Assembly: GCA_020720625.1 (NCBI GenBank)
Contig: DYOH01000020.1
Location: forward strand, 1 to 45,816
Reading direction: 5' to 3'
Source: Acetofilamentum sp.
Lineage (GTDB): Bacteria; Bacteroidota; Bacteroidia; Bacteroidales; DYOH01
Length of the DNA stretch: 45,816 nt
Numbering within the stretch: position 1 is the stretch's first letter; every line of letters starts with the position of its first letter. Of the stretch, positions 1 through 45,816 are shown one piece after another. Below the pieces are notes generated by a model. The model was not told the origin of the DNA and searched no databases. It saw only the letters and a list, made by a program, of their open reading frames with translations. The translations under genes and the position numbers were made by a program.

Positions 1-125
1 TACTAAACAGTTTATAAGTCAATTAAGAAAACGCTGGCAGGGGTATAATCATTTGTTCAATCTTTTTAGACTGAACTCATTAAATTTTTAAGGAGGAATC
101 TTGGCTTGTTATTTTTGAAACCATA

Positions 126-1406
126 TTAATGTTGAGTAAGCGGATAGCCTGATACTATTTCATTTACTCTCGCTTTTACTTTTGCCAATGCATCTTCGTT
201 ATCGAAATTGGACAGCACATCGTCTATTGCTTCCACAATGGCCTGCATATCTTCTTCAACAAATCCTCTGGTGCTTATGGCCGGTGTTCCTATCCTTATT
301 CCTGATGTTTGGAAAGGAGAGCGTGAATCGAAAGGTACCATATTTTTGTTTACAGTAATATCTGCCTTCTCGAGAGCCTTTTCTGCCTGCTTTCCTGTTA
401 TTTCGGGGTATTTAGTTCTAAGGTCAATAAGCATGCTGTGGTTGTCTGTTCCGCCGGACACCACATGGTAGCCCAATTCCATAAACAAAGAAGCCATTTT
501 GGCTGCGTTTTTTTTCACTTGTTTTTGGTATTGACGGAATTCTTCGGTGAGTGCCTCTCCAAAAGCAACTGCTTTTGCTGCAATTATGTGCTCTAAAGGG
601 CCTCCTTGAGTTCCGGGGAATACGGCAGAATCTATTAATGCCGACATTTTTTTGATTACTCCTTTGGGCGTAGTTTTTCCCCAGGGATTGTCGAAATCTT
701 CGCCCAACATGATGATACCTCCTCTTGGACCTCGCAATGTTTTATGAGTGGTAGAGCTTACAATATGTGCATAAGGAAATGGACTTTCCAGTAATCCGGC
801 AGCTATTAATCCGGCAGGATGCGAAATATCAAACATGAGTAAGGCGCCTACTTTGTCGGCAATTTCGCGCATTCTTTTATAATTCCAATCTCTTGAATAG
901 GCAGATGCTCCTCCGATTATTAGTTTGGGTTTTTCTGTGAGAGCAATTTCTTCCATTTTATCGTAATCAACCATTCCTGTTTGTTCGTTGAGTGTGTATG
1001 AAACGGGCTGATAAAGGATGCCTGAAAAATTTACCGGAGATCCATGTGTTAGATGTCCACCATGGGCTAAATCCAGCCCCATAAATTTATCGCCGGGCTG
1101 AAGCACTGCCAGCATAATTGCTGCATTGGCTTGCGCACCAGAATGCGGCTGAACATTGGCATAAGCTGCTCCGAATAGCTCTTTTAAGCGGTCTATGGCA
1201 ACTTGTTCTATTTCATCAACAACTGCGCAGCCACCGTAATAGCGGTTGCCGGGATAGCCTTCTGCATATTTATTGGCCGGATATGAGCCCATTGCTTGCA
1301 TTACTTGTGGGCTAATAAAGTTTTCCGAAGCAATAAGTTCAAGTCCATGTAACTGGCGCTTGTATTCTTTTTCAATCAAGTCGAAGATTAATTGATCTTT
1401 TTGCAT
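126..1406 (-). CDS. glyA: Serine hydroxymethyltransferase
   Basis: PLP enzyme that interconverts serine and glycine while charging tetrahydrofolate with a one-carbon unit; cytoplasmic. The 426-residue protein is full length for the bacterial family. Visible family motifs are [11 protein letters not shown] near residue 20, [13 protein letters not shown] near 47-59, FDISHPAGL near 192-200, and the PLP-lysine motif [13 protein letters not shown], with the lysine at about residue 222. The start ATG at 1406 sits about 22 bases downstream of a perfect minus-strand TAnnTTTGC element (1428-1436), which supports both the start and monocistronic transcription. The next gene on the right is divergent. 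I see no convincing terminator in the 125 bases beyond the stop. Confidence 0.97.
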
Positions 1407-1427
1407 CTTGTTTCGTTTTTATTTGAA

Positions 1428-1436
1428 GCAAAAGTA
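1428..1436 (-). promoter_or_regulatory. Bacteroidota -7 promoter element for glyA
   Basis: Read on the minus strand this is TACTTTTGC, a perfect match to TAnnTTTGC, about 22 bases upstream of the glyA ATG. I see no clear TTTG -33 element at the expected spacing. Confidence 0.7.
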
Positions 1437-1671
1437 CTATAGTTTACGTAATTTTTATGCTTTTGCTGTGCGTACATAATAAGTTTTACAGCATTTATTG
1501 GATTATATACCGAAGATTTTTTTTGCCTGTCCCCATTTGGTGCAATTATCGTTTCTACTCATTGGAATTGTATGTATATAATAATTACGCATTGTATTCA
1601 GTTAATTTATAAATGTATTAATAGTGGTTTTGTAGGTTTTTTCCGTTTTAAATTTCGTTATAATTTTTTTT

Positions 1672-1706
1672 TTTGGTTTAATGTGGATAAAAAATTCTAC
1701 TTTTGC
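1672..1706 (+). promoter_or_regulatory. Bacteroidota -33/-7 promoter for the CLC gene
   Basis: TTTG at 1672-1675 and TACTTTTGC at 1698-1706 are separated by 22 bases and match the phylum's TTTG / TAnnTTTGC consensus. The -7 element lies inside the longest possible reading frame (ATG at 1681), so translation must start downstream, at the ATG at 1729. Confidence 0.7.
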
Positions 1707-1728
1707 AGGTATTTTTAATCAATCTTTT

Positions 1729-3495
1729 ATGAAGTGGCTCGATAAACTGCGCTACAGTCCCAAAAAAATTCTTTCGGAACAAGGGTTTATATATTTTGCA
1801 AGTATTTTGATAGGTGTTACTGTAGGTTTGGTTGCTTTTGTACTAAAAACTTCTGTTCACAGCATCAGAATGCTGGTTAGTTATTTGGTTGAGTCTGATA
1901 TTGCCAATTGGGTATATCTCATTTATCCGGTTATAGGCATAGCTTTGGCAGTGTTGTTTACCAAATATGTACTTCGCAGGCCTGTTAGTCATGGTATACC
2001 TGCTGTATTGCATGCCATTTCAAAGAATCAGGGGTTTATCAAGTCTCATAATCTTTTTTCGAGTATTGTTACCAGTAGTTTAACTGTTGGTTTTGGCGGT
2101 TCTGTGGGACTTGAAGGTCCAACTGTGGCTACAAGTGCGGCTTATGGCAGTTTTTTTGGACGATTTTTTAAGATGCGCTATAAACAGCGCATTTTGTTTC
2201 TGGGGGCGGCTTCGGCAGGCGCTATGGCTGCTATTTTTAAAGCACCCATAGCTGCCATTGTGTTTGCTGTAGAAGTAATTATGTTGGATTTAACCATGGC
2301 AAGTATTGTGCCCCTCCTTTTTGCTTCCTTTTCTGCTTATATTACTTCTTATTTTCTTATGGGGAAGGATGTTCTTTATCCTTTTACCAATACCGCACAA
2401 TTTGAAGCTTCGTATATCCCATGGATTATTTTGCTTGGTGTGCTATCCGGTTTATTATCGGTTTATTTTGCAAAGGTTTATTTGAGAATTCATGTGCTTT
2501 TTGATAGGATAAAGAATATTTGGAGTAAGTTGCTTGTTGGTGGATTTTTTCTTGGAGTGCTTATTTTCCTTTTTCCATCCTTGTATGGAGAAGGTTACGA
2601 GTCTGTAAATATGGCATTAAATGAGGATTATAGTTATTTGTTTGAGAAGAGCTTATTTTTCGATTTTCAAAATAATTTCTGGATTACAATGTTGCTTATT
2701 TTTGCCATTGTAATGCTAAAAATTGTGGCCACATCGGTTACCTTTGGAAGTGGGGGTGTTGGTGGCATTTTTGCGCCTAGCTTGTTCATGGGGGTAAATT
2801 TTGGATTATTCTTTGCTTTGATTGTTAATCATTTATTCGATGCTCAATTACCTGTGAGCACTTTTGCGCTCATCGGTATGGGCGGTCTTATTGCAGGTGT
2901 TTTGCATGCTCCCCTTACTGCCATGTTTTTAATTGCCGACTTAACCAGCGGCTACCAGATGCTCGTACCTCTGATGATTGTAGTTACAGTTTCTTATACT
3001 ACAGTAAGGTATTTTATGCAAAATAGTGTGTATACTTTTCAGCTTGCCGAGCGTGGTGAATTGCTTACGCATCATGCTGATAAAAATGCGCTTAAGTTAT
3101 TGGAAATTGGTAAGCTGATAGAGACTAATTTTGCTCCTGTTTATCCTTATCAAACACTTGGGGAATTGGTTAGAATTATTAAGGAATCTACCAGAAATGT
3201 TTTTCCGGTGCTTGATAATGATAATAATTTTTTGGGTTTGGTTACGCTAGACGATGTGAGGCAAATTATGTTTGATGTGGAGATGTATCATTCGATTACT
3301 GTACAAGAATTAATGTTTACACCCGTAACCTATGTAAACATTAGCGATACCATGGAAACTGTGGCACACAAAATTCAAAGTTCTGGCAGATTTAATCTGG
3401 CTGTTTTGGATAATGGAAAGTATGTGGGTTTTGTGTCGAGGGCCAATGTTTTTTCTGCGTATCGATCAATGCTCCAAAAATTTAGTGAGGATTGA
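1729..3495 (+). CDS. CLC-type chloride channel/transporter with C-terminal CBS pair
   Basis: Membrane protein of the voltage-gated chloride channel (CLC) family, moving Cl- or a similar anion. About 588 residues from the ATG at 1729, chosen because an upstream in-frame ATG at 1681 precedes the -7 promoter element. The membrane domain shows the family anion-binding segments: SHGIP near residue 85 where GSGIP is usual, GLEGP near 128 with the external gating glutamate kept, and GSGGVGGIFAPS, the GxFxP segment, near 345. The last 120 or so residues resemble two CBS domains, which often bind adenine nucleotides and regulate transport. The central serine is replaced by His, and the glutamate that carries protons in exchangers appears to be Val (FAVEV). 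That leaves open whether it is a channel or an exchanger. Confidence 0.92.
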   Translation: MKWLDKLRYSPKKILSEQGFIYFASILIGVTVGLVAFVLKTSVHSIRMLVSYLVESDIANWVYLIYPVIGIALAVLFTKYVLRRPVSHGIPAVLHAISKNQGFIKSHNLFSSIVTSSLTVGFGGSVGLEGPTVATSAAYGSFFGRFFKMRYKQRILFLGAASAGAMAAIFKAPIAAIVFAVEVIMLDLTMASIVPLLFASFSAYITSYFLMGKDVLYPFTNTAQFEASYIPWIILLGVLSGLLSVYFAKVYLRIHVLFDRIKNIWSKLLVGGFFLGVLIFLFPSLYGEGYESVNMALNEDYSYLFEKSLFFDFQNNFWITMLLIFAIVMLKIVATSVTFGSGGVGGIFAPSLFMGVNFGLFFALIVNHLFDAQLPVSTFALIGMGGLIAGVLHAPLTAMFLIADLTSGYQMLVPLMIVVTVSYTTVRYFMQNSVYTFQLAERGELLTHHADKNALKLLEIGKLIETNFAPVYPYQTLGELVRIIKESTRNVFPVLDNDNNFLGLVTLDDVRQIMFDVEMYHSITVQELMFTPVTYVNISDTMETVAHKIQSSGRFNLAVLDNGKYVGFVSRANVFSAYRSMLQKFSED

Positions 3496-3501
3496 GTTTT
3501 T

Positions 3502-3693
3502 CTACTTTTTTACCAATTTTTTAATGATTTCAAGTAAAATACTTATAAATAAGTAAATACCAAAAAAGTAAAATATTTTCGCAGCCGAACTTTCCAATTT
3601 CAAGTAATTTATTACCCATAATCCCAAAGGAATAGCAATAATTACTCGTAATATTTGAATAACAATGTTCTCAGTTTTTGGATTCATTCCCAT
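3502..3693 (-). CDS. Small two-helix membrane protein, unknown function
   Basis: A 63-residue reading frame convergent with the CLC gene, with only 6 bases between the stops. Residues about 9-26 (IVIQILRVIIAIPLGLWVI) and 38-57 (KIFYFFGIYLFISILLEI) are hydrophobic enough for two membrane segments, and the protein ends in lysines (IIKKLVKK), as expected for positive-inside topology. It may start at Met1 or Met3. I do not recognise a family. The sensible membrane-protein composition and tight packing against the neighbour favour a real gene, but no promoter was found. Confidence 0.55.
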   Translation of the reverse strand: MGMNPKTENIVIQILRVIIAIPLGLWVINYLKLESSAAKIFYFFGIYLFISILLEIIKKLVKK

Positions 3694-3898
3694 CTAGCTA
3701 TTTAGTTTATTATGGAATATCCAGGAAAACTTATTTGCTTAATTATTCTCATATTGTGGGCTTTTCTTCAAAAAATAATTAATTCAGGTGAACTTATTTA
3801 AACTTATCATTTAGTAAATACCATTACTCAAATTGTGCTTAGTGTAATTAATTGCAGCTGTTTGCGTTTAAAAGCGGTTTTTTATGAAATCAGACCAA

Positions 3899-4102
3899 TT
3901 ATCGTCTGCTGTTTTTCTCTTCCTGTGTTGCTTTTTTGTGCTTTTGTTCTGCCTCCTTGCTATTTTTTTGACGTTCTTTTTGCGTGTCTTCACGATTCGA
4001 TCGATTTTTATCCAATTTGTCCTTTTTTTCCTGCTGTTTGTCCAATTTCATTTGTTGAAATTTCTTTTGTTTGGCAAGTTTTTGTTTTGCATCGTTTTCC
4101 AT
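3899..4102 (-). CDS. Lysine-rich charged small protein, hypothetical
   Basis: A 67-residue frame starting at ATG 4102, made almost entirely of Lys, Gln, Glu, Asp, Asn and Arg, with no hydrophobic core. It would be disordered or a single coiled helix and strongly basic. I recognise no family. The opposite strand is also open here, but that product is an implausible Phe/Leu/Cys-rich string typical of the antisense of lysine-rich codons. It could be a nucleic-acid-binding protein or simply a chance open frame. No consensus promoter was found upstream. Confidence 0.35.
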   Translation of the reverse strand: MENDAKQKLAKQKKFQQMKLDKQQEKKDKLDKNRSNREDTQKERQKNSKEAEQKHKKATQEEKNSRR

Positions 4103-4320
4103 AAGGCGACAATTTATTGCTAATTTAGGTGAAGGTAATCAAATTAAACAAATATCCCAAATAATGTTGCTTATAGAGCACTTATGTCTTTGATGATTAA
4201 TCAGCTAAGCTATATAATATATTGTATCTAGTACTTTTCTGATAGAGTATTATTGCATAAATGGCTGCAATTTTATTTTTTTGAAGTTTTTGCCTGAAGG
4301 GATGCAGCTGGATTTTCTAT
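4103..4320. other. Intergenic, no feature recognised
   Basis: AT-rich spacer between the small lysine-rich frame and the Rpn-family gene. I see no promoter consensus, no strong hairpin and no RNA gene in it. The 205 bases at 3694-3898, left of the small frame, likewise hold nothing I can support. Confidence 0.4.
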
Positions 4321-5238
4321 CTATTTTTTGGCTTGTTTTCGCAATTCTTCTATCTCTTGATCAGAGAGTTGTGTGTATTTTTTTATCTTTTCGCTGGGTT
4401 CATCATCGGCTATCATTTCCAGCGCTATTTCAATGCTTCTCTCTTTTTTTCCTTCTTTTTTTCCTTCGTTTTTTCCTTCGTTTTTTCCTTCGGTTCTGGC
4501 AGTTTTTAGCACATCGGCATCGCGTAACAGGTTTACCAGGTATTTCTCGTAACGTTTTCGCTCGGCCTCACTCATGTTTATTTCCGATAGTATTTGTTCG
4601 GCTTTATCAATGTTTTTAGATACTGAACCTTCGGCCACTTCATTATTCTTGAAAATATAAATCCACTCGTCTATACGTTTTTTGATGATGTTTTTGTAGC
4701 GTTCAACCGTTATGAGATAATACTCCGGAAAAATTTGTTTATCTACCATTTTGTATTTGGGCTCCAGCGAATTAGGGATTTCTTCGCGTTTGCGAATGAT
4801 GAGCGGCTCTCCGGTGTTGACTCCTGTAAATTTGGTGGTTCCGTAGTAAATATAATCTTCTCCCAGGCCAAGATTAAAGTATAATATACTGATGGAGATT
4901 ACTTTACTTACATCAGAAAAATCCTTGCTTAATTTTTGGTGTTCTACAATTATTTTAGATGTTGCATACAGCAGGCTTTCCAGATAATCTGTTTCACGGG
5001 TGTTCTGAATTTCGATGTAAATTTTTCGGTTTTGGCTGTCGAGTACCAATAAATCCACACGGATAAATTTATCGTCTTCGTCCTTGGGATTGGTTTCGCT
5101 TTCCAGAATATTCAGAATTTTTACATTATCATCTTCCAGCAAAGCACATAAAAAACCTTCCAATACTTCGAAATTGGCTTTATCGCGCAAAAGGCTTTTC
5201 ATGGCCCAGTCAAATCGTATGAGTTTTTTATGTGGCAT
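4321..5238 (-). CDS. Rpn-family PD-(D/E)XK nuclease-like protein (former 'putative transposase')
   Basis: 305-residue member of the Rpn/PDDEXK family, whose studied E. coli members are DNA endonucleases that promote RecA-independent recombination. The N-terminal MPHKKLIRFDWAMKSLL and LLEDDNVKILNILESE segments are typical. The catalytic core is seen as VDLLVLDSQNRKIYIEIQNT near residues 65-85, giving the D-x(n)-ExQ version of the PD-(D/E)XK signature. The C-terminal part has the family's low-complexity charged stretch, repeated EGKN/EGKK units near 255-270, encoded by a 12-bp tandem repeat, followed by a short helix-turn-like tail (EIALEMIADDEPSEKIKKYTQLS) usual in this family. It has its own promoter (5254-5285). 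A second family member begins beyond the right end of the window. These genes are commonly mobile and multicopy. Confidence 0.85.
   Translation of the reverse strand: MPHKKLIRFDWAMKSLLRDKANFEVLEGFLCALLEDDNVKILNILESETNPKDEDDKFIRVDLLVLDSQNRKIYIEIQNTRETDYLESLLYATSKIIVEHQKLSKDFSDVSKVISISILYFNLGLGEDYIYYGTTKFTGVNTGEPLIIRKREEIPNSLEPKYKMVDKQIFPEYYLITVERYKNIIKKRIDEWIYIFKNNEVAEGSVSKNIDKAEQILSEINMSEAERKRYEKYLVNLLRDADVLKTARTEGKNEGKNEGKKEGKKERSIEIALEMIADDEPSEKIKKYTQLSDQEIEELRKQAKK
4444..4492 (-). repeat. 12-bp tandem repeat inside the Rpn-family gene
   Basis: About 3.5 copies of a 12-bp unit (plus-strand CCTTCGTTTTTT, first copies with T for G), coding for alternating EGKN and EGKK tetrapeptides. The unit is a multiple of three, so copy-number change keeps the frame and only alters linker length. 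Confidence 0.75.
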
Positions 5239-5253
5239 GTCTAAACGTTTTTA

Positions 5254-5285
5254 CAAAAATAGTGATATAATTCGATTATCGCAAA
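5254..5285 (-). promoter_or_regulatory. Bacteroidota promoter for the Rpn-family gene
   Basis: On the minus strand, TTTG (5282-5285) is followed after 20 bases by TATTTTTG (5254-5261), an exact TTTG-N20-TAnnTTTG arrangement. The start codon lies about 16 bases downstream of the -7 element. Confidence 0.75.
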
Positions 5286-5455
5286 ATGCGAAAAAAATTG
5301 ACATTTTTTTGAAACTTGATTGCCTAAATTATTACATATCTGATTATAGCGATTCTGTAAAACAGTTTTGATGTCTTTTTTTATATTTACAATTGATGCT
5401 AGTCGCTTTAGTGTCGAAATCTTTGTAGCAAAAGGCATTCACGAAGGTTAAGAAC

Positions 5456-5491
5456 GGAACTTTCCATAAAGTTCCAAAACTTTTGAAAAGT
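5456..5491. terminator. Two adjacent inverted repeats downstream of the SDR pair
   Basis: GGAACTTT-CCAT-AAAGTTCC (5456-5475) is a perfect 8-bp stem with a 4-base loop. It is followed at once by AACTTTT-G-AAAAGTT. They lie about 60 bases past the stop of the SDR gene pair and could form its terminator, although the U-tract is weak. The rest of 5286-5549 shows no gene. Confidence 0.35.
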
Positions 5492-5549
5492 TGGCGGCAT
5501 AATACCCACAAAGGTTTCATCCTTTACGACAAAACCGTTTTCTTATGAT

Positions 5550-6317
5550 CTATTCTGATTTTCTATATGTATTGAAAGCGTTTGCCTGAGCAGTAGGCAT
5601 TATCAATACATCATTAATATTTACATGTTTTGGTCTGGTTGCTATCCAGGTAATTGTTTCTGCAATATCGTCGGCAGTAAGAGGTGATAGCCCGTTATAT
5701 GTTGCATAGGCCTTTGCTCTATCTCCGCCAAATCTTACGGTACTAAATTCTGTATTAACCATTCCCGGAGCAACAGACGAAACTTTTATACCAAAAGGCA
5801 GCAAATCAATGCGCATACTTTTGGTAATGGCTTCTACTGCATGCTTGGTGGCACAATATACACTTCCATTTCCGTAGGCTTCTTTTCCGGCTATTGAGCT
5901 TATATTAATAATGTGTCCCGATTTGCGTTCTACCATGCCCTGAAGCACAATTTTGCTAATTTGCAGTAAGCCTTTTATATTGGTATCTATCATTTGTTCC
6001 CAATGACTTAAATCTCCTTTGTGGATTGGGTCTAAACCAAGCGCTAATCCGGCATTGTTGATTAATAAATCTATTTTTCGCCAATCAGATGGAAGTTTAT
6101 TCATTGCTGTATCGAGTTCTTTTGAATTTCGGATATCAAAATTTAACGATAAGCACCGTCTTTTATAGTTTCGCTGAATCAGAATCTCTAAATCCATGAG
6201 TAATTTAACTCTTCTGCCGGTAATAATCAGGTCGTAGCCTGATTCTGCAAGTTTAAATGCCGTAGCTTTTCCTATTCCTGATGTTGCTCCGGTTATTAGT
6301 GCCAATTTTGTTTCCAT
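5550..6317 (-). CDS. SDR-family NAD(P)-dependent oxidoreductase (YdfG-like), copy B
   Basis: Classical short-chain dehydrogenase of 255 residues. Visible motifs are the Rossmann cofactor loop TGATSGIGKATA near residue 10, NNAGLAL near 87, the ISS-SIAGKEAYGNGSVYCATK block with catalytic Ser, Tyr and Lys (YxxxK) near 140-160, and a PG motif (APGMVNTEF). The sequence most resembles YdfG-like 3-hydroxy acid dehydrogenases, but SDR substrate cannot be read from sequence. It starts 8 bases after the stop of the neighbouring SDR gene, which is the same length and clearly similar (shared RPKHVNINDVL/ILL C-terminus), so the two look like a tandem duplication in one operon. Confidence 0.9.
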   Translation of the reverse strand: METKLALITGATSGIGKATAFKLAESGYDLIITGRRVKLLMDLEILIQRNYKRRCLSLNFDIRNSKELDTAMNKLPSDWRKIDLLINNAGLALGLDPIHKGDLSHWEQMIDTNIKGLLQISKIVLQGMVERKSGHIINISSIAGKEAYGNGSVYCATKHAVEAITKSMRIDLLPFGIKVSSVAPGMVNTEFSTVRFGGDRAKAYATYNGLSPLTADDIAETITWIATRPKHVNINDVLIMPTAQANAFNTYRKSE

Positions 6318-6325
6318 AACCCGAT

Positions 6326-7093
6326 TTATTCTATAATTTTGTCTATTCTCGTGTTTATATCCGCCTCTACAATTGTAGTAAGCAAAATATCGTTAATATT
6401 TACATGCTTCGGACGGCTAAGGGCAAATAATATTGCGTCTGCCACATCATCCGGATAGAGCGGAGTAAAGTTGCTGTATGATTTTTCGGCCAGTTCTTTG
6501 TTGCCTTTGGCTTTAACTAAAGCAAATTCTGTTTCTACAACGCCCGGATTTATTTGTGTTACCTTTACTCCCTTATCGAGCAAATCAATTCTAAGGCCTT
6601 TTGTAAATGCTTCTACGGCAAATTTTGTAGCCGAATATACACTGGAGCCTTTTTTTACTTGTTTGGCAGCAGTGGAGCCAATATTGATAATATGGGCATC
6701 TTCTGTTTTCAGTAAATATGGTAATAGAATATGCGTTACCGAAATAAGGGATTTTACATTTGTGTCGAGCATTGTTTCCCAGTCTTCTAGTTTTGCCTCA
6801 TCTACAGAGTCAAAAGCCAGTCCTAATCCTGCATTGTTGATTAATACCTGAATATGTTTCCATTCTTCAGGCAGTTTTTCAATGGCCGAGCGCAAATCCA
6901 TGGTATTTCTGATGTCTTCGGCAAGTATACAAACTTTGGTTTGGAAATTGTTTTGTAGTTCTGTTTGTATTTTTTCCAGTTTGTCTTTTCTTCGTGCCAC
7001 CAAAATTAAGTGATATTCGTTTTGCGCCAATAGATTGGCTGTTGCGTATCCTATTCCGGAGCTTGCTCCTGTTATTAAGGCAATTCTATTCAT
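6326..7093 (-). CDS. SDR-family NAD(P)-dependent oxidoreductase (YdfG-like), copy A
   Basis: Classical SDR. The start is set at ATG 7093 (MNRIALITGASSGIG) rather than an upstream in-frame ATG at 7117, because a TAnnTTTG element at 7115-7122 overlaps the upstream codon. The resulting 255 residues exactly equal its downstream paralogue. Motifs are TGASSGIG near residue 8, NNAGLGLAF near 85, catalytic YSATK near 155 and NPGVVETEF near 185. The cofactor loop followed by VARRKDKLE suggests NADP preference. It is the first gene of a two-gene operon; substrate unknown, with 3-hydroxy acids or related small carbonyls most likely by similarity. Confidence 0.9.
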   Translation of the reverse strand: MNRIALITGASSGIGYATANLLAQNEYHLILVARRKDKLEKIQTELQNNFQTKVCILAEDIRNTMDLRSAIEKLPEEWKHIQVLINNAGLGLAFDSVDEAKLEDWETMLDTNVKSLISVTHILLPYLLKTEDAHIINIGSTAAKQVKKGSSVYSATKFAVEAFTKGLRIDLLDKGVKVTQINPGVVETEFALVKAKGNKELAEKSYSNFTPLYPDDVADAILFALSRPKHVNINDILLTTIVEADINTRIDKIIE

Positions 7094-7114
7094 AAGGAGT
7101 TTGGTTTTACAGAA

Positions 7115-7122
7115 CAAATGTA
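7115..7122 (-). promoter_or_regulatory. -7 promoter element for the SDR pair
   Basis: On the minus strand this reads TACATTTG, matching TAnnTTTG, 22 bases before the ATG at 7093. No clear -33 TTTG is seen. Confidence 0.6.
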
Positions 7123-7202
7123 AAAAATGCTTTTGTTTTTCGTATGTTTTTTAAGTTGTATTTATATGTTTAGTTAAATATATTTTGTATTGTACTGATA
7201 AT

Positions 7203-8219
7203 TTATTCGATAAAGTATTGTTGAAAACCCGGAGTGGCTAAAGTTTTGATGGAATCGTTTTTATCGGTAAATATAAAATATACATCAATGTGATTATTGG
7301 CCTCAATAAAATCGATGCTTTTATTTAATCCCATGGTCATAAATGCTGTGGCATAAGCATCTGCATAAATACAGGTATTGGTGATTACTGTTACGCTGAG
7401 CAATTCGTTCTCTGCAGGCTTTCCGGTAATGGGGTTTATGGTGTGAGCAAAACGTTTTCCGTCTTTAATATAGAATTTTCTATAGTTTCCGCTTGTAGCT
7501 AAAGATTTTCCGCTTAGTGCAATAACTGTCTGTAATTCACGATTTTCGATGGTTGAATTGTCGATTGGTTTGTCAATTCCGATTTTCCAATCCAAACCTT
7601 TGCTGTTTAGTCCTTTGGTTTTTATTTCGCCTCCAATTTCAATCATATAATCGAGGATGGCTTTTTTTTCTAAGAATGAAGCTACTACATCTACGGAATA
7701 TCCTTGTGCAATGGCATTTACATCGAGCATTATACGCAGATCTGTTTTTATAATTTGTTTGTTATGTATGCTTATATTTTGAAAACCAATAAATTTCAAA
7801 AGAGAATCTATTTCAGTTTCGTTCGGGAAAATGGTATCGTTTTTAAAAAAGCCGTAAGCTTTTGTCAATGGACCAACTGTCATATCGAAAGCCCCATTTG
7901 TTTGCTTGGCAACTTTTTGTCCGGTTTCAAAACATGCTATGAACATAGAATCTAATTCTACTGCTTCGTTGCGGTTTATTTTTGAAATAATGGATGTGCT
8001 ATCGTAATTTGACAAAGATTTATCGAATTTTTTGAGTATTGTGTTTATTTCCTGCTCAAAATTCTGTTTTTTGTTTGTTTTATAAATAATACTATAAGTA
8101 GTTCCTTGTGCATATCCTTGTAAATGTATGTATTCATTTTTATTACAGGCATGAAATATCAAAGGCAAAGAGAACAGTATCAGAAGCTGAAATGTGTAGG
8201 CTGATGTTTTTTTTGTCAT
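7203..8219 (-). CDS. apbE: FAD:protein FMN transferase, lipoprotein (ApbE)
   Basis: Uses FAD to attach FMN covalently to Thr/Ser of target flavoproteins, classically NqrB and NqrC, whose genes lie just upstream. The 338 residues start with a lipoprotein signal peptide ending IFHAC (lipid Cys about residue 25), placing it on the periplasmic side of the membrane, where NqrC's flavin domain also lies. Family features in order: GTTYSIIY near 40, the DVNAIAQGYSVD block, the MIEIGGEIKTKG block, HTINPITGKPA, and ADAYATAFMTMG near the C-terminus, which holds the metal and flavin ligands. It is separated from nqrF by 165 bases with a terminator, so it is probably transcribed on its own, although placed to serve the NQR complex. 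Confidence 0.93.
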   Translation of the reverse strand: MTKKTSAYTFQLLILFSLPLIFHACNKNEYIHLQGYAQGTTYSIIYKTNKKQNFEQEINTILKKFDKSLSNYDSTSIISKINRNEAVELDSMFIACFETGQKVAKQTNGAFDMTVGPLTKAYGFFKNDTIFPNETEIDSLLKFIGFQNISIHNKQIIKTDLRIMLDVNAIAQGYSVDVVASFLEKKAILDYMIEIGGEIKTKGLNSKGLDWKIGIDKPIDNSTIENRELQTVIALSGKSLATSGNYRKFYIKDGKRFAHTINPITGKPAENELLSVTVITNTCIYADAYATAFMTMGLNKSIDFIEANNHIDVYFIFTDKNDSIKTLATPGFQQYFIE

Positions 8220-8341
8220 GGCAAAATGTTTTTTTTTGTCTTATAATGCTTTTGTTTTATCGGTACATTTTTTGGATGGTAAAAATGCAGAAATTTTGTA
8301 TATTTTCTTAGAAATTTGTGCAGTAATGGATTCAAAGTGAA

Positions 8342-8367
8342 AAACCCTTCATTTGAAGGGTTTTTTT
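8342..8367. terminator. Rho-independent terminator after nqrF
   Basis: AAACCCTTCA-TT-TGAAGGGTTT is a 10-bp stem flanked by an A-run on the left and a T-run on the right. On the minus strand it lies just past the nqrF stop, ending the nqr transcript. Its flanks would let it work in both directions. Confidence 0.85.
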
Positions 8368-8384
8368 CCTATTTTAGATATTTT

Positions 8385-9644
8385 TTAAGAGCCGAAATCG
8401 TCGAACATTACGTTCTCATCTGGTACACCCAAATCGTAGAGCATTTTTTTTACTGCTGCAATCATCATGGGTGGTCCACAAAGATAGTATTCAATATCTT
8501 CCGGCGACTCATGTTTGGAGAGATATTCGTCGTAAATAACTTGGTGAATAAATCCGGTTTTACCTGTCCAATTGTCTTCTTTCTTTGGTTCTGAAAGTGC
8601 AATAGTGAAATCGAAATTATCGTTTTCTGATTTAATTTCGTTGAAATCTGATTCGTAGAATACTTCTCTTCTTGAGCGGGCGCCATACCAATAGGTTGAT
8701 TTTCTATTGGTGCGATGTGTCTTATATTGGTCGAAAATATGCGAACGCATGGGCGCCATACCTGCACCTCCCCCAATAAACATCATTTCGTTATCGGTTT
8801 TGCGTATAAAGAATTCGCCGTAAGGACCGGAAATCATCACTTTGTCGCCAGGTTTGCGTGAGAAAATAAAGGAAGAACATATTCCCGGATTTACATCCAT
8901 GAAACCGCCTTTTGCTCTGTCCCACGGTGGGGTTGCAATACGAATATTCAGCATAATAATTTTGTTTTCTGCCGGATAGCTGGCCATTGAGTATGCTCTG
9001 TAGGTGGGTTCCGGATTTTTCATTTTCAAATCCCACATTTTAAACTGATCCCACTCTTCTTTGAATTGTTTTTCTACTTCGATGTCTTTTTTGAAATCAA
9101 CTTCGAGTGCCGGAACATCGATTTGGATATAGCCGCCCGATTGAAAGTCAAGTTCTTCTCCTTCGGGTAATTGCACTACAAATTCTTTGATAAAGGTGGC
9201 CACATTGTGGTTTGAGACTACTGTGCATTCCCATTTTTTGATTCCCATTACTTCGTGTGGAATACCTATGCTCATGTTGTCGCGGATTTTTACCTGACAA
9301 CCTAGTCGCCAGTTAGCTTGCTGTTCTTTTCGGCTAAAGAAGCCCTTCTCTGTTGGTAAAATTGAGCCACCGCCTTCAAACACCTGACATTTACACATAC
9401 CGCAACTTCCGCCTCCGCCACAAGCAGATGGCAAGAAAATTTTGTTCTCTGATAAGGCGCTTAGTATGGTGGTTCCGGGATTTACCTTGAGTTCCGAATC
9501 TCCATTAATTTTTAAAGTAACTTCGCCCTGCGGCATTAGTTTAGCTTTAGCAATTAATAGACCTATTACCAGAAGAAGTATTATTAATAAGAATACAACG
9601 ATTCCGGTTAATATAATTGTCGAGTTTAATCCAATTATAAACAT
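8385..9644 (-). CDS. nqrF: Na+-NQR subunit F (NADH dehydrogenase, 2Fe-2S and FAD)
   Basis: Electron-input subunit of the sodium-pumping NADH:quinone oxidoreductase, 419 residues. One N-terminal membrane anchor (about 9-32) is followed by a plant-type ferredoxin domain with 2Fe-2S ligands at C75, C81, C84 and C116 (CGGGGSCGMC...C). Then comes a ferredoxin-NADP reductase-like FAD module (YRAYSMAS), and an NAD-binding part beginning MMFIGGGAGMAPMRS and ending with the CGPPMM motif and the C-terminal FDDFG. All cofactor motifs are intact. It is the last gene of the operon, 21 bases after nqrE and directly followed by a terminator. Confidence 0.98.
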   Translation of the reverse strand: MFIIGLNSTIILTGIVVFLLIILLLVIGLLIAKAKLMPQGEVTLKINGDSELKVNPGTTILSALSENKIFLPSACGGGGSCGMCKCQVFEGGGSILPTEKGFFSRKEQQANWRLGCQVKIRDNMSIGIPHEVMGIKKWECTVVSNHNVATFIKEFVVQLPEGEELDFQSGGYIQIDVPALEVDFKKDIEVEKQFKEEWDQFKMWDLKMKNPEPTYRAYSMASYPAENKIIMLNIRIATPPWDRAKGGFMDVNPGICSSFIFSRKPGDKVMISGPYGEFFIRKTDNEMMFIGGGAGMAPMRSHIFDQYKTHRTNRKSTYWYGARSRREVFYESDFNEIKSENDNFDFTIALSEPKKEDNWTGKTGFIHQVIYDEYLSKHESPEDIEYYLCGPPMMIAAVKKMLYDLGVPDENVMFDDFGS

Positions 9645-9665
9645 GCTGTTTGTACTTAAGTTAGA

Positions 9666-10283
9666 TTATAATTTAATTCCCATAAAGGACATAAAGGCTA
9701 TCCCCATTAATCCGGTAACAATAAATGTAATTCCTATACCTCTTAATGGTGCCGGAACATTTGAATACCTTATTTTTTCGCGAATTGCTGCTAAACCTAC
9801 AATGGCCAAAAACCAACCCAATCCGGAACCTAATCCGAATGATGTGGCTTGCCAGATATTTTCGTATTCGCGCTCTTGCATAAATAGTGAACCTCCTAAA
9901 ATGGCACAGTTTACGGCAATAAGCGGTAAAAAGATTCCTAAGGAGTTATACAAGGCCGGAGCAAATTTTTCTACTATCATTTCCACGAGTTGCACCATGG
10001 ATGCAATAACAGCAATAAAAATGATAAAACTTAGAAAACTTAAGTCTACCTCTGCATAACTAGGGCTAATCCATGTTAAGGCTCCCTTTGATAGCAAGTG
10101 TTCTTGTATTAAATAATCAACTGGTACCGTAATGCCTAATACAAACATTACAGCCAGACCTAATCCTGCTGAAGTATCTACTGTTTTAGAGACGGCCAAA
10201 TATGAGCACATTCCTAAAAAGTATGCGAAAATCATATTGTCTATAAATATTGACTTGACAAATATGTTTAGTATTTCTTGCAT
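9666..10283 (-). CDS. nqrE: Na+-NQR subunit E
   Basis: Integral membrane subunit of Na+-NQR, 205 residues with about six hydrophobic segments. It contains the cysteine-bearing helices FLGMCSYLAVSK near residue 25 and IAVNCAILGG near 110. With the equivalent cysteines of NqrD these are known to hold an iron centre in the middle of the membrane, between NqrF and NqrC. Paralogous to NqrD and to the Rnf subunits; the position between nqrD and nqrF and the presence of nqrA identify it as Nqr rather than Rnf. The opposite strand also shows a 205-residue open frame over this gene, which is an antisense shadow. Confidence 0.98.
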   Translation of the reverse strand: MQEILNIFVKSIFIDNMIFAYFLGMCSYLAVSKTVDTSAGLGLAVMFVLGITVPVDYLIQEHLLSKGALTWISPSYAEVDLSFLSFIIFIAVIASMVQLVEMIVEKFAPALYNSLGIFLPLIAVNCAILGGSLFMQEREYENIWQATSFGLGSGLGWFLAIVGLAAIREKIRYSNVPAPLRGIGITFIVTGLMGIAFMSFMGIKL

Positions 10284-10306
10284 TTTATTTAATTTATGTG
10301 GTTAAA

Positions 10307-10930
10307 TTATTTTTTTTCAATAAGTTCTTTCATTTTTGAACGTTGCACCCAAATAAGTACTCCCACAATGATAAGTGCCATGGGGGGTAAAATAATCAAT
10401 CCATTATTCTGGTATCCCATTTCGTAAAAACTTTGAGGTATTACTTTTATTCCCCAGATAGTTCCTGCTCCAAATAGTTCTCTAATAAAGGCTACAATAA
10501 TCAGAATAATTCCATAACCTACACCATTTCCAATACCATCTATAAACGAGGGCAAGGGTTTATTTCCCATTGCAAATGCTTCTAGTCGTCCCATGATGAT
10601 ACAATTTGTAATTATTAATCCAACAAAAACCGATAATTGTTTGCTTACATCGTATACATAAGCTTTAAGTATCTGGTCTACAATTATTACAAGTGATGCA
10701 ATTACAACTAACTGAACAATTATTCTAATTCTTGATGGAATAGAATTTCTAAGTAGCGAAATAATCAGGTTCGCGAATCCGGTAACTAAGGTTACTGAAA
10801 CTGCCATTACAAAGGCCGCTTTTAATTGAACGGTAATGGCTAAGGCTGAACAAATTCCTAAAATCTGAACCAGAATAGGGTTGTCTATATTCAGCGGATT
10901 GACAAATAGTTTTAAATTTTTATTAGCCAT
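10307..10930 (-). CDS. nqrD: Na+-NQR subunit D
   Basis: Integral membrane subunit, 207 residues, mostly hydrophobic. The cysteine motifs [15 protein letters not shown] near residue 25 and [16 protein letters not shown] near 110 match those that coordinate the intramembrane iron centre with NqrE. The C-terminus has the [13 protein letters not shown] helix. It lies 6 bases after nqrC and 23 bases before nqrE, so it is co-transcribed. Confidence 0.98.
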
Positions 10931-10936
10931 TGTGAA

Positions 10937-11653
10937 TTATTTTTTTTGGTTTTTAAAGTAGTTCTCATAAGGTGTAAGGCAATCTGATATCATTGCTTCC
11001 AGTCCTTTACTTGTAATTGTTCCTCCGGATATGGCATCAACTCCGTGTTCTAAATCGCCGGCAGCGGCGGCTGAGCCTTTTCCTCCTTTGTGCACAGTGA
11101 TGGATACAAAGTTTCCGTCTTTATTGAAAATTGTTTTTCCAAGAAAGGGTTCCTGAAACCAGCCTTGATTAATTTCCGCTCCCAAACCGGGTGTTTCGCC
11201 TTTGTGGTCGAAAACTGCTCCATATATGGTATTTAAGTCTGATTCCAATGCCAGATATCCCCAAATCGGTCCCCAAAGGCCTTTTCCTCTTAATGGAATA
11301 ATAAAGTATTGATTATCATTTTTTTTGCAAATGTATATGGGTAAATTTCTTGTATCGTGTGCTTTTGAAACTTCTTGTGCCATATTTAATTTAAATGCAT
11401 CAATTCCTTCTACTTTTTCTCCTTTTGAATTGACCACAAACGATGCGGTAATATACTTTGAGTACTCAGCTTCTGCGTTATTTGCATCTGCTTCTATTCC
11501 AACAGAGGCCAGAATATTCTGTTTTTTTTCAATTTCCACATTTTTGTCTTGTAATGGTTGAAGCGATATGGCCGTAAAAGATAAGGTTGCCGCTACTAAG
11601 ATTACCATTACCGAAGAATAAATGAAGATATATAAGTTGCTATTTGTATTCAT
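10937..11653 (-). CDS. nqrC: Na+-NQR subunit C, covalent FMN protein
   Basis: 238 residues with one N-terminal membrane helix (about 8-29) and a periplasmic FMN-binding domain. The ApbE flavinylation motif is DAISGGT near 206-212, so FMN should be linked through a phosphoester to T212. The usual motif is SGAT, and here Ala is replaced by Gly. The block GLWGPIWGYLAL near 125 and the GETPGLGAEI region near 150 are family hallmarks. It lies 11 bases after nqrB and 6 bases before nqrD. It is shorter than the roughly 255-residue proteobacterial protein. Confidence 0.97.
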   Translation of the reverse strand: MNTNSNLYIFIYSSVMVILVAATLSFTAISLQPLQDKNVEIEKKQNILASVGIEADANNAEAEYSKYITASFVVNSKGEKVEGIDAFKLNMAQEVSKAHDTRNLPIYICKKNDNQYFIIPLRGKGLWGPIWGYLALESDLNTIYGAVFDHKGETPGLGAEINQGWFQEPFLGKTIFNKDGNFVSITVHKGGKGSAAAAGDLEHGVDAISGGTITSKGLEAMISDCLTPYENYFKNQKK

Positions 11654-11664
11654 TTTATCTCTTT

Positions 11665-12861
11665 TTATGCTTGTTTTACTTTTACGCGGCTTAATCTTTT
11701 GCTAATATGTGCTTTAACTATATAATGGTCGATTAATGGTGCAAAAGCATTCATTAACAGAATGGCCAGCATCATGCCTTCCGGATAAGCCGGATTTAAT
11801 ACCCGCACCAGGATGGCAATAAATCCTATCAAAAATCCATAAAACCATTTTCCCTTTTCGGTTTGGGTAGCAGTTACCGGGTCGGTGGCCATAAAAACGG
11901 CTCCGAATGCAAATCCTCCCAGTACAAGATGTTCCCACCAAGGTAGTGTCATGTATACATTGGTTTCGGTAGCAAACGTATTGAGCAATAGACCCATAGC
12001 TGCACCTCCCAAAAATACCGAAAGTATTATTTTCCAATTTCCAATTCCGGTTGCAATTATTATTATGGCGCCGAGCAGTATCATCAGGGTGCTGGTTTCT
12101 CCTACCGAACCGGGAATCCAACCCATAAAGGCATCAAAGGCGCTCCATTTGGCATGGTAGGCATCCAGGTTTCCGATTGCAGCTGCGGCATCTCCTAGTG
12201 GAGTTGCGCCTGTTATTCCGTCGGCTAATTTGCCATTGGCCATTATTTCATCAAAATCTGATGTCCAAACTATTGTACCCGACATTTTAGTGGGGTAGGC
12301 AAAGAATAAAATTGCGCGTGTTAATAAGGCTGGGTTGAAAACATTCATTCCTGTGCCTCCAAATACTTCTTTTCCAAATACAACAGCTAGTATCGAAGAG
12401 ACTGCCACCATCCAAAGGGGAACGTCTACAGGCACAATCATTGGAATCAGAAGACCCGAAACCAAAAATCCTTCTTCTATTTCTTTTTGTTTGATATACA
12501 CAAATAAAAATTCGGTTCCCAAACCGGCTGCATAGGCTACTATAATTAATGGAATAGTTTTCCATAAACCGTGGTTGAATTCATTCCAGAATGATGCATC
12601 TGACATTCCTTGTGCAAGATAATGTTGGTAGCCCAAGTTCCACATTCCGAAAATTAATGCAGGTAAAAGGGCAATAATTACCACCGACATTGTTCTTTTT
12701 AAATCGATGGCATCGCGTATGTGTGCGCCTTTTTTGGGTGCAGTTTCGCCTAATACAAATAAGAAAGTTTCAAAACTTTCGAATACTGGCATCCACTTTT
12801 CGTACTTTGCACCTTTCTCAAAGTTTTTTTTCAGATTCGCAACGTAATTTTTTAATCCCAT
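11665..12861 (-). CDS. nqrB: Na+-NQR subunit B, covalent FMN and riboflavin protein
   Basis: 398-residue integral membrane subunit that carries the sodium pathway and the quinone-side flavins. The flavinylation motif DGITGATPL ends with T220, the expected FMN-linked threonine. Other family blocks are EEGFLVSGLLIPMIVPVDVPLW near 129-150, FGGTGMNVFNPALLTRAILFFAYP near 167-190, and the C-terminal ATDPVTATQTEKGKW stretch. It starts 17 bases after nqrA. There is no sign of truncation. Confidence 0.98.
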   Translation of the reverse strand: MGLKNYVANLKKNFEKGAKYEKWMPVFESFETFLFVLGETAPKKGAHIRDAIDLKRTMSVVIIALLPALIFGMWNLGYQHYLAQGMSDASFWNEFNHGLWKTIPLIIVAYAAGLGTEFLFVYIKQKEIEEGFLVSGLLIPMIVPVDVPLWMVAVSSILAVVFGKEVFGGTGMNVFNPALLTRAILFFAYPTKMSGTIVWTSDFDEIMANGKLADGITGATPLGDAAAAIGNLDAYHAKWSAFDAFMGWIPGSVGETSTLMILLGAIIIIATGIGNWKIILSVFLGGAAMGLLLNTFATETNVYMTLPWWEHLVLGGFAFGAVFMATDPVTATQTEKGKWFYGFLIGFIAILVRVLNPAYPEGMMLAILLMNAFAPLIDHYIVKAHISKRLSRVKVKQA

Positions 12862-12878
12862 GGATAAAGTTTTTCTAA

Positions 12879-14228
12879 TTAATTAAATTCTTTAATCATT
12901 AATTCAATGCCTTTTCTTACAATGGCTTGCACTGGTGTTTTTGATGTGCACACTACTTCGCATAGGGCGAGTTCTTCTTCGGCAATTTCGTAAATTCCTA
13001 ATTGCTCCATCAAATCAATATCCTCAATGATTATGGCTTTCAGTAAATGAACGGGCAAAATATCCATTGGCACTACTTTTTCGTATTGTCCGGTTACTAC
13101 AAACGGGCGATGACCTCCGCGCAAATTAGAATCCAGTCGGTATTCTTTATTGGGTGTTAGCCATGACAAAAAGGAGCGCGACATGCTGAATTTTCCAAAT
13201 CCTGGTGTGGCCCAACCAAATAGTTCGGGTTCGTTGCCTTCGGGGATTACAGTTAATTGCGAATCATAAAAACCCAAATAGTTATCGGCGCTCACTTTTG
13301 AGCCACTCAGAACATTTCCGCTTATAATGCGGTTGTTTTCTCCAAGCGTTTTTTCATGCAATAATTCTTTTAATCCGGCACCAATAATGCATTTATGGTA
13401 TTGTGGGTCTTTAACTTCTGATCCACAAATGGCAATCGTTCTTTCAAAATTTACTTTTCCGGTAAGAAATAAATGGCCAATGTTTACAACATCCTGAACA
13501 TTTACATACCATACAACTTCTCCTTTGTTTACGGCATCGAGATGGTGTATTTGCACACCAACTGCTCCTGCCGGATGGGGGCCATCAAAATAAACTTTTT
13601 CTGCGTTTTCTGTTCTGTCAAAAATGTTGTTTGTTATTTTGGCATCTAATCCCAGATAAGTTTTTCCACTGGTAAGTTTACTGATGGCGTTTATTCCGGT
13701 TTGAAAGGTATCCATTTTGTCTTGCAGGATAAACTGATAATCGGGCGCCAAGGGTGCGGAATCGAAGGTGGATACAAATATGGATTTGGGGCTATGCTGT
13801 GGATTGGCCACGATGGCATAAGGCCTTTGTCTGATAAATGTCCAGTTTCCGCTTTCCAGAAGATTTTTTGTGATATCTTCTTTTGATAATTGCAGTGGAT
13901 TTGCTTTCGTAAAATCCAAACTTTCGTTTTTTCCGTCGGACTCTATTACAACCTCCAGGATTCTACGGCGTTCGCCTCTGTTTACAGCTACTACTTTTCC
14001 ACTTACAGGCGAAGTATATTTTACTTCGGGATTGTATTTATCAGAAAATAGTTCTGTTCCGGCTTTTACATCCTGATCTACCTTTGCAGATAGTTTTGGA
14101 GTCAGACCCGGAAAATCAGAAGGTTTTAGCGCATAACCGGAAGATAATTTCGCTGATGCAAGCTTTGGCTGTGGCTTGCCTTGCAAGCGAATATCAAGCC
14201 CTTTTTTTAGCTTAATAACCTTTGTCAT
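12879..14228 (-). CDS. nqrA: Na+-NQR subunit A
   Basis: Peripheral subunit of Na+-NQR, implicated in ubiquinone/menaquinone binding, first gene of the operon. The start is placed at ATG 14228 (MTKVIKLKKGLDIRLQGKP), giving 449 residues, the usual length and the usual N-terminus. An in-frame ATG at 14297 lies upstream of the -7 promoter element at 14267-14274 and cannot be used by that transcript. Recognisable blocks include SPVSGKVVAVNRGERR, RQRPYAIVANP and the central PHPAGAVGVQIHHLDAVNKGEVVW. The C-terminus ends at a short 17-base gap before nqrB. Confidence 0.97.
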   Translation of the reverse strand: MTKVIKLKKGLDIRLQGKPQPKLASAKLSSGYALKPSDFPGLTPKLSAKVDQDVKAGTELFSDKYNPEVKYTSPVSGKVVAVNRGERRRILEVVIESDGKNESLDFTKANPLQLSKEDITKNLLESGNWTFIRQRPYAIVANPQHSPKSIFVSTFDSAPLAPDYQFILQDKMDTFQTGINAISKLTSGKTYLGLDAKITNNIFDRTENAEKVYFDGPHPAGAVGVQIHHLDAVNKGEVVWYVNVQDVVNIGHLFLTGKVNFERTIAICGSEVKDPQYHKCIIGAGLKELLHEKTLGENNRIISGNVLSGSKVSADNYLGFYDSQLTVIPEGNEPELFGWATPGFGKFSMSRSFLSWLTPNKEYRLDSNLRGGHRPFVVTGQYEKVVPMDILPVHLLKAIIIEDIDLMEQLGIYEIAEEELALCEVVCTSKTPVQAIVRKGIELMIKEFN

Positions 14229-14266
14229 ATTTTTAAATTGTTTAATGCTGTGTTTAATTGAGCTTT

Positions 14267-14298
14267 CAAATGTAGTTAGTTTGATTTTTTCTAACAAG
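14267..14298 (-). promoter_or_regulatory. nqrA: Promoter of the nqrABCDEF operon
   Basis: On the minus strand, CTTG at about 14295-14298 is followed after 20 bases by TACATTTG (14267-14274), matching the TTG-N20-TAnnTTTG consensus. This gives a leader of about 35-40 bases before the nqrA ATG. The remaining 14299-14443 is AT-rich spacer with no gene that I can see. Confidence 0.75.
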
Positions 14299-14443
14299 TT
14301 TATATATAGCTTTAAATATATAAATGACTTTTTGATGCATTGACTTAAATTATTCTATGACTGTATTTTACTGAATTTAGCGTGTTCTTAAACATTTATT
14401 TTAACAAAAAATTAGGATTTTTTAATCGTAATTTATAATTAGT

Positions 14444-15244
14444 CTAAATTCCTTTTTCATTTTGTTCTATTTTTTTGGCTTCATCCCATATTTCGTCCAT
14501 CTCTGCTAATGTCATGTTTTTTAATTCTTTACCTATTTTTATTGTTTTGCTTTCTAGGTAATTAAATCGCCTGATAAATTTTTGGTTGGTTTTTTCTAAT
14601 GCATCATCGGGATTTATTTCGTATAAGCGGGCTGCATTTATTAAACTAAAAAGTAAATCGCCAAATTCTTCTTCAGCATGCTCCTGATGGTGGTTTTGCA
14701 TTTCATACTGAAATTCGTTTAATTCCTCTTTTACTTTTTCCCAAACTTGTTCTTTCTCGTCCCAATCGAATCCCACTCCGCGTGCTTTGTCTTGTAGTCT
14801 GAAGGCTTTTATGATACTTGGCACTGCCTTGGGTATGCCGGATAAAACAGATTTATTGCCATCTTTTTCTTTTAGCTTTAGTTCTTCCCAGTTTTGCGAT
14901 ACTTCTTCTTTGTTTTCTACAGGAGTATTGCCGTAGATATGTGGATGGCGGTAAATTAGTTTTTCGGCAAGGCTGTTTATTACGTCGGCAATATCAAATT
15001 TTTTTTCTTCGCTGGCAATTTTGCTGTAAAAAATGAGATGGAGTAAAACATCTCCAAGCTCTTTTTTTATGGCATCCCAGTTATTTTGCTGAATGGCTTC
15101 GGATAGTTCGTAAACTTCTTCGATTGTAAGTGTTCTCAGACTTTCTTTTGTTTGAACGCTATCCCAAGGGCAATCGGCCCTTAGCTCGTCCATTATGTTT
15201 AGAATTCGCTCAAAGGATTGTTTTTTTTGCTCTATGTTGTTCAT
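14444..15244 (-). CDS. mazG: Nucleoside triphosphate pyrophosphohydrolase MazG
   Basis: Hydrolyses (d)NTPs to NMP and PPi, a house-cleaning enzyme also linked to (p)ppGpp control. 266 residues, matching the two-domain E. coli MazG length. The N-terminal LRADCPWDSVQTKESLRTLTIEEVYEL block (about 17-43) and the EExxE...ExxD metal motifs are seen twice: EEVYELSEAI with KKELGDVLLHL, and KEELNEF with EEEFGDLLFSLINAARL in the C-terminal domain. Between them lies HPHIYG and the KARGVGFDWDE segment typical of MazG. Its ATG overlaps the stop of the preceding gene by four bases (ATGA), implying translational coupling. Confidence 0.96.
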   Translation of the reverse strand: MNNIEQKKQSFERILNIMDELRADCPWDSVQTKESLRTLTIEEVYELSEAIQQNNWDAIKKELGDVLLHLIFYSKIASEEKKFDIADVINSLAEKLIYRHPHIYGNTPVENKEEVSQNWEELKLKEKDGNKSVLSGIPKAVPSIIKAFRLQDKARGVGFDWDEKEQVWEKVKEELNEFQYEMQNHHQEHAEEEFGDLLFSLINAARLYEINPDDALEKTNQKFIRRFNYLESKTIKIGKELKNMTLAEMDEIWDEAKKIEQNEKGI

Positions 15245-15537
15245 TTTTTATAGTTTATGGCGTTTAACGACCAGGCCTCCGGTTTTCCGTTAAACCACTG
15301 TTTGGTGGTATTCCATGTATTTTTAAAAAATTCCGAATTTCTATAATCATTCAGGTCTTGCTCGGTTTTCCAATGACTGTGTGTAAAGAAAATTTGCGGA
15401 TTATTTACATCCTGCAATATTTCCAGGTAGCTACAACCATTAAACAACCTTATTTCGTTGGCAATGGATTTTTCGAAAGTCTTGAACTTTTCTATGTGTT
15501 CATCACTAAAACTTAGTTTTACAAATCTGATTATCAT
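15241..15537 (-). CDS. ABM-domain protein (putative quinol monooxygenase type)
   Basis: 98-residue protein that fits the antibiotic-biosynthesis-monooxygenase/dimeric alpha-beta barrel fold: an N-terminal strand MIIRFVKLSFS, a helix rich in charged residues, GCSYLEILQDVNNPQIFFTHSHWKTEQDLNDYRNSEFF as the central strand-strand-helix block, and a final strand. Members act as small monooxygenases or as ligand-binding proteins, and function cannot be assigned here. It overlaps its neighbours on both sides by four bases (ATGA) and so forms a tightly coupled operon with the SAM-hydrolase-like gene upstream and mazG downstream. Confidence 0.8.
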   Translation of the reverse strand: MIIRFVKLSFSDEHIEKFKTFEKSIANEIRLFNGCSYLEILQDVNNPQIFFTHSHWKTEQDLNDYRNSEFFKNTWNTTKQWFNGKPEAWSLNAINYKK

Positions 15538-16304
15538 GAAAATATTATTCTTATGGTTTGTTGTATACTGATATTGATAAGCTCAGCTAATTTACCTTTA
15601 TTTATGGCTATTTCTAATAGATTGGCCGAATTAAAAAAAGCTGTCATTTCGCCCGGATCTACTGAATTGTAGGATTTTGACAATTCTTTTATTTTGTAAT
15701 AATTTGTTCCGGGGTAGATTGTAAAATTTCTTGATTTTCTTACTTGTTCAAATAGCGCTATATCGATATTGCTTATTATGTTTCCGTAGGAATCTATGTA
15801 TATAACCTGCCCCTCTATTGTGTTTTCAGAATAATTGGCTAAATAGGGGTACATGGTATATAGTTCTTCTTTGCGAAGGGCTATTTCTTTGATATCTTTT
15901 TTCTGCAAGATATGTATGGCTGCAGGCACAAAGATTTCTATGGCCGGAAATATGCTTTCTCGGCTGTTTTTTAATTCATAAATTTCCTTGTCTTTGTCGT
16001 ATAGTATGAGGGTTAAGATGCCATTATCAGCACTAATAAAGTATTGATTGCATGATTTTACCAATACATGTCCGGTATTTTTTTTCTTCTCCGAATCTAC
16101 GCAAATAAGGTGAATGGTATTTTCCGGAAAACGTGAAAAAACATTTGCTACTACAAAACTGGCGTTGAGAATATTAAAATGTGGTATACTATGCGAAATA
16201 TCAACAATTTGCAAATCAGGAAATGATGATAATAATCCTGCTTTAACAATGGCTGCGTAATAATCCTGGTTTTGCCAATCGGTAGTGAGTGTTACAATGG
16301 CCAT
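15534..16304 (-). CDS. SAM hydrolase-like protein (DUF62, SAM hydroxide adenosyltransferase family)
   Basis: 256 residues. Family members convert S-adenosylmethionine to adenosine and methionine using water. N-terminal VTLTTDWQNQDYYAAIVKAGL, VDISHSIPHFNILNASFVV and HLICVDSE are recognisable, followed by the FISADNGILTLIL segment and FVPAAIHIL, which holds the catalytic-region His. The Arg normally found a few residues after the conserved Asp (VDPGVG..R) is not evident: the stretch here is VDSEKKKNTGHV. Catalytic activity is therefore uncertain. It is the first gene of a coupled three-gene unit with the ABM protein and mazG, divergent from phoH. Confidence 0.85.
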   Translation of the reverse strand: MAIVTLTTDWQNQDYYAAIVKAGLLSSFPDLQIVDISHSIPHFNILNASFVVANVFSRFPENTIHLICVDSEKKKNTGHVLVKSCNQYFISADNGILTLILYDKDKEIYELKNSRESIFPAIEIFVPAAIHILQKKDIKEIALRKEELYTMYPYLANYSENTIEGQVIYIDSYGNIISNIDIALFEQVRKSRNFTIYPGTNYYKIKELSKSYNSVDPGEMTAFFNSANLLEIAINKGKLAELINISIQQTIRIIFS

Positions 16305-16389
16305 TTAGCTTTTTATTAAATATTATCGCTTCCTTTTTTTTAATACTTTGGAAATTTGTATTAATTTGCAGCAAAATTAAAGATAATTT

Positions 16390-17391
16390 ATGACCGAAAA
16401 AATTATTTATTTGAACCATATCGACCCTGTTTTGATTTACGGAATTAATGATATTAAACTTGAACGAATTAAAAATTTTTTCCCTAAACTTAAAATTGTT
16501 GCCCGTGGCGAAATAATGAAAATTGCTGGTGATGTTTCGGAAGTTGCCCGTTTTGAAGAGAAAATTAATAAAGTTGTAGAGCATTTTCAAAAGTTTAATA
16601 GTTTAACCGAAGTTCAGTTTGAAGAGCTTTTTTTTAATAATTCCTTTGAAGTGAGTCAGGCTCAGGAAAATCCCGATGTAATTATTTATACTACTACCGG
16701 TAGACAAATAAAGGCCCGTAATAAAACCCAGAAAATAATGATTGAGGCCGCCCACGAAAACGATTTGCTTTTTGCTATTGGTCCATCGGGTACCGGTAAA
16801 ACATATATGGCTATTGCTTTGGCTGTGAGAGCACTTAAAAACCGCGAAGTCCGTAAAATTATTCTAACTCGTCCGGCGGTGGAGGCGGGGGAGCATCTGG
16901 GTTTTTTACCCGGTGATATGAAAGATAAGCTTGACCCTTATTTACAGCCCCTTTACGACGCTTTGCACGATATGATACCACCAAAACGCCTGGCCGATTA
17001 TATGGAAGATAATATTATTCAGATTGCTCCTTTGGCTTTTATGCGGGGCAGGACCCTCGATAATGCCTTTGTAATTCTTGATGAGGCCCAGAATGCAACT
17101 GTGAACCAGCTTAAGATGTTTCTTACCCGTATGGGGGCAAACTCTAAATTTGTTGTTACCGGAGATTTAACCCAAATTGATTTGCCCAATAGAAGAAACT
17201 CAGGGTTAGTGCATTCTCAGCGTATTTTGGGCGGAATTCATGGAATTGCTATTATTAAATTTGAAGTTGCAGATATTGTGCGGCACCAATTGGTGAAGCA
17301 TATTGTGCAGGCTTATGATAAATTGCAGGAAGAAATGCAAGCCGAAAATTTGGCTGCCAGAATACAAAGAGAAGAGATGAATTCCTTATAA
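16390..17391 (+). CDS. phoH: PhoH-like ATPase
   Basis: 333-residue P-loop ATPase of the PhoH/RNA-helicase-like superfamily, linked in other bacteria to RNA metabolism and phosphate stress. An N-terminal 110-residue KH-like region is followed by Walker A GPSGTGKT near 132-139, the RPAVEAGEHLGFLPGDM segment with the KLDPYLQPLYDAL block, Walker B AFVILDEAQNAT near 227-237, and a VVTGDLTQIDLP sensor motif near 255. This domain order matches PhoH rather than the shorter PhoH2. purC starts 12 bases after the stop, so the two are co-transcribed. The promoter is not clear; a near-consensus element may lie around 16362-16372. Confidence 0.95.
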   Translation: MTEKIIYLNHIDPVLIYGINDIKLERIKNFFPKLKIVARGEIMKIAGDVSEVARFEEKINKVVEHFQKFNSLTEVQFEELFFNNSFEVSQAQENPDVIIYTTTGRQIKARNKTQKIMIEAAHENDLLFAIGPSGTGKTYMAIALAVRALKNREVRKIILTRPAVEAGEHLGFLPGDMKDKLDPYLQPLYDALHDMIPPKRLADYMEDNIIQIAPLAFMRGRTLDNAFVILDEAQNATVNQLKMFLTRMGANSKFVVTGDLTQIDLPNRRNSGLVHSQRILGGIHGIAIIKFEVADIVRHQLVKHIVQAYDKLQEEMQAENLAARIQREEMNSL

Positions 17392-17403
17392 AATTTTGAT
17401 GTA

Positions 17404-18342
17404 ATGAATACTTTATTAGAAACCCATTTTAAGCTGCCCAAACAAACTGCATTTTACAAAGGAAAAGTGCGCGATGTTTACACTGTGAACAACGAGCTAC
17501 TCGTTATGGTGGTTAGCGACCGTATTTCTGCTTTCGACAAGGTTTTACCAAAAGGAATTCCATACAAGGGGCAGATTCTGAATCAAATTGCGGCCAAGTT
17601 CCTCGATGCAACATCCGACATTGTGCCCAATTGGAAACTAGCTGCTCCCGACCCAAATGTTACTATTGGCATTATGGCTAAACCTTTTGCCGTGGAAATG
17701 GTTATTCGCGCCTGTTTAAGTGGCAGCGCATGGCGGGCTTATAAAGCTGGCGACAGAGTTATTTCCGGGGTAAATGTACCTGATGGTATGATAGAACATC
17801 AGATGTTCGAAAAACCTATTATTACACCTTCAACAAAAGCGGCCGAAGGCCATGATATTAATATTTCTAAAGCCGAAATTATTGAACAAGGATTGGTTTC
17901 GGCTCAGGATTATGCGGTAATAGAAACTTATACCCATAAATTATTTGAGCGAGGCTCTCAAATGGCATCTAAACAGGGGCTCATACTTGTCGATACCAAG
18001 TACGAATTTGGAAAGAACGGTGATAAAATTTATTTAATCGACGAAATTCATACCCCTGATTCATCTCGATATTTTATTGCCGATGGCTATCAAGAACGAC
18101 TTAATTCGGGTGAACCGCAAAAGCAATTATCCAAAGAATTTGTGCGGGAATGGCTAATGGAGCATAATTTTATGGGTTTGGATGGCCAGAAAATTCCTTT
18201 TATGCCCGATGAATTTGTAGCCCAAGTATCGGAACGGTATATTGAGTTATTCGAGAAAATTACCGGCGAAAAATTTGTTCCCGCTGACGTGGATAATATT
18301 TCACAAAGAGTTGAAAATAATATAATTACTTTTCTTAAATAG
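17404..18342 (+). CDS. purC: Phosphoribosylaminoimidazole-succinocarboxamide synthase
   Basis: Purine biosynthesis enzyme that joins CAIR and aspartate with ATP to give SAICAR. 312 residues, the longer form found in Bacteroidota and fungi. Motifs are the [11 protein letters not shown]-binding strand near residue 19, [21 protein letters not shown] near 40-60, [10 protein letters not shown] near 110, LVDTKYEFG near 195, and [13 protein letters not shown] near 215. It follows phoH by 12 bases and ends before a 10-11 bp hairpin. Confidence 0.97.
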
Positions 18343-18359
18343 TTTTAAATGCTACATGG

Positions 18360-18393
18360 TGTAAATGTTCAATCTATAGAAAGAACATTTACA
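18360..18393 (+). terminator. Hairpin after purC
   Basis: TGTAAATGTTC (18360-18370) and GAACATTTACA (18383-18393) form a perfect 11-bp stem with a 12-base loop, 17 bases past the purC stop. No U-tract follows directly, so it may protect the 3' end rather than terminate by itself. A second weak stem with TTCTTCTTTT follows at about 18399-18418. Confidence 0.55.
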
Positions 18394-18535
18394 TCTTATT
18401 GAAGAGATTTTCTTCTTTTATGCTTTTAGGATTCTCCGAAAGATAGCATAACAAAAATTACCCTTATTGCACTCGTTTGCGTAAAAAATGCATGTTTATT
18501 GTAAAAAAATGTTTAATTATCACAATTTTATATCT

Positions 18536-18544
18536 TATTTTTGC
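18536..18544 (+). promoter_or_regulatory. pyk: -7 promoter element for pyruvate kinase
   Basis: TATTTTTGC exactly matches TAnnTTTGC, 40 bases before the ATG. A GTTT at 18511-18514 sits near the -33 position. Confidence 0.7.
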
Positions 18545-18584
18545 AAGATAATTCCGACAATTCTTTGAATTTTAATTATATAAA

Positions 18585-20000
18585 ATGAAGAAACTAACCA
18601 AAATTGTTGCAACTATTTCCGATAAGAAGGCCGATGTTCCTTTTTTAAAAGAACTTTTTAACTCTGGAATGGACGTTGTGCGCATTAATACGGCGCATTT
18701 ATCGCCTGAGCAAGCTCGCGGAGTTATTAAAAACGTGCGCGAAGTAAGCGAGAAAATAGCTATTTTAATTGATACCAAAGGTCCCGAGATTAGAACTACT
18801 GAATGTGCCGAAAAGCTACACTTTAATATCGGTGATTCGGTAAAGTTTAAAGGTGATAAAGATGCTATTTCTACCAAGGAATGTATTTATGTTAGCTTTA
18901 ACGATTTTGCTGTGGATGTGCCTGTTGGGGCTTCTATTTTGATAGATGATGGTGAGATTGAGTTTAAAGTGGTAGAGAAGAAAGATGGCTTTTTGCATAC
19001 TTTGGCCCAAAACGATGGATTTGTGGCTAGTCGAAAAAGTGTAAATGTTCCGTCGGTACATATCAGATTACCCAGTATTAGCCGTCGCGATAGAGAGTTT
19101 ATCGAAATGTCGATCGAAGAAGATATCGACTTTATTGCCCATTCTTTTGTTCGAAACCGTGATGATGTGGTGGCTATACAAAGTATTTTTGACACCTACA
19201 ACAGCGAAATTAAGATTATTGCCAAAATCGAAAATCAGCAAGGGGTTGATAATATTGATGAAATTTTGGAGCATGTTTATGGTATTATGATTGCCCGTGG
19301 TGATTTAGGTATTGAAATTGCAGCAGAAAGGATTCCTGCTATTCAGAAAAATTTAATAAAAAAATGTATTTCAGGGCGTAAACCTGTTATTGTAGCAACA
19401 CAGATGCTACATTCCATGATAGAAAATCCGCGACCTACCAGAGCAGAAGTGAGCGATGTGGCAAATGCTATTTACGAAGGTGCAGATGCCATTATGCTTA
19501 GCGGCGAAACTGCTAATGGGGCATATCCGGTTGAAGCTGTGAAAACAATGACCAAAATTGCAAGGGAAGTTGAAAAAATTAAAAAGGAGTTTATTGAATT
19601 GCCCAACGAAAAAAGGGATATTACCGTGCCAGTTTATCTTGCCAAGTCTGCCGTAAAGGCTACCATGAGGTTAAACGCAAAAGGTATTATTGCAGATAGT
19701 ATTCAAGGCTCTACAATTAGAAATCTGGCTGCTTACAGAGGAAAACGTCCTGTATATGCAATGTGTTACAATAAACGACTAATGAGAGAGTTAGCTCTTT
19801 CTTACGGTGTAAAGCCTTATTTTATGGAGCAAAATAAATCTACAGACGAATTTCTGTCTACAGCTGTGCAAGTTCTTGAAAAAGAAGAAGAAATTAAAGA
19901 CAACGATACCATGGCTGTGGTTGCCGGAAATTTTGGACCCGGAACGGGGGCTAGTTTCCTCGAAATTGGTTCTGCCGGAGATTTAAAAATGAGATTATAA
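18585..20000 (+). CDS. pyk: Pyruvate kinase
   Basis: Final glycolytic enzyme (PEP + ADP to pyruvate + ATP), 471 residues, full length. Visible landmarks are KIVATISD near the start, NTAHLSPEQA, the DTKGPEIRT block near 65-73, the small B-domain, KIENQQGVDNIDEIL with the catalytic lysine, GIMIARGDLGIEI with metal ligands, and the signature MIENPRPTRAEVSDVANAIYEGADAIMLSGETANG. The C-terminal regulatory domain is present. Its own promoter lies upstream and a short terminator follows. Confidence 0.98.
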   Translation: MKKLTKIVATISDKKADVPFLKELFNSGMDVVRINTAHLSPEQARGVIKNVREVSEKIAILIDTKGPEIRTTECAEKLHFNIGDSVKFKGDKDAISTKECIYVSFNDFAVDVPVGASILIDDGEIEFKVVEKKDGFLHTLAQNDGFVASRKSVNVPSVHIRLPSISRRDREFIEMSIEEDIDFIAHSFVRNRDDVVAIQSIFDTYNSEIKIIAKIENQQGVDNIDEILEHVYGIMIARGDLGIEIAAERIPAIQKNLIKKCISGRKPVIVATQMLHSMIENPRPTRAEVSDVANAIYEGADAIMLSGETANGAYPVEAVKTMTKIAREVEKIKKEFIELPNEKRDITVPVYLAKSAVKATMRLNAKGIIADSIQGSTIRNLAAYRGKRPVYAMCYNKRLMRELALSYGVKPYFMEQNKSTDEFLSTAVQVLEKEEEIKDNDTMAVVAGNFGPGTGASFLEIGSAGDLKMRL

Positions 20001-20019
20001 CATTTGCTGTATCTAATTT

Positions 20020-20053
20020 AAAAGACTGTTTAACTTATAAATGGTCTTTTTTT
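20020..20053 (+). terminator. Terminator after pyk
   Basis: AAAAGAC at 20020-20026 pairs with GTCTTTT at 20044-20050, followed by further T residues to 20053. A short stem but with a good U-tract, 20 bases beyond the pyk stop. Confidence 0.6.
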
Positions 20054-20102
20054 GTTTTTATAAATGCCGTTCAGGTAAACATAAGCTCCCAAAATTTGAT
20101 TC

Positions 20103-20132
20103 TTTGAAGTTTGGAAAAATGAATTATTTTTG
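20103..20132 (+). promoter_or_regulatory. Promoter for the YfcC-type carrier gene
   Basis: TTTG (20103-20106) and TATTTTTG (20125-20132) with an 18-base spacer match the phylum consensus. The implied leader of roughly 80 bases is longer than for the neighbouring genes. Confidence 0.55.
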
Positions 20133-20222
20133 AAAATCTCTTGCTTATTTTAAGGGCAAATGAAAAGCTGCTTGTATATTAAAATAGGATAAGCTCAATT
20201 TGAAATTTATAAGTTAAATAAA

Positions 20223-21824
20223 ATGAAAAAGAAAAAAATTCCTCACACCTACGTTATTGTATTTAGCATTATTGTTTTTTCGGCTATGCTTACTTGGTTT
20301 ATTCCGGGTGGGCAATTTCAACGCGAAAAAGTACTGGTAAACGGAGTTGAACGAGAAGTTATTGTTAATGAATCTTTTACATATACCGACAATAATCCGC
20401 AAACTTGGCAAATTTTTTCGGCTATGTTCGACGGATTTGTAAATACTTCTAACATCATTGCCTTTATTTTACTTATTGGGGGCGCTTTTTGGATAATGAA
20501 CGAGAGTAAGGCCATAGATGTGGGCATTTTATCTTTTCTGAAAAGTGCCAAAAAACTTGAACATAACGCTGTTTTTAAGAAAATAGGTGTCGATAATTTT
20601 ATTTTCGTGCTTATTATGATGCTTTTTAGCGTTTTTGGTGCTGTTTTTGGCATGAGCGAAGAAACAATTGCTTTTACCATTATTTTTGTGCCTCTGGCAA
20701 TTAGCATGGGATACGATTCTATTGTAGGCGTTTCTTTGGTGTTTGTTGCTGCCGGACTTGGTTTTGCCGGCGCTATCCTTAATCCTTTTACTATTGGTAT
20801 AGCTCAGGGTTTGTCGGATATCCCATTGTTTACAGGTATCGAATTTAGGATGCTAGCCTGGGTATTTATTAATTTAGCCGGATTTTCGTACATTTTACTT
20901 TATGCCAAAAAAATTAAAAATGACCCCAAAAAATCCCTCGTTTATGACGATGATCAATATTGGCGCGATAGAAATAAATCGGATAACTTACAAGATTTAG
21001 ATTATTATACCCCAAAACATGCTTGGTGGGTTTTTGCATTTTTGAGTGCAGTTCTTATGTATTATTCTTTTACCGAAACAATTTCCACTTTAAAAATTGG
21101 TCAATCAGAATTTATGATTCCGATTATTCCGGTAGTTGCAGGGTTATTCATCATCAGCAGTTTTTTTAGTTTACGCAAATCTGTCCATTTTTTTATTCTG
21201 ATTTTGCTGATGCTAACCATTGCATTCCTGATTATTGGTGTAATGGGATACGATTGGTATGTAATGGAAATTGCCACCATTTTTCTGGCGATGGGAATTT
21301 TTTCGGGCATTGCTATCGGAAAGTCGGCAAATAGTATCACCGACTTGTTTTTGGCCGGAGCAAAAGATATTATGTCGGCTGCGCTTATTGTGGGTTTGGC
21401 AGGAGGGATAATTCAAGTTTTACGCGAAGGTCAAATAATCGACACGCTACTTTACTATATAGCTTCTTCGATGAAAGATATGGGGGCTATTGCTTCTGTG
21501 GAAATGATGTATGTTTTTCAAACAATGCTTAATATTATTATTCCGAGTGGTTCGGGTAAGGCCGCATTAACTATGCCAATAATGTCACAGTTTTCCGATT
21601 TAATTGGCATTTCGCGACAGGCTACAGTTATGGCTTTTCAGTTTGGCGATGGCTTTACAAACATGATTACTCCTACTTCGGGCGTTTTGGTGGGCGTTTT
21701 GGGCGTGGCCAAAATACCTTATGAAAAATGGGTGCGTTGGATTTTCCCACTTATGCTTATTTTGATTATGATTGGTGCTTTACTGCTCATTCCTACAGTT
21801 ACCTTGAAACTTAACGGGTTTTAA
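20223..21824 (+). CDS. YfcC/DcuC-family membrane carrier
   Basis: 533-residue polytopic membrane protein with about 12 hydrophobic segments, of the YfcC family (C4-dicarboxylate anaerobic carrier fold). The N-terminal IPHTYVIVFSIIVFSAMLTWFIPGGQFQRE is typical. Later blocks FGAVFGMSEETIAFTIIFVPLAI, GAILNPFTIGIAQG and the C-terminal IIPSGSGKAALTMPIMSQFSDLIG with PTSGVLVGVLG match the inverted-repeat hairpin regions of such transporters. Substrate is not determinable: relatives are annotated as carriers of basic amino acids, peptides or dicarboxylates. Own promoter, single gene between pyk and serB. Confidence 0.88.
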   Translation: MKKKKIPHTYVIVFSIIVFSAMLTWFIPGGQFQREKVLVNGVEREVIVNESFTYTDNNPQTWQIFSAMFDGFVNTSNIIAFILLIGGAFWIMNESKAIDVGILSFLKSAKKLEHNAVFKKIGVDNFIFVLIMMLFSVFGAVFGMSEETIAFTIIFVPLAISMGYDSIVGVSLVFVAAGLGFAGAILNPFTIGIAQGLSDIPLFTGIEFRMLAWVFINLAGFSYILLYAKKIKNDPKKSLVYDDDQYWRDRNKSDNLQDLDYYTPKHAWWVFAFLSAVLMYYSFTETISTLKIGQSEFMIPIIPVVAGLFIISSFFSLRKSVHFFILILLMLTIAFLIIGVMGYDWYVMEIATIFLAMGIFSGIAIGKSANSITDLFLAGAKDIMSAALIVGLAGGIIQVLREGQIIDTLLYYIASSMKDMGAIASVEMMYVFQTMLNIIIPSGSGKAALTMPIMSQFSDLIGISRQATVMAFQFGDGFTNMITPTSGVLVGVLGVAKIPYEKWVRWIFPLMLILIMIGALLLIPTVTLKLNGF

Positions 21825-21859
21825 AAATTAAATAATTATTGTATGAATATAATCATATT

Positions 21860-21894
21860 TTTGAATTTTTAAATGGATTAATGATTACTTTTGC
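21860..21894 (+). promoter_or_regulatory. serB: Bacteroidota -33/-7 promoter for serB
   Basis: TTTG (21860-21863) and TACTTTTGC (21886-21894) are separated by 22 bases, the same layout as at the CLC gene. The ATG is 18 bases downstream of the -7 element, so the leader is very short. Confidence 0.75.
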
Positions 21895-21912
21895 GCCGCA
21901 AATATCAATATA

Positions 21913-23130
21913 ATGAATAAACGAGAAATTGTTCTTATCAACTTTAGCGGTGGAGATAAACCTGGTTTAACTTCATCATTAACTGCTATTTTAGCCCAAC
22001 ATGGGGTCAATATACTCGATATCGGTCAGGCCGTTATTCACGACAATCTATCTTTAGGAATTTTGGTGGAACTAAATCATCAGAAGCAAGATTCACCGGT
22101 TTTAAAAGATTTGCTATTTGCCGCTTATGAGATGAATCTTAGCGTTAAATTTTCTCCTATTAATCCAGACGATTATCAGCATTGGGTTAGTCAGCAGGGT
22201 AAAGACAGGTTTATTATTACCATTATTGCTCGCAAGATTACTGCACAACAATTATCGCTTGTAACCGATGAGATATATGAGCAAGGGCTTAATATTGAGA
22301 AAATTAATCGGCTTACTGGTCGCGTTCCGCTTGAAAATACGGCCAATACAACCAAATCGAGTGTCGAGTTTTCGGTGAGGGGCAATCTCAAAGAAACGCG
22401 GAAAATGCGTAGTAAATTTATGGAGATAGCGCATGAAACTGGCTGCGATATTGCTTTTCAGCAGGATAATATTTATCGCCGAAGCAGAAGATTGGTATGT
22501 TTTGATATGGATAGTACCCTTATTCAAACCGAAGTGATTGTAGAGCTTGCCAAAAGAGCCGGAGTCGGCGATGAAGTGCATCGTATTACTGAGTCGGCCA
22601 TGCGTGGAGAGATTGATTTCAACGAAAGTTTTATTCAGCGGGTGGCACTGTTAGAAGGTTTGGATGTGGCTGTTATGCAAGAAATTGCAGATACTTTGCC
22701 AATTACCGAAGGTGCCGAAAGACTATTTCGGAATTTGAGAAAATACGGTTTTAAAACGGCAATTCTATCCGGTGGATTTAACTATTTTGGTAGGCATTTG
22801 CAGCATAAATTAGGCATTGATTATGTTTTTGCAAACGAGCTCGAAATTGTAGACGGGAAACTTACAGGTCGTCATTTGGGTGATATTGTTAATGGTGAAA
22901 TGAAAGCCGAATGGTTACGTAAAATAGCTTTTAAAGAAGATATACATTTAGAGCAAACGGTTGCAGTTGGTGATGGTGCAAACGATTTGCCCATGATCAA
23001 CATTGCCGGATTGGGTATTGCTTTTCATGCCAAACCTAAGGTGAAAGAAAATGCCCAACAGGCTATTAGCACAATTGGTTTGGATGCAGTTCTTTACCTG
23101 ATGGGTTTTCGGGACAGAGAAATTGAATAG
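21913..23130 (+). CDS. serB: Phosphoserine phosphatase with N-terminal ACT region
   Basis: Last step of serine synthesis, releasing phosphate from phosphoserine. 405 residues, the long form. The first 175 residues resemble two ACT-like regulatory domains (INFSGGDKPGLTSSLTAILAQHGVNILDIGQ at the start). The HAD phosphatase follows with motif I DMDSTLIQTE (Asp 198 and Asp 200), the cap-region EVIVELAKRAGVGDEVHRITESAMRGEIDF, motif II ILSGGF, and motif III/IV VGDGANDLPMI. Serine made here could feed GlyA at the left end of the window, but the genes are not linked in an operon. It converges on the chemoreceptor gene with one base between the stop codons. Confidence 0.96.
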   Translation: MNKREIVLINFSGGDKPGLTSSLTAILAQHGVNILDIGQAVIHDNLSLGILVELNHQKQDSPVLKDLLFAAYEMNLSVKFSPINPDDYQHWVSQQGKDRFIITIIARKITAQQLSLVTDEIYEQGLNIEKINRLTGRVPLENTANTTKSSVEFSVRGNLKETRKMRSKFMEIAHETGCDIAFQQDNIYRRSRRLVCFDMDSTLIQTEVIVELAKRAGVGDEVHRITESAMRGEIDFNESFIQRVALLEGLDVAVMQEIADTLPITEGAERLFRNLRKYGFKTAILSGGFNYFGRHLQHKLGIDYVFANELEIVDGKLTGRHLGDIVNGEMKAEWLRKIAFKEDIHLEQTVAVGDGANDLPMINIAGLGIAFHAKPKVKENAQQAISTIGLDAVLYLMGFRDREIE

Positions 23131-23131
23131 T

Positions 23132-24988
23132 TTATCTGTTTTTTGCCCCGGTATAATACAGAAGTAAAGATTTTAATTGCTCGGCTTGTTGCATCAATTC
23201 CTCGGCACTTGCGGCAAGTTGCTCCGAAGCTGCAGAGTTGGCGTTGGTGGTATTATTGAGCTGTTGCAGGGAGTCGTTAAACTCGCTTAGTTTGGTTTGC
23301 TGCTCAATGCTTGAGATGGTTATCCTTTCTACCAATTGTGAACTTTTTTCAATTTTTCCGAGGGTATTTTCTAAGCTGTTTTTAGCGTTTTGCGATAATC
23401 TTATTCCGTCTTGTGTCAATTTCGAAATTTCTTGTGCAGAGATACTACTTCTGTCTGCTAGTTTTCTGATTTCTTCTGCTACTACCTGAAATCCTAAGCC
23501 TGCTTCGCCTGCTCTAACTGCCTCTATACTGGCGTTGATGGCTAAAATATCTGTTTTTTTTGCGATATTTTCTATGAACATAATTTTTTGCATTACCGCA
23601 GCAGATGCGTCAAGCGTGGTTTTGAATAAGTCTGAATTTTCCAGTAATTCTGATGTCGCAGATTTGGTTATTTGGTTGGTTTCTTTAGCATTTTTGGCGT
23701 TTAGCTCACTTATTTCCAATATGTGCTCCATTGTCGAAGAGATTTCTTCGATTGTAGCTGCTTGTTCGTAGCTCGATTCCGACATTTTGGCCGCCATGTG
23801 CGACAATTCTCCACTCGCTCCTGTTACTTCAAGGGCTATACTTTTTACCGATTGAATTAATTTGCGAGAGCTGTCTAATATTTCGAAAGTGGCTTTTACT
23901 AATTCGCCTATTTCATCTTGTCTTTCTATTTTGTATGCAGTAGTTGTTAAATCCTGTCTCTTACGCAGATTTTGTGCAACTTCTAAAATGGGCTTACTAA
24001 TGCTGTTTTTTGATATTCTGATGATAATGAAGATAATTACGCCCAAAGCAAGCATCATAATAAGGGCTAAAAATAGCTCCATTCTAAATGCATTCTTGTT
24101 TAAATCACTTATATTTAGCTGGTAAACAATGTAGCCAATTTTTGTATTGGAATAGTCGAGCAAAGGGAAAATGTGGTAATATAGATTATTGTGCTCTACT
24201 TTTTTGTATTCTTCGTTGGATAATAAAAAAAACTCAGAACTAATGTTTTGAATATTAATGTCTTTTGATGAAGCAGTATAAAAAACAAAATCACTATTCG
24301 CAATTTCTTTTTTCAGGCTATCGTATTCAAATTCTTTGAATTGAATATTGGCATAATCTTTATGCAAAAAAACCGAGAAATTTTCTTCTTTTAATTCTTT
24401 GATGGTTTTAACTATATCCGAAATAGGAAAAAAGGTTTCTACTGTACCTATAAATGTACTGTCTGCATTAAATAGCGGCAGAATTCCTCTGTTTACAACT
24501 CCGCTTCTCCCTGTTTCTATTCCCGAAACCTGACTAAGTGTTTCGTGTACTTTCTTTATGGATTGCCTAAACGTTAAATCGTCGCCTTTGGTTTTTGTCC
24601 AGGTACGATAAAATGAACGAAAATCGTGGGTATGAAAATGCACCCGAATATCCTTTTGGGTGGTTGTTTTAATAAACTGATGCATATTCTGGAAGTTTTT
24701 TTCCAGGGATAGCGACGAATTGATTATATCTCCGGTTTCGCGGTATTCGTTAAAGGCCATTTTTACTTTATTGTCTGATGCCACTACCGAGCAAATTATC
24801 AAAGCTTGCTGGCTCTCTCGCTTTATTGTTTTTTTAAATCTGATTTCGGCCATATTACCTATGACCTCGATATATGCCTTTTTTGATGTATTTAATATGT
24901 TGATTATCAATAAAAACAAGGAAATAGTAAGCACTATAACAATTGCAGTTATCGGAATGGCCAAGCTTGCCCACAGATTTTTTTTCAT
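23132..24988 (-). CDS. Methyl-accepting chemotaxis protein
   Basis: 618-residue transmembrane chemoreceptor. Two membrane segments (about 9-30 and 304-325) flank a roughly 270-residue periplasmic sensor that resembles a double-Cache-type domain (…[14 protein letters not shown]…, …[26 protein letters not shown]…). A HAMP-like linker ([12 protein letters not shown] … [16 protein letters not shown]) leads to the coiled-coil signalling domain, with hairpin tip [37 protein letters not shown]. It must signal through CheA/CheW, which are not in this window, so it is an orphan receptor here. The ligand is unknown. A consensus -7 element lies about 85 bases upstream. Confidence 0.94.
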
Positions 24989-25072
24989 AAATTCCTTTTT
25001 GGCTGTGATGAATTAGATAATTCTTTTTTTCTGGCGAAATACTAAAAAAAGATATTTTCTAATTTTTCAATA

Positions 25073-25080
25073 CAAAGATA
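25073..25080 (-). promoter_or_regulatory. -7 promoter element for the chemoreceptor gene
   Basis: On the minus strand this reads TATCTTTG, matching TAnnTTTG, giving a leader of about 80 bases. No clear -33 element is seen. Confidence 0.5.
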
Positions 25081-25169
25081 CAAAAAAAACATATTAAATA
25101 ATAATGGTAATATTGTTTCTTTCGCTAAAAATAAGGAATTAAGTGGCGAATATTTATATTTTTCAGGAC

Positions 25170-25213
25170 AAATTCCACCGGTTTTATGTTCCATTATCTC
25201 CGGTGGAATTTTT
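25170..25213. terminator. Strong hairpin after the M28 peptidase gene
   Basis: AAATTCCACCGG (25170-25181) and CCGGTGGAATTT (25200-25211) form a perfect 12-bp stem with an 18-base loop, 7 bases past the M28 stop. The U-tract is better on the plus strand (TTTTT), but the only transcript reaching it should be the minus-strand peptidase gene, so it is most likely that gene's terminator. Confidence 0.7.
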
Positions 25214-25219
25214 GAGATT

Positions 25220-26596
25220 TTATTCTAGGCCGTTTTTGTCAATCAAATATATCAATGCAGCCATACCTGCGGCTCCTAGCTGCATCTCACGTTGGTTAAC
25301 CATTTCGAAAACATCGTTTGGCGCATGATGCAAATCAAAATAGCCTTGCGAATTAACTATTAATCCGCCCAAGGCAATACTATAACCTTTTAATGGATCA
25401 ACATCTACGCCAGAACCGCCTTTTCGAATGGAATAAATTCCCCATGGAATAAAAAAATCTTGCCAGGATTGAATTTTACTTAAAATTTGGTCTGATGCAT
25501 CAATACTGAAACCTAATGGTAAAGTGCCTCCACCATCAGATTCTATTGCAAAAAGGTGCTTTTCATTATTGCGTTTTGCTTGTTCGGCATAGCTTGCTCC
25601 GCCACGCTGCATTATTTCTTCGTCCATAAACAAAACTGCTCTGATGGTGTTTTTAGGTTTTATTTTTAGTTCCTTGAATAGGCGCAAAACCTCAATGCTT
25701 TGTACCACGCCTGTACCATCGTCGTGTGCGCCCTCACCCAAATCCCATGAATCCAGATGGCCTCCCACTGTGATATAGTTGTTTGGATTTTCGCTTCCTT
25801 GAATTTCGGCAATCACATTATACGATTTAACGTCGGCTCTTTGCTTACATGTAGTTCTGATGTAAACTTTTAATCCGGGTTCAGCTTTGAGCTGTTGGCT
25901 AAGTATATCAGCATCGTTGGTACTAATGGCAATGGCCGGAATTTTGGGGATGCCCTCTTTATAGCGCATTACTCCGGTGTGCGGATAAAAATCTTTGCCG
26001 GTTCCTACTGAGCGAACAATTGTAGCAATTGCCCCGTGTTTTGCGGCTTCCACAGCTCCCCAGGTGCGTTGTTCTACTGCACCGCCATAAGCTGCTCCGG
26101 TTTGATAGTGGGTGGTAAAAGCTGGTCGGTTGAAAAACACGATTTTGCCTTTAACATTTTTTTCTCCTAGTTTGGCTAATTCTTCAAATGATTTTACTTC
26201 TATTATCTCTGCTGAAATACCTTTTATGCCAGTTTCAACAGACAGGCCTAATGCTGCGGCATGCATCTCGGTGGTGCCAAATTGCGACGAGATTATTCGG
26301 GCTACCTCTTTTTCGCCTCTAATCCAGTTTGGTACTGTGGTCTCTTGCAAATAAACGGTATCAAAACCCATGTTTTGTAACTCCTGAAAGAAATATTCTA
26401 CAGCCGCTGCTGCCTGTGGCGAACCAGTTAGGCGAGGACCAATATTCTTGCATAAATAGCGCAATTGCTCGTAGGCTGTATAATCGGTTACAGCGTTTTC
26501 AAAAATCGAATTTATTGTTTCCTTGTCGGTTTGTGCATTTATCGGGAAAATAAAGGCAAAGATAAGAAGGTATAAGCTTAGGCTTAACTTTTTCAT
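25220..26596 (-). CDS. Secreted M28-family zinc metallopeptidase (carboxypeptidase Q-like)
   Basis: About 458 residues from ATG 26596; an in-frame TTG three codons upstream is not preferred. A signal peptide (MKKLSLSLYLLIFAFIFPINAQ) suggests export to the periplasm. An N-terminal propeptide-like region and an inserted PA-like domain (KGKIVFFNRPAFTTHYQTG … GAIATIVRS) are followed by the co-catalytic di-zinc core: VGGHLDSWDLGEGAHDDGTG near 277-296, MDEEIMQRGGA near 325, AIESDGGG near 350, and FDLHHAPNDVFEMV near the C-terminus. All metal ligands are present. Likely cleaves dipeptides or N-/C-terminal residues from peptides. It has its own promoter-like element. Confidence 0.93.
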   Translation of the reverse strand: MKKLSLSLYLLIFAFIFPINAQTDKETINSIFENAVTDYTAYEQLRYLCKNIGPRLTGSPQAAAAVEYFFQELQNMGFDTVYLQETTVPNWIRGEKEVARIISSQFGTTEMHAAALGLSVETGIKGISAEIIEVKSFEELAKLGEKNVKGKIVFFNRPAFTTHYQTGAAYGGAVEQRTWGAVEAAKHGAIATIVRSVGTGKDFYPHTGVMRYKEGIPKIPAIAISTNDADILSQQLKAEPGLKVYIRTTCKQRADVKSYNVIAEIQGSENPNNYITVGGHLDSWDLGEGAHDDGTGVVQSIEVLRLFKELKIKPKNTIRAVLFMDEEIMQRGGASYAEQAKRNNEKHLFAIESDGGGTLPLGFSIDASDQILSKIQSWQDFFIPWGIYSIRKGGSGVDVDPLKGYSIALGGLIVNSQGYFDLHHAPNDVFEMVNQREMQLGAAGMAALIYLIDKNGLE

Positions 26597-26626
26597 GAAT
26601 TTCAAAGATTTTAAATTTTACAAAAA

Positions 26627-26634
26627 CAAATGTA
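26627..26634 (-). promoter_or_regulatory. -7 promoter element for the M28 peptidase gene
   Basis: Minus-strand TACATTTG, a match to TAnnTTTG, 30 bases before ATG 26596. No -33 TTTG at the usual distance. Confidence 0.55.
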
Positions 26635-26705
26635 AATCTAATTTTCCATGCTAAGAAAAACTTTAGATATCAAAATAAAAAGATATTTATTTTGATTGGT
26701 ATATT

Positions 26706-27419
26706 TTAAGATTCTATCAAACTGCGAATCACAATAGAAGCGATGAATAATCCGAAAAGCGCAGGCATATACGAAATGGTACCTACGTTTGATTTTTTAT
26801 TTTCGCTCTCTTGCAAAATAACACTGTTTTCGTCTACTTTTTCGGATGAAAATACTACCTGAAAACCTTTGTAAATGCCCATTTTATGCAGTCTTTTGCG
26901 CAGCATTCGGGCTAAATTATCGTTATACGATTTAGAAATATCGGCAATTTTAATTTGGGTAGGATCTAAGCGTCCGCCTGCGCCCATAGAGCTTACCACG
27001 GGCAAATTTCTGTCGAGTGCATGCTTTATCAAATAGATTTTTGGTGTAAGGGTATCAATGGCATCTATTACATAATCAAATCCTTGGTTTAAAAGCTCTA
27101 TCATGGCTTCATCGCGCAAAAATTGGTCAAGGCCAATAATTTCAAGTTCCGGATTTATATCCAGTAAACGACTTTTCATTACATCCACTTTTCTTTGCCC
27201 TACCGTAGAGCATAGCGCCAAAAGTTGTCTGTTTCGGTTTGTGTTGTCTACCGCATCGCCGTCTACAATACTTAGTTTGCCAACGCCTGCTCTTGCAAGC
27301 ATCTCGGCAGCTGCCGAACCAACTCCTCCAAGCCCCACAATAAGTACGTGCTTGTTTTTAAGCTTTTCAAGCTTTTCATTTCCCAAAAGTAAATCTGTTC
27401 GCTCCTGCCAGTTTTTCAT
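26706..27419 (-). CDS. tcdA: ThiF/E1-like tRNA threonylcarbamoyladenosine dehydratase
   Basis: 237 residues. The family activates tRNA t6A37 with ATP to make the cyclic ct6A form. The N-terminal RTDLLLGNEKLEKLKNKHVLIVGLGGVGSAAAEMLARAGVG contains the adenylate-binding GxGGxGS loop; DGDAVDNTNRNRQ is the next E1 motif; DAIDTLTPKIYLIKHAL and SSMGAGGRLDPTQIKIADISKS follow in the TcdA pattern. The short C-terminus with one hydrophobic segment (ALFGLFIASIVIRSLI) fits the membrane-associated E. coli protein. Its ATG overlaps the stop of the upstream TatD gene by four bases, so they are translationally coupled. Confidence 0.93.
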   Translation of the reverse strand: MKNWQERTDLLLGNEKLEKLKNKHVLIVGLGGVGSAAAEMLARAGVGKLSIVDGDAVDNTNRNRQLLALCSTVGQRKVDVMKSRLLDINPELEIIGLDQFLRDEAMIELLNQGFDYVIDAIDTLTPKIYLIKHALDRNLPVVSSMGAGGRLDPTQIKIADISKSYNDNLARMLRKRLHKMGIYKGFQVVFSSEKVDENSVILQESENKKSNVGTISYMPALFGLFIASIVIRSLIES

Positions 27420-28072
27420 AAATGTAGATTAAATACCCGATTGAAATTATATAAAATCTGCCTTTGCCATTCGTGTTCGCTGATATTACTTATTTTTTCG
27501 GCTTGCAAATATATTTCTTTTATGTGGATAGGAAATTCATCTGTTTCAAAAAAAATACGGTCGCGCGGCTGAAATACGAAATTTTTGGCTGCTTTTGTAT
27601 TGGTATTCAGTAGGTATTGCCCAAAAGAAAAATAACTGTTATAGGGGAAAAACATGGATGCCGTTTGACTGTTTCCGTTAAAAGCATGCAAAATGAGCGG
27701 TATTTCGGGATGCATTTTTTTGAGCATTGCGGCAAGTTCATCGTAACACTTAACACAATGAAAAATAATCGGTTTCTCATATTCCATGGCCAATTTTAAT
27801 TGCACTTCTAATGCCAGCAACTGAAATTCTTTATTGACGGAAATTGTATGGTCTAAGCCAATTTCTCCAATAGCTAGGCAGTTTTGGTTTTTCAATGCTT
27901 GTTTTAGATTTTCTGTTTGGGCATGGTAATTTTTTGTGGCATGCCAGGGATGTAATCCAACCGAAAAATATTGGCCGGAAGGAATAGTTGTATCCAGATA
28001 TTCCTGTATATCAATATTTTTTATGCTGACTGATTCTTCCGAAAATTGATGTGTGTGTATATCAATATACAT
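27416..28072 (-). CDS. TatD-family metal-dependent hydrolase
   Basis: 218-residue TIM-barrel hydrolase, shorter than the usual 255-265 residues of E. coli TatD/YcfH. Metal-ligand motifs are present: DIHTHQF at the N-terminus, IGEIGLDH near 93, IIFHCVKCYDEL near 124, ILHAFNG near 148 and FFETDEFP near 195. Relatives are 3'-5' DNA exonucleases or deoxyribonucleases. It is the first gene of a two-gene operon with tcdA. On the minus strand, CATTTTTGC (28088-28096), one base off the -7 consensus, lies 16 bases upstream of the start. Divergent from the DPP-IV gene. Confidence 0.9.
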   Translation of the reverse strand: MYIDIHTHQFSEESVSIKNIDIQEYLDTTIPSGQYFSVGLHPWHATKNYHAQTENLKQALKNQNCLAIGEIGLDHTISVNKEFQLLALEVQLKLAMEYEKPIIFHCVKCYDELAAMLKKMHPEIPLILHAFNGNSQTASMFFPYNSYFSFGQYLLNTNTKAAKNFVFQPRDRIFFETDEFPIHIKEIYLQAEKISNISEHEWQRQILYNFNRVFNLHL

Positions 28073-28132
28073 GATGAATGTTTTTTTGCAAAAATGTTTA
28101 CCTTTCGACGGAAATCTAAAAAATATTCAACA

Positions 28133-30310
28133 ATGAAAAAAATAAAGTTTATAGTTATTTTGATATTGTTTCTACCGCTACTTTCCTGTGCCCAGCAGAA
28201 ATTTATGTTAGAGGATTTTGTCAAAAGTCCGCGTTTTTCTGCTCGTTCGGTATACGGTTTGCGCAGTATGAAAGATGGGGAACATTATTCTACGATTAAT
28301 TTTCAATCGCAAAAAATCGAAAAATTTGCCTACAAAACTTGGCAACTGGTTGAAACAATATTGGATTTTGCTCAAATAAATCTCGAAGTTTCAGATTATC
28401 AGTTTTCTGCCGATGAGTCTAAGATTTTGCTCGAAACAAATGTGCGCGAAATTTACAGACGTTCGTTTCTGGCTGATTATTATGTTTACGATTTAAAATC
28501 TAAGAAGCTCGAAAAACTAACGGATGTTGGTTCGGAGCGACTGGCTTCTTTTTCGCCGGATGCACAAAACGTGGCTTTTATGGTCGATAATAATCTGTTT
28601 TACAAAAATTTGACCAGCGAAAAAATTGTTCAAATAAGTGTAGATGGTAAACAAAACGAAATTATTAATGGCGCTCCTGATTGGGTTTACGAGGAAGAAT
28701 TTGGCTATAATCAGGCTTTTGCTTGGTCGCCTGATGGCAAAAAATTAGCTTATTGCAAATTCGACGAACGAAATGTGCACGAATATGGTATGGATGTATT
28801 TGCAGGTGCTGCTCCACGATATACCGAATATGAAACCTACCCGGGGAGATATGTTTGGAAATACCCGAAAGCCGGCGAAAATAATTCGCTGGTGAGTGTA
28901 CATATTTTTATGCTGCTAAATAGCACTACTGTGAAAGCTGATGTGGGTAAAGAAACCGACCAATATATTCCGCGCATCAAATGGACAAATAACCCCGATC
29001 AGTTACTTATTTATCGCTTAAACAGATTGCAAAATCACCTCGAGTTTTTGGCTGCCGATGCCAAAACCGGGCAAACAAAACTTATATATACCGATAAAAA
29101 TCAATATTATGTTGATGATGCTGATTTTGATAAACTTGAGTTTGTTGAAAATGGCTTTATTGTAATGAGTGAACGAGATGGTTGGTCGCATTTGTATTAC
29201 ATGGATATGGATGGAAAGGTATTGGCAAATCTTAGCCCCGGAAATTTTGATGTAACCGATTATTTGGGCTATGACGCAAAAAATAAACTCGTTTATTATC
29301 AGGCAGCTGTCGAAAGCCCAATGGAGCGCGAAGTGTATGCCGTTAGCATAAAGGGAGGAAAAGTAAAAAAATTAAGCACACTGAAAGGTACGAATAACGC
29401 TTCATTTAGTAGCTCATTTCAATATTTTATCAATGATTTTTCAAGTGTGAGCATTCCTCCTTTGGTTACTTTGCATGATGCCAATGGTAAGCAAATTAGA
29501 ATATTGGAAGATAACCAAATGCTGAAAGATCGTTTGAAACAATATCATTTTCAAAATAAAGAGTTTATTAAGATTCCGGTTGAAAATGGAATAGAACTCA
29601 ATGCATGGATATTGAAACCGGCCAATTTTGATGCATCCAAAAAATATCCGCTAATGATAACCCAATATAGCGGTCCTAATTCGCAGCAAGTGCTTAATAG
29701 ATGGAGCATGGGATGGGAATATTTGTTGGCGCAGGATAGTATCTTGGTCGTTTCTGTAGACCCCAGAGGAACAGGGGCAAGGGGTGAAGCTTTTCGAAAG
29801 GCAACTTATAAACAATTAGGTAAATACGAATCAGACGATATGGTTGCAGCGGCAAGATATTTGGCCGGTTTGAATTTTGTGAACGCTAAGAAAATGGCTA
29901 TTTGGGGCTGGAGTTATGGTGGTTTTATGACTTTGCTGGCCATGTCGAAGGGCGATGGTGTTTTTTCTGCCGGAATTTCTGTGGCTCCTGTTACCAACTG
30001 GCGATTTTACGATAATATTTACACAGAGCGTTTTATGCGTACCCCACTGGAGAATGCTGCTGGATACGATGAAAATTCGCCAATTAATATGATAAATAAC
30101 TTGCAAGGAAATTTGTTTCTCATTCATGGTTTGGCCGACGATAATGTGCATTTTCAAAATTCGGCAGAGTATATTGCCGCCGCTATAGAGGCCGACAAAC
30201 ACCTTCAGGTGATGATTTATCCAAATAAAAATCATGGTATTTACGGCGGAAATACACGTTGGTATTTATATACTCAAATGTATCGGTTTCTGTTGAACGA
30301 ATTAAAATAA
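28133..30310 (+). CDS. Dipeptidyl-peptidase IV, S9 family, lipoprotein
   Basis: About 725 residues from ATG 28133, chosen because it gives a clean lipoprotein signal (MKKIKFIVILILFLPLLSC). A longer in-frame start at 28046 would run into the divergent TatD gene. Serine exopeptidase releasing X-Pro/X-Ala dipeptides. The N-terminal half is an eight-bladed-propeller-like region with the Glu-containing DWVYEEEFGY motif that binds the substrate N-terminus. The C-terminal alpha/beta hydrolase has nucleophile S594 in GWSYGG, D669 in ADDNVHF, and H701 in NKNHGIYGG. All catalytic residues are intact. Together with the M28 enzyme it suggests peptide use in the periplasm or at the surface. Confidence 0.95.
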   Translation: MKKIKFIVILILFLPLLSCAQQKFMLEDFVKSPRFSARSVYGLRSMKDGEHYSTINFQSQKIEKFAYKTWQLVETILDFAQINLEVSDYQFSADESKILLETNVREIYRRSFLADYYVYDLKSKKLEKLTDVGSERLASFSPDAQNVAFMVDNNLFYKNLTSEKIVQISVDGKQNEIINGAPDWVYEEEFGYNQAFAWSPDGKKLAYCKFDERNVHEYGMDVFAGAAPRYTEYETYPGRYVWKYPKAGENNSLVSVHIFMLLNSTTVKADVGKETDQYIPRIKWTNNPDQLLIYRLNRLQNHLEFLAADAKTGQTKLIYTDKNQYYVDDADFDKLEFVENGFIVMSERDGWSHLYYMDMDGKVLANLSPGNFDVTDYLGYDAKNKLVYYQAAVESPMEREVYAVSIKGGKVKKLSTLKGTNNASFSSSFQYFINDFSSVSIPPLVTLHDANGKQIRILEDNQMLKDRLKQYHFQNKEFIKIPVENGIELNAWILKPANFDASKKYPLMITQYSGPNSQQVLNRWSMGWEYLLAQDSILVVSVDPRGTGARGEAFRKATYKQLGKYESDDMVAAARYLAGLNFVNAKKMAIWGWSYGGFMTLLAMSKGDGVFSAGISVAPVTNWRFYDNIYTERFMRTPLENAAGYDENSPINMINNLQGNLFLIHGLADDNVHFQNSAEYIAAAIEADKHLQVMIYPNKNHGIYGGNTRWYLYTQMYRFLLNELK

Positions 30311-30416
30311 TTACAATGTATGTATTTAATATAATGTAAATTAAAACACATTTTATTACTTTGGGTTCAATTTAAATAAAACTATTTAGTACAATAACAC
30401 AAATCGTGTATGAAAG

Positions 30417-30446
30417 AAAGTTCGGCAATAAACCGAACTTTTTTTG
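30417..30446 (+). terminator. Terminator between the DPP-IV and response regulator genes
   Basis: AAAGTTCGG-CAATAAA-CCGAACTTT (30417-30441), a 9-bp stem followed by a T-run to 30445. It lies 106 bases past the DPP-IV stop and 58 bases before the next start, isolating the two transcription units. Confidence 0.8.
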
Positions 30447-30503
30447 GTTTGAAAGTATGCCATCACAAAAAAAAATTGTAATTTTACCTAAATACAAAAA
30501 TCT

Positions 30504-31271
30504 ATGACCGAAAAACTTAAAATAATTGTCATCCAACAAAAGAATAAACTAGAAAATAAATTAGAGGAGTATCTTGGCGAACACGTGGTGCGCCTTTCTT
30601 TCGATGATGTGGATATTAAACACCTACCGGAAGATACAAATATGATAGCAATCTATTTTAATGATGTCGACCAGAATTTAACCCAATTTTTGCGCGAAAT
30701 AAAAAGCTCTAAATGGTCTCATATACCACTTATTGCCCTTATGGATAAAATTGAAGAGAGTTTTACAAAGAATATTCTTAAACTTGGGTTTAGTAATTAT
30801 ATTTCTTTAGATACTGAAACTCATGTTATTTGCGAAGATTTGAAATTTTACGTTGAAACGGCTACTCAAAAAGCACGCGTTTTTTCGCGAATATCAGTGG
30901 CCATAATAGACGATGATTTTTTACATAATGAGTTAATTAAGCGCTTACTCGAAGCAAATGGAGTTCAAAAAATTCATTTGTATCAAAATCCGGAAGAGTT
31001 TTTGGCAAAATCTGTTGAATTTGATATTTTTTTGGTCGATCTGGTATTGAAAAAATCTAACGGAATTCAACTAATAAAAAAAATATCCGATGCCTTTCCG
31101 GCTTCGCTTATTTTTATCATGTCTTCGCTTTCCGAAGATAAAATTGTGGCAACTGCTTACGATGCCGGAGCCGACGATTTTATCTTTAAACCTATTAAAC
31201 CATCGGTGTTTTTATCGAAAATTTTTGCAAGGATACGGAAAAAGAATGCTCAACAATACATAAATAAATAA
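30504..31271 (+). CDS. Response regulator with two receiver domains and no output domain
   Basis: 255 residues. Residues about 5-118 have receiver-like secondary structure (KLKIIVIQQKN, MIAIYFNDV, HIPLIALMD, FSNYISLD) but no acidic pocket or phosphoacceptor Asp, so this half looks like a pseudoreceiver. Residues about 130-250 form a canonical receiver: acidic D136/D137, phosphoacceptor D179 (FLVDLVL), Ser at 207-208 and K229 (FIFKPIKP). No DNA-binding or enzymatic domain follows, so it should act through protein contacts. It is 10 bases before the Usp-domain gene in the same orientation, so that protein is a likely partner. No histidine kinase is nearby. Confidence 0.88.
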   Translation: MTEKLKIIVIQQKNKLENKLEEYLGEHVVRLSFDDVDIKHLPEDTNMIAIYFNDVDQNLTQFLREIKSSKWSHIPLIALMDKIEESFTKNILKLGFSNYISLDTETHVICEDLKFYVETATQKARVFSRISVAIIDDDFLHNELIKRLLEANGVQKIHLYQNPEEFLAKSVEFDIFLVDLVLKKSNGIQLIKKISDAFPASLIFIMSSLSEDKIVATAYDAGADDFIFKPIKPSVFLSKIFARIRKKNAQQYINK

Positions 31272-31281
31272 ACCTTAAACT

Positions 31282-32868
31282 ATGAAATTGTCGAAAGAAA
31301 TAACATCAATCCTGGAGCGGTCCGACGATTTTTTTACTAAAACGAGTAAATTAATTGCTGCAGGTTTGGGGCATTTGGCTGTTTCGCCGCTTTATTTGTC
31401 TATTTATCACGCAATTAGTGCTTTAGCCTATAAGAATGGATCTGTGGCATCTTCCGATGAAGAGTTAATGCGGTGGTTTCAGGATTTTAATGCAGAAAAG
31501 CAATTTTGTAATTCTCAGTTGCCCTCTTTTTTTAGAAAATTGTATATCGAAAAGCAAAATCTTGAATACAAAAAAGATTATTCTGTATCGGACGAAAAAA
31601 TAATGCTCTGGTTTGAAGAGGTGCTGAAGTACAGAAACGAAATTATTGCTGAAGTTAAGAAAATACCCGATTTTAGTCCACAAGTTGTGCTCTACCTAAA
31701 GTATTTTATGCTAACAAAAAGTTTATCCGATGAACACGAGAATGCCAAAAATACTTTTATTGAAGAGTTAAAGCACAAAGTAATTGGAAGCAATCCTAAA
31801 GTACTTTCTGCATTCAACGAATTAATGGCCAAACCGGATAAACTTGAATTATACGGTGCTTTTAAAATCAGATTCCTTGATTTTTTGGAGGAGAATCCCG
31901 AGAGAGTCGACGATTTGCATAGTTTACTCGAAACTTCGCCCGATTTACCCAAATCGGCCGTTGAAGCTATTCCTGCCGAACCTGAGCCCGCAGAAAAAAA
32001 GCAACACGATGTAATACAAATGCAAACAGAAAAGTCCCTTGAAGAGCATCCCATTATTGTACCTTGGGATTTTACCAAAATATCGGAGTATGCGCTTGAA
32101 TATGCCGTTAACTTTGCACATTTGGCCAAGGGTAAAATTTATTTGCTGCATGTGGTAAAAAAAGATACCGATTTGGTTGGGATTGAACCCAAATTAAAAG
32201 CCGAAATTCAGCGAATTAAGCGAGATCATCAGGTGGAAGCTTTCCCAGTAATTCGCACAGGATCTATTTTTAGCATTATTACCGATTTTGCCGAAGAGAT
32301 TAAAGCCAAGCTCGTAATTATGGGGACGCACGGAAAGCAAGGCATGCAAAAGCTTACCGGAAGTAATGCATTGAAAGTTATGCTGAACACAAAAGTTCCT
32401 TTCATTATTGTGCAAAAACCTCCACAAAGAAACGAAATTAAAAATGTGGTTTTTCCGGTGGATTATCGAACGGAGATTAAGCAAAAAGTGAATCAGGCAA
32501 GGTATCTGAATAAGTACTACGATTTGAAATTTTATATCTCGAAACCTGAAGTTATCAAAATTGAAAATATTCGCAAAAAAACACTCAACAATCTGCACTT
32601 TATGCGCATGTTTTTTGTGCAACATGGTATAGACCACGAAATTGTGGATGTGAAAAATACCAAAGACTGGTCGGAAGCTACCCTTAAACTGGCATCGGAA
32701 TTAAATGCCGATTTGATTATTATTGTGCTTACAAAAGAACTGGGACTTCCGGATATGCTTTTTGGTGCCGAAGAAGAAAAAATTATTATGAATCCCGAAG
32801 GTATTCCGGTAATGTGCATTAATCCGCCTCCTGCCAAAAACTGGACTTTTAATAGTGGGTTTGGTTGA
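31282..32868 (+). CDS. Universal stress protein with novel helical N-terminal region and two Usp domains
   Basis: 528 residues. Residues 1-225 are predominantly helical and charged, and I recognise no family. A proline/acid-rich linker (about 226-255) joins two Usp-fold domains: Usp1 at 257-378 begins IIVPWDFTKISEYALEYAVNFA and has the nucleotide loop GTHGKQGMQKLTGS near 348-361, so it probably binds ATP. Usp2 at about 386-514 keeps the fold outline (NVVFPVDYRTEIKQKVNQA, ADLIIIVLT) but lacks the G-x2-G-x8/9-GS loop. It follows the double-receiver regulator by 10 bases, and a hairpin plus terminator follow. I infer a cytoplasmic stress or energy-state response module; the actual role is unknown. 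Confidence 0.85.
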   Translation: MKLSKEITSILERSDDFFTKTSKLIAAGLGHLAVSPLYLSIYHAISALAYKNGSVASSDEELMRWFQDFNAEKQFCNSQLPSFFRKLYIEKQNLEYKKDYSVSDEKIMLWFEEVLKYRNEIIAEVKKIPDFSPQVVLYLKYFMLTKSLSDEHENAKNTFIEELKHKVIGSNPKVLSAFNELMAKPDKLELYGAFKIRFLDFLEENPERVDDLHSLLETSPDLPKSAVEAIPAEPEPAEKKQHDVIQMQTEKSLEEHPIIVPWDFTKISEYALEYAVNFAHLAKGKIYLLHVVKKDTDLVGIEPKLKAEIQRIKRDHQVEAFPVIRTGSIFSIITDFAEEIKAKLVIMGTHGKQGMQKLTGSNALKVMLNTKVPFIIVQKPPQRNEIKNVVFPVDYRTEIKQKVNQARYLNKYYDLKFYISKPEVIKIENIRKKTLNNLHFMRMFFVQHGIDHEIVDVKNTKDWSEATLKLASELNADLIIIVLTKELGLPDMLFGAEEEKIIMNPEGIPVMCINPPPAKNWTFNSGFG

Positions 32869-32879
32869 TTTTTTTTATT

Positions 32880-32895
32880 CGCAGCAATAGCTGCG
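32880..32895 (+). other. Short hairpin after the Usp gene
   Basis: CGCAGC-AATA-GCTGCG, a perfect 6-bp GC-rich stem 12 bases past the stop, without a U-tract. It precedes the real terminator and may stabilise the mRNA end. Confidence 0.5.
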
Positions 32896-32917
32896 AGCGC
32901 CTGAAAAATGGATATAT

Positions 32918-32955
32918 AGCCATCAAGAGCACAGCCTTTCTTGATGGCTTTTTTT
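32918..32955 (+). terminator. Terminator of the response regulator-Usp unit
   Basis: AGCCATCAAG (32918-32927) pairs perfectly with CTTGATGGCT (32940-32949) around a 12-base loop, followed by seven T residues (32949-32955). The first units of the 9-bp tandem repeat begin inside this T-run. Confidence 0.85.
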
Positions 32956-33182
32956 GTTTAGATTGTTTAGATTGTTTAGATTGTTTAGATTGTTTAGATT
33001 GTTTAGATTGTTTAGATTGTTTAGATTGTTTAGATTGTTTAGATTGTTTAGATTGTTTAGATTGTTTAGATTGTTTAGATTGTTTAGATTGTTTAGATTG
33101 TTTAGATTGTTTAGATTGTTTAGATTGTTTAGATTGTTTAGATTGTTTAGATTGTTTAGATTGTTTAGATTGTTTAGATTGT
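32954..33182. repeat. 9-bp perfect tandem repeat (TTGTTTAGA), about 25 copies
   Basis: 229 bases of uninterrupted period-9 sequence, unit TTGTTTAGA, about 25.4 copies without a single substitution. Because 9 is a multiple of three, several frames stay open and give Phe-Arg-Leu, Asp-Cys-Leu or Ser-Lys-Gln strings that should not be annotated as genes. The array lies between two converging terminators (Usp gene on the left, S24 repressor on the right). There are no spacers, so it is not a CRISPR array. Perfect identity implies recent or ongoing expansion by slippage. The copy number given by an assembly may be inaccurate. Confidence 0.97.
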
Positions 33183-33228
33183 AACATATTAAATCACTAA
33201 ATAAACTAAAAACTAAAAGTAAGGTTAA

Positions 33229-33259
33229 AAAGGCCGGAATACGAGATTTTCCGACCTTT
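33229..33259 (-). terminator. Terminator of the S24 repressor gene
   Basis: On the minus strand AAAGGTCGGAA and TTCCGGCCTTT pair as an 11-bp stem with one G-U wobble around a 9-base loop, followed by a short T-run. It lies 23 bases past the repressor stop. Confidence 0.75.
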
Positions 33260-33281
33260 GAACTTGCATACGAAAAAAAAA

Positions 33282-34088
33282 CTACGATTCTAAATTAAAT
33301 TTATCTTGAATAAGGCTTAATTGCGATTGTAATTTCGAAATCTGGCCAATAATATCATTCTGTGGAATTTGGGGTGAGGGAATTTCGGGACTGATGTAGT
33401 TTACAAATCGCCAAATTTCTCTTATTTCTCCAACATTCATTTCGTAAGGTTTGTAAATGGGGTTTAGCGAATGTAACTTAAAGCTTCTTTTTTCTTCGAG
33501 CAAATTTTCGACTATCTTAAAAACCAAACCATCGTTATAAGTAAGTAGAATACATGGTGTGTTGGTTTTTAACCGCTGCCAGTCGAGCACAAATTCGCCG
33601 GTAACATAAGCTCCCTGCGGGATGGGCAACATTGAATCGCCACTAATTTGAAAACTACGGTATTTTTTTTCTTTTTCCAGAAACGGGAGTTGGAAAACCG
33701 GTAGTTCGCGAATATACTCAGGGTCGGCAAAACCATTGGTATACCCGGCTTTGGCTTTTTCGGGCACAAGTTCTATGTTTTCTTTGTTTTTGGCATCTAC
33801 CGTAGTAGCGAGTATACGCACTTTGCTTCCGCTTACATATACATCGAACCCACGCTCTATTTCGGAGAGTAAGCTTTCCGAAAGGCTCGATAAATCTACT
33901 TTTACAAGCGTATCTATAGATATTTTGAAATATTCGGAAAAGGCCACCAAAATTTTCATTCCAGGCTCTGCCACATCGTTTTCGTAGCCGCTGAGTGTTG
34001 GCCTTTTAATGCTAATTGCATGAGATACATCGTCTTGTGTTCTTCCGCGGCGTTTACGAAGCAATTTGATATTTTTTCCAAAAAACAT
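33282..34088 (-). CDS. XRE-type repressor with S24 (LexA/CI-like) self-cleavage domain
   Basis: 268 residues. An N-terminal helix-turn-helix (about 4-64; RGRTQDDVSHAISIKRPTLSGYENDVAEPGM) binds DNA. The S24 peptidase domain follows: likely cleavage site A114-G115 (KAKAGYTNGF), nucleophile S152 in ISGDSMLP, and general base K191 in GLVFKIV. Proteins of this type cleave themselves when stimulated by RecA filaments, lifting repression. A C-terminal tail (about 244-265) looks like a short coiled coil. It is divergent from the DNA polymerase IV gene across 155 bases that carry two matching dyads, so it probably represses both that gene and itself. Prophage CI-type origin is possible, but no phage genes are nearby. 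Confidence 0.9.
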   Translation of the reverse strand: MFFGKNIKLLRKRRGRTQDDVSHAISIKRPTLSGYENDVAEPGMKILVAFSEYFKISIDTLVKVDLSSLSESLLSEIERGFDVYVSGSKVRILATTVDAKNKENIELVPEKAKAGYTNGFADPEYIRELPVFQLPFLEKEKKYRSFQISGDSMLPIPQGAYVTGEFVLDWQRLKTNTPCILLTYNDGLVFKIVENLLEEKRSFKLHSLNPIYKPYEMNVGEIREIWRFVNYISPEIPSPQIPQNDIIGQISKLQSQLSLIQDKFNLES

Positions 34089-34114
34089 AAAAATAATTTT
34101 TTTGTTTTTATTAT

Positions 34115-34135
34115 TTTGATTAATTTATAATCGAA
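34115..34135. promoter_or_regulatory. Candidate repressor operator 1
   Basis: TTTGATTA-ATTTA-TAATCGAA, an 8-bp dyad with one mismatch and a 5-base spacer, starting 27 bases from the repressor ATG. It has the same sequence and spacing as operator 2, centre-to-centre distance 23 bases. Confidence 0.6.
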
Positions 34136-34137
34136 AT

Positions 34138-34158
34138 TTTGATTAAAAACTAATCAAA
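34138..34158. promoter_or_regulatory. Candidate repressor operator 2
   Basis: TTTGATTA-AAAAC-TAATCAAA, a perfect 8-bp dyad with a 5-base spacer. The size and symmetry fit a dimeric helix-turn-helix repressor, and it lies between the divergent repressor and polymerase genes. Confidence 0.65.
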
Positions 34159-34184
34159 GATAGGCAAAAAATTTTAAATACAAA

Positions 34185-34222
34185 ATTATCAGAAAAAAAA
34201 ATAATGTTTTTTTTCTGATAAT
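34185..34222. promoter_or_regulatory. Perfect 16-bp inverted repeat upstream of dinB
   Basis: ATTATCAGAAAAAAAA (34185-34200), spacer ATAATG, TTTTTTTTCTGATAAT (34207-34222). It ends 21 bases before the polymerase ATG, so it would fall in or next to the promoter or mRNA leader. It could be a further protein-binding site, a cruciform or an RNA hairpin; its half-site ATTATCAG differs from the operators. Confidence 0.7.
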
Positions 34223-34228
34223 GATAAA

Positions 34229-34236
34229 TAAGGAGG
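34229..34236 (+). promoter_or_regulatory. dinB: Strong Shine-Dalgarno sequence for dinB
   Basis: AAGGAGG followed by 8-9 bases to the ATG at 34244, a near-perfect ribosome binding site. Such sites are uncommon in Bacteroidota and fix the start codon here. Confidence 0.7.
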
Positions 34237-34243
34237 GTGGAAC

Positions 34244-35437
34244 ATGGACAGGGCAATTTTACATTTAGATTTAGACACTTTTTTTGTGTCGGTGGAGCGG
34301 CTTATTGATAGCCGTTTGGTTGGCAAACCTGTTATTGTGGGCGGATTATCCGACAGAGGTGTTGTTTCTAGTTGCAGCTACGAGGCACGCAAATTTGGCG
34401 TGCATTCGGCCATGCCTATTCGTATGGCCAAACAATTATGTCCTCAGGCCATTTTTCGACGCGGAAATATGGATGAGTACAGCAAATTTTCGCACATGGT
34501 TACCGATATTATTGCCGATTCGGTGCCTTTGTACGAGAAAGCATCAATAGACGAACATTATGTTGATTTAAGCGGCATGGAACGCTTTTTTGGCACCGAA
34601 AAACTCGCACATCAAATGCGTTTGCGCATTATTAAGGAAACCGGTTTACCTATTTCTTTCGGATTATCGGTAAACAAAACCGTATCCAAAATTGCTACAG
34701 GCGAGGCCAAGCCCAATGGCGAAAAGGTGGTTTTTGTTAACGAATTAAATGCGTTTTTAGGGCATTTATCTATTCAGAAAATTCCAGGCATTGGTTTAAA
34801 AACCTATCGTTTGCTGCGCACCATGGGTGTAGAAAATATTTCGCATCTGGCGCAGATTCCGCCGGAGATGCTGATGGGTATTTTGGGCAAAAACGGACTC
34901 ACGCTCTGGAAAAAAGCCAATGGTATTGACCCTACACCTGTGAAAGCTTATACCGAGCAAAAGAGTATGAGCTCCGAGCGTACTTTTGAACACGATACAT
35001 CCGATTTGTTGTATCTCAGGCAAACCATTATTCGTCTGGTAGAAAAACTGGCTTTTGAAATGAGATCTAAAAACAAGCTCTGTTCCATAATTTCGGTAAA
35101 AATCAGGTATGCCGATTTTAATACTTTTAGTTCGCAAAAAAACATTGCTTACACATCTATCGATGCCGTTTTGATAGAATATGCACTCGAATTATTTCAC
35201 AAACTCTATTCCCGAAGGATAATGCTTCGTTTGGTTGGAATTAAATTCAGCGGTTTGGTTTATGGTGCTCAACAGCTTAGTTTGTTCGACGACAGCGCCA
35301 AACAAATGAGCCTGATTCTGGCAATGGACAAAATGCGACAACGTTTTGGCGCACATGCAGTGGGCAGAGCTATCAGCTTTTGGTATAAAAATCAGCCCGA
35401 TAATAAAGATATTCAACAGAATTTTTTAATTGATTAA
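34244..35437 (+). CDS. dinB: Y-family DNA polymerase IV
   Basis: 397-residue translesion polymerase. Catalytic carboxylates D9 (HLDLDTFF) and D103/E104 (ASIDEHYVDLSG) are present, with the steric-gate Phe at 13-14 and the finger motif SCSYEARKFGVHSAMP. The thumb has helix-hairpin-helix IPGIGLKTYRLLRTMG. The little finger follows, and a beta-clamp binding motif QLSLF at 344-348. All key residues are intact, so it should be active and error-prone. Divergent from the S24 repressor, with dyad sequences between, and followed by a small gene 12 bases downstream. This arrangement resembles a damage-inducible umuDC-like cassette. Confidence 0.96.
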   Translation: MDRAILHLDLDTFFVSVERLIDSRLVGKPVIVGGLSDRGVVSSCSYEARKFGVHSAMPIRMAKQLCPQAIFRRGNMDEYSKFSHMVTDIIADSVPLYEKASIDEHYVDLSGMERFFGTEKLAHQMRLRIIKETGLPISFGLSVNKTVSKIATGEAKPNGEKVVFVNELNAFLGHLSIQKIPGIGLKTYRLLRTMGVENISHLAQIPPEMLMGILGKNGLTLWKKANGIDPTPVKAYTEQKSMSSERTFEHDTSDLLYLRQTIIRLVEKLAFEMRSKNKLCSIISVKIRYADFNTFSSQKNIAYTSIDAVLIEYALELFHKLYSRRIMLRLVGIKFSGLVYGAQQLSLFDDSAKQMSLILAMDKMRQRFGAHAVGRAISFWYKNQPDNKDIQQNFLID

Positions 35438-35449
35438 AATTTTTACACT

Positions 35450-35917
35450 ATGCTTTTAAATTTTTTGAGTCTTAGAACACAAGCCGATGTTAACGAAATT
35501 ATTTTTATCGAAAATATATTGCGTAATGCACGATATGCCATTTGGATGAAAAATATTTGGTTTACCGATTCTGCATTAAATCGTGTGGTGTTGGAAAAAA
35601 TGAAACAAGGGTTGAGTGTGCACATCATTCTAAGCGAAGATTTTATAGAAGAATATTCCGATTATTTACATTTTGATGAATTTATTTATGCTGGTGGCGA
35701 ATTATTTGTTCTGCCTTCGAAAATAAATCGTAATATAAAAAACAGCCGTTTTATTTTATTAGACAACGAACAGATGATTTATCATAGCTACAATTCTGCT
35801 GCGTTTAGTAATTTTGGCGAGCGCAAATCCGTAACCGCAACAAACCTTTGTTTAAAGGCTTATACCGATTATTTTTTAAAATTGGAGAGATATTCACAAA
35901 ACATCTATCGCCTCTGA
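35450..35917 (+). CDS. Small phospholipase D-like protein with substituted HKD motif
   Basis: 155 residues, 12 bases after dinB and probably co-transcribed. The fold outline resembles one PLD half: an N-terminal strand/helix (ARYAIWMKNIWFTDSALNRVVLEKMKQGLSVHIILS), then AGGELFVLPSKINRNIKNSRFILLDNEQMIYHSYNSAAF. The latter aligns exactly in spacing with HxKx4Dx6GSxN: N98 for His, R100 for Lys, D105 conserved, H112 for Gly, S113 and N115 conserved. Loss of His and Lys predicts no phosphodiesterase activity, so a binding role is more likely. Family assignment is my inference from motif spacing. Its placement suggests work with the polymerase or in the damage response. Confidence 0.65.
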   Translation: MLLNFLSLRTQADVNEIIFIENILRNARYAIWMKNIWFTDSALNRVVLEKMKQGLSVHIILSEDFIEEYSDYLHFDEFIYAGGELFVLPSKINRNIKNSRFILLDNEQMIYHSYNSAAFSNFGERKSVTATNLCLKAYTDYFLKLERYSQNIYRL

Positions 35918-35940
35918 TATTATTATTGTACTGTTTATTA

Positions 35941-35988
35941 GGGATTCATCATGGGCTTGGATGAGAAATAAATTAGATGCTGAATCCC
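35941..35988. other. Inverted repeat downstream of the dinB unit
   Basis: GGGATTCA (35941-35948) and TGAATCCC (35981-35988) are perfect complements around a 32-base loop that itself contains TCATC...GATGA. It lies 24 bases past the last gene of the dinB unit and may end or protect that transcript; no good U-tract follows. The rest of 35918-36138 is AT-rich with no gene. Confidence 0.4.
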
Positions 35989-36138
35989 ACTTCTTTTATC
36001 GGATAGTATATGTCTAAATAACTTAAAATAATGCAATTATTTTCATATTTTTAATAAAATTATATATAGTTTTTGTAAAAATTAAAATTTGTGAATAAAG
36101 GTTAATATCTAATTTATATTGACATAATATAGCGCAGA

Positions 36139-36147
36139 TATATTTGC
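36139..36147 (+). promoter_or_regulatory. -7 promoter element for the phytase-linked TonB receptor
   Basis: TATATTTGC exactly matches TAnnTTTGC, 24 bases before the ATG. A TTGACA sequence lies 14 bases upstream (36119-36124). Confidence 0.65.
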
Positions 36148-36171
36148 CTAAATTTCATTAAATCATTCATC

Positions 36172-38976
36172 ATGAAAAAAATTGCACTATTTCTGTTGTT
36201 TATTATTTTTACACAAGTGTCTATGGCACAAAAAGCGTTTGTAAAGGGAAAAATTGTGGACGACCAGAATCAACCTTTGCCGGGTGCGAATGTTTCTATT
36301 TCAGAAACAAATCAAGGAACCTTTAGCTCGCTCAATGGTGAGTTTTATTTATCTGGGATCGAAGCCGGAAATTATACACTCGAAATCAGTTATATTGGAT
36401 TTAACAAAGCCAGCAAAAAAGTTGACTTGCAGTCGGGCGCTACCCTATTAGTTAATTTTGAACTTACTCCGGGGCTGGAGATTGGCGAAGTAGTTGTAAA
36501 CAGTCGTTTGGTTGGCGAAGCAAAATCAATTAATAATCAAAAAAATGCTTTAAACATTACCAACATGATTAGTTTTGAGCAATTGGAACGCTTTCCTGAT
36601 GCAAATATTGGCGATGCACTAAAACGCTTACCAGGCGTAAATGTACAGTACGACCAAGGTGAAGCCCGATTTGGAAATGTGCGCGGAACAAGTCCCGAAT
36701 TAAACTCTATAACCATTAATGGCGAAAGAATTCCATCGGCCGAAGCCGAAGTAAGGGTTGTTCAGCTCGATTTGGTGCCATCGGATATGATTCAATCGGT
36801 AGAATTTAATAAAGCTGTAACCCCCGATATGGATGCTGATGCCATCGGTGGTTCCATTAATTTAACCACCAAATCGGCTCCTTATAAAAAAGAACTTAAA
36901 GGCGATTTTAGCTCCGGTTGGAATTTTGTGGCCAACAAACCATCTTTTAAAGGCTCCCTTACCTACAGCAATAGATTTGCTGCCAATAAACTGGGTTTGG
37001 TACTCAGTGCTTCGGGCTACGATAATTTTTTAGGCTCTGATAATATCGAAGCCTTGTGGAATTACAGCGACGATAATAATAAAGATGGTTCTGCTTTTTT
37101 GGAAGAATTTCAGGTAAGACAATACTATATCGAAAGACTAAGACAGAGCTATTCTGCCTCTGTGGATTATCAGATTAACGAAAACCACTCTATCTACCTG
37201 AAAAGTATTTACAACTGGAGAAACGACTGGGAAAATCGTTATAGGTTTGAAATTACTGATATTGAAGCTAATGGTGATGGTACTTATAATTCTGAAGTTC
37301 GCCGTCAGCTAAAATTTGGCGTTGGCGACAATAAATTTGCCCGATTGGAAGACCAAAAAATGATGAACTTTTCGCTCGGTGGCGACCACAGTTTTGGGAT
37401 AATCGTAGTGGATTGGGCTGCTTCTTATTCAAAAGCGAACGAAGAAAGACCCAACGAACGTTATTTGAAATACCGCATTAAAGATGTAACCATTAATCAG
37501 GATATAAGCACCATGGAAACCCCCAGCATTAGCTATCCTGCCAATGCTGCCGATTATATTAATATGACTTCGGCATACGAATTCGACAAACTTACCGAAG
37601 AGTATCAATATACCGAAGAAGTTGATCAAAATTTTAGACTCAACTTTGAATTACCGTTTTCTTCATCATCCTTATCCAACAAACTAAAATTTGGAGCACG
37701 ATATAAAGGAAAATCTAAAATGCGCGATAATTGGCTAAAAGAATTTAGCCCGGTAGACGAAGACGTATTTAATGCATTGGCTCTTGCTAATTTAACCGAT
37801 ATTAGCAAAGAAAATTTCATGCCAGGAGATTACATCGCCGGCAGCTTTATTAAGCCTGAGATTAGCGATTTAATAGATTTAAACGACGAAACACAGTTCG
37901 AAGCAGAAGAAGATATTAGCGAAAATGCAGGCGATTTCTCGGCTAGCGAAGCTGTGATTGCTGCATATTTAATGTATACTCATCATTTTGGCGAAAAATT
38001 TACTGTATTGGCAGGTGTTAGAGCCGAACAAACCATGCTCGAGTATCAAGGACGTATTTTCGATATTCCTAGCGGAGATGAAGAAGATTTAGGTGCGGAG
38101 CCAAGTATTAAAAATTCTGATAAAATCAAAGATAATTATCTGAATATTTTACCTTCCTTGCACATAAAATTTGCACCAAATAGTGCATCAAACATTCGTT
38201 TTGCTTATACAAACACCATTTCACGGCCTAATTATTACGATTTGGTTCCTTACGAAGAAATTAATCGCGATGATGAAGAAATATTTTTTGGAAATCCTGA
38301 ATTGCTGCCTACTACAAGTACAAATTTAGATTTAATGTACGAAAATTTCTTTAAAAATATTGGTAGCTTTTCTACTGGCGTTTTCTATAAAGAGTTAAAA
38401 AACATTATTGCCTGGGAATATAAATCCGATTTTGAATACAATGGATTTACCTATCAGGATTATCGCAAGCCCGTAAATATTGCCGATGCATCTTTGCTTG
38501 GTTTCGAAGCTGCTTTTAGTCGTCGTCTCGATTTCTTGCCATCTTTATTAAAAAATTTAAGCGTTTATTCAAACTATACCTATATTCAATCGGAACTCAA
38601 GAATATTGAATTCGAAGGACGCAAGGGTGAAACTTTGGCTATGCCCGGTACTCCAAAACATAACTATAATGTTAGCTTGGCATACGACGATAAAAAACTT
38701 GATTTTAGAATTTCTTTCAATCACTCCAGTGCATTCGTTAATGTAAATGATGATGGTGGATTTGGCGAAGAAGCTTTTTTTGATTACTACTACGACAAAG
38801 TAAACTACCTCGATTTTAACATCAATTACAAGATTAACAAAAGCTTTAGAGTATTCTTTAATGCCAATAATATGCTTAATCAGCCATTAAGAACATATTT
38901 AGGTGCACCCGAAAGAACCATGCAAGCTGAGTATTATGGCGTAAAATTGAATTTTGGTGTGAAGTTCAAAATTTAA
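36172..38976 (+). CDS. TonB-dependent outer-membrane receptor with N-terminal carboxypeptidase-regulatory-like domain
   Basis: 934 residues. Signal peptide 1-20 (…TQVSMAQ), then a carboxypeptidase-regulatory-like beta domain at about 23-105 (FVKGKIVDDQNQPLPGANVSI). The plug domain is at about 120-225 (LERFPDANIGDALKRLPGVNVQYDQGEARFGNVRG, TPDMDADAIGGSINLTTKSA), and a 22-strand barrel of about 700 residues ends in a terminal strand, GVKLNFGVKFKI. It would import a ligand too large for porins, energised by TonB. The following gene is a beta-propeller phytase lipoprotein, so the substrate is probably phytate, a degradation product, or an associated metal. TonB receptor and phytase pairing is known in environmental bacteria. 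Confidence 0.94.
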   Translation: MKKIALFLLFIIFTQVSMAQKAFVKGKIVDDQNQPLPGANVSISETNQGTFSSLNGEFYLSGIEAGNYTLEISYIGFNKASKKVDLQSGATLLVNFELTPGLEIGEVVVNSRLVGEAKSINNQKNALNITNMISFEQLERFPDANIGDALKRLPGVNVQYDQGEARFGNVRGTSPELNSITINGERIPSAEAEVRVVQLDLVPSDMIQSVEFNKAVTPDMDADAIGGSINLTTKSAPYKKELKGDFSSGWNFVANKPSFKGSLTYSNRFAANKLGLVLSASGYDNFLGSDNIEALWNYSDDNNKDGSAFLEEFQVRQYYIERLRQSYSASVDYQINENHSIYLKSIYNWRNDWENRYRFEITDIEANGDGTYNSEVRRQLKFGVGDNKFARLEDQKMMNFSLGGDHSFGIIVVDWAASYSKANEERPNERYLKYRIKDVTINQDISTMETPSISYPANAADYINMTSAYEFDKLTEEYQYTEEVDQNFRLNFELPFSSSSLSNKLKFGARYKGKSKMRDNWLKEFSPVDEDVFNALALANLTDISKENFMPGDYIAGSFIKPEISDLIDLNDETQFEAEEDISENAGDFSASEAVIAAYLMYTHHFGEKFTVLAGVRAEQTMLEYQGRIFDIPSGDEEDLGAEPSIKNSDKIKDNYLNILPSLHIKFAPNSASNIRFAYTNTISRPNYYDLVPYEEINRDDEEIFFGNPELLPTTSTNLDLMYENFFKNIGSFSTGVFYKELKNIIAWEYKSDFEYNGFTYQDYRKPVNIADASLLGFEAAFSRRLDFLPSLLKNLSVYSNYTYIQSELKNIEFEGRKGETLAMPGTPKHNYNVSLAYDDKKLDFRISFNHSSAFVNVNDDGGFGEEAFFDYYYDKVNYLDFNINYKINKSFRVFFNANNMLNQPLRTYLGAPERTMQAEYYGVKLNFGVKFKI

Positions 38977-38989
38977 TTATTCTCAATAT

Positions 38990-39065
38990 AACTCTGTACT
39001 CTAATTATTTAATAGGGATGCAATTCTTATATTATCCAATTGAGAGCACAGTTTTTATTTTTTTG
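38990..39065 (+). terminator. Imperfect hairpin with T-run after the TonB receptor
   Basis: AACTCTGTACTCTAATT (38990-39006) and AATTGAGAGCACAGTT (39038-39053) pair imperfectly and are followed by a T-rich run to about 39065. Possible partial terminator between the receptor and phytase genes. Confidence 0.4.
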
Positions 39066-39129
39066 CTTAAACTAATTATTTTAATGAAGTTTGGCTGAAA
39101 TTTGATTATTTATTATAAACTTTAAGTGT

Positions 39130-40266
39130 ATGAATATCAGGATATTGTTATTATTTCTCCTAGTTTTTGCGTTTCAGGCTTGCAAAAACAGCGACAAAAG
39201 CGGCGAGAATAAACTAAATACCGAAGCCCGCGAAGATTCTCTAAAATTGGCAAAAGCTATGGCAATGCAGGCCAAGTTTAGCTACAAGTTTAATGCTACT
39301 GTTGAAACTGAAGTTGTTAATGCGGGAAAAAACGATGATTCGGCTGATGATCCGGCCATTTGGATTAACGAAAAAAATCCGGAAAAAAGTCTGATTTTGG
39401 GAACCAACAAAAAAGAAGGTTTATATGCTTTTGATTTAAGCGGTAGAATAAAAACTATTAGAAAAATTGGTAGAGTTAATAATGTAGATTTGCGCGATCA
39501 TTTTCAATGGAAAAATACCGAAGTTGTGCTTGTGGCTGCAAGTAACCGCGATTTAAATGCGATTTCTATGTTTTATATTGATAAAGATAGCGCATTTCTT
39601 TCCGATACAATTCTCAATATTCCGTCTAAAGTTAACGAGGTTTATGGTATATGCATGTTTCATCAGCCCGAAAAAAACGAATTTTATGTAATTGTTAACG
39701 GAAAAGATGGCGGTTTTGAACAGTATTTGATTTTTGTCGAGAACGAACAATTAAACTTTAAACTTACTGCCCAGTTTAAAGTCAATAGTCAGCCCGAAGG
39801 AATTGTGGCTGATGATAGTTTAAAAATGTTATACTTAGGAGTGGAAGAGGAAGGTATTTTTAAATTAAACCTCGATTCGATTCAACATAATAATCAGCCG
39901 GTGAAAATTGCCCAAACTGACTCAAGTGCAAGTCATATTGCTTATGATATTGAAGGATTAGCTTTGTTTAGTTATTTCGGCCAACGGTATTTAATGGCCT
40001 CTGTGCAAGGTAATTTCTCGTATGCAATATACAAATTAGGAAAAAGTGAGCAGTATATTGGTTCGTTTGTAATTACCAACGGTAGTCTCGATGGTGTGGA
40101 AGAAACTGATGGACTTGAAGTTGTTAATACAAGCCTTTTGCCTAATTTCCCGGGCGGAATGATTGTTGTTCAAGATGGATTTAATTACGACCAAAACGTT
40201 TTACAGGCTCAGAATTTTAAATATCTGCCATTAAATGTGTTAGATGCCATGCTTCTTCAGAAGTAA
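39130..40266 (+). CDS. Beta-propeller phytase, lipoprotein
   Basis: 378 residues. Hydrolyses phytate (inositol hexakisphosphate) to release phosphate in a Ca2+-dependent way. A lipoprotein signal ends FQAC with lipid Cys 18, so it is membrane anchored, probably at the surface next to the receptor. The six-bladed propeller landmarks are DDPAIWINEKNP near 74-86, GTNKKEGLYAFDLSG near 94, NNVDLRDHF near 117, SQPEGIVADD near 218, YLGVEEEGIFKL near 235, DIEGLALF near 274, and GGMIVVQDG near 348, which together supply the Ca2+ and phosphate ligands. A strong terminator follows. Confidence 0.92.
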   Translation: MNIRILLLFLLVFAFQACKNSDKSGENKLNTEAREDSLKLAKAMAMQAKFSYKFNATVETEVVNAGKNDDSADDPAIWINEKNPEKSLILGTNKKEGLYAFDLSGRIKTIRKIGRVNNVDLRDHFQWKNTEVVLVAASNRDLNAISMFYIDKDSAFLSDTILNIPSKVNEVYGICMFHQPEKNEFYVIVNGKDGGFEQYLIFVENEQLNFKLTAQFKVNSQPEGIVADDSLKMLYLGVEEEGIFKLNLDSIQHNNQPVKIAQTDSSASHIAYDIEGLALFSYFGQRYLMASVQGNFSYAIYKLGKSEQYIGSFVITNGSLDGVEETDGLEVVNTSLLPNFPGGMIVVQDGFNYDQNVLQAQNFKYLPLNVLDAMLLQK

Positions 40267-40275
40267 TTGATTTTT

Positions 40276-40304
40276 AAAAGCGGCAATATTTGCCGCTTTT
40301 TTTT
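40276..40304. terminator. Bidirectional terminator after the phytase gene
   Basis: AAAAGCGGCAA-TAT-TTGCCGCTTTT, an 11-bp perfect stem followed by a T-run to 40304, 10 bases past the phytase stop. The A-run on its left side would let it also end the converging minus-strand DUF4249 transcript. Confidence 0.9.
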
Positions 40305-40377
40305 GCTATTGCGTTTTGTTTATTTTATTTATTGCTGGGATGAAATAAAAGAAAACTAATTCTTTTTTTGCATTTAA

Positions 40378-41223
40378 TCACCATGGGATAACGTCATTTA
40401 TATATGGTGTTTTTATCATATCATAACTATACGATGCAAAAATTCCATAACCATTTTTTATATTGGTATATATAGGGCTTTGTTGATCGTAAAGTACATC
40501 ATCTCTGGTAAATTCGTAGTCTTGAATACTTTTGAAAAATAAGGCCAAATCAGGGCTGATATTGTAAAGTCTAAATTCCAATATTAGCGAATCTTCCCAT
40601 TCAGGTGTATTTACTTGCTGTTCAAGGTATTTTACTTTTCCATTGAACTCCACATCCTCGTATAGTTCATACGGTGAAAAATATTCGTTAAATGCAGTAA
40701 AAAAGTTTTGTAATGTGTCGCCTTTATAAAAAATCAGATAATTTTTTGTGTAGTAATTTACTGTCTCTACCGGATCACGAAAATATATCATTCCATCACA
40801 AAACGTTGTTGTATCTAATATAAGAGAATCTATTGATACGGTTGCCGGAATATATTGCTCATTTGATATTACTGATTCAAAATTACTTGCTTCAACTTTT
40901 ATTTGGTAAGCTACTCCTGTGCGAGCATAAAAATTGCTTGGTGAAGCAAAAAAATCCTTCCCTATCTTCAATAAATTCACAATTGAGTCTTTTCCAATTA
41001 AAAGATACGCTTTAACATCTTGTATTGTATTATCTTGGTTTATATTTTCCGGACTTATTGTTTTATTTATTTGAACAAGTACTCCATCATTAATTGATAT
41101 AAAACCATGAACCACAATTTTGCTTTGTTCTGATGTGATATTCATTTTAATTGGTTTTATAAATTCCATGCAGCCTGTTAAGCTAAATATAACAAACAGT
41201 ATTATGATGCTTTTCTTTTTCAT
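40378..41223 (-). CDS. DUF4249-type lipoprotein
   Basis: 281 residues with a lipoprotein signal (MKKKSIIILFVIFSLTGC, lipid Cys 18). The N-terminal KIVVHGFISINDGVLVQINKTISPEN and KAYLLIGKDSIVNLL … GVAYQIKVEASNFESVISNEQYIPATVSIDSL blocks match the DUF4249 pattern (beta-rich, possibly carboxypeptidase-regulatory-like fold). Such proteins are regularly encoded next to a TonB-dependent receptor in Bacteroidota, as here with 19 bases separating the genes, and are presumed surface lipoprotein partners of the receptor. The ligand is unknown. Confidence 0.82.
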   Translation of the reverse strand: MKKKSIIILFVIFSLTGCMEFIKPIKMNITSEQSKIVVHGFISINDGVLVQINKTISPENINQDNTIQDVKAYLLIGKDSIVNLLKIGKDFFASPSNFYARTGVAYQIKVEASNFESVISNEQYIPATVSIDSLILDTTTFCDGMIYFRDPVETVNYYTKNYLIFYKGDTLQNFFTAFNEYFSPYELYEDVEFNGKVKYLEQQVNTPEWEDSLILEFRLYNISPDLALFFKSIQDYEFTRDDVLYDQQSPIYTNIKNGYGIFASYSYDMIKTPYINDVIPW

Positions 41224-41242
41224 GATTCACGAATTATATGAA

Positions 41243-43585
41243 TTAATGTAAATTAATTGAATATGAGATTGTTGGGAATATAGAAAATAAGGTTTTTTGA
41301 TATAGTTTCCCACTGTTCGAGTCGTAAAAAATATATACAGGATTTTGATGTGCATAAACATTAAGTATGCTTAAATTTATTTTATTATCGTATTTTTTCT
41401 TTTTTGATTGCCACATTTTTGAAAATGCCACATCTAATCTATGATAAATCGGCAGTCTCACATTATTTATGCCACCATAATTAAAATAACCTTTAAAGAA
41501 ATAATTATCCTTTGTTGTTGAAAGCGGAATACTCATTGGTGTTCCTGACGCCAGTAAAAAATTGGCATTAAAACTATACTTTTTATTAAAAATGTAATTT
41601 AATAGTACAGTTAAATCATGTGGTCGGTCGAAGCGAAAAGGAAAAGTAATGCCGGAATTTAAATTTTTAAAAGTTCTTGTTGAACGTGATAATGCATAAT
41701 TAATGCTAAGATTATATTTTTTTTGGTTAATATTTGTTGAGAATTCTATTCCGTAACTACGACCAATTCCCCCAGATGTTACTCTTGATTCAATATTATT
41801 TTCGTCTATAAATTCATTAATAAATGGTTGATAATAGGTTAAATTGGTCATGTTTTTTATATAGGATTCCAGCGATAGATTTAATATACCAATTTGTCCA
41901 AAAAAACCAATACTCGTTTGCCAAGCATGTTCCGGAGGCAAATTTTTTGTAGCTCCGAGCCAAATCTCCGAAATCATTCCATTGATATTTTTTAGTAAAG
42001 AATGATGAAATTGATTCATTTTAGAAATACTCCAATTAAATGACCATTTATCAATAAATTTCCATCGAAAAGAAATCCTTGGTTCTATATATTTTTGATT
42101 ATAATTTGCAGATTTATAAGAAACCAGCCTTATTCCGAAATTGCTGTTTATCTTTTCTGAGATTTTATAATCATCTTCAAAAAATAAAGCATTTTCCAAT
42201 GAATATAAATCATTCGTGTAGCCAATAGAGAGATTATCAACAATAACCGAAGTATCATTGTACTGAGTAAATGTTTGTATACTTGGATTATAAAAATACA
42301 AACTGCTCTGAATGCCAAATTTTATATTATGTTTATCTCCTTCCAGAAAATCCATATTTATACCAATACCGTACTCTTTTATTGAAGATTCAAAAATATT
42401 CGTTGTATTTATTTTAGAATTATTTGTATTGGTATTTGGCTCTGATTGCCAACTAATTATTTGATCTTTCGTGGCTCTTGTATTTTCTGAAAAATGGAGT
42501 GATGCATTTAGATAAAATTTATTTGAGATTGTTTGAGAATATTTGATTTGGTAGAGGTGCAAAGCACTCTTATACTGATTTATATAGGAACTTGGATCCT
42601 CGGAATACGGATAATCATCCTTAGAATATATATAATCTATACTATGCAGCGTGTTAAAAAAGACATTCCCCTTGATTCTCTTTAACTGCTTATTTAATTT
42701 AAAATGAAGATCGCCAAGGTTAAGGTAAAACAAATACGGATTTTCTTGTTTGTAGTAACTTAATAATTCGTTTAACTGCACAAAATTATAATATGATCCC
42801 CTGGCAGCTAATATATAGGAATAGGAAGAGTCACAAATGCTATTTTCAAGTATAATACTGTTCTCTAATGTTCCAAGTGTAAGCTTAAATTTTTTATCGA
42901 CACTTCCTTGTTTAGTATATATATCAATAACCGACGAAAGTTTTCCTCCATAGCGTGCGGGAAATCCTCCTTTGTATAAATCAACATATTGTATACTTTC
43001 TGTATTTACTAACGAAATGAATCCGCTAAAACGTGTATTTTGGTATAACTTTACACCATCGAAATAGAATAAATTTTGACCAACATCTCCGCCTCTAACG
43101 AATAAATCGGACATCCCCTCCTTTCCCAAAGATACTCCGGGTAAATAGCTTAATGCCTTATTTAAATCAGGAATGCCTGATATTGTGGGAATACTTTTTA
43201 TAGTTTGAATTTCTACAGTATTTTTTCCTAAGAATACTTGTTCGTAATTTGGTAATGAATGGGCGATAACAGCTACTTCATTCAATTGTACTGACAATAA
43301 TTCAGCATTAATTGTTGTATCTTTTGTAAGTACAAAGGATAATGTAACTGGCATATATCCCACATAGTTAAACTGCAAACTGCATTTTCCTTTAGGTAAT
43401 TTTATATTGTAATATCCTTGCGCATTACTCACGCAATAATTTTTACTTACAGTGTCTATGCAGGTAGCGTAGACAAGTGCTTCTTTACTTGTTTGCTCTC
43501 TGATATAACCTCTAATTGCTATATTTTGAGCATTTGAATAAATTGAAAGTAAAAGAACTATTGCTGAAATAATTAGTCTTTTCAT
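41243..43585 (-). CDS. TonB-dependent receptor, DUF4249-associated type
   Basis: 780 residues. Signal peptide about 1-19 (…LLLSIYSNAQ). A carboxypeptidase-regulatory-like domain at about 20-105 (IAIRGYIREQTSKEALVYATC … FNYVGYMPVTLSF) is followed by the plug at about 115-225 (IPTISGIPDLNKALSYLPGVSLGKEGMSDLFVRGGDVGQNLFYFDG) and the barrel, with a final aromatic-rich strand (FSIFPTISYSINLH). Shorter barrel than the phytase-linked receptor and a different plug subtype, so not a recent duplicate. Probably in one operon with the DUF4249 lipoprotein downstream; 151 bases separate it from the lipoprotein gene upstream. Confidence 0.92.
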   Translation of the reverse strand: MKRLIISAIVLLLSIYSNAQNIAIRGYIREQTSKEALVYATCIDTVSKNYCVSNAQGYYNIKLPKGKCSLQFNYVGYMPVTLSFVLTKDTTINAELLSVQLNEVAVIAHSLPNYEQVFLGKNTVEIQTIKSIPTISGIPDLNKALSYLPGVSLGKEGMSDLFVRGGDVGQNLFYFDGVKLYQNTRFSGFISLVNTESIQYVDLYKGGFPARYGGKLSSVIDIYTKQGSVDKKFKLTLGTLENSIILENSICDSSYSYILAARGSYYNFVQLNELLSYYKQENPYLFYLNLGDLHFKLNKQLKRIKGNVFFNTLHSIDYIYSKDDYPYSEDPSSYINQYKSALHLYQIKYSQTISNKFYLNASLHFSENTRATKDQIISWQSEPNTNTNNSKINTTNIFESSIKEYGIGINMDFLEGDKHNIKFGIQSSLYFYNPSIQTFTQYNDTSVIVDNLSIGYTNDLYSLENALFFEDDYKISEKINSNFGIRLVSYKSANYNQKYIEPRISFRWKFIDKWSFNWSISKMNQFHHSLLKNINGMISEIWLGATKNLPPEHAWQTSIGFFGQIGILNLSLESYIKNMTNLTYYQPFINEFIDENNIESRVTSGGIGRSYGIEFSTNINQKKYNLSINYALSRSTRTFKNLNSGITFPFRFDRPHDLTVLLNYIFNKKYSFNANFLLASGTPMSIPLSTTKDNYFFKGYFNYGGINNVRLPIYHRLDVAFSKMWQSKKKKYDNKINLSILNVYAHQNPVYIFYDSNSGKLYQKTLFSIFPTISYSINLH

Positions 43586-43736
43586 TGAATACTATTATTT
43601 TGTTTGTGGTCAGACAGGAGTGCACATAATTAATTATTAATTTATTATACTTTTATTAATCAATCATGTGCCTATCATTACAAAAAAATCACATGAATCT
43701 AATAATTTGATTGTCAGTGATATTGCTTCGAAATAT

Positions 43737-44213
43737 TTATTTCTTTATTAATGTATCAATTGTTTGTTGATTGTTTTCGTAAACTAACTGATTATTATAA
43801 TACACGACATCGAGTGTTTTTAAGTATGGTTCTAGGCGTAATTTAAAACCAATAGTATCTATGTCTAATGAATCTAGTTTTAAATACATAACTTGAAGGC
43901 TTGTATCCACAACGGTATATACCGGATTGAAAGATAATATTTCTGCGTTTAATCCCCTATGCACTAACATTGAGCCTCTATAATAAAGTCTTTTAGAGCC
44001 TGTCTCTGTAATAAGATAGAGCTCAAATTCTTTAATGTTGTAGGAGTTGGGATTTTGGCTATCTAATAAATCATTACCCATGCTATCTACAATATAAAAT
44101 TCTAAACTCGGAATGCTGGTAACTTCAGGTGGTTCTGTTCCATAAAAGTTTTCACAACCCAAATTCCATAATAATCCGATTGTTAGGAGTACACTATAAA
44201 TTAAATTTTTCAT
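43737..44213 (-). CDS. Putative lipoprotein, unknown function
   Basis: 158 residues from ATG 44213; a GTG one codon upstream is less likely. The signal peptide ends NLGC (lipid Cys about 20). The mature part is beta-rich, with acidic and aromatic residues (SLEFYIVDSMGNDLLD, IKEFELYLITETGSKRLYYRG, DTIGFKLRLEPYLKTLDVVYYNNQLVYEN). I recognise no family. It lies between another lipoprotein gene and the DUF4249-linked receptor on the same strand, so it may belong to the same surface complex. A 17-bp near-perfect inverted repeat lies 17 bases upstream of its start. Confidence 0.75.
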   Translation of the reverse strand: MKNLIYSVLLTIGLLWNLGCENFYGTEPPEVTSIPSLEFYIVDSMGNDLLDSQNPNSYNIKEFELYLITETGSKRLYYRGSMLVHRGLNAEILSFNPVYTVVDTSLQVMYLKLDSLDIDTIGFKLRLEPYLKTLDVVYYNNQLVYENNQQTIDTLIKK

Positions 44214-44230
44214 CACTTAAATAGGGTTAA

Positions 44231-44274
44231 ATCCATATTATTGCGTAATTAGTTGCGTACGCAATATTATGGAT
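44231..44274. repeat. 17-bp near-perfect inverted repeat between lipoprotein genes
   Basis: ATCCATATTATTGCGTA (44231-44247), 10-base spacer, TACGCAATATTATGGAT (44258-44274): 16 of 17 positions pair, with one central mismatch. It is 19 bases past the stop of the right-hand gene and 17 bases before the start of the left-hand gene. There is no long U-tract, so it is not a standard terminator. Confidence 0.8.
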
Positions 44275-44293
44275 ATTGTTCAATAGAAAAAAA

Positions 44294-45328
44294 TTAATCG
44301 TTGATTTTTATTGTTATCCATTTAGCCCCGATACCTCTACTTGTGGCATTTATTTCAGAATATATTAATCCTTGTGCGGTTAAGCTATTGTCTTGCACCA
44401 TATCGCCAAAAGAATAAGACCAAGTTTTATAGTACAAATCGCCTGTTTCAACCTCCACCGGATATTTAATTTCTGCTTTATACCACCACTCGCCGTTGTC
44501 TTGCAAGTCAGCACCAGATGTAAATAGTTTTACATAGCCCAAATCATAAGGAGTTTTGTATCCTACCCAATTGCCCCAAATATTTTTTGTATAACCTGTA
44601 CATTTTACATCAACCCAGCATTGATATAAAGTGTTTCCGTAAATATCTGAAAAAGCAAGTCTATAATTATTTACATCTAATCGAAGTTTTCTCTTATTAT
44701 TGTCTAAACCCAATTCTTCTACTGAAAAACTATAGCCCCAGTCAAATTCATGTAAATTTTTTGTGTAGGCTATTAAATCAATTACTTTTATATTTTTTGA
44801 CTTTTCTTTTTCATGGCTAAACATGAATTTCTCGATTGTTTCTATTTGACCATCAAGAGCTACCACAATTTTTTTCTCATAAATTTTATGCAATGCACCA
44901 TTTACGACAAAATATCCATCTGGGTTAGCTATTAATGTATATAAATGATATTTAAAGATTGGAACTATTTCATCTTTTTCATTCGTCTCAATATATTTTT
45001 TATGTTTGAGCAAATTGATTTGAAATTGTTCTTCACTTTCTGATTTACTGATTTCTTCAATTGCTTCATCAATTTTTGTTTTTAGTGAAACGAATTCATT
45101 TTCTTTATACCATGCGATTAGTTCATTCTCATTCATTAACGATAATTTTTGGGAAATATCCATTGCTGTTTGAACTGATGGGAAAATGAGGGTATTTTCT
45201 GTATTTATTACTGAGTTATTTTTTTGCTCATTGATTTCAGAAAGAATTTCTTCTTTCTCACAAGCCATAAATACAAAGATAGTCGTAAATAATATTACAA
45301 TTGGTTTGAATAATAGTTTTTCTTTCAC
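44294..45328 (-). CDS. Putative lipoprotein, unknown function
   Basis: About 344 residues if it starts at GTG 45328, which gives a proper lipoprotein signal (VKEKLLFKPIVILFTTIFVFMAC). The frame stays open to 45424 but the extra 32 residues look untranslated. The mature protein has a helical N-terminal part with repeated acidic segments (IDEAIEEISKSESEEQFQINLLKHKKYIET), then a beta-rich part with IPIFKYHLYTLIANPDGYFVVNGALHKI-like and WVDVKCTGYTKNIWGNWVGYKTPYDLGYVKLF segments. The Trp/Tyr-rich C-terminal region suggests a binding domain. I recognise no family with confidence. It may be part of the neighbouring receptor locus. Confidence 0.7.
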   Translation of the reverse strand: MKEKLLFKPIVILFTTIFVFMACEKEEILSEINEQKNNSVINTENTLIFPSVQTAMDISQKLSLMNENELIAWYKENEFVSLKTKIDEAIEEISKSESEEQFQINLLKHKKYIETNEKDEIVPIFKYHLYTLIANPDGYFVVNGALHKIYEKKIVVALDGQIETIEKFMFSHEKEKSKNIKVIDLIAYTKNLHEFDWGYSFSVEELGLDNNKRKLRLDVNNYRLAFSDIYGNTLYQCWVDVKCTGYTKNIWGNWVGYKTPYDLGYVKLFTSGADLQDNGEWWYKAEIKYPVEVETGDLYYKTWSYSFGDMVQDNSLTAQGLIYSEINATSRGIGAKWITIKIND

Positions 45329-45637
45329 ATTAAAAAATTTAAGTTTAGTGTAAAAAATACCGTTTGTCGACTTTCGGTTTGTTATTTCGGGTGCAAAGCA
45401 AAAAAAAAAAAACGAATTTTGCAATATTCTGATTGTTAAAAATAAAACTTTTTTTGCATCAAAGACAGATTCAAAGCTTTAATTGCAGCATCGATGTAAA
45501 GAGATTGGTCTCTATATGAAAAAAACGGAAACTATAATATAAGTTTATTCGGATGACTTATACACTTGATTGGTTAAAGAAAAATGGCATTCTACAACGC
45601 TCGTTCAGAAAATTGCCATGAATTGTTGGGTTGAATT
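45329..45637. other. Intergenic, no gene recognised
   Basis: 309 bases between the lipoprotein gene and the truncated Rpn-family gene. It holds a 13-base A-run (45400-45412) and a small AGAGA-TTGG-TCTCT hairpin near 45500, but no consensus promoter that I can place with confidence and no RNA gene. Confidence 0.4.
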
Positions 45638-45816
45638 TTATTCCATCAATTTCCTGATTTCTTCTTCCGTCATTTTGGTTTTTTGAGCAATTTCTTCTAC
45701 CGGAATATTCATGCTTAGCAGGTATTTTACAATTTCAGTAAGATTTTGTTGGGCTTCTTCTTTCTGTCTGCGCTCTTCTTCTACCAATGCTGCATATTCG
45801 GCTGCGGTTTCTTCGA
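45638..45816 (-). CDS. C-terminal end of a second Rpn-family protein (partial, cut by window edge)
   Basis: The last 58 codons of a minus-strand gene whose start is beyond the window. The visible part is a charged helix (EETAAEYAALVEEERRQKEE) followed by EIVKYLLSMNIPVEEIAQKTKMTEEEI and a stop. That charged linker plus small helix-turn-helix-like tail is the usual C-terminus of Rpn/PD-(D/E)XK family proteins, as in the full copy at 4321-5238. The catalytic domain is not visible, so the assignment is by inference. Confidence 0.6.
   Translation of the reverse strand, partial: EETAAEYAALVEEERRQKEEAQQNLTEIVKYLLSMNIPVEEIAQKTKMTEEEIRKLME

Follow-up and report, generated by a model that had tools for sequence, protein, structure and literature searches.

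The intergenic region between a repressor gene and dinB in the window (the whole stretch of DNA analysed, 45,816 nucleotides) contains two GATTA-N5-TAATC dyads that, judged from sequence comparison, are very probably real operators of the flanking LexA-like SOS repressor. Both boxes lie inside a 155-bp divergent gap bounded by the start codons of the repressor gene (34088, leftward) and dinB (34244, rightward), with centres at 34125 and 34148, i.e., at a spacing of 23 bp, and with 2 bp separating the box edges (Table 1). Relative to TTTGATTA-N5-TAATCAAA, box 1 has one mismatch and box 2 has none. The preliminary description had reported two dyads of the same layout, one perfect and one with a single mismatch, 23 bases apart in a 155-bp gap, and this is exact to the base. 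When the 45.8-kb window was searched with at most one mismatch allowed, the two boxes were the sole matches, and 100 dinucleotide shuffles returned 0.

Table 1. Features of the repressor–dinB region, in window positions.
Feature	Position	Strand	Description
Repressor gene	33282-34088	-	268 aa; N-terminal HTH_3 (CI/P22 c2 type), C-terminal S24 peptidase
Operator box 1 (left, repressor-proximal)	34115-34135	.	TTTGATTAATTTATAATCGAA; layout TTTGATTA-N5-TAATCGAA; predicted
Putative dinB-direction element	34121-34128	toward dinB	TAATTTAT (TAnnTTRY); in box 1 spacer
Operator box 2 (right, dinB-proximal)	34138-34158	.	TTTGATTAAAAACTAATCAAA; perfect TTTGATTA-N5-TAATCAAA; predicted
Putative repressor -7 element	34155-34162	-	TATCTTTG (TAnnTTTG); TTTG shared with the outer end of box 2
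Possible -33 TTTG	34181-34184	-	18 bp from the repressor -7 element
dinB, DNA polymerase IV (Y family)	34244-35437	+	rightward gene; probable target
155-aa protein	35450-35917	+	family unassigned; 12 bp behind dinB, probably same operon

The N-terminus of the repressor matches HTH_3 (PF01381) above the Pfam cut-off (E 8.8e-13), and the S24 peptidase domain scores 22.7 bits, slightly below the cut-off of 23.3. The predicted cleavage site is Ala114-Gly115 and the predicted catalytic dyad Ser152/Lys191; in the clade alignment the Ala, Ser and Lys residues are present in all 142 members and the Gly in 140. An AlphaFold model, computed with 34 relatives as input, has a mean pLDDT of 76, with values above 90 in the N-domain and low confidence in the linker and cleavage region. 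In this model the N-domain matches P22 c2, SinR and ImmR, and the C-domain matches LexA, UmuD' and lambda CI, with Z up to 12.6 and an rmsd of 1.9 over 103 residues. The protein combines a CI-type HTH, an S24 domain with Ala-Gly and Ser-Lys, and an N5 palindrome in its own promoter, and these features place it in the non-canonical LexA family of Bacteroidetes. Assignment as a canonical LexA was rejected, the N-domain being HTH_3 and lacking the PF01726 winged helix; a search for PF01726 (LexA_DNA_bind) in the window's genome gave no match anywhere, and 12 relatives have matches that are mostly weak.

Of 198 genomes, about 73 have an ortholog of the repressor; almost all of these belong to the order. 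Several genomes of the order gave no match in this search, and the gene is therefore not universal there. We read 84 ortholog loci for neighbours and boxes: dinB is divergent from the repressor in 49, and two GATTA-N5-TAATC boxes 23 bp apart, with at least 17 of 20 core bases, occur in 48, as against a best two-box score of 16/20 in 1,680 shuffles. The second box lies at exactly +/-23 in 47 loci, and any other offset was seen at most twice. Orthologous loci that show no clear pair exist, some at contig ends and some with drifted sites. The boxes, the 23-bp spacing and the place beside orthologous repressors are common to dozens of families, and named records with the same setting include Bacteroidales, Prolixibacteraceae and related MAGs. 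A pair is present in 64 of the 73 genomes with the repressor (127 pairs versus 15 for the reversed control) and in 40 of the 125 that lack it (50 versus 41, i.e., background), which over the 198 genomes corresponds to a Fisher p of 7e-15 for co-occurrence; the per-genome pair counts were copied by hand from the result table. The repressor's own promoter carries the pair even where dinB is not adjacent (e.g., L055, L078, L099). Phylogenetic footprinting of box, spacing and place, together with the co-occurrence of repressor and pair, thus backs the preliminary proposal that the dyads form the operator pair of a dimeric repressor.

The sigma-A -7 consensus of Bacteroidetes is TAnnTTTG, with TAnnTTGY as a variant in the same place (PMC9723704). 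Box 2 runs on into CAAAnnTA, the reverse of TAnnTTTG, in 44 of 58 distinct loci, compared with 2 of 1,856 control positions, and TATCTTTG is the probable -7 element of the repressor gene. A -33 CAAA at 16-22 bp was counted in 21 of the 58 loci, a raw count on which nothing here rests. A forward TAnnTTTG that could serve dinB was searched for near the boxes and not found, and TAnnTTRY was therefore tested, a pattern chosen after the data had been seen and PMC9723704 read. Directed toward dinB, TAnnTTRY occurs in the box 1 spacer in 51 of 58 loci and in box 2 in one; for TAnnTTGY the corresponding numbers are 32 and 0, and the window's own element TAATTTAT differs from this better form. Box 1 probably holds a -7-like element of the dinB promoter, with less certainty than for the repressor element. 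In our interpretation, the two promoters overlap face to face, and each is covered by one box.

What the computation shows (the boxes with their spacing and conservation, their association with the repressor, the overlap with promoters, and the conserved peptidase residues) suggests a mechanism whose steps of binding, repression, RecA-dependent cleavage and induction are inferences. One repressor dimer would occupy each GATTA-N5-TAATC box, and since 23 bp is about two helical turns, two dimers could sit side by side. Occupancy would shut both divergent promoters, because box 2 is fused to the repressor -7 element and box 1 probably contains the dinB -7-like element. When DNA is damaged, RecA filaments would induce the repressor to cleave itself at the Ala-Gly site through the Ser/Lys dyad, and this would release both the repressor gene and dinB.

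A distant relative of the 155-aa protein behind dinB (29% identity, L099:460-924) takes the place of dinB beyond an operator pair. The sole relative found, it is the immediate divergent neighbour of a repressor belonging to the same clade, which makes the 155-aa protein a candidate for a new SOS gene. Inspected by eye, the 155-aa protein bears a faint likeness to a degenerate phospholipase D fold. The window also contains a perfect 9-bp tandem repeat immediately 3' of the repressor gene (32954-33182): TTGTTTAGA, in 25.4 copies with 100% match, possibly a fast-changing locus.

The dyad had also been put forward as a searchable motif that defines a regulon, a claim that holds best among relatives, where pairs precede dnaE, SRAP and unlinked dinB genes, but that in the window's own genome leads to essentially one locus. 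The whole-genome scan with one mismatch that had been suggested, run over the 3.8-Mb assembly, gave one further place (C76:2879), which we judge to be a chance match because it straddles the beginning of an aconitase coding sequence. With up to three mismatches the assembly contains 171 places compared with 140 for a reversed-pattern control; at this level the pattern is common, and the strict form is therefore the useful one. A perfect-dyad site with two mismatches (C92, L012) was rejected as a target, being located inside a uracil phosphoribosyltransferase-like gene. At the second dnaE (dnaE2, C14), a lone degenerate box, AATTA-TTTAT-TAATC, is located 2 bp upstream of the ATG, in a position that matches the one used in relatives; this box escapes a one-mismatch search, and dnaE2 is a likely extra target in this genome. 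Also just upstream of dnaE2 (L267), a second dyad, TGTAAGAATATCTTACA, is located a few bases 5' of the degenerate GATTA box. RecA is encoded in the genome; a box was looked for at recA and none was found, and no SRAP gene was found. The regulon here seems limited to the repressor–dinB locus, a small set for an SOS master regulator.

Relatives also have pairs at sites other than the repressor promoter, up to about 75 bp before the predicted target genes. They precede error-prone dnaE in six loci (L241, L244, L246, L254, L256, L257), a small ORF followed by dnaE in L242, SRAP genes in L247 and L253, and an unlinked dinB in L245; in L055 and L078 the repressor has an SRAP-like gene as its divergent neighbour. 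A protein of roughly 101 aa stands behind a pair in three genomes (L228:1734-2036, L248:1751-2056, L250:2051-2356, L251:1774-2067), with the pair touching the start codon and several copies in one genome; a Pfam search with this protein gave no match. The predicted targets in relatives are the SOS set plus the 101-aa protein as a new candidate, which is the composition of an SOS regulon. One genome, G111 (L228-L240), contains fourteen scattered, sharply bounded 44-bp operator-like pairs with unlike flanks, mostly before unrelated genes and many of them 85-160 bp from start codons; they represent either an enlarged regulon or a short dispersed element or repeat. In L255 (2067-2104), an operator-like pair lies 4 bp before an IS1595-family transposase gene, an arrangement that may put a transposon under SOS control.

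Other explanations of the boxes can be weighed against these data. The gap is AT-rich, and the three-mismatch pattern is near background genome-wide, as would be expected if the boxes were chance palindromes, but the absence of matches at one mismatch or less in the shuffled sequences and, above all, the order-wide conservation of box, spacing and place refute this, and we assign it a negligible probability. It is also highly improbable that a different dimeric regulator binds the boxes and that the flanking repressor is not their user. Binding by the repressor is a prediction, which is the point in favour of such a regulator, but the occurrence of box pairs follows that of the repressor gene from genome to genome, the pairs are retained in its promoter at the loci with no adjacent dinB, and a pair still precedes dinB in the locus where that gene is unlinked.

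A CI-type repressor could in principle use the pair in response to a cue other than RecA and DNA damage, with dinB a mere neighbour and the peptidase domain used differently. An S24 domain alone is no proof of a RecA response, some S24 regulators do use the peptidase domain differently, and almost no other SOS target is present in the window's genome. We nevertheless consider this unlikely, as the genes behind pairs in relatives (dinB, error-prone dnaE and SRAP) make up a typical SOS set, the cleavage site and dyad are invariant in the clade, and sister proteins respond to mitomycin C (PMC8565304). The reading that we favour, with considerable confidence, is that the adjacent repressor is a LexA-like non-canonical DNA-damage regulator and that the two dyads are its paired operators.

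The SOS response was long believed to be missing from Bacteroidetes, until a 2021 paper described it there (PMC8565304). Among the SOS repressors of Bacteroidetes, the system described here is likely to represent a third class of specificity, found in environmental Bacteroidales, an order described as lacking an SOS regulator, with paired GATTA-N5-TAATC operators that double as -7 elements of overlapping face-to-face promoters, and a regulon of dinB, dnaE, SRAP and small unassigned proteins. A repressor that is conserved in dozens of Bacteroidales families and reads an operator code of its own would fill part of the SOS gap, and would present a clean case in which SOS repressors keep their target genes while the recognised DNA word changes. 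The suggested construction of operators from promoter elements would limit drift of that word. The motif, the target list and the fixed differences in the recognition helix are all open to experiment.

In Bacteroidetes, CI-type S24 repressors run the SOS response through CTAA-N5-TTAG or GGA-N5-TCC operators (Sanchez-Osuna et al. 2021, PMC8565304), and in other Bacteroidetes, gel shift and mitomycin C induction showed that repressors of the same architecture work in this manner (PMC8565304). Both the CTAA and GGA regulator groups were reported absent from Bacteroidales (PMC8565304), a name that in our analysis denotes the genome-taxonomy order and may be wider than the order in that study. As for the CTAA group, the window repressor has HTH_3 and S24 domains with Ala-Gly and Ser-Lys, a dyad with a 5-bp spacer, sites in its own promoter (autoregulation in the CTAA group), at least two sites per promoter, and predicted targets that, together with those in relatives, include dinB, dnaE and SRAP. 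The half-site is different, GATTA instead of CTAA, and identity is about 35-43%. In the recognition helix, Asn37 and Val39 stand where all 16 CTAA rows have Glu37 and Arg39. In a tree from which the GGA reference WP_075324850.1 was left out, the 16 CTAA-labelled rows all fall in one clade and the 56 GATTA-labelled rows all in the other; because of its boxes and the separate clade, the window repressor was rejected as a CTAA-N5-TTAG ortholog. CTAA-type homologs or paralogs do occur in some genomes of the order (L085-L094), with CTAA-N5-TTAG boxes and divergent from a two-gene repair operon that by eye resembles a radical SAM/uracil-DNA glycosylase pair. The GGA-N5-TCC group of Flavobacteriaceae (PMC8565304) is alike in architecture, N5 spacer and, by prediction, SOS targets, and unlike in half-site. 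Upstream of the clade members examined, no convincing GGA-N5-TCC site was found, and the window boxes differ from it as well; matches in L159-L161 were discarded, as they lie about 116-122 bp upstream and seem to be inside the adjacent gene.

Paralogs of Bacteroidetes SOS repressors are known to have diverged N5 dyads (PMC8565304), and the GATTA half-site appears new relative to the main text of that paper, whose supplements may list some such palindromes. Promoters of sister clade members (L172, L175, L084) have GACAA-N5-TTGTC-like dyads, in which the outer GA/TC is kept and the inner half-site changed. Canonical LexA, UmuDAb of Acinetobacter, HdiR and phage CI/P22 c2 are likewise of S24 or CI type and repress genes of the DNA-damage response or of lysogeny, but their operators are unrelated, and canonical LexA has a winged-helix N-domain that is absent from the window repressor. 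UmuDAb and HdiR have small regulons centred on error-prone polymerases (PMC8565304). The closest functional precedent for the window layout is a regulator of Elizabethkingia anophelis. Placed among the CTAA-group paralogs, it has a diverged N5 dyad (TTAC-N5-GTAA) with a half-site unlike that of the window, located in a divergent promoter that also serves an error-prone polymerase gene; mitomycin C induction and gel shift have both been demonstrated (PMC8565304).
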